A program made the translations under genes and the position numbers. DNA of 64,000 bases from Haloferula helveola (GTDB lineage Bacteria > Verrucomicrobiota > Verrucomicrobiia > Verrucomicrobiales > Akkermansiaceae). Location: the NCBI RefSeq assembly GCF_037076345.1, contig NZ_AP024702.1, positions 3,596,001-3,660,000 on the forward strand, given 5' to 3'. Of the stretch, positions 1-64,000 are shown piece after piece (the stretch's first letter is position 1; every line of letters starts with the position of its first letter). The notes below the pieces were generated by a model. That model was not told where the DNA came from. It did not search any database and worked only from the letters and a program-made list of their open reading frames with translations.

Positions 1-1
1 C

Positions 2-322
2 GACGAGGAGTTCTGGCCGGCGTATAAGATCATGACCGACGCGTTGCGCCCATGGACAATCGATTTCCACGTCGCGCAGAACGACGGTTCCGTCCACGGC
101 ACCGGCAGCCACGACAAAACCGGCCGCCACTGCCCGGCCGACGATCCGAACGGCAAGCTCGATATCGCCAAGTGCTCGACCTACTGGCTCGAAGGCGCCG
201 CCGACCGCGGCATCGAGCACCTCTGCTGGGACGGTTGCATGTTCGACAATTCCGTGCTCGAGGATCCGGCCACGTGGAACGCCATCCTCAAGGCGATGAT
301 CGCCGTCGACGAGGCGATCTGA
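2..322 (+). CDS. TIM-barrel sugar isomerase/epimerase-like protein, C-terminal end (partial)
   Basis: The reading frame is open from base 2 to a TGA at 322, so only about 106 C-terminal residues are present and the start lies outside the window. The visible part contains [24 protein letters not shown] and [11 protein letters not shown] blocks rich in His, Asp and Trp, which recall xylose-isomerase-like TIM-barrel proteins of Planctomycetes and Verrucomicrobia that bind a divalent metal. No full catalytic set can be checked. It is followed at once by a double-cupin protein and a Gfo/Idh/MocA dehydrogenase on the same strand, a combination common in sugar or cyclitol catabolism. The family call comes from motif recognition; the substrate is unknown. 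Confidence 0.55.
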
Positions 323-335
323 AGCCGTCGCCAAG

Positions 336-1685
336 ATGCCACCTAATCTTCGGGATCAACCTGCCATGGCTGCTTCGACTTCAATTCTCGCGGAGAAACT
401 GCACGAGTATCCCCATCACGATGTCATCGATGGAGCATCGGATGCGATGCTCGATGACATCCTCAATCAGAACGACGGGGTGCTGCAGCTCGTTCACCGC
501 TACGCCGGACGAACCTTCTGCACTCCGGGGAAGCGCCTTCGCCTGGATGCGGAATCGTACTATCCGGACTACATGGATGGGACGGGCCTCGATGAAGTTT
601 GGATGTGCTGCACCGTGCCCATCGTGACCGGAGTCATCGATAGCCGCACGGGAAAGGCGCCTTTTCGTGAAGGAGAGGCACATGTCCTCACACCGGACGG
701 GAAGGTCATCTCGCTCCAGGACCTGATCGAGACCAATCCGGAGGCCGTCATGGGAGTGAAGGTCACGGCTTTTGCGAAGTCCCTGTTCGGGAAAGCCACG
801 TGGCCGATCGTGTCGAAGAAGTTCGACAACCTGAACCCCATTCCCCACCACCTCCACTGGGCGAAGTGGGAAGTCTACGACATCAATTCCTTCGATAACC
901 CCGGAGTGAGTCCGTCGCATTATCACACCACGGCAATGGGTCTTTACCCGTTCGTGACGAAGGATGACTTCCTTGCCTGCATGAAGCGGTGGGGGCAGGG
1001 CGAGTACAACGGCGTGCGGCACCTGTCGCCGCACACGATGATGAACCTTGATAACGGCTTCGTGATGCCGAACGGCGTGCTGCACTCACCGACCGACCTT
1101 TGCACGCACGAATTGCACGTCACGATGGACGAGCATTTCCTGGCCGAGGATCTGACCCTTGATGGCCGGATCGGCGCGGCGGATGCGTTCTACGCCTGCC
1201 GGGAAGAGGACTATCCGAAGGACCGGCACGAGGACTGGGAATACCTGGTCGACACCTTCGACTTCGAAGCCAATCAGGACCCGGACTTCGTGCTGAAGAA
1301 CTCGCGACCGGCAATCACGGCCGAGGAATTCGCCGCCGACGGAGTGGATGCGCAATGGATTGTTTACGGTGAAGTCCTCGGCGACCAGAAGTGCTCCATT
1401 CTGCGTCTCACCCTTGCTCCCGGCGCCAAGACGAATTTCTGTCCGGAAAGCCCCACGCTTTTCCACACGAACGGCGGTCGCGGCCGACTTGGGAAGCTTG
1501 AGGTGCGATACCACCAGGACATGAAACTTGGCGAAATCTATCCCGAGATCGGATTCATCACCCAGTCGGCACTGGATCGCGGTGGCGTGGAAATTGAGAA
1601 CACCGGGACTGAACCACTCGTCCTGACCTTCGATTTCCCGCAACACGCGCATTCGAAAACACCCGGCGTTGACGCTCCGAGCTAG
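336..1685 (+). CDS. Double-cupin, sugar-isomerase-like protein
   Basis: A 449-residue soluble protein without signal peptide. A first His-rich cupin-like block (PSHYHTTAMGLYPF, then HLSPHTMM, NGVLHSPTDLCTHELH) sits in the middle. A second cupin-like region near the C-terminus (YGEVLGDQ…SILRLTLAPG, then FDFPQHAHS) follows. The layout and the His clusters suggest a metal-dependent cupin related to class I phosphomannose-isomerase-like or other sugar isomerases, but I cannot name a family with confidence. The start is uncertain: ATG 336 lies 13 bases after the previous stop; ATG 366 (MAASTSILAEKL) is equally possible and neither has a clear ribosome binding site. Neighbouring TIM-barrel and dehydrogenase genes suggest a carbohydrate catabolic role. 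Confidence 0.6.
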   Translation: MPPNLRDQPAMAASTSILAEKLHEYPHHDVIDGASDAMLDDILNQNDGVLQLVHRYAGRTFCTPGKRLRLDAESYYPDYMDGTGLDEVWMCCTVPIVTGVIDSRTGKAPFREGEAHVLTPDGKVISLQDLIETNPEAVMGVKVTAFAKSLFGKATWPIVSKKFDNLNPIPHHLHWAKWEVYDINSFDNPGVSPSHYHTTAMGLYPFVTKDDFLACMKRWGQGEYNGVRHLSPHTMMNLDNGFVMPNGVLHSPTDLCTHELHVTMDEHFLAEDLTLDGRIGAADAFYACREEDYPKDRHEDWEYLVDTFDFEANQDPDFVLKNSRPAITAEEFAADGVDAQWIVYGEVLGDQKCSILRLTLAPGAKTNFCPESPTLFHTNGGRGRLGKLEVRYHQDMKLGEIYPEIGFITQSALDRGGVEIENTGTEPLVLTFDFPQHAHSKTPGVDAPS

Positions 1686-1784
1686 GCCGGTTCTCCGGCG
1701 CGAGGGCAGCTTTTGGGTTGCCTCAGTGCCGGTGTTTTGGCTGGAGTCGATCCCCGATAGGGCGGCGCCCCAACCCCTACAGAA

Positions 1785-1841
1785 CGCCGGCTTCAGCCGG
1801 TATCCATCCATCCCGAAATCCAATGCCGGCTGAAGCCGGCG
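1785..1841. repeat. Palindromic intergenic repeat, TTCAG family
   Basis: CGCCGGCTTCAGCCGG (1785–1800) is repeated as its exact reverse complement at 1826–1841, giving a perfect 16-bp inverted pair with a 25-nt spacer. Each arm is itself nearly palindromic around TTCAG. It lies between the cupin and dehydrogenase genes. A related element with different stem bases but the same TTCAG core and the same 25-nt spacer is at 18123–18195, so this is a dispersed REP-like family rather than a single terminator. There is no T-run. Confidence 0.75.
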
Positions 1842-1860
1842 CTCCCATCCAACAAACGTC

Positions 1861-3012
1861 ATGGCAAGCAAACCAATCCGAATCGGACTCATCGGCTACG
1901 GCTTCATGGGCCGGACCCACTCGAACGCCTACTCGCAACTCGCCCACTTCTTCGACACCGACCACTACCCGGTCCGTCAGGCCGTTTGCGGCCGCAGCGA
2001 GGACAAGGTCAAGGCCTTCGCCGAGAAATGGGGCTTCGAGTCCTACGAAACCGACTGGCGCGAGCTGGTGAAGCGCGACGACATCGACGCGATCGACATC
2101 TGCACGCCGAACAACTCGCACGCCGAGATCGCTCTCGAGTGCATCAAGCACGGCAAGATGATCCTCTGCGAAAAGCCGCTCGCGCTGAACGGCGAGGAGG
2201 GGGAATCGATGGTGAAGGCGGTCGAGGACAGCGGCCTGCCGAACCTCGTCTGGTACAACTACCGTTTCCTTCCGGCGGTGAGCCACGCCAAGAACATCGT
2301 CGATGCCGGCGAGCTCGGCCGCGTGTTCCACTACCGTGCGAATTTCCTGCAGGACTGGACGATCTCGGAAGACCTGCCGCAGGGCGGCGAGGCGTTGTGG
2401 CGTCTCGATGCCGCCGCCGCGGGTTCCGGTGTGACCGGCGACCTGCTCGCCCACTGCATCGACACCGCCCGCTGGATCAACGGCGACATCGTCTCCGTTT
2501 CGGCCATGACCGAGACCTTCATCAAGGAGCGCGTTCACACCGCGACCGGTGAGAAGCAGGCGGTCACGATCGATGATGCCTGCGCCTTCCTCGCGCGCTT
2601 CGAGAACGGCTCGCTGGCGATCTTCGAGTCGACCCGCTACGCCCGCGGTCACAAGGCACTCTACACCTTCGAGATCAACGGCGAGCACAAGTCGATCTTC
2701 TGGGACCTGCACGATCTCAACCGGCTCCAGTACTTCGACCACGGCGTTCCCGGCGACCGCCGCGGCTGGAGCAATATCCACGTCAGCGACGGCGACCAGC
2801 CGTACTGCGGCAACTGGTGGGTGCCCGGTCTGTGCCTCGGCTACGAGCACAGCTTTACCCATGCGCTCTACGAGTTCTTCAAGGACCTCGATGATCCGCA
2901 GCCGAAGAAGCGCTACCCCGACTTCCGCGACGCGCTCGGCACCCAGTATGTCTGCGACGCCGTGCTCGATTCCGCGAAGTCCGGCCAGTGGGTCGACGTG
3001 AAGAAGGCCTGA
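1861..3012 (+). CDS. Gfo/Idh/MocA family NAD(P)-dependent oxidoreductase
   Basis: A 383-residue cytoplasmic dehydrogenase. The N-terminus reads [15 protein letters not shown], a Rossmann GxGxxG-type nucleotide-binding motif. CEKPLALN at about residue 103 is the family's conserved EKP block, and the [12 protein letters not shown] segment matches the C-terminal catalytic domain His/Asp region. Members oxidise or epimerise sugars and cyclitols (glucose-fructose oxidoreductase, inositol dehydrogenase and others). The exact substrate cannot be read from sequence. The gene ends with a strong intrinsic terminator 24 bases after its stop and is preceded by a palindromic repeat, so it may be the last gene of the sugar unit that begins before the window. 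Confidence 0.9.
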
Positions 3013-3036
3013 TTCCTCCTCCAACTCATCCAAGTG

Positions 3037-3072
3037 CCCCGGTTGGCCTCATGCCGACCGGGGCTCTTTTTT
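3037..3072 (+). terminator. Rho-independent terminator after the Gfo/Idh/MocA gene
   Basis: CCCCGGTTGGC (3037–3047) pairs with GCCGACCGGGG (3053–3063), 11 base pairs with one G·T, and a 5-nt loop. The stem is followed by CTC and six T residues (3067–3072). This is a textbook intrinsic terminator for the plus-strand gene ending at 3012. Confidence 0.85.
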
Positions 3073-3147
3073 GGCCTCTCTCAGCAGCCCTTGGGAGTGC
3101 CCTGACGATCTGTGTCACAGGCGACCACCTATTGTGACTTGGAAAAC

Positions 3148-3204
3148 CACGGATCACACGGAAGGCACGGATGAACCAAGATCCCCATTTCCGTGTGATC
3201 CGTG
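3148..3204. repeat. Palindromic intergenic repeat, CACGGAT family
   Basis: CACGGATCACACGGAA (3148–3163) is matched by its exact reverse complement at 3189–3204, a 16-bp inverted pair with a 25-nt spacer. The flanks (AAACCACGGAT…, …CCGTGGTTCATC) carry further degenerate CCACGG/GATGAACC copies, and a fragment 'aaccgtggttcatc' recurs near 40318. It lies in the 250-bp convergent gap between the Gfo/Idh/MocA gene and the minus-strand unit. No T-run, so it is better called a REP-like element than a terminator. Confidence 0.7.
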
Positions 3205-3262
3205 TATTCCGTGGTTCATCAACCGCCTTCCGGAGAGATCAGCTCAGTCTGCAGAACCCGGT

Positions 3263-3967
3263 TTATGGATTCGCTTCGGCGGGCGGGCGGACGGGATCGA
3301 CCACCGAGTGGATGCGCGGGCTTTGCTGGCCGGAGGTGTTGTAGATGAAGATCAGCACGCGGCTGCGTTCACGGAGCTTCCAGTTGGAAGAGAAGAAGGT
3401 CCGCGCCTTGCCGTTTCTCAGGTAGGAAAGGGAGGCGAAGCACAGGTTTTTTCCGCGGTCCGCCTCCGGTTTCACGGTGGTGTGGCTGCCGGGCGTGAGC
3501 TTGAAATTCTTGCCGCCGATGGTGCCGGCGATCGGGCCGGTCGTCAGATTGGTAAGGTGATACTGTTTGCCGCGAAGGGTCTTCGGATCGAGCGCCCGGA
3601 TCCTGAAGCCGTCCTCGTTTTTCGGACCCTCGCGGATGAACACGAGAAGTTGCCGCTTCAGGTCGGCCGGTTGGAATTCCGCGTAAGTGGTGAAGGTGAA
3701 GTTGCCTTCCCCGTCGGTGCCGCTCTTGCCGAACTTCCAGACGGGGAGTCGGGGGACCTTTGTCGGAAGCGTGAACTCGTGCGCCTGCAGTTTGATCTCC
3801 TCGACCTTCTCCGGACCCACGAGCAATTCGATCGTCGGGACATCGGCGGTCTTCGGGAAGCAGAGGACCTTGACGTCGACTTGATCGGCACCGGCGGCGC
3901 TCGATGACGAGAGGGTCAGGAAGGTCAGGACGGGGATCGAGAGCAGGCTCGCAATACGGGGTCGCAT
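3263..3967 (-). CDS. Small secreted protein of unknown function, partner of Verru_Chthon protein A
   Basis: A 234-residue protein starting MRPRIASLLSIPVLTFLTLSSSSAAGA, a clear Sec signal peptide with cleavage near residue 27. The mature part is predicted soluble, with beta-rich segments such as QLLVFIREGP and RVLIFIYN and no motif I recognise. It follows the 1318-residue Verru_Chthon cassette protein A on the same strand with a 14-base gap, so the two are probably co-transcribed and may act together at the envelope. No other function can be inferred. Confidence 0.7.
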   Translation of the reverse strand: MRPRIASLLSIPVLTFLTLSSSSAAGADQVDVKVLCFPKTADVPTIELLVGPEKVEEIKLQAHEFTLPTKVPRLPVWKFGKSGTDGEGNFTFTTYAEFQPADLKRQLLVFIREGPKNEDGFRIRALDPKTLRGKQYHLTNLTTGPIAGTIGGKNFKLTPGSHTTVKPEADRGKNLCFASLSYLRNGKARTFFSSNWKLRERSRVLIFIYNTSGQQSPRIHSVVDPVRPPAEANP

Positions 3968-3981
3968 AGGGGGCAGCGGAA

Positions 3982-6900
3982 TCAGATTTCCTCACCGCTG
4001 AGCCAGCGGAACGAGACGAGGCGGAGCGGGCGTCCGAACTGGCGGTTGGTGTCGGAACGCAGGCTGTCGAATCCGGTGTGCGGTTCGTCGCGTTCGCTCT
4101 CGTCGAGATACTCCGGCACCCGCTGCACGACGGCCTCGCACCAGGCCCTCGCCAGGATCTTGCCGCTCGAATCCACCGAGTCGCCGTAGGTTCGGATCAC
4201 GAAGGAATCGCCGCGCGGCGTCAGTTGCCCGCCGAGGTTGCGGAGGATGTCGGCCTGGTCGACGTAGGCCATGCTGCCGTAGGCGACCGGTCCTTCGAGA
4301 GCCTCCCTGAAACGCACCTGGCGCAGATCGCTCGCATCCGAGGCACTGATCGAACGGTCCGGGCTCCGGAAGCCCTCGTTGATCGAAACGTCATCATCGT
4401 CGAGCGCCGCCTGCAGCGCTCCCTTCAAACACAACTCCTTGTCGCTTGAATCCAGGCGTCGGTTGACGAACTCCGAGAGCGACAGGAAAGGACCGCGCTT
4501 CTTGACCTGCTCGACCATGGCGTTGGCGAGTTCGTCGATCTGCTCGTCGGTCAGGCTGCGCCACGAGTGCCACTGCTCCGGTTCTCCCGGATCGTTCGTG
4601 CTGCCGTCCCATGGTTCGCCGGTGGTGATGGCGAAGCCGCTGACGGGGGTGCCCTCCGACTCGACGGCATCGTGCGAAGACGGCCAGTTCCGGAGCCGGG
4701 TGTTGGCACTGCGCGCGACCCCCGGTTGAACGAGCACTTCGGTTTCGCGCATGCTGGCGAACAAGGCCTTCCATGCCTCGACCGACGTCGAATTCACGTT
4801 GAAGGGGCCTTCGATCATCATGTGCGATGCCAGCTGTTCCGCGCCGTCGAGATTGGCGATTCCACGGCTGAAGTAGTCATCGAGATCATCCTCCTGCAGA
4901 TCTCCGCGATAGGGAGTGAAGCGGGGATTGGGCAACCGCTCGTTGTCGAAGAGGAACTTCTCGGCCAGCTCCCTCGCGGTGGTTTTCGAGTCGGAGGGAA
5001 GGTCATCCCAGACCCTCGAGTTCACCCGATCGCGACGTTTGCTGATGAGGTTGGAGACGTGCCGCGGATCGCGGGAGGTGATGGAGGAGAAGAAGTATTC
5101 GTCCCACAACGCCTTGTTGGCGAGATACGAGTGGTCGGCGAAAGTCACGCGGCGGGCGCCGTCGGTGACGGTGAAGTGCCGGACCCAGCTGGTGAACGCC
5201 TTGTCCGACGGGATGTGGGGATGGGCGTAGGAGTTGCCGACGGCCTGCGCGGTGCGGGGGAAGAGCCCGTTGCCGCCGGTGGCGGTGGTGTTGGCGAAGG
5301 GGATGTCGTTATAGGGGCCGAGATTGGAGCCCGCCCGGACGCTCGCCGACTTGCCGAGCACCCGGTCGGCCAGGCTGTAGCCGCTGAGAGTCGCGTGGCT
5401 GAGCGCGGCGATCGACTGCGGCGCGGTCAGCGGCACCTCCTGCTGGATGCAGAACGACGTTCCGAAGTCGGCGGTGTAGCCACCGCCGTAGAACGATCCG
5501 CGTCCGTTCTGCGACACCGCGCCGACCTCGTCCTCGCTATTGACGGGTTCGAGCCAGAGGTTCCAGCCGTGCTGGTAGGCGGCGTCGCCATCCGCGCGGT
5601 CGATGAAGCAGGTACTTTGCACCGGCGTCGAATGGAGGAACGGGCGGGCGATGTTCCGGCGTCCCCGGAATTGTCCGGCGTTGCCTTCCGAGATCTCGCA
5701 GGCGGCCGAGAGGTTGACGACCATGAAGGCCTGCGGCTCACCTCTGATGATCGAGTTCACCGGCACGTCGAGAACCAGCTTCTCCCTGCCGCCGGGGAAC
5801 ATCCCGCGCATGAGTTCCTTGTTGAACTCGTTGGCGCTATCGACGGTCTGGCCTTCCTTGTGAAGGCGCGAGGTCATCTGGTACTGGCGGCGCATGTGGG
5901 CCTTGTCGATGCCTTGGTCGAGGTGGCGGCCGGTCATGGTGTTCGACTGGCGGATGAAGAAGTGCAGCGCGGCGCCGTTCGCCATCTGCCTGCTGCCGGC
6001 ACTGTCCAGTTCCAGCGAAATCGAATCACCGGCCCGGAATGTGAGGGCGCCGCCATTGGCCCGGCGTCCGGTCGCGCCCGGGTTTTCGATCTGGACGTAG
6101 CGTTTGTCGTTGCTTCGTTCGGAGCGAGGCAGTTCGAGGTAGGCGCGGGGATCCCAGCCCGGGTGGGCTTCGAGGTTGCTCTTCCAGACGTTGCTGTTGC
6201 GCAATTCGTCGAAAGAGGCGAGCTGGCCGTCACGCAGCGAGAAGATCCGGACCTCGCCGGGCATGAAGATGATCGGCCGCTGTCCGCCGACGTAGAGCGT
6301 GAATCCGTTGTCGCGGTCGCCATTCTCCTGGTTTCGGTTGGTGATCCAGACCAGGTCGTTGGCTTTCGGCGAACTCCAGCGTCCCTTTTTCCAAGTCATG
6401 CCGAACGGCACGTTGAAGAACCGGAGCTGGGTCGACCGGTCGGTTCCGGCGTTCATGACCAGCGGAACGTTGTAGGGATTCCAGAAGGTGAGCGACGGGC
6501 TGATGCCGATGTGCAGCTTGTGGGTGTCGCGGTTCTGCGGTTGCTGGCGTTTCTCGGCAGCGGTGCGCGGCTCGGCGATGTAGCTCAGCATGAACTGGAC
6601 CTTCACCGGAATCGGCATCCGGTAGAGATTCGTGTATTCCCGAGTGAAATCGAACCGGGTCCCGAGGTCGGGGTTGGAGCTCTTGCTGCCGAAGTCGAGG
6701 TTGTTCACCTGCAGGGCCGAAGGAGCCAGCGGGTTGCCGGATGACCGGTTGCTGAACCTGACGACGTCGCGGTAGCATTGGTAGTAAGCGGCGAGGTCCT
6801 GGATCGGGACGCGCTCCTGGCCTTCGCGGTCGAACGAGTAGAGCAGGTCGTCCTGACGCGTGCGGTGCATCGGGTCGTTGAGGCTGATCGGGCGCTCGAG

Positions 6901-7938
6901 CAGGGCGTTGAGGTCCTGCTTCAATCCGCCTTCGCGAACGTCGGTCATGAGTCCGACGGACCACGGAGTGACATCGTGGAAGTGTCGGCGGATCTCAAGT
7001 GGATCCGCACCATTCGCTGCCGCGAGTTCGAGCGAGTTCCGGCTGGAGACACGTTCGAGGAGTTCCTCGTCGGTCATCTCTGCGAGCGCATCGATGATTT
7101 CATGGCCGGTGGCTCCGCTGCTCTGGGTCCGTGAAACCAGCTCCGACATGGCGGGTTCGGATTCGGTTTCCCAACCGTCCGACATGATCCGAGCCTTGGT
7201 CGACTCATCCGCCACCCACCATGCGTAGCGACCCCTCGGCTTGTTGCTGCCATTCTCCGAATCCGAAATCGTCAGCAGCGGCGCGGCGACGAATTCGGAT
7301 TCTTCGGAGTTGCCGAGCGAACCCTCGCCCACGAGCTGCACGCCTTCCGCATCGAGATCCGGAAACGGGGAATTCGGAAGCTCGAGGGAGCGGATCAGTT
7401 CCATCGACTGCGTTTCGGTCGGATCGAGCGAGACCAGCCATTCGCGGAAGTGGTCCTCGCGTCCCTCTTCGTAGCTCGGGTTCATGCCCCGGTTCGTGTT
7501 CTGCCGCGGGTTGGAGGATCCTTGGATGGTGCGATGGTCGCTGGACTCGTCACCGCCGTTTTTTATCCGGCCCGCTGCCCACGAGTCCCAAACGCCGGTC
7601 CAGTGGGGATGGGTCACGCCGTCGATCTCAGGGGTCGACGGGCTGTCGTCGAGGACGCTGGCCGGCGCGGTGATACGCTGGTCGGGGCCGACCTGTCTCT
7701 GCAGTTCGCCAATCGCCAGGATCAGAGCCATCCGGGCATTCGCCCTGGCTTCCGCCAGGTCACTCTCGCGATCGCTCGAGCGCAGCGTGAGTGACGACAG
7801 GCCGAGCAGCGCGACGGCCATGAGTGAAATGAGCACCATCAGCGAGATGGTGACGATCAGGGCGAATCCGCGATGCGAGGAGTCTCGTCCGGACCGACCG
7901 CTGGCTGGGCTGCCAATGGAGGTTGGGAGGGATTTCAT
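3982..7938 (-). CDS. Verru_Chthon cassette protein A (large pilin-like protein)
   Basis: A 1318-residue protein. The N-terminus has a basic leader, then a prepilin-like segment RGFALIVTISLMVLISLMAV at about residues 23–42, with Gly-Phe at the cleavage-type position. Next comes a NARMALILAIGELQRQVGPDQR block, the hallmark of the family defined as Verru_Chthon cassette protein A in Verrucomicrobium and Chthoniobacter. The remainder is a long hydrophilic ectodomain (HPHWTGVWDSW, GRYAWWVADES, SYLANKALWDEYFFSS). In the described cassettes A is accompanied by shorter pseudopilin-like proteins B, C and D; none is adjacent here, only a small secreted protein downstream. It is likely inserted in the inner membrane and possibly assembled by a type IV pilus/type II secretion-like machine, which is not in the window. 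The role of the family is unknown. Confidence 0.85.
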   Translation of the reverse strand: MKSLPTSIGSPASGRSGRDSSHRGFALIVTISLMVLISLMAVALLGLSSLTLRSSDRESDLAEARANARMALILAIGELQRQVGPDQRITAPASVLDDSPSTPEIDGVTHPHWTGVWDSWAAGRIKNGGDESSDHRTIQGSSNPRQNTNRGMNPSYEEGREDHFREWLVSLDPTETQSMELIRSLELPNSPFPDLDAEGVQLVGEGSLGNSEESEFVAAPLLTISDSENGSNKPRGRYAWWVADESTKARIMSDGWETESEPAMSELVSRTQSSGATGHEIIDALAEMTDEELLERVSSRNSLELAAANGADPLEIRRHFHDVTPWSVGLMTDVREGGLKQDLNALLERPISLNDPMHRTRQDDLLYSFDREGQERVPIQDLAAYYQCYRDVVRFSNRSSGNPLAPSALQVNNLDFGSKSSNPDLGTRFDFTREYTNLYRMPIPVKVQFMLSYIAEPRTAAEKRQQPQNRDTHKLHIGISPSLTFWNPYNVPLVMNAGTDRSTQLRFFNVPFGMTWKKGRWSSPKANDLVWITNRNQENGDRDNGFTLYVGGQRPIIFMPGEVRIFSLRDGQLASFDELRNSNVWKSNLEAHPGWDPRAYLELPRSERSNDKRYVQIENPGATGRRANGGALTFRAGDSISLELDSAGSRQMANGAALHFFIRQSNTMTGRHLDQGIDKAHMRRQYQMTSRLHKEGQTVDSANEFNKELMRGMFPGGREKLVLDVPVNSIIRGEPQAFMVVNLSAACEISEGNAGQFRGRRNIARPFLHSTPVQSTCFIDRADGDAAYQHGWNLWLEPVNSEDEVGAVSQNGRGSFYGGGYTADFGTSFCIQQEVPLTAPQSIAALSHATLSGYSLADRVLGKSASVRAGSNLGPYNDIPFANTTATGGNGLFPRTAQAVGNSYAHPHIPSDKAFTSWVRHFTVTDGARRVTFADHSYLANKALWDEYFFSSITSRDPRHVSNLISKRRDRVNSRVWDDLPSDSKTTARELAEKFLFDNERLPNPRFTPYRGDLQEDDLDDYFSRGIANLDGAEQLASHMMIEGPFNVNSTSVEAWKALFASMRETEVLVQPGVARSANTRLRNWPSSHDAVESEGTPVSGFAITTGEPWDGSTNDPGEPEQWHSWRSLTDEQIDELANAMVEQVKKRGPFLSLSEFVNRRLDSSDKELCLKGALQAALDDDDVSINEGFRSPDRSISASDASDLRQVRFREALEGPVAYGSMAYVDQADILRNLGGQLTPRGDSFVIRTYGDSVDSSGKILARAWCEAVVQRVPEYLDESERDEPHTGFDSLRSDTNRQFGRPLRLVSFRWLSGEEI

Positions 7939-8073
7939 GGGGTTTTAACCGCCAGTGTGCGGAATCCCGCCGAAGATTCCAGACAGATTTGCACATTCCC
8001 GCGAGTTGGGGAGAGGCGCTGACGGGGTCCTCTTTTGAAATTTAGGGAATGGCCGCCCCGACCGTGACGCTAC

Positions 8074-8097
8074 AAGGGTGGCGCCCTAGGCGCCCTT
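8074..8097. other. GC-rich hairpin just upstream of the YdcF-like gene
   Basis: GGCGCC (8080–8085), loop CTA, GGCGCC (8089–8094), extended outward by AAG/CTT with a bulge. The stem ends 5 bases before the ATG at 8103, where a ribosome binding site should be, and no Shine-Dalgarno sequence is visible. It may be a degraded repeat or a structure that limits translation. Confidence 0.4.
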
Positions 8098-8102
8098 AGT
8101 TC

Positions 8103-8702
8103 ATGGCGGCGAAGATCCATTGGAAGAGATGCTCGGTCCGCGCGGGGGCTGTTCTCTTTCTGTTCGTTTTCATCGCCTTGGCACTGCTCGTCAGCAGTGG
8201 CCTCAACGACAAGATTGGGCATGCGGATGTCGCACTGGTACTCGGCAACAAGGTCAGCCCTGATGGCGAACCCTCGCCCCGGCTGAAGGCACGCCTCGAC
8301 AAGGCGGTGGAGCTGTACCGCGAAGGCTGGTTTCCCCTCATCCTCGTGAGCGGAGGGACCGGCAAGGAAGGCTATCCGGAAGGGACGGCGATGAAGCGCT
8401 ATCTCGTCGCCTCGGGGATTCCCGAAGCCGCGGTGGTGGTCGATGACGACGGTGTCGACATCTGGGCCAGCGCCACGCATACCGCCCGACTCATCAAGGA
8501 GCGCGAATTGGAAAGCGTGTTCGTCATCTCCCAGTTCTACCACGTCCCGCGGTCCCGGCTCGCGCTTTCGAAATTCGGGATCGAGCCGGTCTATACAGCC
8601 CACGCGTCGTTCTTCGAACCACGTGATGTCTACTCGACCCTCCGGGAGCTACCCGCCTATCTCAAATACCTCTTCTTCAAGACGGCGGAGGAGGGAAGCT
8701 AG
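8103..8702 (+). CDS. YdcF/SanA-like DUF218 membrane protein
   Basis: A 199-residue protein with one N-terminal membrane segment (AGAVLFLFVFIALALLV, about residues 15–31). A DUF218 domain follows: ADVALVLGNKVSPDGEPSPRL, LILVSGGTG (about residues 80–88), EGTAMKRYLVASGIPEAAVVVDD, then SVFVISQFYHVPRSRLALSKFGI. These blocks match the YdcF/SanA/ElyC family, envelope proteins linked to peptidoglycan or vancomycin-related phenotypes. The topology suggests the domain faces the periplasm. It stands alone between divergent and convergent neighbours, and a GC hairpin sits 5 bases before its ATG. Confidence 0.85.
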   Translation: MAAKIHWKRCSVRAGAVLFLFVFIALALLVSSGLNDKIGHADVALVLGNKVSPDGEPSPRLKARLDKAVELYREGWFPLILVSGGTGKEGYPEGTAMKRYLVASGIPEAAVVVDDDGVDIWASATHTARLIKERELESVFVISQFYHVPRSRLALSKFGIEPVYTAHASFFEPRDVYSTLRELPAYLKYLFFKTAEEGS

Positions 8703-8726
8703 CGGCGTCGGAACTCCAAAGCCCCC

Positions 8727-10277
8727 TCAGGGTCCCGGTTCGTAGCGGTTCTCGCGGTAGATCCGGCGGACCTGGGCGTCGCTCAGGGCGCCTTCGATGA
8801 TGAACACCTCGTCGAGGGTGCCGCGGAAGTAGGTCTTCTTCGGCTCGTTCGAATAGACCAGCGGAGGGCCGAAGGTGAGCGGCTTGGAATAGGACAGGTC
8901 GGCCGGCCGTCTCGGCGGGCTGGGGTCGCCGAGTTGCTGGGTCGGCTCGTGTGGCACACCATTGATGTAGAAACGGAGCCCGCCGGCATCGTCGTCGCCA
9001 ACCTCGCCGGTGAAAACAACCGCGACGTGGTGCCAGACGCCATCCTGGAAATCGACGTCAACCGAGGACTGCTTCCGATGCCCCCAAGAACTCCGGAGAA
9101 ACGTGCCGTTCTTGCCATTCGGCGCGATCAGGAACTTCCACTGGTGGCTGTCGTTTACCGAGTACTGCGGGAACCCCCAGCTGGCGAGACTGCCGTAGTT
9201 GGGTTTTCCGTCCATCCGCACCCATGCGCAGAAGGTCAACGCTTGGGAGCCGAAGACTCCGGGCCAGTTGGTCCGGACCATGTCACCCTTGCCGTTGAAC
9301 GAGATCGCCTTGCCGAAGCGGCCCGGAACGATCCGCGTCGATGCATAGCGCCCGTCGGATTGCTTGGCGCGGGCGACGAGTGTCGAGAGCTGCGGGTGCT
9401 CGCCATCGACCTTGAGCTTGCCGTTCTCAACCGAATCGAAACTGAAGTGGAAGTAGGGCAGCCGGCCGGGCAGCTGGCGCGAGTAGTAGCCTTCGACCGG
9501 CGGGGCTTCGACGAGGTCGCCCTTGATTCCGATCGATCGCGACTCGCCGGCGACCAGCACCGCCTCATGTTTCATGCCCCGCAGGGAACGCGCTTCCACC
9601 CGTCCCTTCAGGACGTGGATCTGCTGGGTGACATCGGGAACGTGGACGACGACGAACTCGGTGCCGAGGTCCTTCACCAGAAGCGAGGACGCCTGAACCG
9701 TGAATCCGACCGCGGCTTGGGGCACTTCGAAGAAGCCCGTTCCTTCGTGAAGTTCGACGAACCCGTCATTGCGTACGGTGAGATTCGCGGGACCGGAGAG
9801 GACGGCCCGGACTCCGGACGGGAATTTCAGTTCGCTGACGCCCTGACGGACCTCGATGGTGGAGCCAGGGCGAAGTTCGTCGAGTGACCTGTTTCCGTCC
9901 GCGCCGTGGATCGATATGTGGGAGTCCGGTGTCGATGTGACGACGATGGGCTGCTTCTCGGTGGAGACGAGCGTCATGTAGAGCGCGGCTCCGAGAAGAA
10001 CGAAGATCGCGGCGGCGGTCCCGAGCGAGATGAACAGCTGGCGTTTTTGCCGCTCGCGGAGGATCTCATCGACGGGTGCCCGTTCCTGCACCGGGATCAT
10101 CGAGTGGCGCGATTCGAATTCCTGGGAAAGGTGGAAGTCGAGCCGCGCTTGGTCGCGGTAGATGTCGTGCAGGGACGGATCGAGGGTCAGCGCCGTCTCG
10201 AGCCGCTCGAAGTCGGCCTCGGAAATCGAGCCGTCGAAGAGCGCTTGCGTGAGTTGTTCGGCTTCGTCCCGGTTCAT
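8727..10277 (-). CDS. FecR-like anti-sigma/transmembrane protein with C-terminal LamG domain
   Basis: A 516-residue protein from the ATG at 10277. That codon overlaps the stop of the upstream sigma factor gene as ATGA, which favours this start over the longer frame beginning at 10316. The N-terminal ~80 residues (ALFDGSISEADFERLETAL…) resemble a cytoplasmic anti-sigma helical region. One membrane segment follows (LFISLGTAAAIFVLLGAAL). A FecR-type domain contains GSTIEVRQGVSELKFPSGV and LLVKDLGTEFVV. The last ~190 residues form a concanavalin/LamG domain (LTFCAWVRMDG, GVWHHVAVVFTG, LRFYINGV, FRGTLDEVFIIEGALSD) that probably binds carbohydrate outside the membrane. It likely controls the linked sigma factor in response to an extracytoplasmic glycan (inference). 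Confidence 0.85.
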   Translation of the reverse strand: MNRDEAEQLTQALFDGSISEADFERLETALTLDPSLHDIYRDQARLDFHLSQEFESRHSMIPVQERAPVDEILRERQKRQLFISLGTAAAIFVLLGAALYMTLVSTEKQPIVVTSTPDSHISIHGADGNRSLDELRPGSTIEVRQGVSELKFPSGVRAVLSGPANLTVRNDGFVELHEGTGFFEVPQAAVGFTVQASSLLVKDLGTEFVVVHVPDVTQQIHVLKGRVEARSLRGMKHEAVLVAGESRSIGIKGDLVEAPPVEGYYSRQLPGRLPYFHFSFDSVENGKLKVDGEHPQLSTLVARAKQSDGRYASTRIVPGRFGKAISFNGKGDMVRTNWPGVFGSQALTFCAWVRMDGKPNYGSLASWGFPQYSVNDSHQWKFLIAPNGKNGTFLRSSWGHRKQSSVDVDFQDGVWHHVAVVFTGEVGDDDAGGLRFYINGVPHEPTQQLGDPSPPRRPADLSYSKPLTFGPPLVYSNEPKKTYFRGTLDEVFIIEGALSDAQVRRIYRENRYEPGP

Positions 10278-10843
10278 GGGTGGATCCTCCCCACGGCGAG
10301 TTTGCTCCGGATGCACTTTTTGAGCGAGTTCCGGATTCGGAAAAGCGAGACCCGGAGCGCCCCGGCCGAGCGACCGGAGTCCTCGGCGAAATCCTCAATC
10401 GACTGCTCGCCTTCGTAGCGTAGCCGGACCAGTTCGCGATTCTTGTCGGAAAGCGACGCCAGGCACTCGCGAAGTGCGGTGCGGGTGCCCTCAAGCCGCT
10501 GCGGAGCCATTTCCTCCGGCTCACCGGCGAGGGAGTCCAAGAGCTCGTCGCTGAAAACCAGCCGCTGGTCGCGCTTCGAGCGGCGGTGGAACTCCAGCAC
10601 CCGAAAGCGCGCGACCGCAAAGGCCCAGTTGATGAAGCTCGTTCCGAGGGTGAACGAATCGCGCTTTTGCCACAGCAGCATCAGGGTTTCTTGCGTGACG
10701 TCTCGGACCGCCGGGTTGCCGGGCATCAGCGAGTGGATGAAGGCCCGGATCGAGTCCTGATGTTCGGTCAGCAAACGCACGAATTCGTGCTCCCGGGCAG
10801 GGCCGGTGGGCAGAACCGTCACGTTTTGCGGTTGGGCGGACAT
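10274..10843 (-). CDS. Sigma-70 family RNA polymerase factor (Rhodopirellula/Verrucomicrobium type)
   Basis: A 189-residue ECF-size sigma factor. Region 2 is visible at about residues 22–90 (FVRLLTEHQDSIRAFIHSLM, RDVTQETLMLLWQKRDSF, FINWAFAVARFRVLEFHRR). Region 4 lies at about 125–180 (LRECLASLSDKNRELVRLRY, SIEDFAEDSGRSAGALRVSLFRIRNSLKKC). It matches the subfamily described in Rhodopirellula and Verrucomicrobium whose genes are paired with FecR–LamG proteins. The start codon of the FecR–LamG gene overlaps the stop codon of this gene by 4 bases, so the pair is translationally coupled. Its promoter targets are not evident. Confidence 0.92.
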   Translation of the reverse strand: MSAQPQNVTVLPTGPAREHEFVRLLTEHQDSIRAFIHSLMPGNPAVRDVTQETLMLLWQKRDSFTLGTSFINWAFAVARFRVLEFHRRSKRDQRLVFSDELLDSLAGEPEEMAPQRLEGTRTALRECLASLSDKNRELVRLRYEGEQSIEDFAEDSGRSAGALRVSLFRIRNSLKKCIRSKLAVGRIHP

Positions 10844-10896
10844 CTCGGGGGAATATGACCGAAATCCGGGCCGCGTTAACCCGGAAAATTCGCCGC

Positions 10897-11574
10897 TCAG
10901 CCTGCTAGATCGACGAATTGGCGTCGGGATTCCAGCAAATGGCGGCGCATCGCGGTGGATGCCTCGTCCTGCTGGCCGGCCTCGATGGCCTCGAAAATCC
11001 GCCGGTGGTGGTCGATCACTCCGCCATACCAGTCGTGATCGCCCCGGTTCGCCTGGGCGTAATCGATGCAGCGTTTCTCCAGGGCCCCGAGCAGCGCGGC
11101 ATAGATCCGATTGCCCGACGCCTCGGTGATCGCGAGGTGGAAGGCGATGTCGGCCTCACTGAAGCGATCGCGGTCGCCCCGCACCGCTTCCATCTGGTCG
11201 AGGGCCTTGCGGATCTTCGAAATCGCCCGGCTACCGGCGTGTTTGGCGGCGAGTCGAGCGCACTCGCCTTCGACAAGGATCCGGAAATCGATGAGTTCGA
11301 GGAAATCGGCCTCCTCGGCGAGCACGGAGTAGGTTTGGATCGCCGAGCCCAGCGTCTCGAGATTCGAGTCGGCGATGAAGGTGCCCGAGCCCTTCAGGGT
11401 CCGGAGCAACCCGCGGCCACGGAGCTGCTGGATCGCTTCCCGAATGACGGTGCGGCTGGCTTCGAAGCGGGCGCAGAGTTTTTCCTCCGACGGCAATCGC
11501 TCGCCCGGAGGAAGCTGGCCGGCAAGGATCTCCTGTTCGAGTTTTCCGGCGATCTGGGCGCTGAGGCGTTCCAT
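10897..11574 (-). CDS. GntR/FadR-family transcriptional regulator
   Basis: A 225-residue regulator from the ATG at 11574 (MERLSAQIAGKLEQEILAGQ). The longer frame to 11706 would run into the divergent gene at 11678 and adds no family sequence. A winged helix at about residues 1–70 contains LPPGERLPSEEKLCARFEASRTVIREAIQQLRGRGLLRTLKGSGTF-type GntR blocks. An all-helical FCD ligand-binding domain follows (LELIDFRILVEGECARLAA, FHLAITEASGN, DHHRRIFEAIEAGQQDEA, MRRHL). FCD domains bind small organic acids, often through a metal held by Asp/His. It is divergent from the ketoreductase/ACP operon with about 100 bp between, so it most likely represses that operon (inference). Confidence 0.9.
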   Translation of the reverse strand: MERLSAQIAGKLEQEILAGQLPPGERLPSEEKLCARFEASRTVIREAIQQLRGRGLLRTLKGSGTFIADSNLETLGSAIQTYSVLAEEADFLELIDFRILVEGECARLAAKHAGSRAISKIRKALDQMEAVRGDRDRFSEADIAFHLAITEASGNRIYAALLGALEKRCIDYAQANRGDHDWYGGVIDHHRRIFEAIEAGQQDEASTAMRRHLLESRRQFVDLAG

Positions 11575-11677
11575 GCGCCGAAAACCCTGCACGGTGGCGC
11601 AGCGGGACGCAACGCCGGGGTTGCCGACATGCGCGGCCGCCGCTTGCCAAACCTCGGCCCCCGGAAAGACTGGGAGC

Positions 11678-12403
11678 GTGCGAAGCATTCTCATCACCGG
11701 CGGCAATGGCGGACTCGGACTCGGGATCGGGCGCTACTTTCTGGAAAAGGACCCGGACGCGCGGGTCTGGCTAGGCGTTCGCTCCCGGCGCGACAAGGCG
11801 GAGGCGCTGGCTGGTGAGTTCGGCGACCGCTGCAAGCTGGTCGACCTCGAGGTGACCTCGTCCGAAGCTTGGGAGGCGGCCGTCGGACGGATCGTCGAGG
11901 AGGACGGTGGGATCGATGTGCTTGTCAACAACGCCGGGATGCACCGCGACGGTCTGCTGGCGACGATGGACGATGAGGCATGGAGCTCGGTGGTCTCCTC
12001 GAACCTCGACTCCGTTTTCCTCGGCTGCCGGGCGGTGATCCGCCCGATGATGTCGAAGCGATTCGGCCGGATCATCAACATCGCCTCGCTCAGCGCGGTG
12101 CTGCCGCCGCTCGGCCAGACGAACTACGCGGCGGCCAAGGCCGGGGTGGTCGCCCTGACCCGAACCCTCGCCAAGGAGGTCGGCCGTTCCGGAATCACGG
12201 TGAACGCGCTGATGCCCGGGTACATCGAGACCGAGGCCCTTTCCGACATGGATCCGGAGGCTGCGAAACGGGCCAAGGCGGGCATTCCGATGCGCCGTTT
12301 CGGCAAGCCCGAAGAGGTGGCTGCCGCGGTCTTCTTTCTCGCTTGTCAGGATGCGGGCTACGTCACAGGTTCCGCCCTGAAGATCGACGGCGGGATCTAC
12401 TGA
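11678..12403 (+). CDS. SDR-family 3-oxoacyl-[ACP] reductase-like protein
   Basis: A 241-residue short-chain dehydrogenase. I place the start at GTG 11678 (VRSILITGGNGGLGLGIG), with GGAAAG nine bases upstream; the open frame extends further but lacks family sequence. It has the TGGNGGLGLG cofactor motif, NNAG, and the catalytic S-x(12)-Y-x3-K set in IASLSAVLPPLGQTNYAAAKAG. PG near IETEALSDM and the final GSALKIDGGIY are typical of FabG-like ketoreductases using NADPH. The next gene encodes an acyl carrier protein, which supports an ACP-bound beta-ketoacyl substrate. It probably heads the operon that continues through the flippase and patatin genes. Confidence 0.9.
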   Translation: MRSILITGGNGGLGLGIGRYFLEKDPDARVWLGVRSRRDKAEALAGEFGDRCKLVDLEVTSSEAWEAAVGRIVEEDGGIDVLVNNAGMHRDGLLATMDDEAWSSVVSSNLDSVFLGCRAVIRPMMSKRFGRIINIASLSAVLPPLGQTNYAAAKAGVVALTRTLAKEVGRSGITVNALMPGYIETEALSDMDPEAAKRAKAGIPMRRFGKPEEVAAAVFFLACQDAGYVTGSALKIDGGIY

Positions 12404-12422
12404 GAATCAATTCACGACAACG

Positions 12423-12677
12423 ATGGCAGAAGGCGCGGAACTCCGACAGAAGATCAAGGAGATGATGATCGAAGAGCTGATGCTCGATTTCGAAGTGTCG
12501 GAGATCGAAAACGAAACCCCGATTTTCGGTGCAGACGGCCTCGGCCTCGACTCGGTAGACGCGCTCCAGCTTGTCGTCGCCATCGAAAAGCATTTCGGCC
12601 TCAAGATCGGCGATGCCGAGAAGGCCAAGTCGGTCCTCCAAAGCGTCGAGACGATCGCCAAGGCCATCGAGGGCTGA
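12423..12677 (+). CDS. Acyl carrier protein (phosphopantetheine-binding)
   Basis: An 84-residue protein with the typical four-helix carrier pattern. The attachment serine lies in LGLDSVDALQLVVAIEKHFG, and the DSVDALQL form is seen in carrier proteins of aryl-polyene-like and other secondary lipid pathways more than in housekeeping AcpP (DSLDTVEL). The C-terminal half KSVLQSVETIAKAIEG is also typical. It lies 19 bases after the ketoreductase and 27 bases before the flippase-like gene, so a dedicated acyl chain is probably built or carried here. No cognate ketosynthase I/II gene is in the operon. Confidence 0.88.
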   Translation: MAEGAELRQKIKEMMIEELMLDFEVSEIENETPIFGADGLGLDSVDALQLVVAIEKHFGLKIGDAEKAKSVLQSVETIAKAIEG

Positions 12678-12704
12678 CCCCAAGCGCCCCGTGGGGAGCA
12701 GGCG

Positions 12705-13709
12705 ATGAAAAAGTGGCTCCTCTTCGCGATCAAGCTGGTGCTGACCGGCGGCTGCCTGTGGTGGGCGCTGCGTGGCGTCGACTGGGAGGGCTCGATCCTT
12801 TCCCGCCCGTCGGAAATCCTGTGGGGCTGGCTGGTGCCGGGCGTGATCCTCGCGGGGCTGACCGTGGTGCTGACCGGTATCAGGCTGTGGCTGCTGCTCG
12901 CCGCGCAGAGCATCCGGATTTCCCTGCTGCGGGCGATCGAGCTGACCCTGATCGGTAATCTCTTCAACCTCGTGGCGGTCGGCGGAATCGGCGGTGACGC
13001 CGCCCGGATCTTTCTGCTCATCCGCGACCACCCGGAGCGCAAGCTGGCGGTCACCCTGACGGTGATGTTCGACCACTTGGTCGGACTGGTTGCGATGGCG
13101 CTGGTTTTCTTCGCACTCACGGCCGGTCGCTTCGACGCGCTGGCGAGCCAGAGCGCGGAAACCAAGGGCATCCTGCGCTTCGCTTGGGCGTTCTTCAGCG
13201 GCGGTGTCGCGCTGATGGCCCTGATGTTCGTGATGGCCTACCCGCCGATCAACAACCGTGTCCACGCCCGCAGCAAGAACTGGAAATTCTCGGCGATCCG
13301 GAAGCTGCCCGACGGCTTCGATGTCTACCGCCAGAAGTGGCGGCACGCCCTGCTCGCATTGGTGGCGGCGGCCATCATGCTGCCGGTTTACTACGCCACC
13401 TTCTGGTGCGGTGCCCGCGCCGCGGGTTCGATGGTCGATGCCGGGCCGGTGCTGGTCGCGATGCCGGTGGTCGACATGCTGAGCGCGCTGCCGCTTTCGA
13501 TTTCGGGCCTCGGGGTGCGGGAGATCTCGCTGAAGATCCTGATGGAAGATCTCACCGGAATGGCGCCGGACGTGGCGGTCGCGGCCGGGTTGATCGGCTT
13601 TTTCTGTTCGTTGGTTTGGGCGCTGCTCGGAGGCCTGCTTTTCCTGAGGCCGCGGGACCGTGCGAAGGTCGAGGAGATCGAAGAATTGGCCGTTGCGGAA
13701 GATGGGTGA
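12705..13709 (+). CDS. Flippase-like integral membrane protein (LPG-synthase TM domain, AglD/YbhN-type)
   Basis: A 334-residue polytopic membrane protein with about eight hydrophobic segments. Conserved blocks of the lysylphosphatidylglycerol-synthase TM/flippase-like family are present: GNLFNLVAVGGIGGDAARIFLL at about residues 83–104, a VMFDHLVGLVAM block, and MLSALPLSISGLGVREISL near residue 260. Family members move or modify lipid-linked substrates across the inner membrane. A GGGGAG ribosome binding site lies 6 bases before ATG 12705. Its last 8 bases overlap the start of the patatin gene, so translation is coupled. In context it may flip the acyl product of the ACP/ketoreductase unit (inference). 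Confidence 0.85.
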   Translation: MKKWLLFAIKLVLTGGCLWWALRGVDWEGSILSRPSEILWGWLVPGVILAGLTVVLTGIRLWLLLAAQSIRISLLRAIELTLIGNLFNLVAVGGIGGDAARIFLLIRDHPERKLAVTLTVMFDHLVGLVAMALVFFALTAGRFDALASQSAETKGILRFAWAFFSGGVALMALMFVMAYPPINNRVHARSKNWKFSAIRKLPDGFDVYRQKWRHALLALVAAAIMLPVYYATFWCGARAAGSMVDAGPVLVAMPVVDMLSALPLSISGLGVREISLKILMEDLTGMAPDVAVAAGLIGFFCSLVWALLGGLLFLRPRDRAKVEEIEELAVAEDG

Positions 13710-14553
13710 GCGAATTGCCATCTGCCTCGGCTCGTCGCTGCTCGGCCACTACGCGCACTGCGGGTTTCTGGATGCCTTCGACCAAGCCGGAGTGACGCCG
13801 GTGAAGGTCGCTGGGTCGTCGGCCGGTGCCTTGGCCGGCGCACTCTGGTGTGGCGGTCTGCGGGGTGAGGCCCTGCTCGATGAAATCTGCACGCTCAACT
13901 TTCGCCGGAGCTTTTTCGACCTGTTCGCGCCGCTGAGGCTGCCGGGGGTGATCACGTGGTCATACGCCAACGGGATCCTCGGCGGCAACCGGATGAAGAA
14001 GCGGCTGGCCCGGCTGCTCGGCGATCGGAGGATCGAGGATCTCAAGGGCCCGGACCTCCAGATCGCGGTCGCCAACCTGACCCGGCGACGCAGCGAGCTC
14101 CGCACCGAAGGGCCGCTGGTTGAGTTTGTCCTCGCCAGCCTGTCGCTGCCGCTGCTTTACCGCGCCCGACAGATCGATGGCGACTGGTATGTCGATGGTG
14201 GCGTGGCGAATGAGCAACCCTTCATCCAGTGGCTCGGGGATCCGGAGGTCGAGACCGTCCTGGTGCATCGCGTTCGCTATCCCATCGCTCCCCCGGAGCG
14301 TTTCAGTCCCGCCGCGGTGATGGGGGTCTGCCATGCGATCCCGAATGCGGAGCTGTGGGAGCAGCGGCGGGAGCTGGCCGAGGCATCGGGAAAGAAGGTC
14401 GTGTTTCTTGATACGAACCTTCCCGCACAGAAGATTTTCCATCGTGCCGCCGATGCCCGAATGCGCATCGAAGCGGGCCGAGAGACCGCCCGGCAGTGGT
14501 TGGAGGCGGGAAGCGGAACGCCCTCGCCCCGTGGTGAACCGATGGCCTACTGA
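13702..14553 (+). CDS. Patatin-like phospholipase/acyl hydrolase
   Basis: A 283-residue protein from ATG 13702, which overlaps the upstream stop by 8 bases. The catalytic dyad is visible: the nucleophile elbow VAGSSAGALAG (GxSxG) near residue 37, and the Asp of VDGGVANEQP near residue 165. An oxyanion-type glycine-rich stretch CLGSSLLGHYAHCGFLDA at the N-terminus also fits patatin/RssA proteins. No signal peptide or membrane span, so it acts in the cytoplasm or at the inner face of the membrane. With the ACP, ketoreductase and flippase it suggests lipid remodelling or release of an acyl product. Confidence 0.88.
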   Translation: MGERIAICLGSSLLGHYAHCGFLDAFDQAGVTPVKVAGSSAGALAGALWCGGLRGEALLDEICTLNFRRSFFDLFAPLRLPGVITWSYANGILGGNRMKKRLARLLGDRRIEDLKGPDLQIAVANLTRRRSELRTEGPLVEFVLASLSLPLLYRARQIDGDWYVDGGVANEQPFIQWLGDPEVETVLVHRVRYPIAPPERFSPAAVMGVCHAIPNAELWEQRRELAEASGKKVVFLDTNLPAQKIFHRAADARMRIEAGRETARQWLEAGSGTPSPRGEPMAY

Positions 14554-14599
14554 CGGTCGGGCACTATCCGGGAAAGGGCGCGTTGCGTGACTTAAACCA

Positions 14600-15304
14600 T
14601 CAGGCCCGCTTCCGACGGCGGATCCAGCGGACCAGCGCGATTGCCGGCAGCGCGATGATCGGGATGGCTGCCGGGATCACCCACCACGGCAGGGGAATCT
14701 TGGCACGGAAACGCGTGACGATCGGGTCCCTCAGCGCCTGCCCCAATGTTCTTTTCCAGATCAGGGTCTTGCCGCGGTCGGTCACCTCGTCGGCGTTGTG
14801 CTCCTTGGCGGCCGTCGGCAGGTGGATCACGTATTCCATGATCCGCGAGTCCCGGTCGTCCGAGCCGATGAACAGAGCGGCCGGGCCAAGCGCATCGCCC
14901 ATTTCAATCCTGCGGCTGACCTTCACGTCGAGGCCCGCGACGACGACATCGAAACTGCCCGACAGGTCCTTGCCCGCTTCCGGGAGATCCTCGAACGCCT
15001 CCGTTTCCTGCAGGTCCATCAGCGACAGCATCGAGTCGGTCGAGGCTTCCATGTGAACGCGGAATCCGTCGTCCGATGGCGTCACCGTGAACGCATCGAG
15101 CCGGAGGTCGGGTGCTTCCGCGAGCAGCTTGTCGATCTCCTCGCGCATGCCGGCTTCGCCTCCGACGAGGGCCATCGCCGCTGACGGCACGGTGTAGTCG
15201 AGCATCGCGCGGCCGCCGCCATCCGCCTGGATCCAGATTTCCTCGCGGATATCGAAGCACGAACTCAGTAGCAGCGAGAGGGCGAGGAGCAGCAGACGTT
15301 TCAT
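14600..15304 (-). CDS. Putative lipoprotein with C-terminal membrane anchor (LppM-like)
   Basis: A 234-residue protein. The N-terminal MKRLLLLALSLLLSSC is a lipoprotein signal with a lipobox ending at Cys16. The body is a beta-rich domain (AMLDYTVPSAAMALVGG, DAFTVTPSDDGFRVHM, SRIMEYVIHLP). A C-terminal transmembrane helix (WWVIPAAIPIIALPAIALV) is followed by the basic tail RWIRRRKRA. The plan resembles LppM-type lipoproteins. It is transcribed against the flanking biosynthetic genes, which it separates, and nothing ties it to their pathway. Confidence 0.75.
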   Translation of the reverse strand: MKRLLLLALSLLLSSCFDIREEIWIQADGGGRAMLDYTVPSAAMALVGGEAGMREEIDKLLAEAPDLRLDAFTVTPSDDGFRVHMEASTDSMLSLMDLQETEAFEDLPEAGKDLSGSFDVVVAGLDVKVSRRIEMGDALGPAALFIGSDDRDSRIMEYVIHLPTAAKEHNADEVTDRGKTLIWKRTLGQALRDPIVTRFRAKIPLPWWVIPAAIPIIALPAIALVRWIRRRKRA

Positions 15305-15392
15305 GCGGACGCCGCATCAGTAGCGTGGTGACCCGGCTTGGCAAGGACCGGCCGTGCTTGTGCAGTCCGGACAAACGGCGATGGTTCCCGCG

Positions 15393-16025
15393 ATGAAACG
15401 TCTGGTGGAGCCGGAGATCCTCGACACCTTGCCCTCGGATGATCCGAGGGCGATCGCCAGTCGCGTTGATCTGCGGCGCATCAACTTCGTGATGGGGAAC
15501 GAGCGTTGGATCCTGCGCGAAGTGGCCAAGCATCCGCAGGCGGCGGCAAAGGGAATCGTCGAGTGGGGCGCCGGCGAGGGATGCCTGTTGGAGAGAATGT
15601 CACGCTTCGGACCCGCGACCGGCGTTGATCTGGTCCCGCGTCCCGACGGGCTGCCGGATGCGATCGATTGGCAATCGGGGGACGTGATGAAGGCTGCCGG
15701 AATGCGTGGAGGAATCCTCGTCGCCAACCTGTTCCTGCACCACTTCGAGGCCAATGCTCTCCGGGAATTGGGTCGTCGGATGTCAGGCTTCGATGTGGTG
15801 ATCGCGGTGGAGCCGTGGCGCTCGCCCGGTTCGCTGGCCTTGGGGTTCAGCATGCAGCCTTTGGTCACACGGGTCACGAGGCACGACATGCTGGCGAGCA
15901 TCCGTGCAGGCTTCGCGAGGCGTGAACTTGCGGGGCTTCTCGGGCTCGATGCCGGTGGCTGGCGCATTGGTGAGAAGGCGTCTTTTCGGGGCAGTCTCCG
16001 TTGGCGGGCCATGAAGAAAAAGTGA
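15393..16025 (+). CDS. Class I SAM-dependent methyltransferase of a type III PKS locus
   Basis: A 210-residue protein from ATG 15393 (MKRLVEPEILDTLPSDDPRAIASR); an in-frame ATG at 15354 is possible. IVEWGAGEGCLLERMSRFG at about residue 53 is the SAM-binding GxGxG motif. GILVANLFLHHFEANALREL and VIAVEPWRS follow as later methyltransferase strands. The opening 'EPE-hDtLP-DDPRA-SR-DLRRIN—MGN' signature recurs in methyltransferases next to type III polyketide synthases and FAD monooxygenases, which is exactly the order here. It probably methylates the aromatic or pyrone product (inference). Confidence 0.8.
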   Translation: MKRLVEPEILDTLPSDDPRAIASRVDLRRINFVMGNERWILREVAKHPQAAAKGIVEWGAGEGCLLERMSRFGPATGVDLVPRPDGLPDAIDWQSGDVMKAAGMRGGILVANLFLHHFEANALRELGRRMSGFDVVIAVEPWRSPGSLALGFSMQPLVTRVTRHDMLASIRAGFARRELAGLLGLDAGGWRIGEKASFRGSLRWRAMKKK

Positions 16026-16073
16026 GCTGACGATCGGAGTGGCGCCGACGGGGGAGGATGCTAGCTTGCGGCG

Positions 16074-17090
16074 TTGAATGAGGGACTGACGGTAGCGGGC
16101 GGTGGCCTGGCGGGATTGGCGCTGGCGCTCGGATTGCGTCGGCGCGGAGTGCCGGTCACGGTTCATGAGGCGGCCGCCTATCCTCGCCACCGGGTGTGCG
16201 GGGAGTTCATTTCGGGAGTCAGCGGGGACACTCTTTCGGCGCTTGGCTTGGTTGAGGACCTGGCCGATGCCCACCGCCACCGATCCGTGTCGTGGCACCG
16301 CAAAGGTCGCGAGCTGATGTCGACCGAACTGCCCGAGCCGGCGGTCGCGATTTCCCGGCATCGGCTGGATGATCGCTTACGGCAACGTCTGGAATCGGCC
16401 GGTGGGGTGGTGCACCAGAAGTCGCGGGTTGCCTGTGAGCCGCGTGATGGATTGGTGTGGGCGGCCGGACGATTGCCCACCCGCGGCTCGTGGATCGGAC
16501 TGAAGTGCCACCTGCTTGATTTTTCAATGAGCGACGGCCTGGAGATGCATCTCGGCGACAACGGCTACCTCGGTCTGACGCCTGTCGAAGATGGACGCGT
16601 CAATGCCTGCGGCTTGTTCCGTCTCGATCGTGGCATCCGGGCCGACGGCAGCGACCTGCTGTTGGAATATCTCCGCCGGGGCGGAAACGGCGAGTTGTCG
16701 GAACGCATCGCTGCGGCCGGGCGGGATGAGAGATCCTTCCTCGGTGTCGCCGGATTCGAGCTCGGCTGGCAGTCGGGGAATCCGGAGCTGTGCGCCGTTG
16801 GCGACGCGATCGGGATGATTCCTCCCTTCACCGGTAATGGCATGAGCATGGCTTTGGAAGGCGCCGAGATGGCGCTTCAGCCGCTGGAGGAGTGGAGCGC
16901 CGGGCAGCTTGCGTGGCCCGATGCGGTGACCTCGATCCACTCCGCAGCGCGCTCACGCTTTCGTCGCCGTCTCCGGCACGCGCTCGCGATGCACCGGCTT
17001 TTGCTTCATGCCCGCGGGCAATCACTGCTTGAGGGAATCGCCCGCTCGGGTCTTTTGCCATTCCGCCCGCTGCTTTCGCTCGTCCGTTGA
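16074..17090 (+). CDS. FAD-dependent monooxygenase/geranylgeranyl-reductase-like oxidoreductase
   Basis: A 338-residue flavoprotein. [21 protein letters not shown] at the N-terminus is the ADP-binding GxGxxG fold, and [19 protein letters not shown] is the following conserved block. Near residue 240 [26 protein letters not shown] is the GD motif contacting FAD. The start is a TTG at 16074, 48 bases after the methyltransferase, with a purine-rich GGGGGAGG at 16050–16057 rather far upstream. Its stop is 2 bases before the type III PKS ATG. It likely hydroxylates or oxidises the polyketide, for example a resorcinol to a quinone (inference). Confidence 0.85.
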
Positions 17091-17092
17091 TC

Positions 17093-18121
17093 ATGTTCCT
17101 CGAATCCATCGCCACCGCCTTGCCGCGGCATGCCTTCACCCAGCCGGAGTGCCTCGACGCACTTCGCCAATCGGGCCTTCTTGATTCCCTCAAGCCACGC
17201 TCCGGATCGATCCTGAACAAAGTGCTGTCGAACGGCGCCTCGGGAATCGGCACCCGCCATTTCTGCCTGCCGGAAATTGCGCCGGTCGTCGAACGCGGCG
17301 CCCAGGAGCTGAACGAGTTCTTCGAGCGCGAGGCGCCGGTGCTGGCGGGAGAGGCCCTGTCGAAGGCGCTCGATGAAGCGGGTCTCGCGGCCACGGATCT
17401 CGATGCGGTCCTGATCTGCACCTGCACCGGCTACCTTTGCCCGGGGGTGAGCAGCCATGTCGCGGAGAAACTCGGGATCCGGCCCGATGCCTACCTGCAG
17501 GACCTGGTCGGTCTCGGTTGCGGCGCCGCGATCCCGATGATGCGGAGTGCCGAGGGGCTGCTTGCGGCCAAGCCTGGGTCAAAGGTCGCGACCATTGCGG
17601 TGGAAGTCTGCTCGGCGGCCTTCTATGCCGACGACGATCCGGGTGTGCTGATCTCGCTGTGCCTGTTCGGCGATGGTGCGGCGGCGGCGATCTGGTCGGA
17701 CAAGCCGGGCGACGGAAGATGGCGGGCAGGGAATTTCTCGACGGTCCACCACCCGCAGAACCGAGAGAAGATCCGGTTTGTGAATGCGGACGGGAAGTTG
17801 CGCAACCAACTTGACCGTGCGGTGCCCGGACTCGCAGCGGAGGCGGTATCGGAACTCTACGGCAAACGTAGTGGTGAGCCGGACCGCGTGCTCGCGCACG
17901 CCGGAGGGCGTGACGTGATCGAGGCGATCGAGGAAGTCCTGCCGCACCGGCTTGATGACACCCGCGATGTGCTCGAGACATGCGGCAACATGAGCAGTCC
18001 GTCGGTCATGTTCGCGCTCGAACGTGCGCTTGCCGGAGCGAACGGCGACTCGCGCTGGTGGCTCACCGCCTTCGGTGCCGGATTCGCCGCCCACTCATGC
18101 GAGATGTGGCGGGAATCATGA
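17093..18121 (+). CDS. Type III polyketide synthase (chalcone/stilbene synthase family)
   Basis: A 342-residue thiolase-fold enzyme. The catalytic triad of the family is complete: Cys143 in [11 protein letters not shown], His269 in [10 protein letters not shown], Asn299 in [21 protein letters not shown] and [11 protein letters not shown] are further hallmarks. Such enzymes condense malonyl-CoA with an acyl-CoA or acyl-ACP starter to give alkylresorcinols or alkylpyrones. I take ATG 17093; a TTG at 17087 overlaps the upstream stop. With the adjacent FAD monooxygenase and methyltransferase it forms a common bacterial type III PKS trio. The starter may come from the ACP/ketoreductase operon upstream (inference). 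Confidence 0.92.
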
Positions 18122-18122
18122 A

Positions 18123-18195
18123 TGGTGCGCGGACTTCAGTCCGCTTTGACTGATCCGGTGCCCGCGAATCCAAGCGGACTGAAGTCCGCGCACCA
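18123..18195. repeat. Palindromic intergenic repeat, TTCAG family (long arms)
   Basis: A perfect 24-bp inverted pair (18123–18146 and 18172–18195) with a 25-nt spacer. Each arm contains GCGGACTTCAGTCCGC, again palindromic around TTCAG. Compared with 1785–1841 the stem bases differ (CGGAC/GTCCG against CCGGC/GCCGG) but pairing is kept. It starts 2 bases after the type III PKS stop and ends 9 bases before the convergent eboC-like stop, so it could also act as a bidirectional terminator without T-runs. Confidence 0.8.
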
Positions 18196-18204
18196 CAAGT
18201 GGGG

Positions 18205-19185
18205 CTATGTCGCCGGTGTGAAGCGCTGCAGCAGAAGCGCCGACAGGAAAGCCAGCGGTGGCAGGATGAACGCCAGTCCGCCCGCGAGTGAGAGTGACTC
18301 CCCCGGGACAGAGAACGTGGCTCCGAGTGGAACCGCAGCGATGAAGTCGGTCAGCGGTATCCCGGCGAGCAGGGCCGAGACGAAGCGTGGGATCGGCTTG
18401 CGGAAGACAGTCAGCGAAAGACCGAGCCAGATCGCGAATGAGACCATGCCGGCGACTCCAAGTAGCGGATACCATGGGATCCACCACGCTGACATGGCGG
18501 CCAGTGGCAGGAACAGCATCGAACGCGAAAGGATGAGCGTGCCGACCGGCGGGTGCTCGAGGCTTTCACAGCGCGCCGACAGGGAGAGTCCGGAGATGTA
18601 GATCAAAAGCCCGAGCGCGTGGGTCGCGACGAAGGCGATGCTGCGGACCGTGTCGGCGACGACATCCGCCTGAGTCACTCCGTAGGCATGGAGATCGATC
18701 GTGTCGACGGCCTCGGACGGCCACGCGGCGACGAATCCCATCACATACAGTCCGGCGCGGCAGAGGCCCATCGGCAGCACGCCCCACACGGTGGCCTTGT
18801 GGATGCGCGTGTAGATGGCGATGCAGACGAGCACCGCGATGGCGGTGAAGCCCGACCGCGGTCCTTGCGAAAAGCCGAGGCCGATCCCTGCCATACCGAG
18901 GACGACCGCGCTGGTCAGGTAGGTGTCCGCCGAGATCAGCCCTGACGGCAGCGCCCGCTCAGGCCGATGCGTCTTGTCCCAGTCCCGGTCAAACCAGTCG
19001 TTGGCGAGGTTGCCCGCGAAGTAGAGGGCGAGGCCCGCCAGCACCAGTGGCACCACGACCGGTCCCACCGCCTGCATGTCGCCCCAGTAGTAGCGCCCGA
19101 GCAGGTAGCCGATCGTCACGTTGCACACGACGCTCGGCGCGTTGGCGACGCGCAGGCTGGCGAGGAGGGCGGCGGTTCGGCTCAC
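18205..19185 (-). CDS. eboC: UbiA-like prenyltransferase family protein, EboC-type
   Basis: A 326-residue polytopic membrane protein with about eight or nine hydrophobic segments and a GTG start at 19185. The signature FAGNLANDWFDRDWDKTHRPER at about residues 56–77 carries the N-D-x-x-D-x-x-x-D metal-diphosphate site of the UbiA superfamily. The length and the partner gene fit EboC of the Ebo metabolite-traffic cluster rather than a quinone prenyltransferase. It follows eboE by 9 bases on the same strand, so the two are coupled. It converges on the type III PKS gene. It may move or modify the polyketide at the membrane (inference from Ebo clusters in cyanobacteria and pseudomonads). Confidence 0.78.
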   Translation of the reverse strand: MSRTAALLASLRVANAPSVVCNVTIGYLLGRYYWGDMQAVGPVVVPLVLAGLALYFAGNLANDWFDRDWDKTHRPERALPSGLISADTYLTSAVVLGMAGIGLGFSQGPRSGFTAIAVLVCIAIYTRIHKATVWGVLPMGLCRAGLYVMGFVAAWPSEAVDTIDLHAYGVTQADVVADTVRSIAFVATHALGLLIYISGLSLSARCESLEHPPVGTLILSRSMLFLPLAAMSAWWIPWYPLLGVAGMVSFAIWLGLSLTVFRKPIPRFVSALLAGIPLTDFIAAVPLGATFSVPGESLSLAGGLAFILPPLAFLSALLLQRFTPAT

Positions 19186-19194
19186 GGCAGGAAG

Positions 19195-20337
19195 TCAGTC
19201 TCCGGTGCGTTCCCGAACCCAGCGGTATTCGCCGGCGATCTGCTCTTCGACCGGGCGCTGCATCTCGGGCGGAAGGACGCCCCAGGTGTAGGTCTCGATC
19301 TCGAAGTGGGTGCACATTTCCGGGTCGTCGAGGCAGAGCTTCAGGGTGTCCGAGGCCTGCACGCGCGTCGATTTCAGCGGTTCTTCCGGATCGTGGTCGA
19401 GCGGGATGTGGAAGTGGACCCGCCATTGCTCGGCGTCATTGTCCGGCCCGTACGCGGCAATCGCGTCGGGCAGGTCGGTGTAGCGGAGGATGCGTCCGTC
19501 CGGATGACGTTCGATCACCTGGTGGAGGTAGGTCGGTTCGTCGAAACGGGCCGCGGTGTCGATCGCCGCGTAGCCCCGCGGATCGAGGGCGAGGGCGGCG
19601 GACAGGTGGATTTTCGAAATCCGGAGTCCTTCGCGACGCAGAACCTCGAGCGAGCTACGGGTGTCCTCGTACTCGAGCGCGAAGTGGCAGCAGTCGTAGT
19701 TGATGCCGATGCGCCGCTTCACCTTCTCGTGGTCCTGGGCGTCGTCGAGGAGTCTATCAAAGAACCGCAGCGTCTCCTCGGTGTTCTCGAAGTGACCGAG
19801 CGGTTCGGGTTCGAGACCGAGGTGGAGATCGGTCCCTGAGACCTCGCTGAGGGCGTCGATGAAGTCCGCCAGCTCAATCAGGTTCTCGCGGATCACGCTC
19901 TCATCCGCGCCGAATGCCTTGAATGACCCTGGCAGGGTCGAAACCGATCCGCCGGCCGACTTCGGCGCGAGCTCGGAGATGATCGTGAAGAGCTCCTTGG
20001 TGTATTCGACCCGCGCGGGTGAGGTCCAGTCGGGCTGGTAGACCTTCTCCTTCACCCGGGTGCCGTGGAAGTCGCCGTAGGGAAAGCCGTTGATGGTGAA
20101 AACGTAGGCATTCTCCTCCGCCAGCCAGTCCTTGAAGCGGGCGAGGCGGTCGCCCTGCAGCAATTCCGCGGCAGCGCGGGCGGAGAGCCTGAGGCCGATG
20201 GCGAACGGGTTACCGTCGGCTGCCACCAGGTCGCGGACCCGCAGCGTGTGCAGGGTCAGGGCGCCGAGCGTTTCCTCCCAGCTCTCCGCCGGGTGGATGT
20301 TGGTGCAGTAGGCGAGGTGCCCGCAGGGGAATTTCAT
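19195..20337 (-). CDS. eboE: TIM-barrel metabolite traffic protein, EboE-type
   Basis: A 380-residue cytoplasmic protein from ATG 20337 (MKFPCGHLAYCTNIHPAESW). Typical EboE blocks are present: YCTNIHPAESWEETLG, FAIGLRLSARAAAEL, YVFTINGFPYGDFHG, GSVSTLPGSFK, LGLEPEPLGHFENTEE and INYDCCHFALEYED, the last two holding probable metal ligands of the xylose-isomerase-like fold. In Ebo clusters this protein works with UbiA-like EboC and TatD-like EboB in export of a secondary-metabolite precursor. Here eboC follows directly, and an EboB-like gene lies 3 kb away. The gene is divergent from the rhomboid gene with 86 bp between. Confidence 0.82.
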   Translation of the reverse strand: MKFPCGHLAYCTNIHPAESWEETLGALTLHTLRVRDLVAADGNPFAIGLRLSARAAAELLQGDRLARFKDWLAEENAYVFTINGFPYGDFHGTRVKEKVYQPDWTSPARVEYTKELFTIISELAPKSAGGSVSTLPGSFKAFGADESVIRENLIELADFIDALSEVSGTDLHLGLEPEPLGHFENTEETLRFFDRLLDDAQDHEKVKRRIGINYDCCHFALEYEDTRSSLEVLRREGLRISKIHLSAALALDPRGYAAIDTAARFDEPTYLHQVIERHPDGRILRYTDLPDAIAAYGPDNDAEQWRVHFHIPLDHDPEEPLKSTRVQASDTLKLCLDDPEMCTHFEIETYTWGVLPPEMQRPVEEQIAGEYRWVRERTGD

Positions 20338-20423
20338 GGCCCGAGCATGGCCGATCGGGCGTGTGCGACAAGGCCAACGGATGTCCCGTTGCAATGCCGC
20401 GGATGGCAGGCATAGTCCACCCG

Positions 20424-21272
20424 ATGGCGGAAGCGCTTGAGGAACTGATGCCCGTCGGCCGCTGGCCGTCGGTGGCGGAGGCTTACGAGCACTCGATCGT
20501 GGTGCTGGCGATGAACCGCGACTGCCAGGTGCGCCGGGAAGGCGAGGAATTCGTGCTCGAGGTGGATCCCGCCGATGCCGAGCCGGTGGGGCTGGAGCTG
20601 GCGCTCTATGCCGAGGAACAGCAGGCGGTGGCCGGCCCGCGCCCGGAGCTGCCGGCATTCTCGCTGGGCCTTGAGCTGGCCTTCGTGTGGGCGGTCGTGC
20701 TGACAGCCGTGTTTCTCCGTCAGGACATCGACCCGTCGCTGGAGGGGCGATTCCTGAATTCGAGCGTGGGAGTCTTCCAGGACGGAGAATGGTGGCGGCC
20801 GTTCACGGCATTGTTCCTCCACGCCGACGGCGGGCACTTGCTCGGGAACATCTTCATCGGCGGGTTTTTCTGCATCCTCGCGTGCAGCGCGTTCGGGCCG
20901 TGGCGCGGATGGTTGCTGATCCTGCTCTGCGGGACTTTGGGGAATCTCATCAACGGGTGGATCCATCTTCCCGGTCCGTTCCTCTCGCTCGGCGCCTCGA
21001 CCGCGACCTTCGGCGCGCTGGGGCTGGTGGTGGGTCGTGGACTGGCGGACGTCTGGCGAACGCGGAACTACGGCGCGCTGAAGCCGCTGCTGGTGCCGCT
21101 GGGTGTCGGGTTCGGACTGTTCAGCTTCTTCGGCATGGGAGGCGGAGAAACCGACGCGTCCGTCCAGACCGATGTGACCGCCCACATCTTCGGGCTGGTC
21201 TGCGGGGTCGTGGCAGGCGTGCTCGCCGGGGCCGCGATCCATCGGAAGATCGAGGAAACGGCGGACGCTTGA
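20424..21272 (+). CDS. Rhomboid-family intramembrane serine protease
   Basis: A 282-residue protein from ATG 20424; an in-frame ATG at 20403 would add seven residues. A soluble N-terminal part of about 85 residues precedes roughly six hydrophobic segments. The rhomboid core is clear: EWWRPFTALFLHADGGHLLGNIFIGG (the HxxxN region), SLGASTATFGALG with the GxS nucleophile, and TDVTAHIFGLVCG with the catalytic His in the last helix. Such proteases cut single-span membrane proteins. Its substrate is unknown. It stands between the ebo pair and a Tat-exported TIM barrel. Confidence 0.9.
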   Translation: MAEALEELMPVGRWPSVAEAYEHSIVVLAMNRDCQVRREGEEFVLEVDPADAEPVGLELALYAEEQQAVAGPRPELPAFSLGLELAFVWAVVLTAVFLRQDIDPSLEGRFLNSSVGVFQDGEWWRPFTALFLHADGGHLLGNIFIGGFFCILACSAFGPWRGWLLILLCGTLGNLINGWIHLPGPFLSLGASTATFGALGLVVGRGLADVWRTRNYGALKPLLVPLGVGFGLFSFFGMGGGETDASVQTDVTAHIFGLVCGVVAGVLAGAAIHRKIEETADA

Positions 21273-21322
21273 GCACACGCTTCCGGATTGTCGCGTCGGT
21301 CCGACGGGGAGATGCTGACTTC

Positions 21323-22210
21323 ATGGACCGACGAGCATTTCTGGGAACCGCGCTGATGACCGGAGCCGCGACCCGAATCGGCTGGGGAGCGGATCCGACC
21401 GCGCGGGGAGTCGAGATCGGCGCCTTCGAGAAGATTTTCCAAAGGCTGAGCTACGACGAGATCGGCCGGCGGATGGCGGAGCTCGGGTTGGACGGGATCG
21501 AGGCGACGATTCGTCCGGGCGGTCACATCGAGCCGGAACGTGCGGCCGACGAACTCCCGGCGGCGGTCGAAGCACTGAGGAAGCACGGTCGCCGGATCGT
21601 GGTCATGGCGAGCGGGATCAACCGGGCCGACCAGCCGGGAGCGGCCGACTTGCTGAAGCTGGCAAAGCGGCTCGGGATCACTCGCTACCGGATGAACTAC
21701 TACCGCTATGACCTGAAGAAGTCACCGCGGGCGCAGGTCGAGGAATTCAAGGCTCAGGCGCGAGACCTCGCGGCGCTGAACCGCGAGATCGGGATTCAGG
21801 CGGTCTATCAGAACCACGCCGGGGCCAACATGGTAGGAGCGGTTTTGTGGGATCTCGATGCCGTGCTTGGGGAGATTCCGAAGGAGGAGATCGGGGTCGG
21901 CCTCGATCTCCGACACACGCTGGTCGAGTCCGGTGAGGCGTGGAAGACGGGGATGGCGCTCGTCCGTCCGCGGATCGCGATGATCTATGCGAAGGATTTC
22001 AAGTGGGAGAAGAACCGGCCGGTGAATGTCGCGCTCGGCACCGGTCGGGTGACGAAGGAGGTCTTTAAAGAGGCCACCAAGGGGATCGACGTCCCGGCGA
22101 TGGCCTTGCATGTCGAGTATTTCGGCCACAAGCCGCTGGCGCCGGAAGCACTCGGGCCGGTGATGGAGGCCCACGGCAATGACCTCAAGACCTTGCGGAG
22201 CTGGATGTGA
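21323..22210 (+). CDS. Tat-exported TIM-barrel sugar phosphate isomerase/epimerase-like protein
   Basis: A 295-residue protein. The N-terminus MDRRAFLGTALMTGAATRIGWGA has the twin-arginine RRxFL motif, so export of a folded protein is likely. The rest is a xylose-isomerase-like TIM barrel with GLDGIEATIRPGGHI, RMNYYRYD, QAVYQNHAG, VGLDLRHTLVESG, IYAKDFKWEK and MALHVEYFGHKPL; the Glu, His and Asp residues in these strands are likely metal ligands. Exported members of this type are abundant in Verrucomicrobia and Planctomycetes. Substrate unknown. The stop is followed at once by a cluster of palindromic repeats shared with the convergent DUF1080 gene. Confidence 0.82.
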   Translation: MDRRAFLGTALMTGAATRIGWGADPTARGVEIGAFEKIFQRLSYDEIGRRMAELGLDGIEATIRPGGHIEPERAADELPAAVEALRKHGRRIVVMASGINRADQPGAADLLKLAKRLGITRYRMNYYRYDLKKSPRAQVEEFKAQARDLAALNREIGIQAVYQNHAGANMVGAVLWDLDAVLGEIPKEEIGVGLDLRHTLVESGEAWKTGMALVRPRIAMIYAKDFKWEKNRPVNVALGTGRVTKEVFKEATKGIDVPAMALHVEYFGHKPLAPEALGPVMEAHGNDLKTLRSWM

Positions 22211-22213
22211 GGC

Positions 22214-22391
22214 AAGGTAGGGACGACCGCCCCGGTCGTCCGTTTGCCCGAATTGCCCCACGACCTGCGGACGACCGAGGCGGTCGTCCTTACCTTTCCC
22301 GTTTGCCCGGATAGCCCCACGACCTGCGGACGACCGGGGCGGTCGTCCCTACCTTTTCAGCCTGCGGATGACCGGGGCGGTCGGGCCTACC
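22214..22391. repeat. Cluster of four GGTAGGGACGA-family palindromic repeats
   Basis: Unit 1 (22214–22242, plus orientation) has the form GGTAGGGACGACCG…CGGTCGTCCG. Units 2, 3 and 4 (22268–22297, 22327–22356, 22363–22391) are in the opposite orientation. Units 1 and 2 form an inverted pair with a 25-nt spacer. Spacer plus unit 2 is duplicated in tandem with a 59-bp period (22242 and 22301). Each unit is itself a hairpin, GACGACCG pairing with CGGTCGTC. Unit 4 overlaps the TAG stop of the DUF1080 gene. Related units with co-varying stems occur at 35966–36060 and 40261–40291. Confidence 0.85.
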
Positions 22392-23232
22392 TCGTTTGCT
22401 CCTCGAGCTTCTGAATCCAGACGTTCCGGAAGCGGACCGGGTTGCCGTGGTCCTGGAACGAGATCGGGCCGGTATCGCCGTGCTTCTCGTACTCGCTGAT
22501 CGAGTGAGGTCCGCGCCAGCCCGTGCCGCCACTCAGTTCGACGTTGTCGTGAATGACTTCGCCGTTGTGAACGACGGTGAAGCGGGCCTTGCGGAGGACC
22601 TTGCCGCTCTCGTCGAAGATCGGGCGTTGGAAGGTGATGTCGTAGGTCTGCCATTCACCGGGAGGGCGGCAGGCATTCACCTTCGGCACGGCGCGTCCGT
22701 AGAGGGCGCCGCACTGACCGTCGGGATAGGTCGCGTTCTCGTAGGAATCGAGAACCTGAACCTCGTAGATGCCCATCAGGAAGACGCCGCTGTTGCCGCG
22801 TCCCTGGCCGTCGCCCTTGACGTTCTTCGGTGTCGCGAACTCGACGTGCAACCGGCACGAACCGAATTCGTCCTTGGTGCGGATGTAGCCCGCGCCGCGG
22901 ACCGATTCCATCGCGCCATCGACGAGTTTCCACTTCGTCTCGCCGCCCTTCATGCTCGTCCAGTTCTTGTGAAGGCTCTCCTCGGTGCCGTCGAAGAGGA
23001 CGATCGCTCCTTCGGGAGCCTTAGCCTTTTCCGCGTCGTAAGGTTTCGGAGTCACAACCTTCGGCGGCGGCTGCTTGGCGGGGTCGGTCTCGTGGACCTT
23101 CACGCCGTCGATGAAGGTGTATTCCACCTTCTTGCCGTTCTCTTCCCGGATTTCCTTCAGGATTTCGGGTTCGGCGGCGAGCGGTTGAGTGATCACGGCG
23201 GTGGCCGCGGCGAGAGTCAGGATCGGTTTCAT
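22387..23232 (-). CDS. DUF1080 (3-keto-disaccharide hydrolase-type) secreted protein
   Basis: A 281-residue protein from ATG 23232 with signal peptide MKPILTLAAATAVITQPLAA. A DUF1080 concanavalin-like domain covers about residues 75–278, with IVLFDGTEESLHKNW, RGNSGVFLMGIYEVQVLDSYEN, WQTYDITFQRP and GPISFQDHGNPVRFRNVWI, the family's signature strands. The family includes 3-keto-disaccharide hydrolases and glycan-binding proteins; which applies here is unclear. The stop codon TAG is inside the last copy of a palindromic repeat (GGTAGG). It follows the TatD-like gene by 30 bases on the same strand. Confidence 0.88.
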   Translation of the reverse strand: MKPILTLAAATAVITQPLAAEPEILKEIREENGKKVEYTFIDGVKVHETDPAKQPPPKVVTPKPYDAEKAKAPEGAIVLFDGTEESLHKNWTSMKGGETKWKLVDGAMESVRGAGYIRTKDEFGSCRLHVEFATPKNVKGDGQGRGNSGVFLMGIYEVQVLDSYENATYPDGQCGALYGRAVPKVNACRPPGEWQTYDITFQRPIFDESGKVLRKARFTVVHNGEVIHDNVELSGGTGWRGPHSISEYEKHGDTGPISFQDHGNPVRFRNVWIQKLEEQTR

Positions 23233-23262
23233 CAATGAAGGGTCAGGGTTTTCCGGATCGGG

Positions 23263-24072
23263 TCAGGCCGACGGGAGTTCGAAGTTCGGGCACTGGCTGA
23301 GGAACCGCTTCGGGTTCTCGAACAGGATCTTGTCGATCTGCTCCGCGCTGTGCTTGCGCTTCTTCATTTCGAAGCCGCACTTCACCACCGCGAGCGGATC
23401 GGAAATTCCCCAGTCGCAGGCCGAGTTCAGCCACAGGCGGGCGCCTTCGTGAGTTTCGAGGATGTCGATCGCCCGGTTCGGCGTGCATTTGCTTTCGGGA
23501 TAGAGCGTCATGCCGGCCCAGTATCCCTGGTCGAGTACGAGATCCACCGTATGTTCCTCGACGTGGTCGATGATCACGCGGTTGCGGTCGAGCGAACCGA
23601 AGTTGGCCAACGAGTCGAGCATCAGCTTGGTGCCCTTTCGCTTGTCTTCGAGGTGCGGCGTGTGGATGAGGATCGGGAGGTCGCGGTCGAGGGCGATCTG
23701 GACGTGCTCCTCGAAGATCGCAAGCTCGCTGCGGGTGTTCTTGTTGAGTCCGATCTCGCCGATGCCGAGGACGGTCGGCTTGTCGATGAACTCGGGAATC
23801 AGGGCCATCACCTCGCGGGCGAATCCGGCATCTTCCGCTTCCTTCGGGTTGATGCACAGCCAGCAGAAGTGCGGGATTCCGAATTTGGCGGCTCGCTTCG
23901 GCTCGTAGTCGGTCAGCTGCCGGTAGTAGTCGTAGAAGCCTTGTGGCGAAGACCGGTCGAAGCCGGCCCAGAAGGCCGGCTCGCAGATCGCCTCGCAGCC
24001 GGCCAGGGCGAGCTTCTCGTAGTCATCCGTCGTCCGGCTGACCATGTGGGCGTGGGGCTCGATGTAGCGCAT
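23263..24072 (-). CDS. eboB: TatD-family metal-dependent hydrolase, EboB-type
   Basis: A 269-residue TIM-barrel hydrolase. Metal-site motifs in order: IEPHAHM near the N-terminus (HxH), LGIGEIGLNKN (Glu) at about residue 121, LPILIHTPHLEDKRKG (His), VIIDHVEEHT (His) and LNSACDWGISDP (Asp). The 'EPHAHM—RTTDDYE-LALAG-EAICEPAFW-G' opening is that of the TatD-like EboB proteins rather than of the nuclease TatD. The gene comes 15 bases after a small uncharacterised protein gene and 30 bases before DUF1080. It is 3 kb from the eboE–eboC pair, so the set is split. The assignment to the Ebo system rests on motif recognition and proximity. Confidence 0.75.
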   Translation of the reverse strand: MRYIEPHAHMVSRTTDDYEKLALAGCEAICEPAFWAGFDRSSPQGFYDYYRQLTDYEPKRAAKFGIPHFCWLCINPKEAEDAGFAREVMALIPEFIDKPTVLGIGEIGLNKNTRSELAIFEEHVQIALDRDLPILIHTPHLEDKRKGTKLMLDSLANFGSLDRNRVIIDHVEEHTVDLVLDQGYWAGMTLYPESKCTPNRAIDILETHEGARLWLNSACDWGISDPLAVVKCGFEMKKRKHSAEQIDKILFENPKRFLSQCPNFELPSA

Positions 24073-24087
24073 GGGTTCGGCCTAGGG

Positions 24088-24351
24088 TCAGGGTTGGGGA
24101 GCGCCGAAGGCACCTTGGATGGTGGCCTTTTCGGCGGGCTCGATGGATTCGTCGGAGAGGGCGTCGAGCACTCCCTTGGCTCGTCCGGGTTCGTCGGAAA
24201 GCAGGATCGGCAGGGCCTTTTTCAGGGCGTCGAAGCGGAAATCGGCCTCACCCGGATGCCGCTCCACGCGGTCGAGGAACGCGGCGATGTCGATCAGCTT
24301 GCACCGCGCGTCCATGAAATGGAGGTCGAGGATCTCTTTCTTGCTGGGCAT
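24088..24351 (-). CDS. Small protein of unknown function preceding the EboB-like gene
   Basis: An 87-residue soluble protein from ATG 24351 (MPSKKEILDLHFMDARCKLIDIAAFLDRVERH); the longer start at 24387 adds only non-conserved sequence. It is predicted all-helical, with a distinctive ARCKLIDIAAFLDRVERHPGEADFRFDALKKAL stretch that I believe recurs in small proteins beside TatD-like hydrolases, but I cannot name a domain. The gap to the EboB-like gene is 15 bases, which suggests co-translation. It is too short to be a full EboA protein. Confidence 0.65.
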   Translation of the reverse strand: MPSKKEILDLHFMDARCKLIDIAAFLDRVERHPGEADFRFDALKKALPILLSDEPGRAKGVLDALSDESIEPAEKATIQGAFGAPQP

Positions 24352-24434
24352 GTGCCCAACATACGCACGGGATTCCGCGTTTCCCACACGGAATCCCGTT
24401 TGAATCGGTGCCGGATGACACGGGCCGCGAGGCC

Positions 24435-24947
24435 TCAGGGCGCGACCGTCTTGATGATCCGGGCGCGGAAGAAATTCGGCGAGGTGGCGCCGTCGACGAC
24501 GTGGGTCACCACCGTGCTCCAGTTGACGAGGTCGTCGCTGGATTCGATGACCACATCGTAGTCGCCTGTCGCGTTCTCCGGAATCACCAGGGTGGTGCCC
24601 GGCGTGCTGCCGACCTCGTTGGCCGGCGTGATCTTGAAGGTGACGGAAATCGGGGTGTTGTTCTGGCTCAGGGCGACCTGGGTCAGCCCGGTGAACACGT
24701 TGCCTTTCATGTCGTCGAACTGGGCTCCGCCTTCCTTGCCCTTCATCGCCATTACGATCGTGGATCCGTCGTTGTAGGTGAGAGTGAGGTCCTGGATGTA
24801 GCCGTCGGCGTTCTTCGTGGTTCCGACGATCTCGACGACATCGGTGGGATCGACGGCGCGGCTGGTTGTGTTCGGCGTCAGCGTGAAGTATTCGACGGCG
24901 GCTGCCGGGAGGCAGAGGGCGGCGAGGAGGAGCAGGGTGGTTTTCAT
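24435..24947 (-). CDS. Small secreted protein with verrucomicrobial C-terminal motif
   Basis: A 170-residue protein with signal peptide MKTTLLLLAALCLPAAA. The body has beta-type segments (GYIQDLTLTYNDGSTIVMAM, PISVTFKIT). The end, GDYDVVIESSDDLVNWSTVV followed by FFRARIIKTVAP, resembles the last ~45 residues of the large secreted proteins in this window, including a Trp after a 'DL' and the Phe-x-Arg … Pro-stop ending. It may be a minimal carrier of that C-terminal strand. Function unknown. The start is only 14 bases from a heptanucleotide tandem repeat on its upstream side. Confidence 0.72.
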   Translation of the reverse strand: MKTTLLLLAALCLPAAAVEYFTLTPNTTSRAVDPTDVVEIVGTTKNADGYIQDLTLTYNDGSTIVMAMKGKEGGAQFDDMKGNVFTGLTQVALSQNNTPISVTFKITPANEVGSTPGTTLVIPENATGDYDVVIESSDDLVNWSTVVTHVVDGATSPNFFRARIIKTVAP

Positions 24948-24960
24948 GGTGTTCGGTCGG

Positions 24961-25030
24961 TTGGAGCTTGGAGCTTGGAGCTTGGAGCTTGGAGCTTGGA
25001 GTTTGGAGTTTGGAGTTTGGAGTTTGGAAC
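24961..25030. repeat. Heptanucleotide tandem repeat TTGGAGC/TTGGAGT
   Basis: Five copies of TTGGAGC, then four of TTGGAGT (24961–25023), then a degenerate TTGGAAC. The unit is 7 bp, so any copy-number change shifts frame. It sits in the 92-bp gap between the ABC transporter stop (25040) and the small secreted protein start (24947), in the position of the latter's promoter or leader. The ordered change C to T half way through shows two rounds of expansion. Confidence 0.9.
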
Positions 25031-25039
25031 TTTCTCCGC

Positions 25040-26821
25040 TCAGACGGAGACCGGCTCTGGGTCGTCCTGAGTGCTAGCGAGATCGTGAAACACGCCGCGT
25101 TTGGCCATCAAGTCGTGATGGGTGCCGAACTCGACGAGTTTGCCCCGCTCGAAGACACCGATGCAGTCGGCGCGGCGGATGGTCGAAAGGCGGTGGGCGA
25201 TGATGATGGTGGTGCGGCCCTTCATCAGGGCCTCCATGGCGCCGAGGAGATCGCGTTCGGTTGCGGGGTCGAGCGCGGAGGTGGGCTCGTCGAGGATGAT
25301 GACCGGAGCGTCCTTGAGGAAGGCGCGGGCGATCGAGAGCCGCTGCCGCTGGCCGCCCGACAGGTTCACGCCGCGCTCGCCGAGCTGGGTGTCGTAGCCT
25401 TCGGGGAACTGGCTGATGAACTCGTCGGCCTGAGCTCGCTTGGCAGCCAGTTCGATGTCCTCGTTGCTGGCGTCGGGATTTCCCATCGCAATGTTCTCGC
25501 GGATGCTGGCGGAAAAGAGGAACGGCTCTTGGAAAACGATGCTCACATTCGAACGGAGCCAGCCGAGGCCGAGCGAGCGGAGGTCGTGTCCGTCGAGGCG
25601 TACGGATCCCTTCTCCGGATCGTAGAACCGCAGCAGCAGGCTGGCGGTCGTCGACTTGCCCGAGCCGGTCCGGCCGACCAGAGCCAGCACCTTGCCGGGC
25701 TCGAGATCGAACGAGACGTCGTGCAATGCCGGTCGGTCGCCGTTGTAGCTGAAAGTGACATGGTCGAACTCCAGCCGGCCCATGACTTTCTCCGGGATTA
25801 TAGGATCGGCCGGTTCGTCGACGGTTACCGGTTCGTCGATGATCTCGAACACCCGCGAGAGCTGGGCGGTGGCGGAGTGGTAGACGCCGGCGCCTTGGCT
25901 GAAGGCGTTGAGCGGTTGGTAGAGAGTTCCCAGATAGGCGAGGAAAACGAGGACCTCACCGGCCGAAAGGCGGCCGCTCAGAACCGCGAGCGTGCCGACC
26001 CACACCACCGCAGCAGTGCCGATCGCCATGATCACGCCGATCACCCAGCCGAACGACAGCTCGGCACCGGACTTTCGCAGATTCTCCCTAACACTGGTGT
26101 CGGCCCGCTCGGCGAAGCTACGGTTGTTTCCCTGCTCAAGGGTGAATGCCTGGATCACCCGGATCGACGAGAGCGATTCCTGGAGGTTGGCCGCCAGAGT
26201 GCCTTCGTTGTCGTGGAACTTTTTGGAGCGTTTGGCGATCCGGCCTTCGTAGGTTTTGATGTTGAACCAGAGCAGCGGAGCGGTGGCGGTGGTGATCAGC
26301 GCCAGCGTGATATCGAGCCGGAACATCACGACGAAGACGCCGATCGAAATGCAAAGCCCCGACAGCATCGGCACGAGCACGCCGGAGAGCAACGACTGCA
26401 GCGCGTAGCTGTCATAGGCCGTGCGGTGCAGCAGGTCGCCGACCTTGGAGCGGTCGTGGAAAGCAAGCGGCAGCCGGTAAAGGGTTTCGAGGGCCTGCAC
26501 GCGGAGTCCGCGGACCATCTTGTTGCCGGCGTGGATCATCCAAAGCTGGCTGAGCATCGTCAGCGTTTTGTGCATCACGCCGAGTAGGACGATCATGACC
26601 GCCAGCGTCACCGCGGCCTGCGTTTCGGGGTCACCCGGACGGAAACCCGGTGCCTTGGCCAGCCAATCCGGAGGCGCTTCGTCGCCGAAAACCGAGTCAA
26701 CCAGATAGGCGATCGGCCACGGCAGGGCGATCTCGAGGAGCGCCGCGAACAGCAACAGAACGAGCCCGCCCGCGACATGCAGGCGGGCGCCGCTGAGGTA
26801 GCCGAAGCAGCGTTTCACCAT
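25040..26821 (-). CDS. ABC transporter, fused permease and ATPase (MsbA-like exporter)
   Basis: A 593-residue half-transporter. About six membrane helices lie in residues 15–320. The nucleotide-binding domain has Walker A GRTGSGKST (383–391), Q-loop near residue 431, signature LSGGQ (487–491), Walker B VIILDEPTSALD (about 507–518) and the switch His of IAHRLST (543). It belongs to the type IV exporter group that moves lipids, glycolipids or peptides as a homodimer. It starts 5 bases after the glycoside hydrolase–GT2 fusion gene, which suggests that it exports the glycan or glycolipid made by that protein (inference). Confidence 0.93.
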   Translation of the reverse strand: MVKRCFGYLSGARLHVAGGLVLLLFAALLEIALPWPIAYLVDSVFGDEAPPDWLAKAPGFRPGDPETQAAVTLAVMIVLLGVMHKTLTMLSQLWMIHAGNKMVRGLRVQALETLYRLPLAFHDRSKVGDLLHRTAYDSYALQSLLSGVLVPMLSGLCISIGVFVVMFRLDITLALITTATAPLLWFNIKTYEGRIAKRSKKFHDNEGTLAANLQESLSSIRVIQAFTLEQGNNRSFAERADTSVRENLRKSGAELSFGWVIGVIMAIGTAAVVWVGTLAVLSGRLSAGEVLVFLAYLGTLYQPLNAFSQGAGVYHSATAQLSRVFEIIDEPVTVDEPADPIIPEKVMGRLEFDHVTFSYNGDRPALHDVSFDLEPGKVLALVGRTGSGKSTTASLLLRFYDPEKGSVRLDGHDLRSLGLGWLRSNVSIVFQEPFLFSASIRENIAMGNPDASNEDIELAAKRAQADEFISQFPEGYDTQLGERGVNLSGGQRQRLSIARAFLKDAPVIILDEPTSALDPATERDLLGAMEALMKGRTTIIIAHRLSTIRRADCIGVFERGKLVEFGTHHDLMAKRGVFHDLASTQDDPEPVSV

Positions 26822-26826
26822 GGGCG

Positions 26827-29397
26827 TCAGACCTCGTATTGCGGATCCACCTCCGGCATTTCAAGCGCGGAGCCGCACTCGAGGGCCGCCTGCGAGATCG
26901 CGTTGAGCACGTGCCGGCGCGAGCGGCCGATCTGCAACGCGAAGCCGGCGAGGGGAATCAGCATGGGCACCAGCGGCGGGACCAGGGCGACCAGCACCGC
27001 TCCGAGAACGAGCAGAAGGATCCCGAGATGGTAGAGCGGCTTCTTGTGGGCATCGAGGCGGTATCGGACCCAGTGGAATCCCTTGTGCAAGACCTCCTCG
27101 TAGACCGATGTCAGGCGGACCTCGTAGAAGCCCGGGCCGCGGACGACGAGGTCGTCGTTGTCCCATTCGTCGCTCGGTTCACAGATCCAACCGCAGCCGT
27201 TGATGTGCTTCTGCATCAGGCGCAGCCAGGCATCGCGCTGGTTCATGTTGCCCCAAAGCCGTTGGACTTCCGGGTAGCGGCGCCGGCCACGCCACAGCTG
27301 GAGCGTTCCCTTGATGCGTCCGATCAGGCGGGCCCACGGCTGGGTCAGGTGCAGCCAGGCGATCAGGAACGTTCCCTGGATCTGCTGGATGTCGTTCCAC
27401 TGGTGCTCGCGCAGCCGCGCGGCCTCGTGACCGCTGTACATCGCCGACAGAACGGTCGCCGATAGAGCGATCATGCCGACCGGCATGAACCAGGCCACCC
27501 AGCTGCCCGCGATCACCCCGGCGACACCGGAGAAGAACACCGAGAGGAAGAAGATCTGCCACTCGATCGACTTGAACAGCGTGAGCCATCCGGAAACCGG
27601 CGGCTGGTACATCGTCTGGAACATCGCGCTGCCGAAGTAGCCCTGGTAGATCCGCGGACGGAAAAGGGCAGGCATCGGCCGGAATGCGGCACTCGTCAGG
27701 CTGTCGTAGATGCTGCCCTTCCACACGCTGTGGCCGAGAACGTTGAAGCGCGATGGATAGGCCTCGTGCAGGTGGGCCTCGGCGTAGCCGTAGCCGCGTT
27801 GCTGTTTGAGATACGCGATCACCGATGGCCGACGGCGGTGCCAGACGATGGCCGAAGGACTGAAGGCGATCTTCTTGTCGCGCACGAGAAGCTTCCAGCA
27901 GACGTCGACATCATCCCCGGCGGCGCGGTGGGTGACGTCGAATCCGCCGATGCCTTCGAGGTCGTTCTTCACGTAGGCCATGTTGCAGCCCGGCACGTGC
28001 TCGGCGATTTCGTCGCCCAGCAGCACGTGCGTCGGATTGCCGGGCGAGTGGTGAACGCACTGGGCGGTGAACTTCTCGTCCTTCGGTGAGAGGTTCGGAC
28101 CGCCGACCGCCGAGGCGCCCTGCTCGATCAGCGACTGGACCATGAAGAACAGCCAGTCGGGATCGGCGAAGGCGTCGTCGTCGATGTAGGCCACTACCGA
28201 GCCCTCCGCGAGTTTCATGCCTGTGTTGCGGGCATTGCTGAGGCCGCCGTTCGGTTCGACGCGGTGATAGCGGACGGGATACTTCGAGGCGATCTGCTCG
28301 ATCGGATCGGACGATCCGTCGTCGACCACAAGAACCTCGTAGTCCGGGTAGTGGAGTTTGCCGAGGGACTCGAGGCAGGCGTCGAGCGTGCGCGCGCCAT
28401 TGTAGGTGGCGACCACAACGGTAACCTTCGGCCACTTGCGGTCGGGCATCTCGTAGTGATTCAGTCCATAGACCTCCTTCACCGCCTCGAGTGCCGGCTT
28501 CGGACGACGCTCCGAATCGGTCACGCCGAAGGCCCAGCCTTCGATCGATTCGTCGAAGATGCTCCACTCGTCGGTCCAGGCGTAGACCGCCGCGCCGCAC
28601 AGGCCCTTCTCAAAGGTCGCGCGCAGGTACTGGCGAAGGAAAGCGGCCTGGGCATCGCGGCCGTTCTTGGCGCTGTCGAGACCGAGTTCGGCGAGGAACA
28701 GAGGGCGTTCGCCGGCGAGGCTGTGGAGACGGGCGAGGTAGCTGCGGAAGCTCGCCTCGTTCTCCAGATAGATGTTGTAGGAGACGACGTCGAAATTCGG
28801 CAGGTTGAGATACTCGGTCGGCGGGTGGTTGACGTAGGTCACCAGACTGCCGTCCGAGTTCTGCTTCACGATGTCGCACATCTTCCGCAGGAACGCGCTG
28901 ATACGTTCGACGCCGTACCAACGCACGATGAGTGGCGGCACCTCGTTGCCGATCGAGTACATCAGCACCGCGGGATGGCCGCACAGCTCCTTGGTCCGTT
29001 CCTCGACCCATTGGTAAAGGTAGTCCTCACGATGCGTCCCCAGTTCGCAGAAGCGCGGTCCCCAGCCGACTTCGGGAATCAGTTTCAGACCGACGTCGAA
29101 GGCGGCGTCGGCGATCCGCTGGCTCGGTGCGTTGTAGAGCCGGACGGTATTGATGCCCGCATCCGCCATGCGCGCGAAGTCGTCCTTGAGCTTGCCGAAT
29201 TCGGGATAGGGCTCGCCGGCGCTGTTCAGGCCGAAGGAACCGTAGGTCACGCCTTTGATCCAGAAGCGCTTGCCGTCGACGCTCAGGAACTTGCCGTCGA
29301 CCTCGGGTCGTGAGGAGCCGGCAGGCGGCCGTTTCGAAACCGGCTCGATGCGGGTCTCCGGCGCGTCGTGCGCGAGGAGAGTTTCAGGGGTGCTCAT
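26827..29397 (-). CDS. Glycoside hydrolase (TIM barrel)–GT2 glycosyltransferase fusion, membrane protein
   Basis: An 856-residue fusion. Residues about 30–310 form a GH2/GH5-like TIM barrel: WIKGVTYGSFG, INTVRLYNAPS, an acid/base Glu152 in YSIGNEVPP, and a nucleophile Glu237 in LFLAELGLD. Residues 323–530 form a GT2 domain: VTVVVATYNGARTLDACL, DDGSS with Asp359/360, YIDDDAF at 404–410, AAGDDVDVCWKL near 493–502. Two membrane segments follow at about 613–655 and another hydrophobic pair near the C-terminus (LGILLLVLGAVLVALV). The enzyme probably makes and trims, or transfers, a polysaccharide at the inner membrane. It lies between a DUF5916 protein gene and an ABC exporter in one operon. Confidence 0.88.
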   Translation of the reverse strand: MSTPETLLAHDAPETRIEPVSKRPPAGSSRPEVDGKFLSVDGKRFWIKGVTYGSFGLNSAGEPYPEFGKLKDDFARMADAGINTVRLYNAPSQRIADAAFDVGLKLIPEVGWGPRFCELGTHREDYLYQWVEERTKELCGHPAVLMYSIGNEVPPLIVRWYGVERISAFLRKMCDIVKQNSDGSLVTYVNHPPTEYLNLPNFDVVSYNIYLENEASFRSYLARLHSLAGERPLFLAELGLDSAKNGRDAQAAFLRQYLRATFEKGLCGAAVYAWTDEWSIFDESIEGWAFGVTDSERRPKPALEAVKEVYGLNHYEMPDRKWPKVTVVVATYNGARTLDACLESLGKLHYPDYEVLVVDDGSSDPIEQIASKYPVRYHRVEPNGGLSNARNTGMKLAEGSVVAYIDDDAFADPDWLFFMVQSLIEQGASAVGGPNLSPKDEKFTAQCVHHSPGNPTHVLLGDEIAEHVPGCNMAYVKNDLEGIGGFDVTHRAAGDDVDVCWKLLVRDKKIAFSPSAIVWHRRRPSVIAYLKQQRGYGYAEAHLHEAYPSRFNVLGHSVWKGSIYDSLTSAAFRPMPALFRPRIYQGYFGSAMFQTMYQPPVSGWLTLFKSIEWQIFFLSVFFSGVAGVIAGSWVAWFMPVGMIALSATVLSAMYSGHEAARLREHQWNDIQQIQGTFLIAWLHLTQPWARLIGRIKGTLQLWRGRRRYPEVQRLWGNMNQRDAWLRLMQKHINGCGWICEPSDEWDNDDLVVRGPGFYEVRLTSVYEEVLHKGFHWVRYRLDAHKKPLYHLGILLLVLGAVLVALVPPLVPMLIPLAGFALQIGRSRRHVLNAISQAALECGSALEMPEVDPQYEV

Positions 29398-29418
29398 GGC
29401 TCGTGGGGGTGGGGGTGA

Positions 29419-31587
29419 TCAGAATCGGAACTGGGCCGCGACCTTGGCGACCATTTCGGTGTCGAGGCGCTGCGTGCCCGTCGGGCTGTCCCAATAGAGC
29501 TGGCTGAGTACGACGCTGAGCGTTTTGCCCGGGTCGTATTCCCAGGTGAACCGGGAGTTGAATCCGACGGTTTTCGAGATTGTATCGTACTGGATGAGAT
29601 TCGACCAGCGCACGCGCGGGGTGAAGCGGAGAACGAGCCAAACGCTTACCAAATGGCTGTCGACCTGGCCGCCGGGGAGGTCGAAATGGTTGAAATCGTA
29701 GCTGGTACCAAAGGCCGTGAGGCTTCCGGGGATCCACCAGAGGTTGGCGAAAAACGAATGCCAGTCGCCGCCATAGAAGTCTCCCCAGCGGAATCCGGCC
29801 TCGCCGCTGAGCGCGCGCGACTCGGCCAGCTTGTATTTCAGCTCGTACGTCCGCATGTCGTAGCTGCCCGCCGGAATCACGACTCCGCCGGGAATCGAGA
29901 AGGGGAAGGCGGTGCGGTCGAGTGTCTCGGTGATGCCGAAGCTCAGTTCGTCGTTGTTGGCGAAGCGGACCAGCAGCGGGTAGATGCTGTGGCTGCGCGT
30001 CTGCAGGTTGTTGTCGAGATCGGTGTAGAACTGGTTGGCGTAGATGAACGCGAACCACTGGTACCATTGCTCGGCGTCGGGCCGGATCAGATAGCGCCAG
30101 TTGCTGCTGTAGTAGCGGATGTCGCTGCGACGGATGAAGCCCAGCGCCGGATCGAAGTTGGCGCTGATCTCGGCGGCCTGCATCGAGATGTTGAACTCGT
30201 CGCCCGGCCACGTCAGTCCCATCCCGTAGGCGTGGCCGCTGAAGTCGGGGCCGATCACCGGATCGGTCTGGGAAACGAGGTAGAACAGGTTGGTGACGAG
30301 CGTCTGGTCACCGAGGAATCTGGACGTCTGGTAACGGTAGTCGAAGCCGACCACCGAGTTGTCACCGTTCGAATTCGGGTCGCCGTGGGTGGCGATGAAG
30401 CCGGCGGTCGAGCAATCGTTGAGCTGTCGGCTGAGGCGGGTGGCGAAGACGGTTTTTTCTTCGATTCCGTAGGCACCGTCGAGGTGGGCGGTGGTGACGC
30501 CGATTTCGTAGTCGCCGACCCGTCCGGCCACCTTTCCGGCGGCGAGGATCGGCACCCGCCCGCCGTTCGCAGAGAGACCGACCCGGCGGGTGAAGTACGG
30601 GATCATCAGTTCCTCGTTGAGGTCGGCGAAGCGGTAGATGTTCGAGTCCTCGAGGAAGAAGTCGCGCTTCTCCGGGAAGAACAGCGGGAAGCGTGAGAAA
30701 TTGAGCTGTCGCTGGTCGACTTCGGTGTCGGCGAAGTCGGTGTTCACGCTGAGTGTCGCGGTGAGGCCGGGCGTGATCCGCCAGCGGAGGTCGAAGCCGA
30801 GATCGCCGGTAGTGCTGCTGCCGAATCCGCGTTGCTCGCGGTAGCGGGCGAGGGCGTACGGAGTGAGCTCGATGCCGAGCTGGTCCGGCAGGTCCTTGAG
30901 CCCGCTGAGGGTGCCCGCATTGCCGGCGAAGTGGACCTTGATCTCGGGACGCGGCGACGCCCACAAGCCGATCTCCCCCTTGCGCGCGATGCTGCGCGAG
31001 AAGTTGAAGCCCCAGATGCCCCCATCCGGATCGTAGCTGATCGTTTTGAAGGGAATCTCGATCTCGGCGGTCCAGCCTGCCGCATCGACCTTGCAGCGGA
31101 CGTCCCACAGGCCGTCCCAGTCGGTATTGGCGGTGAAGTGGTTGCTGACCAGCGCGTCCCAGCGTCCTTCGTCGGGACTCACGGCGAACACGTAGCCATT
31201 GCGGCGGTCGTGGAAGGTGTCGAAGAAGAACGCGACGTGGTCGCCCGACAGCACCGAGCCGTCGCGCTCCCGGCCGCGGGCCTTGATCCCGGCCGGTCGG
31301 CGGTCGAAGCAGCGGACGCCGATGTAGATCGCCTCGCGGTTGTAAAGCACCCGCACCTCGGTGCGCTCGCTCATGGCGGCGTCGGTGCGGGGCTGGATCT
31401 GGATCAGGCCGTCGGCCACCTGAGCCTTGGCCCAGACCGCTTCGTCGAGGGTTCCGTCCAGCACCGGCGACTCTTCGATTTGAAGAACGCGATGGTTCGG
31501 CTCAGCGGCTCCGGCCACCGAGAGGGTGGTGGCAAGGAGGAGCGGAAAAAGCCGGGTCAGGGGGGGTGCCGGTGTGAAATCGCTCAC
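29419..31587 (-). CDS. DUF5916 outer-membrane-type protein with CBM9-like domain
   Basis: A 722-residue protein with signal peptide ending near VAGA, residue 27. Residues about 35–230 are a CBM9-like sugar-binding domain (SPVLDGTLDEAVWAKA, YIGVRCFDRRP, DHVAFFFDTFHDRRNGYVFAVSPDEGRWDA, WTAEIEIPFKTI). The rest is a DUF5916 region rich in alternating beta strands (VNTDFADTEVDQRQLNFSRFPLFFPEKRDFFLEDSNIY) that ends KVAAQFRF, an aromatic end typical of outer-membrane barrels. It probably sits in the outer membrane and binds a glycan. It is the first gene of the operon with the GH–GT2 fusion (21-base gap) and the ABC transporter. Confidence 0.85.
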   Translation of the reverse strand: MSDFTPAPPLTRLFPLLLATTLSVAGAAEPNHRVLQIEESPVLDGTLDEAVWAKAQVADGLIQIQPRTDAAMSERTEVRVLYNREAIYIGVRCFDRRPAGIKARGRERDGSVLSGDHVAFFFDTFHDRRNGYVFAVSPDEGRWDALVSNHFTANTDWDGLWDVRCKVDAAGWTAEIEIPFKTISYDPDGGIWGFNFSRSIARKGEIGLWASPRPEIKVHFAGNAGTLSGLKDLPDQLGIELTPYALARYREQRGFGSSTTGDLGFDLRWRITPGLTATLSVNTDFADTEVDQRQLNFSRFPLFFPEKRDFFLEDSNIYRFADLNEELMIPYFTRRVGLSANGGRVPILAAGKVAGRVGDYEIGVTTAHLDGAYGIEEKTVFATRLSRQLNDCSTAGFIATHGDPNSNGDNSVVGFDYRYQTSRFLGDQTLVTNLFYLVSQTDPVIGPDFSGHAYGMGLTWPGDEFNISMQAAEISANFDPALGFIRRSDIRYYSSNWRYLIRPDAEQWYQWFAFIYANQFYTDLDNNLQTRSHSIYPLLVRFANNDELSFGITETLDRTAFPFSIPGGVVIPAGSYDMRTYELKYKLAESRALSGEAGFRWGDFYGGDWHSFFANLWWIPGSLTAFGTSYDFNHFDLPGGQVDSHLVSVWLVLRFTPRVRWSNLIQYDTISKTVGFNSRFTWEYDPGKTLSVVLSQLYWDSPTGTQRLDTEMVAKVAAQFRF

Positions 31588-31796
31588 GATCGCGAGCCCA
31601 TTTAGCAGCCCCCGGGCCGTATTGGCGATGGAAATCCAGAACTTCGGATATCATTCAAATCATTGGAAATAAACGGTTTCTGAAGGAAATTAGGGGCGTG
31701 AAATCTGCTAGAGTGCATGCGGAGGCCGGCATTTTCGGCGGAATCACCCGGCCTGCGCCCGATAGATCGGGGGGCCGGGGGACGTGTGGTTGGCTG

Positions 31797-34559
31797 GTGA
31801 GAGTCCTGATTTCAGCACTTTATGCCGCCTCCGCCCTGCACTTGGCGGCGGAGGAGGCGCATTGGGCCTACGAGCCACCGGCGGCCGCCGAGGTGTCCGA
31901 CGGGCACCCGGTGGACGTGCTGCTGGCGAAGAAGCGCGCCGAGGCCGGTGTCGAGCGGGCCGGACTTGCCGATCCCGGCCGCTGGGTCGAGCGCGCGGCT
32001 TTCACACTGACCGGCCTGCCGCCCAGCGATGCCCAGAAGGCGCGGATCGCGGCGGATCCGTCGAGCTATGAAGCGATCCTCGACGAGCTGATGGCTTCTC
32101 CGGCCTACGGCGAGCATTGGGCGCGTCACTGGATGGATGTGGCGCGCTACGCCGACACCTTCGGCTACAATTTCCAGAAGGACAACCGGCTGCCGTACTC
32201 GTGGACGTATCGCGACTGGCTGATTGGCGCATTCAATCGGGACCTCGCATGGTCGGAGTTCGTGAAGCTCCAGGTCGCGGCCGACCTGTTGGTCGACCGG
32301 CCGGATCACCCCGACCTCGCCGCGCTGGGTTTCCTGACCATCGGTCCGCGCGGGCGGCATGAGGAAGTCGTCGATGACCGGGTGGATGTGGTGACACGCG
32401 GCTTCATGGGCACGACCGTTTCGTGCGCCCGCTGCCACGACCACAAGACGGACCCGATCTCGATGACCGACTACTACTCGTTCTTCTCGATCCTCGAAAA
32501 CCTTGAGCCCGATACCAGTGGTCCGGTGATCGGTAAGGTCGATGACCCGAAGGCGGCGGCCGATTACGAAAAGAAGCGAGCGGTGATCGAGGCGGAGAAT
32601 CTGAAGGCGCGCAACGAGCTGTTGGCGGACTTCCGCAATCCCGAAAAACTCGGCGTTTATCTCGAACTCGCGTGGTTGGCGAAGCAGGAGAACTGGAAGC
32701 TCGGCAAGGCGGACTCGATGGGCTTCAAGCAGGGCCGATACCGCGGCAAGGCGATCCTTCGCTGGCGCGATTTTCTCAAGCGGGTGACCGAGGGCAAGGG
32801 AGCCGTGCCGCGACTGGTGGCTTGGAATGAGGCGATGGCGAAGCAGGAGGCCGACCGCAAGCAGCTGTGCCGCGGTTTGGCTGGGGAGTGGCTGAATGCG
32901 CCGGCCGAGAGCCCGCTGGGCCGGGCCCGGGAACGCGGCGATTGCCTGATCAGTTTGCCGACAGGCCGGGCTCACGAGTTGTTCGATACGCAGGACTCGC
33001 AAGGCCAACGCGACCGCGACAGCCGGTTGGCGAAGCTGGCCGGAGATCACCCGGGTGCCCCGCCGCGGGCGATGGTCGTCCGCGACCGTGCGAACTGGGC
33101 TCCGGCGCGGGTTTATAACCGAGGCAATCCGGCCGACCGGGGCGAGCCCTTCGACCGTCACTGGCTCACACCGATCGGCGGCGGCAACTATCCCGAAGGC
33201 CGAAACGCCCGGCTGGTGATGGCCGAGAAGCTGGTGTCCCCCGATAATCCGCTCACCGACCGGGTGATCGTGAACCGCGCGTGGGCATGGCATTTCGGCG
33301 AACCGCTGGCGGATCTCGACGACTTCGGTCCGCAGCAAGGGGAGCCGTTGCAACTCGAGCTGCTCGATTGGCTGGCGGTGTGGTTCCGGGAAAATGGCGG
33401 CTCGCTGAAGAAGCTCCACCGCCTGCTACTGACTTCGGAGGCGTTCCGTTTGAAGGCCGATGGCCCTGCTTCCAATCGCGAGATCGACGAAGCGAACCGG
33501 ACCTTCTGGAAATGGAAGCTGCGGCGCTTGGACTTCGAGCCGATGCGCGACCGCATCCTGCTGAGCTCGGGGTCGCTGAAGACTGACCGGATCGGTGGCC
33601 GACCGGTCGAGCTCGACAAGCCCGCCGCACGGGAGCGGCGTAGCGTTTACGGCTTCATCGACCGCTTCGAGCTGCCCGGACTGCTGGTGAATTTTGACCT
33701 GCCGCATCCGGATCACCACGCGCCGCGCCGGGTGCCGACGACGGTGCCGCAGCAGGCCCTGTTCTTCCTCAACGGCCGCCTGCCGGTGACCGAGGCGCGA
33801 CGCTTGGCGAACGATGCGGAATTCCGTGCGATCAACGATCCGCAAGAACGAACCCGCTGGCTTTACCGTCGGGTTCTCGGCCGCGATGCCGCTCCCGAGG
33901 AGGTGTCGATGGTGACCGACTGGGTGAGCAGTGCCGAGTCGGGCGACTACGAGCCGAAGCTCGGTGGCGCTTGGGAAGTCGGACACGTGCCGGTCGATGG
34001 CAATCCGTCCGGTTCCCTGAAACCGTTCCCGCTTTTCGGCGACGGGGTGTGGAAGACGGGCCACGAACTCGACAAGGCGCCGATCCGCTATCTTCACGCC
34101 GGACCGGATCGGGGACATCCGGCCTTCGGCCATCTGCTGGTGCTGCGGTGGCGGTCGAGCGGCTCGGGCGAGATTCGGATCATCGGAAACATCAAACGCC
34201 ACGTCGAAGGCGGTGCCGATCTGCGCTGGGATATCTGCGGGCCGTCCGGCTCCGTGCTCGCCAGCCAGCCGGTTCCGGTCGGCGGTGCCTCGAGGGTGAA
34301 AGGTCCGTGGGTCGAGGTCGCCGAGGGAGATACGGTAAACCTCGTCATTGCCGCGCCCGAGACCGACGCATTCGGTTCCCTCGGATGGAACTTCCGCGTC
34401 GAAGGCCGCGACGCGTCAGGAGTGACCGAGTTGTCCGGATTCGGTCGCGACTTCCCGCGCCCCGGCAGGAAGCTGCCGGCACCGGTCCGGACCGGCGATC
34501 CGTGGTGCGATGTGATCCAGGTGCTTTGGGCATCGAACGAATTCAACCATCTCGACTGA
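31797..34559 (+). CDS. DUF1549/DUF1553 secreted protein with CxxCH motif (planctomycete type)
   Basis: A 920-residue protein from GTG 31797, which gives the signal peptide VRVLISALYAASALHLAA; an in-frame GTG at 31698 would place 33 residues before it. DUF1549 covers about residues 40–260 (AAFTLTGLPPSDAQ, YGEHWARHWMDVARYADTFG, TVSCARCHDHKTDPIS). CARCH near residue 211 is a CxxCH heme-type motif. DUF1553 covers about 490–760 (VNRAWAWHFGEPLADLDDFG, PQQALFFLNGRL). The family occurs with DUF1501 proteins as here, 2 bases apart. The usual N-terminal cytochrome domain is missing in this member. Its proposed role in polymer breakdown is unproven. Confidence 0.9.
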   Translation: MRVLISALYAASALHLAAEEAHWAYEPPAAAEVSDGHPVDVLLAKKRAEAGVERAGLADPGRWVERAAFTLTGLPPSDAQKARIAADPSSYEAILDELMASPAYGEHWARHWMDVARYADTFGYNFQKDNRLPYSWTYRDWLIGAFNRDLAWSEFVKLQVAADLLVDRPDHPDLAALGFLTIGPRGRHEEVVDDRVDVVTRGFMGTTVSCARCHDHKTDPISMTDYYSFFSILENLEPDTSGPVIGKVDDPKAAADYEKKRAVIEAENLKARNELLADFRNPEKLGVYLELAWLAKQENWKLGKADSMGFKQGRYRGKAILRWRDFLKRVTEGKGAVPRLVAWNEAMAKQEADRKQLCRGLAGEWLNAPAESPLGRARERGDCLISLPTGRAHELFDTQDSQGQRDRDSRLAKLAGDHPGAPPRAMVVRDRANWAPARVYNRGNPADRGEPFDRHWLTPIGGGNYPEGRNARLVMAEKLVSPDNPLTDRVIVNRAWAWHFGEPLADLDDFGPQQGEPLQLELLDWLAVWFRENGGSLKKLHRLLLTSEAFRLKADGPASNREIDEANRTFWKWKLRRLDFEPMRDRILLSSGSLKTDRIGGRPVELDKPAARERRSVYGFIDRFELPGLLVNFDLPHPDHHAPRRVPTTVPQQALFFLNGRLPVTEARRLANDAEFRAINDPQERTRWLYRRVLGRDAAPEEVSMVTDWVSSAESGDYEPKLGGAWEVGHVPVDGNPSGSLKPFPLFGDGVWKTGHELDKAPIRYLHAGPDRGHPAFGHLLVLRWRSSGSGEIRIIGNIKRHVEGGADLRWDICGPSGSVLASQPVPVGGASRVKGPWVEVAEGDTVNLVIAAPETDAFGSLGWNFRVEGRDASGVTELSGFGRDFPRPGRKLPAPVRTGDPWCDVIQVLWASNEFNHLD

Positions 34560-34561
34560 AC

Positions 34562-35965
34562 ATGCCGCACGAACTCACATCGAATGACTGGGTGCTCGAC
34601 CGTCGCGATTTCCTCCGCCGCTGCGGGATGGGCATGGGCGGACTCGCGCTCGCGCCGATGCTGGCGCAACGGGTCGGCGCCGAGGAGACCCACTTCGCGC
34701 CGAAGGCGAAGCGTGTGGTGCATCTGTTCATGAATGGCGGGCCGTCGCAGGTCGACACCTTCGACCGCAAGACGGCGCTCGACGAATGGCACGGCAAGAC
34801 GCTGCCGCTCGACTCGATCGCGACCGAGCGCCCGACCGGTGCCGCGCTGCGTTCGCCTTTCAAGTTCGACCGTTACGGCAAGAGCGGGCTCGAGGTGAGC
34901 GAGTTGTTCAGCGAGACCGCCAAGCACGCCGACGACCTGTGTGTGATCCGCTCGATGCAGGCCGACGTGCCGAACCACGAGCCGTCGCTGATGCTGATGA
35001 ATTGCGGCGACGGCCGCCTGCCGCGACCCTCGATGGGTTCGTGGGTCAGCTACGGACTCGGCAGCGAGAACGAGAATCTGCCGGCCTACGTGTCGATGTG
35101 CCCGGGCGGCATGCCGATCAAGCGAACCGAGAACTGGCGGTCGTCGTTCCTGCCCGGGAACTTCCAAGGTACCTATCTCGATACCTCGATCGAGGACGTG
35201 CGCGAGATGATCGAGAACCTCGACCATCCGGTGGCGCGACCGGAACGGCGCCAGAAGCAACTCGACCTGCTGCGGCAGATCAACCGGCGGCATCTGGTCT
35301 CAAGCGGCCACGATCCGCTGCTTGAGGCGCGCATCCGGAGTTTCGAGCTCGCCTACCGGATGCAGTCGGAAGCGACCGACGCCTTCGATGTTTCCCGCGA
35401 GCCGGAGCCCGTCCGGGAAATGTATGGTGGCGGTCACTTCGCGCGCCAGTGCCTCATGGCGCGGCGGCTTCTTGAGCGCGGCGTGCGTTTCATCCAGCTC
35501 TGGCATGGCAACGGTCAGCCGTGGGACAGCCACGACGACATCGAGGATCACCGCCGCCTTGCCGGCGAGTGCGACCGTGCGATCGGAGCTTTCCTCAGCG
35601 ACCTGAAGATGCGCGGCCTGCTCGACGAGACGTTGGTCATCTGGGGTGGCGAGTTCGGCCGCACTCCGGTCGTCGAGTTGCCGAAGGCTGGGTCGAACAA
35701 GGGCATCATGAAGGGTCGCGACCACAACCACTACGGCTTCACCATGTGGATGGCCGGAGGTGGCGTGAAAGGCGGACATGTCCACGGCGCGACCGATGAA
35801 TTCGGATTCAAGGCGGTCGAGAAGCCGGTGCATGTTCATGACCTGCACGCGACGGTTCTCCACCTGCTCGGATTCGATCACGAGCAGCTGACCTATCGCT
35901 ACTCCGGCCGGGATTTCCGGCTGACTGACGTGCACGGCCGGGTGGTGCACGATCTGATCGCGTAG
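34562..35965 (+). CDS. DUF1501 protein with Tat signal (sulfatase-like fold)
   Basis: A 467-residue protein. The Tat signal DRRDFLRRCGMGMGGLALAP is near the N-terminus. DUF1501 blocks are AKRVVHLFMNGGPSQVDTFD, CVIRSMQADVPNHEPSLMLMNCG, VRFIQLWHGNGQPWDSHDDIEDH, LVIWGGEFGRTP, GRDHNHYGFTMWMAGGGVKGG and LHATVLHLLGFDHEQLTYRYSGRDFRLTDV. These Asp/His clusters match the alkaline phosphatase/sulfatase superfamily metal site. The ATG at 34562 follows the DUF1549/1553 stop by 2 bases, so both are made together. A palindromic repeat begins on the first base after the stop. Confidence 0.92.
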   Translation: MPHELTSNDWVLDRRDFLRRCGMGMGGLALAPMLAQRVGAEETHFAPKAKRVVHLFMNGGPSQVDTFDRKTALDEWHGKTLPLDSIATERPTGAALRSPFKFDRYGKSGLEVSELFSETAKHADDLCVIRSMQADVPNHEPSLMLMNCGDGRLPRPSMGSWVSYGLGSENENLPAYVSMCPGGMPIKRTENWRSSFLPGNFQGTYLDTSIEDVREMIENLDHPVARPERRQKQLDLLRQINRRHLVSSGHDPLLEARIRSFELAYRMQSEATDAFDVSREPEPVREMYGGGHFARQCLMARRLLERGVRFIQLWHGNGQPWDSHDDIEDHRRLAGECDRAIGAFLSDLKMRGLLDETLVIWGGEFGRTPVVELPKAGSNKGIMKGRDHNHYGFTMWMAGGGVKGGHVHGATDEFGFKAVEKPVHVHDLHATVLHLLGFDHEQLTYRYSGRDFRLTDVHGRVVHDLIA

Positions 35966-36060
35966 AAGGTAGGGACGAGCGCCCCCGCTCGTCCGTGGCC
36001 TGAGGCGACGGGACAGCCTGATCGAACCCCGGACGAGCGAGGGCGCTCGTCCCTGCCTTC
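35966..36060. repeat. Inverted pair of GGTAGGGACGAGCG-family repeats
   Basis: Unit 35966–35995 (plus) has stem GACGAGCG…CGCTCGTC. Unit 36030–36060 is in the opposite orientation. The spacer is 34 nt. Compared with the 22214–22391 units, the stem C·G at one position is changed to G·C on both sides, so base pairing is kept. The first unit starts directly after the DUF1501 stop codon. Confidence 0.85.
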
Positions 36061-36066
36061 GAAGGC

Positions 36067-36230
36067 TCCGGGGTGCGAGTGGGCTCGCGCGGTCCGCCTG
36101 CGGAGTGCTCTGGTTGAGGAACTGACCACTGGCCACGGATCACTCGTCACCAAGGCTGGAACGACGGGGAAGGGTGGTTCGTTCGCTCGGGTTCCGGGGC
36201 GCGGTCGGAGCCGCGCGGTCCGCCTGACGG
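36067..36230. repeat. Two copies of a third palindromic repeat (…CGCGCGGTCCGCCTG)
   Basis: Copies at about 36067–36103 and 36193–36230 share TCCGGGG, then a short hairpin, then GCGCGGTCCGCCTG. The hairpins differ, GCGAGTGGGCTCGC against GCGGTCGGAGCCGC, with paired changes that keep the stem. A truncated copy (GGGCTCGCGCGGTCC) is at about 40211–40225. These fill much of the 380-bp gap between the DUF1501 gene and the minus-strand gene at 36346; the bases between them show nothing I can name. Confidence 0.65.
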
Positions 36231-36234
36231 CCCC

Positions 36235-36271
36235 AAAAAAAGGAAGCCAGCCGCACGAGGCGGCTGGCTTC
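36235..36271 (-). terminator. Rho-independent terminator of the large secreted-protein gene
   Basis: GAAGCCAGCCGC (36243–36254) pairs perfectly with GCGGCTGGCTTC (36260–36271) around a 5-nt loop. On the minus strand the stem is followed by C and seven T residues (A-run 36235–36241 on plus). It lies 75 bases past the stop of the minus-strand gene that ends at 36346. Confidence 0.9.
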
Positions 36272-36345
36272 GTTGAAGCGGTCCGGACGACCTGCCCGAT
36301 CCTCCGGTCCGCAAAGCGTTGGGCCGGCGACGGGCAGATGCCGAA

Positions 36346-38874
36346 TCAGGGAGCGACCTGGACGTCGAGGTAGGCGAAGAGCCTGCCGTCGACTGCCAGG
36401 GACACCGGAATGTAGACATCCACCTGGTCGACGCCGGCGCCGAAGCCGTTCTGGGTGTCGAAGATGACGATGCCGTCGACTCCGTCGGCAGCTGTGGTCC
36501 AGCCGCTGAGGTCGGTGCCATAATTGACCTCGATGGTCGTGTTCGCGTCCGTTCCGGCAGCCGTGGTGCGGCGGTAGGTGAAGAGCAGGTAGTCCGAGGA
36601 AGTGAGGTCGCCATCGGGATCGGCATTCACGAGTCCGCCGGTCGGTAGCTTGTCGGTGTCGGGGCTGGCGGAGTCATCGGCGCTGCCGCCGACCACCCAT
36701 TCGATGCCGATCGGCACGCCGTCGCCATCCGGGTCGAGCTCGGGGGCGCCATCGGTCAGCGGATCTAGCGGGGAAACGAAGTCACCGTAGGGTGTGCCGC
36801 CGGGTACCGAATCGCCCGACAGAACCAGTCCGGAGATGTAGGCGAGGTTGGCGTTGCCCGATTCGATCACGCGGAGTTCGTAGGTCTTTCCGGCCTCGAC
36901 CGATGTACTGTAGTTGACGTAGGCGGGTCGGTTGACTCCTCCCTGCACGGAACTGAGGGTTCCTCCGACTTCTCCGAATTCGATGTTGATCGGAAGCCCA
37001 TATCCGGAGGGGTAGTTGAAGGCCCCCAGCAGGTCGAGCGTGCCGGTGTTGAAGCCGCTCATGATCACGCTGATGTAGTTGCCGCCGGTTCCGTTGAAGG
37101 TGGTCGCGGCGCCGTCGGTCATCAGGTCGGTCGCGCTGGCGCCGCTCGCAGCGATGATGTCGTTCGCGCTGGAGGCAAGCTGAACGGTCACGCCGGCGAT
37201 GGTCCGTGTCGCGCCTTCGGCTGCAATGAACTGCGTGAAGCCGGACTCGACGGGGGACGCCGCGGTACCGAAGTCGATCGATGCGGCATCACCGGCCGGA
37301 AGGACCACGGCGGAGAGGTTCACCGTCGGGATCGTCCCCTCGTAGTCGTTCGACTCGATGTAGAGCGTGCCGCTGAAGAAGCCCGAGAGGGCGCCCGGAT
37401 CGAAGGTGATCTCAAGTTCGCCCGAGCCACCGGGAGCGATTGGACCCGGGAATGAACTGATGAAGAAGTCGGGATCGCCGACGATTTCGGAAAAGACGTC
37501 GTCCACTTCAAGGTCCACCGAACCGCCGTCGTTGTAGATGGTGACGGTCGCGGTCTGGGGTCCCGGAGAGTTGGCAAGGTAGCCGAAATCCTGGGTGCCC
37601 GAACCGATGGCGATGAGCGGGTCGAAGACTTCGACCTGAACGTTGATCACCATTGGCGAGGTGCCGAGACCATCGTCGGACGCGACCTCGAGAGCGAAGT
37701 CGTAGAATCCTCCGCCGGAAGACGGTGTGAAGTCGAAGGTGATGTCCTCCGAGGTACCGGCCGCGACCGAGCCCGGATTGATGACGTTGGAGACATCACC
37801 GGCATCGCTGCCCGTGACCGTGATGCCGCTGATGTTGAGCGGGGTGGTGCCGTCACCCGCGCCGTTGCTGATGCTTACGGAATAGCCGCTGGTGTAGCCG
37901 AAGCTGGTGAAGCTGTAGCTGGTCTCGGCGATCAGGCTCGGGTTCGGCAAGCCGGCGACCTGGATGGTTCCGGTTGCGCCGAGGAAGGTGCCGCCGAATC
38001 CGAGATTGGTGAGATCGGTTGCGGTATAGGTGCCGGTCGGTACTGCGTTGGCGCCGATATACATTCGGTCGATCGACGAAACGGAGTCGGCGAGATCGAG
38101 TGTGCCGTCGGTCATCGTCAGGACGCCGGAGGCATTGACCCAAGCATTGGTCAGGATCAGCTCCGAGGTGTCGGTATCGAGCGTGATGGCCGGAGTGCTG
38201 TTCAGGGCGTCGGCCGCCGCGGCGACGAGGATCGAGCGGGTGCCGAGGCTCACGGTGCCGGTGCCGAGCGCGTTTGCCGCTTCGGCTGACAGACGGCCGT
38301 AGCCGGAATCGATCGAGTTGACGCTCCAGTTGCCGGTGAAGGTGCTGGTGGCGGCGGGAAGGTGAAGGGTCGCGATGTCGTCGGTGCCGTTCCCCGAGTT
38401 GGAAACGAAACTCAGATTGCCGCTGCCGGTGAGGCCGGCGGTGAGCGTGACGTCCATGTTGAACTGCTCACCTCCGTCACCGATCCGGAACTGGCTGTCC
38501 GCGCCAACGGCGACGGCGTTCGGCAGATCAACCTCCCGAGCGTATTGGTTGTGAGAGCGGATATCGAGTCGACCGCCGTTGAGCGTCAGGCTCGGGACGA
38601 CGAAAGTGTCAGGAGAGGCATCGACGGCAGTCAGCCGGAGCCAACCGGAGTCGACCGTGATGCTATCGCCTTCCAGGCTTGTGGTTGCGTCGCCGTTCTG
38701 TTCGACGTTGGTCACGATCACGTAGTCGTTTCCGGTCACGGGGGCCAAGGTGTTGTCCCAAGTCGTGCCGTCGGCGTAGTTGCCACTCACAACGGACGTG
38801 ACGAGGTCGGCGGTGGCCAGATTCGGCACGACTGCGGTCAGTGCCGAAACAAGGAGTCTTGTTCGAATAGTCAT
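36346..38874 (-). CDS. Large secreted choice-of-anchor-D/autotransporter-repeat protein
   Basis: An 842-residue protein from ATG 38874 (MTIRTRLLVSALTAVVPNLATA, signal peptide). Residues about 25–300 resemble autotransporter-associated beta-strand repeats (GNYADGTTWDNTLAP, LTLNGGRLDI, LTAGLTGSGNLSFVS, FTGNWSVNS, GTGTVSLGTRSI). Residues about 310–560 hold choice-of-anchor-D/Ig-like segments (AGTSEDITFDFTPSSGG, TATVTIYNDGGSVDLEV, APGGSGELEITFDPGALSG, GTLYIESNDYEG). The C-terminal part has DPDGDGVPIGIEWVVGG, DKLPTGG, a Trp strand and ends FAYLDVQVAP, the module shared by several proteins here. It is a surface or matrix protein of unknown ligand. It is divergent from a XylR-like regulator and has its own terminator. 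Confidence 0.82.
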   Translation of the reverse strand: MTIRTRLLVSALTAVVPNLATADLVTSVVSGNYADGTTWDNTLAPVTGNDYVIVTNVEQNGDATTSLEGDSITVDSGWLRLTAVDASPDTFVVPSLTLNGGRLDIRSHNQYAREVDLPNAVAVGADSQFRIGDGGEQFNMDVTLTAGLTGSGNLSFVSNSGNGTDDIATLHLPAATSTFTGNWSVNSIDSGYGRLSAEAANALGTGTVSLGTRSILVAAAADALNSTPAITLDTDTSELILTNAWVNASGVLTMTDGTLDLADSVSSIDRMYIGANAVPTGTYTATDLTNLGFGGTFLGATGTIQVAGLPNPSLIAETSYSFTSFGYTSGYSVSISNGAGDGTTPLNISGITVTGSDAGDVSNVINPGSVAAGTSEDITFDFTPSSGGGFYDFALEVASDDGLGTSPMVINVQVEVFDPLIAIGSGTQDFGYLANSPGPQTATVTIYNDGGSVDLEVDDVFSEIVGDPDFFISSFPGPIAPGGSGELEITFDPGALSGFFSGTLYIESNDYEGTIPTVNLSAVVLPAGDAASIDFGTAASPVESGFTQFIAAEGATRTIAGVTVQLASSANDIIAASGASATDLMTDGAATTFNGTGGNYISVIMSGFNTGTLDLLGAFNYPSGYGLPINIEFGEVGGTLSSVQGGVNRPAYVNYSTSVEAGKTYELRVIESGNANLAYISGLVLSGDSVPGGTPYGDFVSPLDPLTDGAPELDPDGDGVPIGIEWVVGGSADDSASPDTDKLPTGGLVNADPDGDLTSSDYLLFTYRRTTAAGTDANTTIEVNYGTDLSGWTTAADGVDGIVIFDTQNGFGAGVDQVDVYIPVSLAVDGRLFAYLDVQVAP

Positions 38875-38948
38875 TTTCAGGGCAGTTTGAAGCGTTTGAG
38901 TGTTATTACCCAAATGCAGCGCGGAACATCGGGCCACGAGCGGCTTCA

Positions 38949-39016
38949 GAACAATTTCCGAGAGTGGGAATTTTGTTCACTTTTCCGGGAGATACGTAAA
39001 TCTATGAACAGATTTA
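38949..39016. promoter_or_regulatory. Two dyads in the divergent promoter region of the XylR-like regulator
   Basis: Dyad 1, 38949–38978: GAACAA … TTCC, centre GAGAGTG, GGAA … TTGTTC. Dyad 2, 38997–39016: TAAATCT, ATGAAC, AGATTTA, a perfect 7-bp stem ending on the base before the ATG at 39017. Both lie in the 142-bp region between the regulator and the large secreted-protein gene. Dyad 1 has the layout of an operator. Dyad 2 would hide the start codon region of the regulator mRNA. No Shine-Dalgarno is visible. Confidence 0.45.
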
Positions 39017-40207
39017 ATGGAATCGAGGGAATCCAAGAGGGTGGCCTTGGTGTTGCCGTGGTTTTACGAGTACGCCCGGGCCTTGCGGGAGGGGGTGGTC
39101 GAGTGGTGCGACCTCCATCCCGGGTGGCGCTTGATCGAACTGGAGCTCCGGGAGCTGTCGCCGGATGCGGAGTTCGACGGCCAGGTGGACGGGGTGATCT
39201 GCTGGAGTTTCGAGTCGGGTGCGCTGACCTCCATCCTTCCGCGGACCCGCATCCCCCTTCTCGATGCGGGACTGGGCCATGTTGTCGACGGGCGAGGGGA
39301 GCTGCCCGCTGGCGTGACCTTCGAGCGGGCCGACATCCACCGGCTGGCATTGCGGCATTTCCATGAGCTCGGGCTCGAGGTCGTCGGATACGCGGGTGCG
39401 CGGCTTCGGCGAGACGGACAACTGGCCCCGCGGGTGGCCGGGATGCGGGCGGACGCGTTGATGGCGGGGATGGAATGGGTCGAGTTCGACTTCGGTCCCG
39501 TGGACCCCGTGGCTCGCCCGGAGACGATTTGGAAGAGCGACGGGATGGAGGAACTCGACGCATTCCTTGCCAAGGTTCCCAAGCCCTTGGGTCTGCTGGC
39601 GCAGGACGACTACTTCGCACTTTCGCTCGTCGAGCGGGCGCAGCGATTGGGCGTGCGGGTGCCGGAGGAGTTGGCCGTCCTCGGCCAAGGGGACCGGCTG
39701 GTTTCAAACTCGGGCGGTCTCCGGATTTCCTCCGTCCAACTTCCCGGTCGCGAGGTCGGCTGGAAGCTTGCGGAACTCCTCGATGCGTGGTTCGCCGGCC
39801 GGCCTCCGGATCCGTGGCGCCGGACTGTGCCGTGCAAGCGAATCCTCACCCGCGAAAGCACCGGCGGGCTTTCGCTCGATCCGGGGATCGAGCGGGCGCG
39901 GCGACACCTCGAACGCCACGCGCTCGATGGCGTGACCGTGCATGAATTGGCTGGCGTGGCCGGGTGCACGGAAAAGACCCTGAAGTCGCGATTCGCCAAG
40001 GCCTACGGCATCGATATCGCCGTCGAGGTCCGCGAACGGAGAAAGGAGCACGCGTTGTCGCTGCTCGCCGATACCGACATGCCGATCGCACGGGTGGGGA
40101 GGGAGTGCGGGTTTCCCTCACCCTCGAACTTCTTCAATTTCGTCCGACGCCAGACCGGAGGCCTAGGCCCCGCCGAATACCGGCGGCGGATGCGAAGTGA
40201 CCGTTAG
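39017..40207 (+). CDS. XylR-like AraC-family transcriptional regulator with LacI-type sensor domain
   Basis: A 396-residue regulator. The N-terminal ~280 residues are a periplasmic-binding/LacI-type domain (RVALVLPWFYEYARALREG, VDGVICWSF, HELGLEVVGYAG, LGLLAQDDYFALSLVERAQRLGVRVPEELAVLGQGD, ISSVQLPGREVG). The last ~100 residues are an AraC DNA-binding domain with two helix-turn-helices (VTVHELAGVAGCTEKTLKSRFAKAYG, PIARVGRECGFPSPSNFFNFVRRQTG, PAEYRR). Proteins of this plan sense pentoses or other sugars. Start: ATG 39017 directly behind a hairpin; GTG 39041 is an alternative. It is divergent from the large secreted protein at 36346–38874, its likely target. Confidence 0.88.
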   Translation: MESRESKRVALVLPWFYEYARALREGVVEWCDLHPGWRLIELELRELSPDAEFDGQVDGVICWSFESGALTSILPRTRIPLLDAGLGHVVDGRGELPAGVTFERADIHRLALRHFHELGLEVVGYAGARLRRDGQLAPRVAGMRADALMAGMEWVEFDFGPVDPVARPETIWKSDGMEELDAFLAKVPKPLGLLAQDDYFALSLVERAQRLGVRVPEELAVLGQGDRLVSNSGGLRISSVQLPGREVGWKLAELLDAWFAGRPPDPWRRTVPCKRILTRESTGGLSLDPGIERARRHLERHALDGVTVHELAGVAGCTEKTLKSRFAKAYGIDIAVEVRERRKEHALSLLADTDMPIARVGRECGFPSPSNFFNFVRRQTGGLGPAEYRRRMRSDR

Positions 40208-40260
40208 GCGTGGGCTCGCGCGGTCCTTCATCTGTCCAGGAATCCGGCCCTACCTCTGGA

Positions 40261-40291
40261 AAAGGTAGGGACGAGCGCCCTCGCTCGTCCG
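40261..40291. repeat. Single GGTAGGGACGAGCG-family palindromic repeat
   Basis: One unit, plus orientation, stem GACGAGCG…CGCTCGTC, 53 bases after the regulator stop. Its upstream side has a degraded reverse remnant (GGCCCTACCTCTGG, about 40242–40256). The remaining bases of the 152-bp gap to the convergent gene at 40360 hold part of the third repeat family and a CCGTGGTTCATC fragment, so the gap is almost entirely repeat-derived. Confidence 0.8.
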
Positions 40292-40359
40292 TGGTCGGAG
40301 TTGGGTAGCGGGCGTGAACCGTGGTTCATCGGTCGGCCGAGGCGTCCAACCCCACCCGG

Positions 40360-43300
40360 TCAAGGCGTCAACCACCGCCCGCGGTAGAACTTTCGCAGCT
40401 CCGACTCGGGGACGGGGGTCGTCAGTCGCAAGGTGATCCGGGTGGTTCCTTCAGCCGGAAAATCGGCACGCGAGGTTTCGGTGTAGCGGTTCGACGGCAA
40501 CGGCAGCCATGTCGTCAGGTCGTCGCCGGCCTCGACCAGCAACGTGCAGCTCTCCGCATCGAGCGGGAACGGACTACTGAATTCGACGTAGTTCATGCCG
40601 CCGTCCTCAACGATCCGTGATTCGAGGCGGGGCACGGAGGACGCGTCCCGCGGATCGGTCTGGAAGCGATACTCGTCGCCGTTGCTGACGCCGTCGCCGT
40701 CCGCGTCGGCATCGTCTCCCGACACCAACGGGTCCGCCAGTTCGGCCGGCGAGAAGTGGATCGCCAGCCACGTCGCCTTGTCGTCGAAGACCCGGACGAC
40801 CGTGGTCGCCGTCGGACCGCCGTCCAGCGTCAGCGTGTAGGTGGTGTCGCCCGCAGGAGAGACTTCGATGTAGCCGATGCCGTCCACCGTTTGTGGGATC
40901 ACATCGCCGATTCCCTGATCGATGGTAAGCGTGCTCGGTGACTCGACGTCCCAGCGCAGGGTGGCGGTGCCGCCGGCCGCGATCGACGGCTGGAGGGCGA
41001 CGAAGGACCGGATCACCGGGGCTCCGGGAGGCGTGGCGGTCTGGGCAAGGCGTGTTTCGGACAACGGCTCATCGTCGTAGGCGATCTCCACGCGGTAGGT
41101 CGTGCCATTGTCGTAAACGGGAGGGCGGTAGAGGTTGCCGCGGACCCGCATCGCATTCACCAGCAGTCCACTGGATTCATCGTAGACGCGGACCACCGCG
41201 TTCTTGCGCCACTGGGTATCGACGGCAGGCAGGTAGCCGGTGGGTGTGCGTCCGTCGTTGTCGGTCTGGGCGAAGGTCTGCGGCCAGTCGGCGAACTGGG
41301 ACCCGGTCGACGGCTCGTCGGGATCGACGTGGAGCGGCCAGCACTCGAAGGTGAACTCGCGGGTCGTCTTGTTGACCCGGGTGATGCCGTAGCCGGCGCC
41401 CCGGTTGTGCAGATTGATCGGGGTGATGCCGTTGCTCTGCTGGTAATACTGGAGCGGGTTGGCCGCCCCGAGCACGCCGAGGTGTTGCGGGAAGTCGGAC
41501 GTCCGGTTCGGCGTGGTGCCGTCGGGCAACGTGCCGTTGCCATCGAAGAAGTAGTCGCCGAGGTAGGGGTTGATGGTGGTGATGGTGCCACCGCTGTTGT
41601 GGATCGGATCCCAGCAGCGGGGAAAGAAGTTGGCGATGGCCGGCGCGGTGAAGGAGATGCCGGCGTCGCGCGGGCCGTCGATGCCATGGTGGGCGATGGT
41701 GGCGAGGTGCTGGTCGCCCGCGAGCTGGAACATGCGGCTCACTCGCAGGAGTTCCCACGTCTCGTTCCGACGGTGGACCGGCCAGCCGTTGGTGTCGCGG
41801 TCGTTCAGGTTGAAGTTGTAGCCGCTGCTGCCGTGGGTGCGGAGATTGCCGAAGGGAGTCTGGGAAACGACCAGCTTGAGGTCCTGTCCGGCCCAGTCGG
41901 CATTCCACGCGCGGAGGAAGTCCTTCTGCCGGTCGCCGAGAAGGAACTGGTCTTCCAAGGCGGGCGGAGCGTTGTTCGGGCCGGTCTTGAATTTCCGGTC
42001 CTCAAGCACCGCGAGGCCGAGCCGGCCGTAGGTCACGCCGGTGAAGTAGACTTCGATCCCCTGCGTCACCGGCGGCGCGGGTTGGGTCGGATTGTAGGGG
42101 TCGGCATCGGGGAGGTTCGATGTCTGCGTGCGCTCGACCATCTTCACCCACACGGCCGGACGGGTGTAGCCGCCGTCATTCTGGTTGGTCGACGAGGCCC
42201 CACCTTCACCCCACAGGTTTCCCTGATAAATGTCGTGGTCGTCTGGGATCGCGATGGTCGGAATCTCGCGTGTGAGATCGCGGACCTGCAGCACCCAGAG
42301 GTTCCACTTGTAGAGGTAGTCCATCTGGTAGTTCGAGCTGTCGACCGGTGTCGGTTGGCCTTCGTAGATCTGGTCGCCGTGCGCGAGGAGGACGTCGGGT
42401 TCGTGCTTGGCGAGGTGCAGGTAGGTCTGCCGGTGGGGCTGCCAGAGATCGATGGGCGTCCAGTCGAAGCCATTGTTCTGAAGGGCGCTGTCGGTGATCC
42501 GCTGGCAGGTGGTCGATGCGATCACGATCTCGTTCTTGTCGACCGGGTCCCGCCGCACGGTGCCGGTCCAGCTGTAGTCGGTGCCGCCGACGTTCACCCG
42601 GATCCGGTAGTCGGTATCCGTGGTGTCGTCCCATCCCGGGATGCTGAAGGTCGCGGTGTAGGAGGAGTAGTTGTCGGTGTTGTCGATGGCGGTCGTCGCG
42701 GTCTCGACCCAGGTCGCGCCGTTCCATAGATCGAGGGCGACCGGCGGGGTGCTGGCGAGATCGAGCGGCGATAGCTGGGCGGTCAGATTGAGCGTGCCCT
42801 TCGACAGCGTGTGCATCGCGCCGATGATCGCGAGATGCCGGTCGGTCTCCGGGTGGAGGGCGTCGCCGGTGCCGGAAAAGTCATCGAACCAGTATCTCGC
42901 GTTGCTGCCGCCCCGGTGGTTGAGCAGGCCGAACGCTCCGAGAACGCGATCGCAGGGGACGCTGGTGGAAACCGTGCCGAGCGAGGTGTCGGCCGCATCG
43001 AAAGCCTCGAGCGTGAGCAGATACGTTCCACTGGGTTCGTCGTAGTTCGCATCGAGTTCGAGCCGCGTGTTGGAGCCGAATCCCGCGCCGTTGGCGGTTG
43101 CGGCCAGCGCGCTCGTCGCTCCGGTCGAGTAGTCCTCGATGAGCAACGTGCCGTCGCCGTCGAGGCCGATGAACAGGCCGAAGTCGCGGCCGAGTCCGTC
43201 GTGGACCAGCAGCGCGCCGCGCCAGTCGACGTTGGGCGCGCCGCCGATCAGGAATCCGCTGCGCGAGGTTGTCGTGTGGGATCCCGCATTCAGGCCGGTG

Positions 43301-44643
43301 CGGACCGACAGCGAGAAGTCACCGCCATTCCCACGGATGGAAGTGCCCGGGCGGTGCAGGGTCAGCCGGTCGCGTCCGCCTTCGATGCACTGCACGCGCC
43401 CGCTGCTGACCTCCCAGTCCTGCAGTCGGTTCGCCCAGTAGCCGGGACCCGCCCACGTCTGGTCGGGAGTGCTGTCCCAGTTGTCGGAGAAGGAGCCGTC
43501 GGGCGGTGACGCGCCCCAGTAGTCGAGCCGGACGTTGTCCACCGACTGGAAATTGGAAGCTGCGGTGGGGTTGCTGCGGAACTGGATGCCGAGCGTTTCC
43601 CCCGCATGGGCATCGAGCTCGCCGGCCGGGACCGCGAGGTGGTAGTGGTCCCATGCTCCCGTGGAGGGCGACTTGAAATCGTAGGTGCGCGTGGCGACGA
43701 CCTGTCGGCTGCCGCCGTCGTCGACATAAAGGTCGGCGGTGAGTGTGCGGCTGGCGGTGGTGGTGCCGCGCTCGAAGACGAAGTCATCGAGACGGGCGAA
43801 GCCGGTGCCGGAGAGAGGGCCGCTGAAGGATACGAACAGGCGTTTGCCGGCCGCCGATGCGGGAACCGGAGCGAACACCGATTGATCGGTCTGGTAGGTC
43901 GAGTCGACGGCGGACAGTGTCGACTCGACCGTTTCGATGATGTCGGGCGTGCCGGTGGAAGTGTCGTCGGAGGTCGTGAAGATCGAAACCTGGACCCGGG
44001 CCGACAGGTCATCCCAGTTGAAGGCGTCGCGCCACAGGTAGGTGGCGCGGAAGGCCTCGCCGGTCGCGAGCGTGTGGCCGGTGTCGATACCGAAGAACCG
44101 GTTGCTGCCGACCGCGATCACCGCGTTTCGGGTGCCGTCGGGTGGCAAGGTGTTGGCAGGGCCGTTTCGGGTGGCCTCACCGCTCTGGTCGGGGCCGGCG
44201 GCATTGAACCACTCGGGGGTCTCGGCGAATGTGCGGGAGTCGTCGGTAGAGGTGTCTGCGTTGAAGTCGCCGTTTCTCAACGCTCCTCCGACGAGGGTCT
44301 CGACCGGGGTGAAACTGCCGTTGGCAGGGCCGCCGGCGAAGATCGCGGCATCGAAGCGCAGGGAATATGCCGCGCCGGTCTCGATGACATGGGTGGTCGG
44401 CTGGAACATTTCGACACTGTCCTCGAAGCTGAGCCGCCAGCCGCCGTTTCCGTAGTCGGTCCCGTCGTTGATGACTTGGGCATTGCCGCCGGTGCTGCTC
44501 CAGCCGGGGACGGCCGCGTTGTTCACCGACTGCCGGTCGATCCCGCCGTTGATCTCGCCGGACGGGTTGACGACTTCGATGGGGGAGGCGGCGGCAACGC
44601 AGGCCAGCGGCCCGAGCGCGCTGAGGAGCAGGGTTTTTCTCAT
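40360..44643 (-). CDS. Very large secreted PhoD-like metallophosphatase with beta-sandwich N-terminus
   Basis: A 1427-residue protein; signal peptide MRKTLLLSALGPLACVAAAS. Residues about 20–690 contain several jelly-roll/DUF642-like modules (EVVNPSGEINGGIDRQSVNNAAVPGWSS, then FARLDDFVFERG and WFDDFSGTGD strands). Residues about 700–1100 form a PhoD-type domain: NEIVIASTTCQRI, LLAHGDQIYEG, IAIPDDHDIYQGNLWGEGG and LAGDQHLATIAHHG, which supply the Asp/Asn/His metal ligands. The C-terminal part has an Ig-like segment, DADADGDGVSNGDEYRF, a Trp strand and ends KFYRGRWLTP, a variant of the shared C-terminal module. Probable phosphoesterase at the cell surface, unusually large for the family. Confidence 0.85.
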   Translation of the reverse strand: MRKTLLLSALGPLACVAAASPIEVVNPSGEINGGIDRQSVNNAAVPGWSSTGGNAQVINDGTDYGNGGWRLSFEDSVEMFQPTTHVIETGAAYSLRFDAAIFAGGPANGSFTPVETLVGGALRNGDFNADTSTDDSRTFAETPEWFNAAGPDQSGEATRNGPANTLPPDGTRNAVIAVGSNRFFGIDTGHTLATGEAFRATYLWRDAFNWDDLSARVQVSIFTTSDDTSTGTPDIIETVESTLSAVDSTYQTDQSVFAPVPASAAGKRLFVSFSGPLSGTGFARLDDFVFERGTTTASRTLTADLYVDDGGSRQVVATRTYDFKSPSTGAWDHYHLAVPAGELDAHAGETLGIQFRSNPTAASNFQSVDNVRLDYWGASPPDGSFSDNWDSTPDQTWAGPGYWANRLQDWEVSSGRVQCIEGGRDRLTLHRPGTSIRGNGGDFSLSVRTGLNAGSHTTTSRSGFLIGGAPNVDWRGALLVHDGLGRDFGLFIGLDGDGTLLIEDYSTGATSALAATANGAGFGSNTRLELDANYDEPSGTYLLTLEAFDAADTSLGTVSTSVPCDRVLGAFGLLNHRGGSNARYWFDDFSGTGDALHPETDRHLAIIGAMHTLSKGTLNLTAQLSPLDLASTPPVALDLWNGATWVETATTAIDNTDNYSSYTATFSIPGWDDTTDTDYRIRVNVGGTDYSWTGTVRRDPVDKNEIVIASTTCQRITDSALQNNGFDWTPIDLWQPHRQTYLHLAKHEPDVLLAHGDQIYEGQPTPVDSSNYQMDYLYKWNLWVLQVRDLTREIPTIAIPDDHDIYQGNLWGEGGASSTNQNDGGYTRPAVWVKMVERTQTSNLPDADPYNPTQPAPPVTQGIEVYFTGVTYGRLGLAVLEDRKFKTGPNNAPPALEDQFLLGDRQKDFLRAWNADWAGQDLKLVVSQTPFGNLRTHGSSGYNFNLNDRDTNGWPVHRRNETWELLRVSRMFQLAGDQHLATIAHHGIDGPRDAGISFTAPAIANFFPRCWDPIHNSGGTITTINPYLGDYFFDGNGTLPDGTTPNRTSDFPQHLGVLGAANPLQYYQQSNGITPINLHNRGAGYGITRVNKTTREFTFECWPLHVDPDEPSTGSQFADWPQTFAQTDNDGRTPTGYLPAVDTQWRKNAVVRVYDESSGLLVNAMRVRGNLYRPPVYDNGTTYRVEIAYDDEPLSETRLAQTATPPGAPVIRSFVALQPSIAAGGTATLRWDVESPSTLTIDQGIGDVIPQTVDGIGYIEVSPAGDTTYTLTLDGGPTATTVVRVFDDKATWLAIHFSPAELADPLVSGDDADADGDGVSNGDEYRFQTDPRDASSVPRLESRIVEDGGMNYVEFSSPFPLDAESCTLLVEAGDDLTTWLPLPSNRYTETSRADFPAEGTTRITLRLTTPVPESELRKFYRGRWLTP

Positions 44644-44767
44644 GGGTTTGAGACGAAGCTAGCCGCGTCGCGAGCCGATGCCACCGCAAAACCGCCGTCC
44701 GAGCCGGACCCGCGCAGGGGTCGGCTTGCCGGTTGCCAGCCTGCCGGGTGCCGGTCAGACTCCGCCC

Positions 44768-45124
44768 ATGAACGAAGCGCGAGATTTGGGAACCCAGCCG
44801 GTTGACGCCCTGATGCAGCAGTGGGGCCTGAGCAACCACGACATGGTCGATGCCTCCCCGGAACAGCTCACCCACAAGCAGGTCCAGCGCGCGCGGAAGG
44901 GGCGGATGCTCACCCTCGCCATGATGCAGAAGGTTACGCGAACGCTGAACATCGCGGTCTGGTACCGCCTCAAGAAGGAGGAGCGGGAGCAGTACTTCGA
45001 ATACCTCCACAAGCACCTCTTCAACTACGCCAAGGGATACGACCCGGCATTCGAGGACCCCAATGTGCCGCTGATGAAGTTGGTCGCGGACCGCGGAGGG
45101 AAGGTGATCAGCCGGGAAGCCTAG
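44768..45124 (+). CDS. Small HTH-like protein of unknown function
   Basis: A 118-residue soluble protein from ATG 44768. The segment VDALMQQWGLSNHDMVDASPEQLTHKQVQRARKGRMLTLAMMQKVTRTLNIA has the length and helix pattern of a Cro/XRE-like helix-turn-helix, with the basic HKQVQRARKGRML as recognition part. A C-terminal helical tail (EEREQYFEYLHKHLFNYAKGYDP) follows. I recognise similar small verrucomicrobial proteins but no named function. It is divergent from the giant PhoD gene with 124 bp between and may regulate it, although that is only positional inference. Confidence 0.65.
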   Translation: MNEARDLGTQPVDALMQQWGLSNHDMVDASPEQLTHKQVQRARKGRMLTLAMMQKVTRTLNIAVWYRLKKEEREQYFEYLHKHLFNYAKGYDPAFEDPNVPLMKLVADRGGKVISREA

Positions 45125-45208
45125 CGGGTATCCCACACCGCTTGATTGGCTTCGAGTCGTGAAGCCCGCCGACCGGGATGCTGTGTCTCAGCTGACTCTC
45201 TGACGTCG

Positions 45209-46315
45209 TCATTGGTTCTTCGGCGGGGGACCGATGGTCCCGCCTTCGACAAACTTGGCTTTTGTGAAGCTGCGGCGGCGATCCTCTTTGCCGCGGGCGA
45301 CATTGGCCGCCCACCGCACGGCTCGCCGCGCGAGGGGGCTTCCATCCCAGTGAATGTGGGCAACCGTAGGCCGGCACCAAGCAAACACGGGATCCGGATC
45401 GTCGCAGACCAACGAAACGTCGCGAGGCGCCAGGATGCCGCGCTGGGCCAGGTGTTGCTGAACCGCGATGAATGTCGAAGACTCCCCGACGATCAGGGCA
45501 GTGGGAGGAGTGTGTCGGAAGAGCCGGTCGAGCAACTCCTGAAGGCCTTCCGCATCTTCTCTCCAGTCCGGCAGATTGTAGCTGCCGTGCTTGATGCCGT
45601 GCCTGTCCAGTTCCTCAAGGAAGACTTTTTCAATCCGGCCGGGCTCGGGTTTGCGTAGTACCTCCCGGTCAATCATCACGATCCGGCGGTGGCCAAGTTC
45701 GACAAGCCTGCCTACCAGCGTGCGCATCGAAGACTCCTTATCCGGGCCGGTGCTGGCGATCGGGACGCCCCGCCTGCGCCCCGCGAAGGCGAAGGTGGGC
45801 AACCGGTGCTCGGCAAACCACTCGAGCACCTCACGGGAGCCGGACGATACTACCCATGCATCTGCCGGGGAGTTCTCCACGAGTCGCGCGATCCTCCTGG
45901 GGTTCATGCCCAGTTCCGTCAGGGTCTTCGGTGCGAAGCCCGCGGAGTGTCCGGCATTCAGAAGGCGGTGCTGGAGATCGACGTTGTAGTAGATCTTCGA
46001 GTCGTCCGGTGCGTAAAGCAGGATGCCGACACGGAGGCCGGGGACCGTCAGCCGCTCCGGAAGAACGATGCGGCGCTTTCTTCCCGCTCCCTTGGGCACG
46101 AGGATGCCTTCCTTTTCGAGTTGGGACAGGGCGGTCTCCATGGTCATGCGACCGACACCGAACTGCTGGGACAGCGCCCGCCCGCCTGGCATCGATCCGG
46201 ACCACACCCCGCGGTTGATCTGCTCGCGGAGATGCTCCGCGACCTGTTCGGAGGCCGAAAGGACCCGGAGTTCGCTCACCGGGGAATCCCTCCACGCCAG
46301 ATGTTGGCTTGTCAA
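45209..46315 (-). CDS. GntR-type HTH regulator with LacI-type sensor domain
   Basis: A 368-residue regulator. The N-terminal winged helix covers about residues 20–85 (SASEQVAEHLREQINRGVWSGSMPGGRALSQQFGVGRMTMETALSQLEKEGILVPKG). A LacI/periplasmic-binding domain follows (LRVGILLYAPDD, DAWVVSSGSREVLEWFAEHRLPTFAFAGRRRG, VGRLVELGHRRIVMIDRE, PTALIVGESSTFIAVQQHLAQRGILAPRDVSLVCDDPDPVFAWCRPTVAHI), typical of sugar-responsive repressors. It is divergent from the PASTA-domain secreted protein, with two dyads in the 190-bp gap. It most likely controls that gene and possibly the esterase and sulfatase genes beyond. Confidence 0.9.
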   Translation of the reverse strand: MTSQHLAWRDSPVSELRVLSASEQVAEHLREQINRGVWSGSMPGGRALSQQFGVGRMTMETALSQLEKEGILVPKGAGRKRRIVLPERLTVPGLRVGILLYAPDDSKIYYNVDLQHRLLNAGHSAGFAPKTLTELGMNPRRIARLVENSPADAWVVSSGSREVLEWFAEHRLPTFAFAGRRRGVPIASTGPDKESSMRTLVGRLVELGHRRIVMIDREVLRKPEPGRIEKVFLEELDRHGIKHGSYNLPDWREDAEGLQELLDRLFRHTPPTALIVGESSTFIAVQQHLAQRGILAPRDVSLVCDDPDPVFAWCRPTVAHIHWDGSPLARRAVRWAANVARGKEDRRRSFTKAKFVEGGTIGPPPKNQ

Positions 46316-46355
46316 GGTGGCAGAGGGCGGGTTGAAGAAAACCGTCAGAAATTAG

Positions 46356-46408
46356 GACTGGCTAGTCTGCCAAACAATCGTTGAGACCGAGGACTGTTCA
46401 GCTAGTCC
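46356..46408. promoter_or_regulatory. Two dyads with a shared half-site in the GntR–LacI divergent region
   Basis: GACT-GGCT-AGTC (46356–46367) and GGACT-GTTCAGCT-AGTCC (46391–46408). Both have GACT/AGTC half-sites, and GCTAGTC is a direct repeat between them. They lie 40–95 bases from the regulator start (46315) and 98–150 bases from the secreted-protein start (46506), so they are plausible operators for the divergent regulator. Not proven. Confidence 0.45.
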
Positions 46409-46505
46409 TCGTCGATCAGGCATGCGTCGGCATGTCGGTTCACGTCGTTTTGATCCCCCGGGATGGTCGTGGACTTCCTCCCTGAATCCGAAAGCAAGAC
46501 GAACC

Positions 46506-48929
46506 ATGAAGAGACCCCTCCTCGGCCTGTTGCTGGCCATGTTCCATTTCGTAGCCTCTGCTTCCGCGGACGTTACCATCGCGGACTCGTTCACCTACAC
46601 CAACGACTTCGGGCCCGGCGACAGTTTCTCGAGTACCAATGGAGCGACTCCTCCGATCACCGTCGACACCACCGGTTTCACCGCCGCAGGTAGCGACAAG
46701 CTGGTCATCCTCCTTTCATTTCACAACAGCGCCGGAACCACCGCCCCGATCACGAGTCTCACCTACGGGGGAGCCAGCTTCTACAGCAATCTCGCGGCCG
46801 GCCCCGGTCTCGCGACGACCGGCCTCGGTTCCAAGAACTACATCCTCTATCTCGACGACGTCGCCACTGACGGAGACCTGGTCATTGGATTCGACGATAC
46901 GCTCAACGCGAGCTGGGACATCGACGAAGTGGGGGTGTTGCTGTTGGCCGTGAACGGGACCTTGGACGGGACCGCCGTGACCTCACAGTATCTGGCCAAC
47001 AACAACGCCTTCAATGCGACCAACGCGATCGTCGGTGATCTCATCGTGGGAATGGGTCAGCGAAACAACCAGAGTTCCATGACGGTCAACGCGCCCTACA
47101 CCGGCGTCAATTTGCAAGTGGGCAATCTCAATGCCGAGGGCGCGCATCTGATCGCGACAGCCCCGGATCCGGAGGCTCCCGTCTTCGCCACGGTCACGCC
47201 GCAAGCCAAGTCCTTCGCGGTATTCGCCACGGCGAGCAGCTCCTCGACGACGGTTCCCGATGTGGTGGGCCTGTCGCAGGCTTCGGCAGAGTCCGCCATC
47301 ACGGGCGCCTCCCTCATTGTCGGCACGGTGACGACCGATTACAGCGACACGGTTCCCGCGGGCGACGTCATCAGCCAGAACCCGGAAGGTGGCGAGACCA
47401 TCGCATCGGGTGAGCCGGTGGATCTGCTGGTTTCGCTCGGCCCGCCACCGCAGGTGAGCGTCCCGGACGTGGTGGGTCTCTCCCAGGCATCAGCGGAATC
47501 GGACATCACCGGAGTCTCCCTGGCCGTCGGCGCGGTGACTTTCCAAAACGACGCGGTGGTGCCGGCGGGGGATGTGATCAGCCAGAACCCGACGGCCGGC
47601 TCGTCGGTCGATATCAACTCGAGCGTGGACCTTGTGGTCTCCTATGGCCCGCAACCATTGGTGCCGGATGTGGTGGACGTCGATGAAGCGACTGCGAAAT
47701 CGACCATTGCCGGAGCTTCTTTGACCGTGGGCAATGTCTCGAATGGGTACAGCCCGACGATTGCTGCCGGCAATGTGATCACCCAAGTTCCAGCTGCCGG
47801 TATGTCAGTCGATACCAACTCCCCTGTAGATCTGGTGATTTCCTTGGGCGCGAATCCAGCGCCGGCCACCATTGCCAGCATCTTCTCCTACAAGTATGAC
47901 TTCGGGCCGGGGGATAACTCGGTTACGGATAACCAGGGAGCAACCTCACCCATCACCATTACTCCGTATGAGTTCACCGCGGCAGGCGCTGGCAAGTTGG
48001 TTGCCGTGATCAGCGTGCACAACAGTGCGGTGCAGACAGCTCCGGTGACGGGTGTCACCTACGCCGGGGAAAGTCTCACTCTCGTCGCTGGAAACGAGGG
48101 TGTGGGTTACACAAAGGCCACCATCTACTACCTCGACGATGTCAGTATCGATGGTGATTTTGTCATCAACCTCGATAATTCGACATACAACATCGATGAG
48201 GTGGCGGTGCAGCTTTTCGCCCTGAATGGACTTCAGTCCGGAACCGCATTTGATGCCCAGTCGGGAGCATTCACCGATATCGACGCCGAGGTTGGCGACT
48301 TCGTGGTGGGCGCGGCTCAAAGAAACAACCAGCCCTCCACGATGACGGTGACGAACGTTCCACCGTACTATGAAATCAACAACACCGTCGGTGAGATGAC
48401 GACCCGGACAGGCTATCAAGTGGTAACGACCGCCGGTTTGACGTCACCCATTTTCAATGGCGATGTCCAATCCAGATCTCTCGCCGCCTTTGCCGCCGTC
48501 GGCAACCATCTGGGCACCGCGTACGATGACTGGGCAGCCACCAATGCTCCCGTCACCGGAGGCGACCCGACGGCCGACGAGGACGATGACGGCGTGAACA
48601 ACGGCATTGAATTCGTCGTCGGGGGAAGCATTTCCACAAATGACCTGGACAAGTTGCCGACGGTTTCAGCCGACGGTTCGAACATGACCTTCAGCTTCGT
48701 GCGCGACCAGGCATCGATCGATGCCTCCACACTGGTCACCATCGAGGTGAGCGCTGACCTGGCGACTTGGGACACACCGCCGTCCCCCTATGCCGTGCCT
48801 GACACTCCGACCGCCGGTCCTCCCGTCGCTGTGGTCGACAACCTCGACGGAACCGACACTGTGACGCTCACGGTGGCGCAGGATTCGGCGAAGAAGTTCG
48901 CCCGCTTGAGGGTGACGATCGCACCCTGA
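46506..48929 (+). CDS. Secreted PASTA-domain protein with duplicated unknown domain
   Basis: An 807-residue protein from ATG 46506 with signal peptide MKRPLLGLLLAMFHFVASASA. Architecture: unknown domain copy 1 (about residues 22–243: FTYTNDFGPGDSF, SFHNSAGTTAPITSLTYGG, YLDDVATDGDLVIGFDD, IDEVGVLLLAVNG, GMGQRNNQSS); three PASTA domains (about 249–313, 318–381, 385–448; each VPDVVGLSQASAES-like with AGDVISQNP); unknown domain copy 2 (about 453–665: FSYKYDFGPGDNS, SVHNSAVQTAPVTGVTYAG, GAAQRNNQPS); C-terminal module (673–807: DEDDDGVNNGIEFVVGG, DKLPTVSADG, end FARLRVTIAP). PASTA domains usually bind peptidoglycan or glycans, so this is probably a surface-attached protein. Regulated by the divergent GntR–LacI protein (inference). 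Confidence 0.85.
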   Translation: MKRPLLGLLLAMFHFVASASADVTIADSFTYTNDFGPGDSFSSTNGATPPITVDTTGFTAAGSDKLVILLSFHNSAGTTAPITSLTYGGASFYSNLAAGPGLATTGLGSKNYILYLDDVATDGDLVIGFDDTLNASWDIDEVGVLLLAVNGTLDGTAVTSQYLANNNAFNATNAIVGDLIVGMGQRNNQSSMTVNAPYTGVNLQVGNLNAEGAHLIATAPDPEAPVFATVTPQAKSFAVFATASSSSTTVPDVVGLSQASAESAITGASLIVGTVTTDYSDTVPAGDVISQNPEGGETIASGEPVDLLVSLGPPPQVSVPDVVGLSQASAESDITGVSLAVGAVTFQNDAVVPAGDVISQNPTAGSSVDINSSVDLVVSYGPQPLVPDVVDVDEATAKSTIAGASLTVGNVSNGYSPTIAAGNVITQVPAAGMSVDTNSPVDLVISLGANPAPATIASIFSYKYDFGPGDNSVTDNQGATSPITITPYEFTAAGAGKLVAVISVHNSAVQTAPVTGVTYAGESLTLVAGNEGVGYTKATIYYLDDVSIDGDFVINLDNSTYNIDEVAVQLFALNGLQSGTAFDAQSGAFTDIDAEVGDFVVGAAQRNNQPSTMTVTNVPPYYEINNTVGEMTTRTGYQVVTTAGLTSPIFNGDVQSRSLAAFAAVGNHLGTAYDDWAATNAPVTGGDPTADEDDDGVNNGIEFVVGGSISTNDLDKLPTVSADGSNMTFSFVRDQASIDASTLVTIEVSADLATWDTPPSPYAVPDTPTAGPPVAVVDNLDGTDTVTLTVAQDSAKKFARLRVTIAP

Positions 48930-48980
48930 AGGAGTGCCAGTCTTCTGCTGGCGATCCGATCGAACGGGCGCCTTTCCCAT

Positions 48981-49015
48981 GTCCCGGCCCCTTCCTCATC
49001 GGGGCTGGGACTTCT
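48981..49015 (+). terminator. Terminator-like hairpin after the PASTA protein gene
   Basis: GTCCCGGCCCC (48981–48991) pairs with GGGGCTGGGAC (49001–49011), 11 bp with one G·T, loop of 9, then TTCT. It lies about 50 bases after the stop at 48929. The short T stretch makes it a weaker terminator than those at 3037 and 36235. The rest of the 195-bp gap to the esterase gene shows only a GAGGT ribosome binding site before ATG 49125. Confidence 0.6.
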
Positions 49016-49124
49016 GAATCAAGCCGCAAGGAATCAATGAGTATACGGAAGCTCAAGCGTCCCCGGATAGTGACTTCATGGAAATCAATTTCTGTTTCCA
49101 AGCCCACCATGACCTGAGGTCGGT

Positions 49125-52100
49125 ATGAAACTCCTCAGAATGCTTCTTGCGACGGTTTCAACCGTTCCATCGATCCTCCTGGCGGTTGATACGGACGGCG
49201 ACGGACTGGACGACTCGGTCGAAACGAACACCGGTATCTACGTTTCTCCACTCGACACCGGTACCGCGCCGAACGATCCGGACACCGATGGCGACGGCGT
49301 GGGCGACTGGTATGAAGTCGCGAACGCCGGAGTGCCGACCGGAGAACCGCAGCCGAACTCACCCAACGATCCGGACCTGCATCCCAACACTCCCTATCCG
49401 CTGCCTGCGCCGGACTCCTCACCGACGCTGGCGACAGAACCGGTGAAAGTCTACATCCTCGCCGGTCAATCCAACATGGATGGGCACGGCATGGTCAGCG
49501 AAACCAATTCGCTCGGCACGCTGACCGACATCGTGTTCAACGGGAAGAAATACCCCAACCTCTGGAACGGTTCCTCCTGGGCTTCCCGTAGCGACGTTTA
49601 TTGCCGTGGACTGGTTGCGACCAGCGCCAACGGGCCGCTCGTTCCGGGCAGCTCCGGGGCATCCGGCGGGAGATTCGGCCCGGAGCTCGGATTCGGTCAG
49701 CAGATGGGTTTCTATCACGACGAACCGGTCCTGATCATCAAGGTCTCGCAGGGAAACCGCACACTCGGCTATGATTTCCTGCCGCCGGGCAGCACGGAGT
49801 ATGCGTCCGGTTCGGAGACATACGCGGGCTACGGAGATTCTACCAAGTCATGGACCACCGGAACAACCCCGACACCGGGAAGCACCTACGCGGGCCATCA
49901 GTGGGATCAGAGTTTCCTTGATGATGCCGACTGGCACGTGCCTCCGGGAACTCCGTACACGAACGGGATCGATGTCCTCGACAATTTCGCCGCCCAGTAT
50001 CCCCAGTGGGCGAGCCAAGGTTTCGAGATCGCCGGATTCGTGTGGTGGCAGGGATACAGCGACGCACTGAGCAGCGTGCCTTACTCGTCGCGCTACGAGC
50101 AGAATATGGTCCGCTTCATCAATGAGCTTAGAGACTACTATGAAGCGAGGTATCCGGGCAATATCAGCACCGACGCGCCGTTTGTGCTCGGCACGCTTGG
50201 CTTCAACGGATGGAGCCAGAGTGGTGTGCAGTTGGAGACAACGCGGGCCCAACTGGCGGTTGATGGAGCTTCAGGCGATTATCCGGAGTTCGCCAACAAC
50301 GTGAAGACCGCGGAGACACGCGGTTTTTATCGGAACGGCAGCATCTCTCCCAGAACCGGACAAGGTCACCACTACCACCTGAACGCGGAGACCTACTTGC
50401 TGGCAGGCGACGCGCTTGGCCGCGCCATGATCGACCTTCAAGAACTGGGCGCGGCGGCCGATACCGCAGAACCCCAAATCGCTTATCTGAACCCTCCCGA
50501 CAATGCGTCCGACGTGCCGGGAAACATGAGTCTCAAAATTACTTTCAAGGAAACGGTCAGTGTCGGCAGCGGGGATATCACCATCAAGAACCTGACCGAC
50601 AATACCCAGACCGTCATCTCCGTGACCGATGCCGATCAGGTCTCGGCGGCTGGATTCGCCCTGACCATCAATCCTGCGGCCGACCTCGAGACCGGTGATG
50701 ATTACTCGATCCTCGTCGATCCCGGAGCGGTCGTCGATGACAGTGGAAACGCATTCGCAGGCATCAGCGGTGACACAAGCTGGAATTTCACCGCGTCGGC
50801 ACCGGATTACAACGCTCCGCCTGTCCCGTCCTTCATCACTCCTCTGGGACCGAAGAGGAACGACGAGATCACAGTCTCGGTAAACGCCGTGACCGATCCG
50901 GAGGGAGCTGGTGTTGTCTACCGCTTCCGGAACGTGACCTTGGGGCGGGACAGCGGCTGGACGGTCGATACCACTTGGGTCGACAAGGACCTGCCCACCG
51001 GCAAGATTTTCGCCTACACGGTCCAATCGCGTGACAATTCGCTCAACCTGAACGAGAGCGCCGTTTCCGTACCGGTCGCCGCGAAGACCCTTTCAACCGA
51101 TGACCCGCAGGTTCAGGTGGCCGACGTGTTTACCCACCGCGAGGATTTCAGACCCGGTGATTCGGTGGGCGACTCCCAAGGGGTCACGGGCCCCATCACG
51201 ATATCCACAAGCGGTTTCGAAGTTGGTGGAACAGCGAAACTCGTGGGCGTGCTCTCGATGCACAACAGCGCCGCGACGGTGGCAACCCTGACCTCACTGA
51301 CCTTCAACGGAGTGGATGTCCTTCCGAATGTCATCACCGGATTCGGGTCCACCGGGGAGGTGGCCTCGGAACAATACATCTTTTACTTGGACAGCCCTCC
51401 GGCAGCCGGAGATCTGGTGATCGGGTTCGGCACTTCGGGAGGAGTCGATGAAGTGGGTGTGGCTCTTTTCGCTCTCAACAAGGTCAGGCCGGGTTACTTC
51501 GCCAGAGGGGAGAACAACAACGGCAATCCGCCCGAACTCGACGTTTACTCCGGAGACTTCGTGATCGGTGTCGGCAAGAGGAACAACCAGTCCCAGTCGG
51601 TCTCGAACGCACCGCCCTACACCTCACTCGAGATTTCCGCAGGTAATCTCAAGGGGTTCGTTGGATACATCACCGCAGGTGGCGACGGACTGACCGCGCC
51701 TGTCTTCTCGAATACCAGCATCAGCTCGTCGGTGGCCGCCTTCGAGGCCGCCCCGGACCCGGAACCTCCGCTTTCCGCATATGAGACATGGGCCATTTTC
51801 GAGGCTCCTCTCACGGCCAATAACCCCGATGGGGATGAGGACCGGGACGGGGTCTCGAATCCTCTCGAGTTCGTTCTCGGGGGCACCTCTTCCGGGAATG
51901 ATATCGGCAAGCTGCCGACGCTTTCAACGGACGGCAGTTCGGCGGACTTTGCTTTCGCACGAGCGCAACAGTCCATTGGACCCGGAGTCGCTTTGCAGAT
52001 CGAGATCGGCACCGACCTGGTCACATGGCCGGAGGTCCATCCGGTACCTGACGGCGCCACCGCCGGGCCCCCGGTTATGGTGATCAAGGACAGCTCGCCG

Positions 52101-52184
52101 GGGTTCGACACGGTGACCCTCCCGGTGCCCATGACTCCGGATGCCACAAAGTTCGCCCGTCTCAAAGTCGACGTCGTTCCCTGA
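49125..52184 (+). CDS. Multidomain sialate O-acetylesterase/SASA-type secreted esterase
   Basis: A 1019-residue protein with signal peptide MKLLRMLLATVSTVPSILLA. Domains: calcium-loop repeats (about 21–75: DTDGDGLDDSVE, DPDTDGDGVGDWYE); SASA esterase (about 105–440) with the nucleophile serine in KVYILAGQSNMDGHG, an oxyanion-type GASGGRFGPELGFG block, FVWWQGYSDA, and the His in GQGHHYHLNAETYLLAGD; a Big_5-type Ig domain (about 448–558: PPDNASDVPGNMSLKITFKE); an Fn3-like stretch (about 563–660); one copy of the unknown domain of the upstream PASTA protein (about 665–875: VFTHREDFRPGDSV, SMHNSAATVATLTSLTFNG, GVGKRNNQSQ); and the C-terminal module (884–1019: DRDGVSNPLEFVLGG, GKLPTLSTDG, end FARLKVDVVP). 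It probably removes acetyl groups from polysaccharides. A GAGGT ribosome binding site is present. Confidence 0.88.
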   Translation: MKLLRMLLATVSTVPSILLAVDTDGDGLDDSVETNTGIYVSPLDTGTAPNDPDTDGDGVGDWYEVANAGVPTGEPQPNSPNDPDLHPNTPYPLPAPDSSPTLATEPVKVYILAGQSNMDGHGMVSETNSLGTLTDIVFNGKKYPNLWNGSSWASRSDVYCRGLVATSANGPLVPGSSGASGGRFGPELGFGQQMGFYHDEPVLIIKVSQGNRTLGYDFLPPGSTEYASGSETYAGYGDSTKSWTTGTTPTPGSTYAGHQWDQSFLDDADWHVPPGTPYTNGIDVLDNFAAQYPQWASQGFEIAGFVWWQGYSDALSSVPYSSRYEQNMVRFINELRDYYEARYPGNISTDAPFVLGTLGFNGWSQSGVQLETTRAQLAVDGASGDYPEFANNVKTAETRGFYRNGSISPRTGQGHHYHLNAETYLLAGDALGRAMIDLQELGAAADTAEPQIAYLNPPDNASDVPGNMSLKITFKETVSVGSGDITIKNLTDNTQTVISVTDADQVSAAGFALTINPAADLETGDDYSILVDPGAVVDDSGNAFAGISGDTSWNFTASAPDYNAPPVPSFITPLGPKRNDEITVSVNAVTDPEGAGVVYRFRNVTLGRDSGWTVDTTWVDKDLPTGKIFAYTVQSRDNSLNLNESAVSVPVAAKTLSTDDPQVQVADVFTHREDFRPGDSVGDSQGVTGPITISTSGFEVGGTAKLVGVLSMHNSAATVATLTSLTFNGVDVLPNVITGFGSTGEVASEQYIFYLDSPPAAGDLVIGFGTSGGVDEVGVALFALNKVRPGYFARGENNNGNPPELDVYSGDFVIGVGKRNNQSQSVSNAPPYTSLEISAGNLKGFVGYITAGGDGLTAPVFSNTSISSSVAAFEAAPDPEPPLSAYETWAIFEAPLTANNPDGDEDRDGVSNPLEFVLGGTSSGNDIGKLPTLSTDGSSADFAFARAQQSIGPGVALQIEIGTDLVTWPEVHPVPDGATAGPPVMVIKDSSPGFDTVTLPVPMTPDATKFARLKVDVVP

Positions 52185-52197
52185 ACGACGTCGACTT
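52165..52197. other. Perfect 15-bp hairpin spanning the esterase stop codon
   Basis: AAGTCGACGTCGTTC (52165–52179), loop CCT, GAACGACGTCGACTT (52183–52197). The TGA stop at 52182–52184 is in the loop/3' arm. There is no T-run. The sulfatase ATG is 22 bases further on. It could be a processing or RNase-blocking structure between the two messages. Confidence 0.7.
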
Positions 52198-52219
52198 GGC
52201 CGCCGGTAACCTTCCGCGA

Positions 52220-53662
52220 ATGCATGCGCTCGGAACCATTCTTATCGCGCTGACCTCGGCCAGCCTGTTGGCGGGTGCCGAATCCCGCCCGAATATCCTG
52301 CTTTGCCTGTCAGACGACCAGTCATGGCCCCATGCAAGCGCCTATGGAGCACCGGTGATCAAGACCCCGGTTTTCGACCGCGTTGCGCGGGAAGGTGTCC
52401 TTTTCAATCATGCCTACTGTGCCGCCCCCTCTTGCACCCCATCGCGCAGCGCGATTCTCACCGGGCAGGACATCTGGCGCGTTGGCGAAGGGGGGCAGCT
52501 GTTCGGGACGCTTCCGGCCGCCCACCCGGTTTACACCGACCTGTTGGCTGAAAACGGATATCACGTGGGTTACTCGGACAAGGGATGGGCACCCGGGAGT
52601 CTGGAAGCGGGCGGGCGCACGTCCAATGGCGCCGGACCGAACTACAAGAACTTCGGCGAGTTCATCGCCAGCTCTCCGAAGGGCAGGCCATGGTGTTTCT
52701 GGTTCGGTAGCCGGGATCCTCACAGGGGATACAAGAAGGGTAGCGGCGTGGAGTCCGGAATGGATCCGTCGGACGTCAGTGTGCCCGCATATCTACCGGA
52801 TACCCCGGAAGTCCGGGGTGACCTCTGCGACTATTTCTTCGAAATCCAGCGCTTCGACCAGCAGGTTGGCCGAATGCTTGAGCAGATCGAAGCGGCCGGG
52901 CAGCTCGACAACACGCTTGTCGTGATCACCAGCGACAACGGCATGCCGTTTCCCCGGGCCAAGGCGAACCTCTACGACTCCGGCACCCGCATGCCGATGG
53001 CGATCTGCTGGCCGAAGAGAGTGAAGGGCGGACGGACTATCGACGACTTCGTCAATCTCACGGACCTCGCGCCGACTTTCCTCGAGGCAGCCGGAGTCCG
53101 CGTTCCTGGAGTAATGACCGGACGAAGCCTCATGGGGATTCTCACGTCCGACGAGTCAGGCAACGTGGAGCCCGGACGCGACGCGGTGATCACCGGTCGC
53201 GAGCGGCATGCGTGGTGCAGGGTCGGCGGCACCGGCTATCCGGCCCGGATGATCCGTACCCACGACTTTCTCTACATCCGTAACTACCAGCCGGATCGTT
53301 GGCCGGCGGGCGACTATCGCATCGTCACCAACGAGGGACATTTCGGCGATGTCGACAACTCCCCTTCGAAGCGGTTTCTGTTGGAACACAAGAGTGATTA
53401 CCCCCGGCTGTTTGAGCTGTCCTTTGGCAAGAGGCGCGGCGAAGAGCTCTACGACTGTGGAAAGGACCCGGATCAACTGAACAATCTCGCGTTCGAACCG
53501 GATTATCAGAAGACGCTGCAAGAGCTCTCTAAGCGACTTACCGCGCATTTGAAGTCGTCCGGTGACCCCAGGGAGACGGAAGGCGAGACCCTCTGGGACA
53601 GCTGGCCGTATCACGGACGCAACAACTGGCCATTGCTGGAATCGACTTCCCGGAGCGACTGA
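52220..53662 (+). CDS. Secreted sulfatase (S1 family, Cys-type)
   Basis: A 480-residue protein from ATG 52220 with signal peptide MHALGTILIALTSASLLAGA. RPNILLCLSDDQSW holds the first metal Asp pair (residues 32–33). AYCAAPSCTPSRSAILTG carries the sulfatase signature C-x-P-S-R (Cys72–Arg76), whose cysteine must be converted to formylglycine. LVVITSDNGMPFPRAK is the second metal block. DFVNLTDLAPTFLEAAGV, then YDCGKDPDQLNNLA close the domain. It resembles the heparan N-sulfatase-like group of S1 enzymes. The gene begins 35 bases after the acetylesterase gene. No formylglycine-generating enzyme gene is in the window. Likely target: sulfated polysaccharide (inference). Confidence 0.93.
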   Translation: MHALGTILIALTSASLLAGAESRPNILLCLSDDQSWPHASAYGAPVIKTPVFDRVAREGVLFNHAYCAAPSCTPSRSAILTGQDIWRVGEGGQLFGTLPAAHPVYTDLLAENGYHVGYSDKGWAPGSLEAGGRTSNGAGPNYKNFGEFIASSPKGRPWCFWFGSRDPHRGYKKGSGVESGMDPSDVSVPAYLPDTPEVRGDLCDYFFEIQRFDQQVGRMLEQIEAAGQLDNTLVVITSDNGMPFPRAKANLYDSGTRMPMAICWPKRVKGGRTIDDFVNLTDLAPTFLEAAGVRVPGVMTGRSLMGILTSDESGNVEPGRDAVITGRERHAWCRVGGTGYPARMIRTHDFLYIRNYQPDRWPAGDYRIVTNEGHFGDVDNSPSKRFLLEHKSDYPRLFELSFGKRRGEELYDCGKDPDQLNNLAFEPDYQKTLQELSKRLTAHLKSSGDPRETEGETLWDSWPYHGRNNWPLLESTSRSD

Positions 53663-53782
53663 GTGGTTGCCGACAACTTGGGAAGTGTTTGCCGTCATCC
53701 GGGTGGCAATCCAGGCACCGGGAACTTAGCCGCTTCAGGAAAGGGGCAATAGAACGGCAGAGAGCCGTCCGTAGTTCCGGAC

Positions 53783-55279
53783 ATGGCCATGAACCGACGT
53801 GAGTATCTCAAGGGCTGCAGTTTGACCGGTGCGGCTCTCGCCTGCGGACTGCGGCCGCAATCGGCTCTCGGGTTCGAAGGGCCGAAGGGCGGGGATCTGC
53901 AGTCGTGTCTGGAGATCCTGAATCTCTGGGACCAGAAGCCGGAGCCGGTCGTCAGGCTCTACTCGGCGATCTACAACGCGTTGGCGGTCGATCCCAAGGC
54001 GAGCTTCTCCACGGTGGCGGCGGACGATACGGTGCGGAAGCTTTGCGAGGAGCAGGGCGTAAGGCATCTCGGAGGTCCGATGCTCGGATGCCTCGAGGCG
54101 GACGGTGCGAAGGTCTGGCTGAGGACGGCCCGTCCGGCGAAGGTGGAGGTGAAGGCGGTCGTCGATGATGAGGAGAGAACTTACGGTCCGGTACACAGCA
54201 CGCTGGATTCGGACCTGACCGCGATCGTTCCCGTCACCGGACTCAAGCCCGGCACGGTCACGCCGTATCGCGTCTTCGTGGATGGAGAGGAGATCGCGAT
54301 TCCGAAGCATGCCGCCATTTCCACGCCAAGCGACGATGCGGCGCAGAAGACACGCATCACTTTCGGGACCTGCCAGCATCGGTGGGGGATCGCCCATCGC
54401 GAGAACACTGACGAGATCCTCAAGCAGAAGCCGGTCGCGATGCTGATGTATGGCGACGTGGCGGTGCAGGACCGCAACGCCGACCTCGGCATGCATCGGG
54501 CCGACTACGCGCTGCGCGATCTCCAGACAACCTGGCGCGATCTCGTCTGTTCGACTCCGGTCTACACCTCGTGGGACGACCACGACTACTTCGACAACGA
54601 CCGCTGGGGCGTCCCGAGGAACTTCACCGATGAAGACCGGCGCGGGGTCCGCAAGGTGTGGACCCAGGCATGGAACAACCCCTACTACGGGCTCGGTGAC
54701 GAGGGTGGCGGCATCTTCCACCACACGCGAATCGGTCCGTGCGATGTCATCATGACCGACAACCGCTACTTCCGCACCCGCAACGGCAAGCACTGCTTTC
54801 TCGGTCCGGAGCAGATGGCATGGCTCAAGAAGACGCTGCTGTCCTGCAAAGGGCCGTTCATCATCATGTCCTGTGGCACGATGTGGAGCGACTACGTCTC
54901 AGGCGGGAAGGACTCGTGGGGCGTGTTCGATCCCGAAGGTCGGGAGGAGGTTTTCAAGCTGATTGAGGACAACCGGATCCCGGGCGTGTTGCTGATTTCC
55001 GGTGACCGGCACGGAGCGCGTGGGTTTCGCATTCCGCGGCCGTCCGGGTTCGAGTTCTACGAATTCGAGCCCGCCAGTCTCGGCGGCAGAACCGGTCCGC
55101 CGCCGACAAACGCCAAGTGGAAGACCCAGCTCTACGGCTTCAGCAACAAGTTCGCGTTCGGTGAGTTCACCTTCGATGTCTCCCAAGACGACCCGACCGT
55201 GACCTACCGGCTCGTAGAAGCCGGCGGTGAGACGCTGTATGAACTCACGCTGAAGCGGAGTCAGCTCACTCCAAGCTGA
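53783..55279 (+). CDS. PhoD-like phosphatase/phosphodiesterase with Tat-type signal
   Basis: A 498-residue protein. MAMNRREYLKGCSLTGAALACGL has a twin-arginine RREYLKG motif; ATG 53789 is an alternative start. After a helical N-terminal stretch, a PhoD N-domain-like beta sandwich (residues about 105–180: AKVWLRTARPAKVEVKAVV, VTGLKPGTVTPYRVFVDG) precedes the metallophosphatase domain (about 185–440): ITFGTCQHRWG, LMYGDVAVQDRN, TSWDDHDYFDNDRWG, ISGDRHGARGF. These Asp/His/Asn residues fit the PhoD calcium/iron site. It is a compact, ordinary-size counterpart of the 1427-residue PhoD protein at 40360–44643. It does not carry the shared C-terminal module. Confidence 0.9.
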   Translation: MAMNRREYLKGCSLTGAALACGLRPQSALGFEGPKGGDLQSCLEILNLWDQKPEPVVRLYSAIYNALAVDPKASFSTVAADDTVRKLCEEQGVRHLGGPMLGCLEADGAKVWLRTARPAKVEVKAVVDDEERTYGPVHSTLDSDLTAIVPVTGLKPGTVTPYRVFVDGEEIAIPKHAAISTPSDDAAQKTRITFGTCQHRWGIAHRENTDEILKQKPVAMLMYGDVAVQDRNADLGMHRADYALRDLQTTWRDLVCSTPVYTSWDDHDYFDNDRWGVPRNFTDEDRRGVRKVWTQAWNNPYYGLGDEGGGIFHHTRIGPCDVIMTDNRYFRTRNGKHCFLGPEQMAWLKKTLLSCKGPFIIMSCGTMWSDYVSGGKDSWGVFDPEGREEVFKLIEDNRIPGVLLISGDRHGARGFRIPRPSGFEFYEFEPASLGGRTGPPPTNAKWKTQLYGFSNKFAFGEFTFDVSQDDPTVTYRLVEAGGETLYELTLKRSQLTPS

Positions 55280-55599
55280 AGGCTGTAGAGTGGGAGTGGC
55301 TTTTCCGAGAACGCCCTATCGCGTCTCCTCAGATGCGCAAAGCGAGGGGGGAATCGAGAATCGGGAGATACCGGTAATCCCGTGGTTGCTCCTGTCGGGA
55401 TCCGTCTCCGGGGATCGCACGGGCATTCTATCAGTGCGGTTTGGTGGCGAGTTGTGTCTCGACAATCCACAGGGCGCCGAATCTATTTTCGGCATCCTGC
55501 TGCCCCGGAAGACAGGACTTCTCGAACGTCTGCGACAGGACGTCGGGTCGACGCCGGGGTGAGGGCTATCGGTTGGTCCAACTTCCTCACTTCCTCCCC
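55280..55599. other. Intergenic gap without recognisable gene
   Basis: This 320-bp stretch between the second PhoD gene and the first beta-helix/RCC1 protein holds only short open frames in several phases with no family features. I see no palindromic repeat of the families found elsewhere and no strong terminator. It presumably contains the promoter of the gene at 55600. Confidence 0.5.
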
Positions 55600-58500
55600 A
55601 TGAATCCGAGTCCTGTGCCCGCGGGCATTGACCGCCTTCGGCTGTTCGTCTTGGCGGCACTGTTCCTGATGCCTTTGTCCCGCGTGTGTGGCGATGGCTT
55701 CTCCTATGCTTCTTGGACAGGTGACGCATCTTCCGGCATCTCTCTCGACAGCTCGTGGGCCTACAGCTTCGGTTCGGCGGACAGCACGACCATCGACGGA
55801 TTTCCGGTGACGGGAGTTGCGGGTGGATCTCCGGCAGTCGCGGGCCGGTTCTCGGTTTCCCTTCCCACCGCCTTGTCCGGCGATACGAATGACCTGACGG
55901 CGCAGGCCGGGAGCGGCAGCTCTGTCGTGGCGACGAGTTTCGTCTATGGCGGAAATCCGGGCACGATCACCTTGGAGGGACTGGTTTCCGGCAGTGACTA
56001 TGTCGTCAGCATGCTGAGCGTGGGTTGGGAATCGACGATCACCCGGACCTGCGAGTTTTCCAGTGGCGTGGATCTTCCCGTGAGCATCAGCCAGAATGTC
56101 TACGGGGAGAACAAGGGGATCCGTGTCGACTATGCCTTTACCGCCGATGGTCCCACCCGGCAGATCGTGATCGACCCGCAGACTTCCGACACCTGGCATC
56201 TTTACGGCCTGGCCTTGCGGCAGGTGAAGGCCCCGATCGTGGTCACCACCGTGGTGAACTCCGGCGCGGGTTCGCTGCGCGAGGCTTTGCAGGCCGCCCA
56301 AGTGTCCGCGGGGCCGGACCGCATCGTCTTCGATGCCAGCCTCGACGGTCAGACGATCCTGCTGGCGAGCGAGCTTGCCACGGCGGATGCCGATGGGGTC
56401 ACGGTGGATGCCAGCGACCTCCTAGGCGGGATCGTGCTCCAGGGCGCCGGCGATCATCGTGGGTTTTTCAACACCGGGACGCTGATCCTGCGCGGGCTGA
56501 CCATCACCGGCATGGTCGCGCCGAGCGGGAGCTATGCCGGTGCGGTGCTTTCGTCGACGACGGGCAAACTGCTCATGGAGGATTGCTACCTGACCGGCAA
56601 CAACGGCGGGACCACCGGCAGCAGCGGCGGCGCGAACTTCGGCGGCGGGCTCGTCAATGCGGGTGTGGCGACCTTGAGGCGCTGCACGATCGCAGGAAAC
56701 GAGGCGCTCTCGGCGGGGGCGATTTTCAACTCGCCCTCGGGAAGTCTGACGCTCGCGCAGTGCACGATCGCGGGCAATGTCACTGGCACCCGGTCGATCG
56801 ACAATGCTGGCATCATCCGGATGCGCCACTGCACCGTGGCCGCGAATGTGGGGACGGCTGGATCCGGCGCGATCTTCAATCGCAGTGGCGCGACCTTGCA
56901 GCTCGAGAACAGCATCATCGGCGGCGGCAACAGCGGCTCCCTGGATCTGGAAAACATCGGCACGTTGATCCGCGTGGGGGCGAACCTGGCGGAATGGGCC
57001 CCGGTGAATGTCGGCACGTCGTCCGGGCCGGCGATCATCATCGCGCCTCCCCTTCTCGGGTTCCTGACCGACAACGGCGGTCCGGCCCCGACCATCGATC
57101 TGCTGGCGGGTAGCCCGGCCATCGATGCGGCGGTGGGTTCGCGGGAAACCGTCGACCAGCGCGGTGCTCCGCGTCCGTTTGACGGCGACGGCGCCGGCGG
57201 CGCCGTGGCGGATCTCGGCGCGGTGGAGCACGGTGTTTCGTGGGCGGACATCCAGATCTTCGATGGACCCTACACGGAGCTGGCGGACGATGGCACTCCT
57301 CAGGTGTTCGGGGATACGGTGGTGGGGAACGGCACGGTGCGCACCTTCACCCTCCGCAACGTCGGCTCCGTGCCGCTTGCGAACCTCGCGCTGAGCGTTG
57401 CCGGGGATCATCCCGGCGACTTCACAACCTCGTCCCTGCCCGCGACGACCCTGGCGGTCGGAGCAAGCATGGCTTTCGATATCACCTTCTCGCCGGCACT
57501 GGCTGGCGATCGTTCCGCGACCGTGCTGTTGGCGAGCAACGATCCCGATGAGAACCCCTTCGGGATTCCCGTGCGGGGATTCTCGCTGGCCGGCTCCCTC
57601 TCAGTTCAGCTCGGACCAGCCGCTCCGGGCGAAGTCATTGGCTGGGGCGACAACACCGATGACCAGTCGGTTCCACCGGCGGCAGCGCAATCCGAAGTGA
57701 TCGCTGTATCCGCGGGAGGCTCCCATACGGTGGCTCTGAAATCCGACGGCAGCGTCATCGCGTGGGGAAACCCCGATGTGGGTCAATTGGAAGTGCCGGC
57801 GGCAGCGGAATCCACGGTGATCGCCATTTCGGCAGGAGACGCGCACACACTGGCCCTGAAGGCCGATGGCAGTGTGATTGCCTGGGGCTGGAATACCAAC
57901 TCCCAGTCGAATGTGCCGGCCTCCGCGCAGTCCGGTGTCATCGCGATCGCGGCGGGCATTTTCCATAGTTTGGCGCTCAAGGAGAACGGCAGCGTGGTGG
58001 CATGGGGAGGCAATGGGGCGGGTCAGAGCTCGGTGCCGGCTGCGGCGCTGTCGGGCGTCATCGCGATCGATGCCGGTGGCACCTACAGTCTCGCGCTGAA
58101 GGACGACGGCAGCGTGATCGCGTGGGGTTCGAACAACTACGGTGAGACGACGCTGCCACGCAGTACCCAAACGGGTGTTGTCGCCATCGCGGCGGGCGAT
58201 CGGCACGGCGTCGCGCTCAAAGCCGACGGAAGTGTGGTTGTCTGGGGTGAAAACGGCAACGGGCAGGCGACGGTGCCGGTGGCGGCGCAGTCCGGGGTCG
58301 CGGCGATCGCCGCAGGCGGCTACCACACCATGGCACTCACGACCGGCGGCAGCACGCTTGCGTGGGGAGCTGGCGTATATGACTCCGGACAAACGACGGT
58401 TCCGACGGACGCGCAGTCGCGGATTGTCGCCCTCTCCGCCGGGTTCAGCCACTCGATAGCGCTTCGTGCCTATCGCTTCGCACCTCAGGCGGCAGGGACC

Positions 58501-59178
58501 GCCAGTGCGGAAAAGACCATCACGCTGCGGAACCCGGGCGAGGCCCCGCTCACGATCAGCAGCGTCGTGTTGACCGGGGGAGACACTGGCGATTTCATCC
58601 TGAACACCACCGGCATGGCGTCCAGCATCCCGGTCGGCGGCGAGACGACCCTCGCGCTGGTCTTCGCCCCGCTCGAGACCGGCGTGACTTCGGATCGCAC
58701 GGTGACGGTGCGGATCAACAGCGACGATCCGGCGAAGGGCATCTACGACTTCCCGATGGACAGCCTGGCGGCGTCGTTCGCGGAAGACAGCGATGGGGAT
58801 GGTGTTTCCGATGGCGATGAGGTCCGACTCGTTACCTTGGGTTTCGATTACCTCATCGGTCAGCCGCAGCTGGCCGGGATCTACAACGCCGCGCGCGACG
58901 AGGGAGAAGACAGTATTCTCGATGACCCGAACGCGGTCGGGCTCTATACGACCGGACAGGTGCAGGTGCTGAGGGTGCGCGCGCCTCTCCTGCAACGCGT
59001 GGGTCCGGGGCAGTTCAGTCTCCGTGTCGGCTTGGATCGGAGCCCAACCATGGTGCCACGAAGTTATCTGCCGTTCCCATTTACCGCGCCCGAGACCTCG
59101 GTGAATGGGTCGGGCGAGCTTGAGTTCCAGTTCACCCTGCCGGATGACGCCGCGTTCCTCCGCGTGGAGACCCCATGA
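55600..59178 (+). CDS. Giant secreted beta-helix/RCC1-propeller protein, paralogue 1
   Basis: An 1192-residue protein from ATG 55600 (signal segment LRLFVLAALFLMPLSRVCG). Domains: unknown N-terminal beta domain (about 29–208: SWAYSFGSADSTTIDGFPVTGVAG, TWHLYGLALRQ); right-handed beta-helix of the CSLREA/polymorphic-protein type (about 212–545: VVNSGAGSLREALQAAQ, DRIVFDASLDGQTI, repeated LEDCxLTGN/LRRCTIAGN/LRHCTVAAN turns); choice-of-anchor-D (about 548–665); seven RCC1-type repeats VIAIxAGxxHxLALKxDGSVIAWG (about 666–955); second anchor-D (about 962–1060); C-terminal region from DSDGDGVSDGDE (1064) ending AAFLRVETP. Probably an exported adhesin or matrix protein. A second, similar gene follows 52 bases after its stop. 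Confidence 0.85.
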   Translation: MNPSPVPAGIDRLRLFVLAALFLMPLSRVCGDGFSYASWTGDASSGISLDSSWAYSFGSADSTTIDGFPVTGVAGGSPAVAGRFSVSLPTALSGDTNDLTAQAGSGSSVVATSFVYGGNPGTITLEGLVSGSDYVVSMLSVGWESTITRTCEFSSGVDLPVSISQNVYGENKGIRVDYAFTADGPTRQIVIDPQTSDTWHLYGLALRQVKAPIVVTTVVNSGAGSLREALQAAQVSAGPDRIVFDASLDGQTILLASELATADADGVTVDASDLLGGIVLQGAGDHRGFFNTGTLILRGLTITGMVAPSGSYAGAVLSSTTGKLLMEDCYLTGNNGGTTGSSGGANFGGGLVNAGVATLRRCTIAGNEALSAGAIFNSPSGSLTLAQCTIAGNVTGTRSIDNAGIIRMRHCTVAANVGTAGSGAIFNRSGATLQLENSIIGGGNSGSLDLENIGTLIRVGANLAEWAPVNVGTSSGPAIIIAPPLLGFLTDNGGPAPTIDLLAGSPAIDAAVGSRETVDQRGAPRPFDGDGAGGAVADLGAVEHGVSWADIQIFDGPYTELADDGTPQVFGDTVVGNGTVRTFTLRNVGSVPLANLALSVAGDHPGDFTTSSLPATTLAVGASMAFDITFSPALAGDRSATVLLASNDPDENPFGIPVRGFSLAGSLSVQLGPAAPGEVIGWGDNTDDQSVPPAAAQSEVIAVSAGGSHTVALKSDGSVIAWGNPDVGQLEVPAAAESTVIAISAGDAHTLALKADGSVIAWGWNTNSQSNVPASAQSGVIAIAAGIFHSLALKENGSVVAWGGNGAGQSSVPAAALSGVIAIDAGGTYSLALKDDGSVIAWGSNNYGETTLPRSTQTGVVAIAAGDRHGVALKADGSVVVWGENGNGQATVPVAAQSGVAAIAAGGYHTMALTTGGSTLAWGAGVYDSGQTTVPTDAQSRIVALSAGFSHSIALRAYRFAPQAAGTASAEKTITLRNPGEAPLTISSVVLTGGDTGDFILNTTGMASSIPVGGETTLALVFAPLETGVTSDRTVTVRINSDDPAKGIYDFPMDSLAASFAEDSDGDGVSDGDEVRLVTLGFDYLIGQPQLAGIYNAARDEGEDSILDDPNAVGLYTTGQVQVLRVRAPLLQRVGPGQFSLRVGLDRSPTMVPRSYLPFPFTAPETSVNGSGELEFQFTLPDDAAFLRVETP

Positions 59179-59230
59179 CCGAAACCGTTCACCGCTTTCC
59201 CCGATGATCTCCGCCCGCTTTCTCCGACTC

Positions 59231-62200
59231 ATGAATTTCCGGTCCTTTCCCCCGATCTTCGCCCTCCGCGAACCGGCGGTCCGCACGGCTCTCTTCGGCC
59301 TGCTCCTGCAGGTGCCCGTGTCTCGTGCATGGGGTGATGGGTTTTCCGTTTCGCCGTGGACGGACGATCTTTCCAGCGGCGTTACGAGTGCCACCGATTG
59401 GGCCTACAGCTTCGGATCCGCCGACAGTACGATGATCCAAGGCGTACCCGTCACGGGAATCGCCGGAGCCAATTCCTCGGTCGCCGGCCGCTTCTCGGTC
59501 ACGATCCCCAATGTGTTTCCCGGAGACACGAATCAACTGACGGCGCTCGCGGGCACCGGCAGCGCGGTCCTCGCGGCGAATTTCCTCTGGGGCGGAACGC
59601 CGTGCACGATCACGCTGGAGGGCCTTGTCCCGGGGGATGAGTACATCGTCAGCATCCCGAGCGTGGGATGGGATCCGGTGGATTTCCGGACGAACGATTT
59701 CGCCAGCGGGACGCACACGTTCACCATCAATCAGAACTACTACGGCAACGACGCGGGACTGCGAGTCGACTACGTCTTCACCGCCGATGCGGCCACGCGG
59801 GTGATCACGATCACCCCGCAGACTGCCAACACCTGGCACCTCTACGGACTCTCCCTGCGGAGGAGGGTGCCGATCGTGGTGACGAACCTCAACGACTCCG
59901 GTGCGGGATCGCTGCGGGACGCACTGCAGGCGGCGCAGGCTTCCGTGGGCGGGGACACGATCGTCTTCGATGCCGGACTCAGCGGCCAGACGGTTTCCCT
60001 CGCCGGCCCCTTGGACACGGATGATGCGGACGGGGTGGTCGTGGATGCGACCGGGTTGCCGGGCGGGCTGGTCCTGCAGGGTGCCGGAGGCCATCGCGGC
60101 TTCTACAACACCGGCGGGCTGACCTTGCGCGGCATCACCCTCACCGGCATGGACGCGGCGGGGTCGGGCGGAGGTGCCATTCGGTCGACCGGGTCTATCG
60201 TGCTCGAGGACTGCGCCTTGACCGGCAATTCCGCAGCCTACGGTGGCGCGCTCTATAACAACGGCGGCCAGGTGGTCGCAACCCGCTGCACCTTCTCCGG
60301 AAACGTCACCTCCGGGGAAGGAGGGGCGATTCTCAACGGCACTTCTTCGACGATGTCGCTCGTGCAATGCACGGTCGCCGGCAACACCTGCGACTACGGG
60401 GCGATCGTCAACAATGGTGGCTTCCTGACGCTGCGGCACTGCACGGTTGCGGCAAACATGGTCACCGGTGGGGGAACGGGCGGAATCCGGAGTGAAGACG
60501 GCAATACACAAGCGACCCAAGCCTCACTGACACTCGAGAACTGCATCATTGGGGGTGGAAACGGGGGAGACAGGGATGTCTTGGTTCTTGCCTTTCCCTG
60601 GGGCGGCTTTGGCAATCCGCTCGCCCTCAACCTTCTCGGAAACAATACCGTGGAGAGGGATCCGGACATCCCCGATTTCCGGATTGCCGGGCCTGATCCC
60701 ATCGTTGCTCCATCCCGTCTCCGTCCCCTCGCCGACAATGGAGGACCTACCCTGACGATGATCCCGGGTGGCGGGAGTCCGGCGATCGACGCGGCGGTCG
60801 GATCGACCGAGACGAACGACCAACGGGGGCTGCCGCGTCCTATCGATGGCGATAACTCGGGAGCCGCCACCGCGGACCTCGGTGCCGTGGAACGGGCCGT
60901 TTCGCTGTCCGAGATCGAGGTGTTCGCCGCGGCGGGCACCGATCCCGGGGACGAACTGGCCGACGACACGGGGGTGCAGGTTTTCGCGGACACCGTCGGA
61001 GGCTCCAGCACGGTCCGGACTTTCACCATCCGGAATACCGGCACCGAGGTGCTCGAGGATCTCGATCTGGTCGTGTCCGGTGCCGACGCCGATGACTTTT
61101 CCGCGGGCAACCTGACCGCGACGTCGCTGGTTTCCGGGGCCACGGCGACTTTTGAAGTGACATTTGCCCCGACCATGGCCGGCAACCGGACGGCGACGAT
61201 TCTCCTGATCAGCAGCGACCATGACGAGAACCCCTTCGAGATCCATGTGTCCGGGGCGGGAAGATTCCCGGTGATCGAGGTGGATCAGGGCACTGCCGTC
61301 GGGCCGGGCGGCGTCATCGCTTGGGGGGGAGAGTTTTTCACGTACGGGCTAGAGAATGTGCCGGCATTCGCCCAGTCCGGCGTGACGGAGGTTTCGTTCG
61401 GTGTCTTCCTCGCTGTGGCGCTCAAGAGCAATGGTGGAGTCGTCGCCTGGGCAGCGGAAGGCTACGATTTTGGCCAGGCGGCGGTTCCCGCTTCGGCCCA
61501 GTCCGAAGTCGTCGCCGTTTCGGCGGGCGGGATTCACGGTGTGGCGCTGAAGAGCAACGGTGCGGTGGTCTCGTGGGGCGCGCCCGGGCAGCTTCCGGTG
61601 CCCGCGGCCGCGGAGTCGGAAGTCACCGCGATCTCGGCGGGATACAGTCACTCCCTGGCTCTGAAGAGCGACGGAAGTGTGGTGGGATGGGGTGACGATA
61701 CCCAACTCCAGGCGACGCCGCCGGCCGAGGCCGCGTCGGACGTCATCGCCATTGCTGCGGGAGCCTCCCACAGCCTCGCACTCAAGGAGAATGGCAGTGT
61801 CATCGCGTGGGGCAACGACGACGAGGGCCAGTCAAGCGTGCCGGCCGAGGCGATGTCCGATGTGATCGCGATCGCGGCGGGCAGTTATAGCAGCCTGGCG
61901 CTCAAGTCGAATGGCAGCGTCGTCATGTGGGGCAACAACAGTGCGCCCGAGACGAAATTGGTGCCGCCGGAGGCGATGTCCGGGGTGGTCGCGATCAAGG
62001 CAGGTAGTTTCCAGAGTCTCGCCCTGAAGTCCGATGGCAGCATCGTCATGTGGGGTTGGCCTGACCAGGGTGCGACGGCGATTCCGGAGGCGGCGAAGTC
62101 CAAGGTGATCGGCATTGCGGCGAGTGACGGCGTGTTGGCCGTCCTGCGGGGTCGCAGCTTTGCTCTCCAGACGGCGGGCACCAGCAGCCTCGCCAAGACC

Positions 62201-62860
62201 ATTACGATCCACAACTCCGGCGACCATACGCTGGATGTCAGCGGGATCGACGTGGTCGGCGACGATCCCGCGGACTTCATCGTCAACACGGCGGGGATGG
62301 CCACGAGCATTCCGCCCGGCGGGCAGACGACCTTCACGATCGTCTTCGCCCCGCAGGAGACCGGCGTCTCGGGACCTCGCTCGGCGGACGTCAGGATCAC
62401 CAGCAGCGATCCCGTCACCGGCCTCTACGAATTCAACGTCGACGGACTGGCGGTTTCGCCTGCTCAGGACACGGATTCGGATGGGATGACCGACGGCGAA
62501 GAGCTTCGCCTCGCCGCGATCGGTTTTGACTGGCAGAGCAGCCAGCCTGAACTCGTGGCCATCTACAATCTCGCCCATGCGGAAGCGCGGCAGGAGATCC
62601 TCGACGATCCGAACTCGAGCGGTCTCTACACGGCCGGGCAGATCGAGGCGCAGAATGCCGGCACGACGCTTGTCCAGCGCGACGGGCTTGGCCGATTCAC
62701 GCTCACCCTCGGCATTGGCAAGAGCACGACGCTCCTTCCGGGAAGCTTCGCGCCGTTCCCGTTCACCGCGCCGGAGACGAGTGTGAATGGCGAGGGCAAG
62801 GTCGAGTTCCTCTTATCCTCACCGGAAGACGCCGCGTTCTTTAGGCTCGAGACACCTTGA
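59231..62860 (+). CDS. Giant secreted beta-helix/RCC1-propeller protein, paralogue 2
   Basis: A 1209-residue protein. I choose ATG 59231 (MNFRSFPPIFALREPAVRTALFGLLLQVPVSRAWG) because it aligns with the signal region of the upstream paralogue; ATG 59204 is in frame too. The order of domains is the same: N-terminal beta domain (WAYSFGSADSTMIQGVPVTGIAG, TWHLYGLSLRR), beta-helix (LNDSGAGSLRDALQAAQ, LEDCALTGN, LRHCTVAAN), anchor-D (FADTVGGSSTVRTFTIRNTGTEV), seven RCC1-type repeats (LALKSDGSVVGWG and variants), second anchor-D (TITIHNSGDHTLDVSG, TSIPPGGQTTFTIVFAPQETG) and a C-terminal region DTDSDGMTDGEELRL ending AAFFRLETP. The RCC1 repeats match unevenly between the two proteins, so the ligand may differ. 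Tandem duplication is evident. Confidence 0.85.
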   Translation: MNFRSFPPIFALREPAVRTALFGLLLQVPVSRAWGDGFSVSPWTDDLSSGVTSATDWAYSFGSADSTMIQGVPVTGIAGANSSVAGRFSVTIPNVFPGDTNQLTALAGTGSAVLAANFLWGGTPCTITLEGLVPGDEYIVSIPSVGWDPVDFRTNDFASGTHTFTINQNYYGNDAGLRVDYVFTADAATRVITITPQTANTWHLYGLSLRRRVPIVVTNLNDSGAGSLRDALQAAQASVGGDTIVFDAGLSGQTVSLAGPLDTDDADGVVVDATGLPGGLVLQGAGGHRGFYNTGGLTLRGITLTGMDAAGSGGGAIRSTGSIVLEDCALTGNSAAYGGALYNNGGQVVATRCTFSGNVTSGEGGAILNGTSSTMSLVQCTVAGNTCDYGAIVNNGGFLTLRHCTVAANMVTGGGTGGIRSEDGNTQATQASLTLENCIIGGGNGGDRDVLVLAFPWGGFGNPLALNLLGNNTVERDPDIPDFRIAGPDPIVAPSRLRPLADNGGPTLTMIPGGGSPAIDAAVGSTETNDQRGLPRPIDGDNSGAATADLGAVERAVSLSEIEVFAAAGTDPGDELADDTGVQVFADTVGGSSTVRTFTIRNTGTEVLEDLDLVVSGADADDFSAGNLTATSLVSGATATFEVTFAPTMAGNRTATILLISSDHDENPFEIHVSGAGRFPVIEVDQGTAVGPGGVIAWGGEFFTYGLENVPAFAQSGVTEVSFGVFLAVALKSNGGVVAWAAEGYDFGQAAVPASAQSEVVAVSAGGIHGVALKSNGAVVSWGAPGQLPVPAAAESEVTAISAGYSHSLALKSDGSVVGWGDDTQLQATPPAEAASDVIAIAAGASHSLALKENGSVIAWGNDDEGQSSVPAEAMSDVIAIAAGSYSSLALKSNGSVVMWGNNSAPETKLVPPEAMSGVVAIKAGSFQSLALKSDGSIVMWGWPDQGATAIPEAAKSKVIGIAASDGVLAVLRGRSFALQTAGTSSLAKTITIHNSGDHTLDVSGIDVVGDDPADFIVNTAGMATSIPPGGQTTFTIVFAPQETGVSGPRSADVRITSSDPVTGLYEFNVDGLAVSPAQDTDSDGMTDGEELRLAAIGFDWQSSQPELVAIYNLAHAEARQEILDDPNSSGLYTAGQIEAQNAGTTLVQRDGLGRFTLTLGIGKSTTLLPGSFAPFPFTAPETSVNGEGKVEFLLSSPEDAAFFRLETP

Positions 62861-63027
62861 CGGTTTCCTTCGCAGAGGGCTGCCGTATCGCGTTCTTTGA
62901 TCCGCCGGCTATCGATGCGGTGATAACGATACCAGGATTCAGGTGTCTGCAGGTTCGATTCCGTGTCGGTGTGCCGATGGTGAAGGAAAGGTCGTAAGCC
63001 GCGGAGCATAGGCCCGTAATAGGCGGG

Positions 63028-64000
63028 ATGTCTGGATCGATGCTGACCAAAGGAGGACGAAGCAATCGGGAGCGTGTGATTGCGCTCTTCGTTGCCGTCG
63101 TGCAGGTGGTCGTCGCACGGGCGGCGTCGCCGGATCCGGAGCAGGTGATTGCGGGAATCGACGGGCGGGTGGAGGCATACTTCCGGGCCGAGTCGGGCAA
63201 GCGGCTGAAGCGGGCAAAGAAGAACCCGCCGCTGTCCCCCGGACGAGGCAACTATGTCCGCGCTTACTCTTACTCGATGGTCGGCTTTGCGGCCCGGTGC
63301 CTGTACCTCGACGAGATGCTGGATGAGGCGAATGCGGCGCTGGTCGAGAACGCGCGGCATTACCTCGATCATCCTCTCGATATCAATGATCGCGACAGCT
63401 TCCATTGGCATGCCGACGTGGTGATGCGGTTGATTGAGATGTATGGCCCGAACGGTAAAGCGCATCCGGGCCGGATCACGGCCGAAACCGAGGCCATCGC
63501 GCTGAAGCCGATCTGGGAATACGTGCGGAAGGTCTCGTGGTTGGAGAAGGCCGAGACCGGGAAGAGCCAAACCTGGGACATCTATCTTTCCGAGAACCAC
63601 CACGCGATGATGTTCACGGTCTGCTGGCAGTTCTCGAGAATCGCGAAGGGCCGGCCGGAGTATGCGGAGCTCAAGTACAACGACGGTGCCAAAGCGGTGG
63701 ATCACTTCGAAGCTTGGAACGATTACTTCATCGCCTACTGCCTCGAGCGGGCGCGCAAGGGGCTCTGCATCGAGATGATGTGCGACGGCTACAACAGCAC
63801 CCTGATCAAGGGATTCTATAACTTCCATGACTTCGGTGATCCGGTAGTCAGGCAGTCGGCAGCGATGCTGCTCGACCTCTACTTCGCCTACTGGGCCGAG
63901 GAGCAGATCGATGGAGTGCAGGGTGGGGGACGTTCGCGCGTCTATTTTGAGAAAGGGCTGAAGCACGATCCGGCTCACGGCATGGCTCCGCTTGCGTGGC
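63028..64000 (+). CDS. Secreted alpha-helical protein of unknown function, N-terminal part (partial)
   Basis: The frame from ATG 63028 stays open to the window end (324 residues). RVIALFVAVVQVVVARAAS is a signal-like segment at about residues 16–34. Conserved-looking blocks follow: RAYSYSMVGFAARCLYLDEMLDEAN, DSFHWHADVVMRLIEMYGP, TWDIYLSENHHAMMFTVCWQFSRI, WNDYFIAYCLERARKGLCIEMMCDGYNSTLIKGFYNFHDFGDPVVRQSAAMLLDLYFAYWAEEQIDGVQGGGRSRVYF. The helix-pair spacing and the SENHH, EMMCDGYN and GVQGGGRSR segments suggest an alpha/alpha-toroid, such as that of some polysaccharide lyases, but I do not recognise a named family. ATG 63040 is an alternative start. The 167-bp gap before it shows no gene. Confidence 0.7.
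   Translation, partial: MSGSMLTKGGRSNRERVIALFVAVVQVVVARAASPDPEQVIAGIDGRVEAYFRAESGKRLKRAKKNPPLSPGRGNYVRAYSYSMVGFAARCLYLDEMLDEANAALVENARHYLDHPLDINDRDSFHWHADVVMRLIEMYGPNGKAHPGRITAETEAIALKPIWEYVRKVSWLEKAETGKSQTWDIYLSENHHAMMFTVCWQFSRIAKGRPEYAELKYNDGAKAVDHFEAWNDYFIAYCLERARKGLCIEMMCDGYNSTLIKGFYNFHDFGDPVVRQSAAMLLDLYFAYWAEEQIDGVQGGGRSRVYFEKGLKHDPAHGMAPLAW

Follow-up and report, generated by a model that had tools for sequence, protein, structure and literature searches.

Does a type III polyketide synthase (PKS) gene that lies among genes for an acyl carrier protein (ACP), a ketoreductase (KR), a flippase-like protein, a patatin and Ebo metabolite-traffic proteins share one lipid pathway with them? 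The question is raised by positions 10,897 to 20,337 of the window, a stretch of 64,000 nucleotides from Haloferula helveola (GCF_037076345.1, contig NZ_AP024702.1, positions 3,596,001 to 3,660,000). We refer to FabG-ACP-flippase-patatin as module A, to methyltransferase-FAD oxidoreductase-type III PKS as module B, and to EboC-like/EboE together with an EboB-like protein and a short companion as module C. It is reasonably likely that the span holds three modules of lipid and aromatic metabolism, separately transcribed and largely separately inherited, with B of the alkylresorcinol type, A belonging to a type II system that is divided between two loci and C a reduced ebo set. The adjacency of the three modules does not demonstrate a single pathway. 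A literature search returned no paper linking an ebo cluster with a type III PKS and none combining ACP, ketoreductase, LPG synthase and gene cluster.

Gene content and organisation

The genes named in the initial annotation are present as open frames with intact catalytic residues (Table 1), and Pfam scores exceed the curated cut-offs for the named genes with the exception of the methyltransferase and EboE. Its gene calls for the span stand, with the probable starts of gntR and eboE corrected to 11574 and 20337; it left out the lipoprotein gene and missed the EboB-like gene and its short companion. Because the lipoprotein gene lies on the opposite strand between A and B, these cannot be one operon. 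A single operon for all genes was rejected on this ground and because the PKS and eboC genes stand tail to tail; modules A, B and C span at least three transcription units. The AlphaFold model of the lipoprotein (pLDDT 87) finds its best PDB match in the LppM domain of M. tuberculosis (E 1.2e-8, TM-score 0.45 by query length).

Table 1. Features of the locus and of the distant KS/CLF locus (window positions unless prefixed C1).
Feature	Position	Strand	Basis and remarks
FCD-family GntR regulator	10897..11574	-	Pfam FCD 6e-29, GntR 3e-20; divergent from fabG
FabG-like SDR ketoreductase	11678..12403	+	adh_short_C2 4e-55; Ser137, Tyr150, Lys154
Stand-alone acyl carrier protein	12423..12677	+	PP-binding 1.6e-8; Ser44
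LPG_synthase_TM (flippase-like) membrane protein	12705..13709	+	Pfam 1.1e-35
Patatin-like hydrolase/acyltransferase	13702..14553	+	Patatin 1.8e-22; GXSXG Ser40, Asp165
LppM-fold lipoprotein	14600..15304	-	lipobox-like start, C-terminal helix; lies between A and B
Class I SAM methyltransferase	15393..16025	+	profile and model evidence; no Pfam match
FAD-dependent oxidoreductase	16074..17090	+	FAD_binding_3 1.8e-8
Type III polyketide synthase	17093..18121	+	Chal_sti_synt_N 7e-15; Cys143-His269-Asn299
EboC-like UbiA prenyltransferase	18205..19185	-	UbiA 5e-17; NDxxDxxxD motif
EboE TIM-barrel metabolite-traffic protein	19195..20337	-	NF035939 420.6 bits, cut-off 250
EboB-like TatD-family hydrolase	23263..24072	-	TatD_DNase 1e-8; outside the span in question
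Short conserved protein, eboG candidate	24088..24351	-	no Pfam match; next to eboB-like gene
KS, CLF, AMP-ligase, LPLAT of window genome	C1:3822752-3828894		about 215 kb from module A

In module A, the FabG-like protein best matches the NCBIfam model of 3-oxoacyl-ACP reductase, under its cut-off, and residues Ser137, Tyr150 and Lys154 are invariant in 21/21 sequences, as are Ser40 and Asp165 of the patatin in 15/15. The non-housekeeping character ascribed to the ACP is borne out: the genome has ten PP-binding matches, and another of them (C1:4116614-4116817) reads like AcpP when the sequence is judged by eye. The module A ACP is 80-88% identical across 16 other genomes of the genus. The flippase gene, which the patatin gene overlaps by 8 bases, adjoins this fabG-acp pair in all 17 same-genus loci, the window included, and does not do so in G049.

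For module B, a methyltransferase profile built from 40 sequences matches SAM methyltransferases in the PDB (best E 4.1e-7), and the model (pLDDT 97) retrieved mostly methyltransferases among the 50 Foldseek matches listed. The FAD oxidoreductase resembles the geranylgeranyl reductase superfamily, under the cut-off. The PKS matches type III PKSs in the PDB (from 1.4e-30), to which its triad aligns; DpgA is the best match among curated models, at 118 of 425 bits. Two earlier observations were confirmed here, namely an intact triad, with Cys143-His269-Asn299 invariant in 49/49 sequences (the window and 48 orthologues passing the length filter), and a tight gene order, with gaps of 48 and 2 bases over 15393-18121. 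The three genes are contiguous in the same order in 32 of the 37 PKS genomes, window included (16/17 within the genus, 16/20 outside; in G004, the one exception within the genus, the set is cut by the end of a contig). The trio is not universal, since the PKS occurs without methyltransferase and FAD genes in G024 and at five further loci with at least 3 kb upstream (PKS 60-63% identical).

The locus had been read as making an acyl-resorcinol or quinone lipid, and for the trio this agrees with its hidABC-like make-up and order; the service of ACP, KR, flippase and patatin to the PKS, also proposed, is not supported (see below). According to the available text of PMC10896814, 58 of 96 planctomycetal PKS genes stand in the methyltransferase-oxidoreductase-PKS order of hidABC, and alkylresorcinols were obtained in a heterologous host. 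Going by the shared make-up and order, our best guess for the product of module B is a decorated alkylresorcinol-type lipid. Starting with a long-chain acyl thioester and malonyl-CoA, the PKS would build an alkylresorcinol, which the methyltransferase and FAD enzyme would then methylate and oxidise, as in those operons.

The ebo set of module C is a reduced one. The naming of EboE is upheld by its model, although it remains under the Pfam TIM-barrel cut-off; the EboC-like protein keeps the UbiA motif, with Asp63/66/70 invariant in 24/24 sequences, and does not reach its own model's cut-off (82.1 bits, cut-off 250). The EboB-like assignment follows from the TatD family match and clustering with eboE. 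The gene lies three genes from eboE in the window and near eboE in nine relatives, which are G014 and single genomes from eight other genera; in eight of these nine the eboG candidate adjoins it. The EboA model NF035938 gave no match in the window genome or in any control genome.

Distribution of the modules and partners of module A

A conserved neighbourhood can hint at a pathway which phylogenetic profiles then dismantle. Over 57 genomes, module A, judged by its ACP, occurs in 21/37 genomes with the PKS and in 13/20 without it (Fisher p = 0.58, no association). Its profile fits KS/CLF genes elsewhere in the genome: the ACP, the flippase and a CLF-like KS occur in exactly the same 22 of 38 genomes, a pattern to which shared ancestry contributes, since 17 of these 22 belong to one genus. 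All three are absent from G003 of that genus and present in G028, G029, G042, G049 and G054. G028 and G042 belong to two further genera and have their KS, CLF, fabG, acp, flippase and patatin genes within 11 kb, joined in G028 by LPLAT and AMP-ligase; in G049, G054 and G029 the CLF is on a different contig from the ACP or flippase. In the window genome the printed sequences, by eye, show Cys-His-His in the KS and lack of the Cys in its CLF partner (C1:3826664-3827869 and 3827872-3828894).

The shared profile and the co-located KS-CLF-KR-ACP-flippase-patatin genes of two genera suggest that A belongs to a split type II system; together with the distant KS/CLF it probably forms one that is aryl-polyene-like. 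The ACP-KR-flippase-patatin unit thus gains likely partners in KS, CLF, AMP-ligase and LPLAT. The AMP-ligase would load an acid onto the module A ACP, KS/CLF would extend the bound chain, the KR would then reduce it, and patatin or LPLAT and flippase would release or export the product. If this is true, a split polyene-like pathway occurs in 17 of 18 examined genomes of the genus and could escape tools that seek one contiguous cluster. Against it counts the antiSMASH result for Luteolibacter soli, which in the available part of PMC11427321 gives a type III PKS and no aryl polyene.

Whether the two halves are co-located in relatives, the check proposed initially, has a mixed answer: A and B adjoin in 7/16 same-genus genomes with both and in 0/5 others. 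PKS and eboC are tail to tail in 7/17 same-genus PKS genomes and probably also in G023 of another genus, and lie 12 kb apart in G024. Both frequencies are higher than we would expect of unrelated modules and count against reading the modules as separate. A, the lipoprotein gene and B probably stood side by side in the genus ancestor. Parsimony leans towards an ancestral A-lipoprotein junction (5 vs 6 changes) and lipoprotein-B junction (3 vs 4), more so if gains cost more; at equal costs the A-lipoprotein-B block (5 changes either way) and the B-C junction (4 either way) are tied. The tree was built from the modules' own seven proteins rather than independent markers; support values of its nodes range between 55 and 100.

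Alternative readings

A single pathway is unlikely. In it, ACP and FabG would supply a starter to the PKS trio, whose resorcinol or quinone lipid the patatin would release and the flippase and Ebo proteins would export, with GntR as switch. All parts are adjacent in the window and likewise in G007 and G009, save for gntR next to fabG, and HidC is described as using an acyl-ACP starter (PMC8086630, available text). On a Caballeronia plasmid, too, genes for a homologous PKS (42%), a methyltransferase and an FAD protein have ACP and beta-ketoacyl-ACP synthase genes beside them. This was weighed as proof that module A works for B and dropped, because the ACP is more like the likely housekeeping ACP of the window genome than the module A ACP and the kinship of the KS is only general. 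The absence of A from 16/37 PKS genomes and the agreement of its profile with CLF speak against the single pathway. The regulator does so too: a switch for the PKS is unsupported because orthologues of gntR (70-75%) lead a sugar operon in four relatives. The gene is divergent from RbsD, TIM-isomerase, ADH and kinase genes in four of the eight A-loci where gntR was found (window included), and precedes the kinase alone in one more. That FabG is the 5-ketogluconate reductase of this sugar operon was considered and dropped, since FabG stays with the ACP where sugar genes are absent.

It is similarly doubtful that a polyene-like acid from A and the distant KS/CLF would be joined to the resorcinol of B, as in flexirubin and arcuflavin, with single-module genomes making the unjoined halves. 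Consistent with it are the two junctions of the lipoprotein gene, with A and with B, which the genus ancestor probably already had, and arcuflavin itself, in which a polyene is combined with a dialkylresorcinol and the polyene genes occupy two unlinked loci (PMC3949708, available text). Four strains are yellow or pale yellow in the table of the Luteolibacter soli paper (PMC11427321, available part), a colour with many causes. The argument consists of adjacency and analogy, no dehydratase or ester-forming enzyme was identified, and the modules are often apart or single. Among the titles and abstract openings listed by the literature search, none describes such a hybrid.

Cooperation of B and C, in which EboC would prenylate the resorcinol and the ebo set carry it across the membrane, has an equally slim chance. 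The tail-to-tail arrangement above suggests it, as do farnesylation of a phenolic quinoline by the EboC homologue Ubi-297 (PMC9235831) and a prenyltransferase in one hidABC-like cluster (PMC8086630), both from the available texts. The EboC-like protein, however, is below its model cut-off, and EboE, present in 52/57 genomes, occurs in 18/20 without this PKS, so EboE has another main substrate; the export role first assigned to the Ebo proteins is possible, its specificity for the PKS is not upheld.

Least probable is that A acts on ordinary fatty acids, with its FabG and ACP turning housekeeping acyl chains into a hydroxyacyl membrane lipid moved by the flippase, and KS/CLF unrelated. In its favour, lipids are the substrates of patatin and flippase-type proteins, the ACP also matches an ornithine-lipid ACP model (36 of 130 bits, far under the cut-off) and no dehydratase was found near KS/CLF. 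The identical 22/38 profile of ACP, flippase and CLF and the location beside KS/CLF in G028 and G042 oppose it.

Comparison with known systems

For the three modules, the analysis shows genes, catalytic residues, neighbourhoods and patterns of co-occurrence, and the products and transport steps are predictions throughout. Each module has a counterpart among known systems. The aryl polyene pathway (ApeO/ApeC/ApeQ/ApeE-F/ApeH/ApeD; PMC8253772, available text) likewise comprises KS, CLF-like protein, KR, stand-alone ACP, AMP-ligase and LPLAT, a likeness of gene content. KR, ACP, AMP-ligase and LPLAT, all together in G028, are divided in the window genome, whose set occupies two loci separated by about 215 kb, and its KR and ACP genes are accompanied by those for an LPG_synthase_TM protein and a patatin. 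Of further aryl polyene components, neither a dehydratase nor an MMPL/RND exporter or LolA-like chaperone was found among 15 family-searched proteins in about 30 kb around KS/CLF or in the span, nor a thioesterase among the proteins searched at the two loci.

Flexirubin and arcuflavin genomes (PMC3949708, available text) also combine polyene-type type II genes, spread over unlinked loci, with resorcinol-forming ones. There DarA/DarB make the resorcinol; in the window genome a type III PKS would do so, and no hybrid product is known. The boldest reading, to which we give little credence, is that Verrucomicrobiota have a pigment system like that of flexirubin. In it, this PKS would form the phenolic half, the acid from the split KS/CLF-KR-ACP polyene system would be joined to it or start the PKS, and the LPG_synthase_TM flippase, the LppM-fold lipoprotein and the reduced ebo set would replace MMPL/LolA export.

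With the ebo operon (PMC5133447 and PMC6282210, available texts) the window shares EboE above cut-off, EboC-like and EboB-like proteins and a short companion, as eboA/eboG elsewhere; here the set is interrupted by rhomboid, TIM-barrel and 3-keto-disaccharide-hydrolase-type genes. Closest in order is module B, which has the three enzyme types of the cyanobacterial hidABC (hierridin) and Planctomycetota operons, PKS last (PMC10896814 and PMC8086630, available texts), a likeness of enzyme types and order. It differs in belonging to another host phylum and in being flanked by the lipoprotein gene and sometimes by ebo genes.

Gene content and transcription units

The genes named in the initial annotation were all recovered in its span by family or profile matches. 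They form module A (fabG, acp, an LPG_synthase_TM flippase gene and a patatin gene), module B (methyltransferase, FAD oxidoreductase and type III PKS genes) and module C, a reduced ebo set in which eboC and eboE are followed by rhomboid, TIM-barrel and 3-keto-disaccharide-hydrolase genes, with an EboB-like TatD gene and one short gene beyond them. A lipoprotein gene between A and B had been overlooked; the structure model of its product (pLDDT 87) has the folded domain of LppM as top solved-structure match (E 1.2e-8). Since this gene lies on the minus strand between the plus-strand modules A and B, the modules constitute three or more transcription units. Genes for an ECF-type sigma factor and, beside it, a FecR-like/LamG-type protein were assigned from translations immediately west of the span.

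Features of the locus and of related stretches. C1 (NZ_AP024702.1) is the single 5.68 Mb contig of the window genome, with the window at C1:3596001-3660000; bare positions refer to the window, L handles to individual DNA stretches.
Feature	Position	Strand	Remarks
Module A, fabG-acp-flippase-patatin		plus	intergenic gaps 19, 27, -8 bases
Lipoprotein gene	14600-15304	minus	lipobox-like start
Module B, methyltransferase-FAD-PKS		plus	intergenic gaps 48, 2 bases
Module C start, eboC-eboE		minus	gap 9 bases
ECF-type sigma factor, FecR-like/LamG-type protein	8727-10843
Second, different GntR regulator	45209-46315		periplasmic-binding-protein-like domain
gntR divergent from RbsD/FucU, TIM-isomerase, zinc ADH, gluconokinase-like genes	L133 189-3664		orthologous stretches L134, L045, L132
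KS, CLF, AMP-ligase, LPLAT (window genome)	C1:3822752-3828894		212-218 kb from patatin gene; AMP-ligase at C1:3825332-3826573
FAD protein and ACP	C1:1686388-1687817 (L186 6389-7818)
Second patatin-ACP island	C1:3756022-3759848 (L185 4023-7849)		weak condensation-domain-like protein, AMP-ligase
PP-binding and KS matches	C1:1410886-1418694; C1:753667-760620		in 3508- and 2814-aa open frames
Pycsar effector-type membrane protein	C1:3836217-3836807 (L183 2317-2907)		PF18967, 1.3e-30
Methyltransferase homologue (G016)	L141 7106-8700		full length, 39%
PKS-MT-FAD-ACP-KS row, Caballeronia sp. SBC2 plasmid pSBC2-3	L220 9001-13708		KS: beta-ketoacyl-ACP synthase

Catalytic residues were counted in near-full-length orthologues. 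The PKS triad (Cys143, His269, Asn299), described earlier as intact, is invariant in 49/49 sequences, as are the ACP serine and FabG Ser/Tyr/Lys (21/21 each), patatin Gly/Ser/Asp (15/15) and the UbiA-motif Asp residues of the EboC-like protein (24/24). The methyltransferase gave no Pfam match; by profile and modelled fold it is a class I SAM methyltransferase.

Conservation of module B

The window genome and 56 relatives were surveyed; relatives with a name belong to Haloferula, Luteolibacter and further Verrucomicrobiaceae/Akkermansiaceae. A close PKS homologue (>350 bits) occurs in 37 of these 57 genomes; best scores in the remaining 20 were at most 105 bits, eight of them encoding a more divergent type III PKS-like protein (28-34% identity, 84-105 bits). 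Among the 37, an uninterrupted trio occurs in 32, comprising 16/17 within the genus, where a contig end interrupts the sole exception (G004), and 16/20 outside it. There the exceptions are G024 and G034, with the PKS alone, and two genomes without the methyltransferase, in which the FAD gene lies downstream of the PKS (G043) or on the opposite strand (G052). Among 14 named loci beyond the genomes, seven carry the trio and five the PKS alone, with 3-10 kb upstream present; upstream sequence was too short to judge in two. PKS homologues 60-63% identical to that of the window occur without methyltransferase and FAD genes in L054, L063, L065, L066, L067 and L071. A methyltransferase homologue, possibly a remnant of module B, lies beside eboC in G016, the only same-genus genome lacking the PKS.

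Relationship between modules A and B

The initial annotation was correct as to the genes, but the single pathway that it proposed is unsupported. The ACP of module A (at least 60 bits) was found in 21/37 genomes with the PKS versus 13/20 without (Fisher p = 0.58), a comparison that among related genomes is description more than test; for 19 of the 57 the ACP alone was searched, with a partial match in G056. The expected co-location of the two halves holds in seven of 16 same-genus genomes with both (G000, G002, G004, G007, G009, G012 and G015, the contig of G004 ending within the trio) but in none of five outside the genus, about 9 kb of flank having been inspected where contigs permitted. A hybrid pigment combining the products of a polyene-like system that includes A and of B is a possible though improbable reading.

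The lipoprotein gene is kept tail to tail with A in G014 and G016, and head to head with B in G001, G003, G005, G006, G008, G010, G011 and G017. In a seven-protein tree the complete A-lipoprotein-B-C order appears in both deep branches of the genus (the window; G007 and G009). Parsimony favours the A-lipoprotein and lipoprotein-B junctions each as ancestral, and ties at equal costs for the complete A-lipoprotein-B block. We read the arrangement as an old block that is now breaking up.

Likely partners of module A

Module A likely partners a distant locus for a ketosynthase (KS) and a chain-length-factor-like protein (CLF), which is the most useful outcome of this analysis. In 38 genomes (the 37 with the PKS, plus G016) the flippase, the ACP (at least 93 bits) and the CLF-like protein (E <1e-50) have an identical distribution, occurring in 22: all 18 of the genus except G003, plus G028, G029, G042, G049 and G054. 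As 17 of the 22 positives represent one genus, the informative agreement is that all three are missing from G003 and present in the five genomes of other genera. KS, CLF, fabG, acp, flippase and patatin all lie inside 11 kb in G028 and G042, the former with an additional AMP-ligase and LPLAT acyltransferase; fabG, acp and flippase are together in G054, with CLF on a separate contig, and acp, flippase and CLF are spread over three contigs in G049. Judged by eye on printed sequences, the active cysteine is present in KS and absent in CLF. None of 15 family-searched proteins around KS/CLF was a dehydratase, exporter or LolA.

A second ACP and a FAD oxidoreductase adjoin module A in G028 and G054; a homologous FAD protein, likewise accompanied by an ACP, is encoded in the window genome, and the two may form a third part of the split system. 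That genome also contains a second patatin-ACP island, two long open frames that are likely large modular synthases and, near KS/CLF, a Pycsar effector-type protein.

The GntR regulator and the ebo genes

The proposal that GntR switches the lipid locus is not supported by its orthologues, detected in eight A-loci including the window. In G006, G008, G009 and G010 gntR is divergent from RbsD, TIM-isomerase, ADH and kinase genes, with fabG beyond them (further genes intervening in G006 and G010); the four were family-assigned in G008 and by similarity elsewhere. In L133, L134, L045 and L132 this arrangement either immediately precedes fabG or is separated from it by a few genes. Only the kinase remains near gntR in G012, and the G007 stretch, with kinase and ADH at its edge, ends before gntR. 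In the window, G013 and G017 gntR adjoins fabG; for the window, sugar-gene loss would explain this without a role in lipid control. The window encodes a second, different GntR regulator.

EboE occurs in 52/57 genomes (34/37 with the PKS, 18/20 without), too widespread for its profile to be very informative. The PKS gene lies tail to tail with eboC in 7/17 same-genus PKS genomes. In G023, of another genus, a single eboC is split between two contig ends, with one fragment adjoining the PKS and the other eboE; the contigs, read separately, suggest the same PKS-eboC order. Near eboE, an EboB-like gene is present in G014 and in eight genomes from eight other genera, and in none of the stretches read of the remaining same-genus genomes.

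Comparison with known systems

According to PMC6282210, five ebo genes were deleted in Nostoc, every one of which was required for the scytonemin monomer to reach the periplasm; an EboC homologue farnesylates 8-hydroxyquinoline-2-carboxylic acid, as described in PMC9235831. The gene order of module B is identical to that of hidABC and matches 58 of 96 planctomycetal PKS genes in PMC10896814, where heterologous expression of a planctomycetal PKS gave pentadecyl- and heptadecylresorcinols, and one methyl was added when the remaining two Gimesia genes were co-expressed. The Caballeronia plasmid set is more distant (identity to the window 42% for PKS, 29% for methyltransferase, 26% for FAD protein). 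Module A together with the KS/CLF locus comprises the same kinds of enzymes as are used in aryl-polyene synthesis, as described in PMC8253772.
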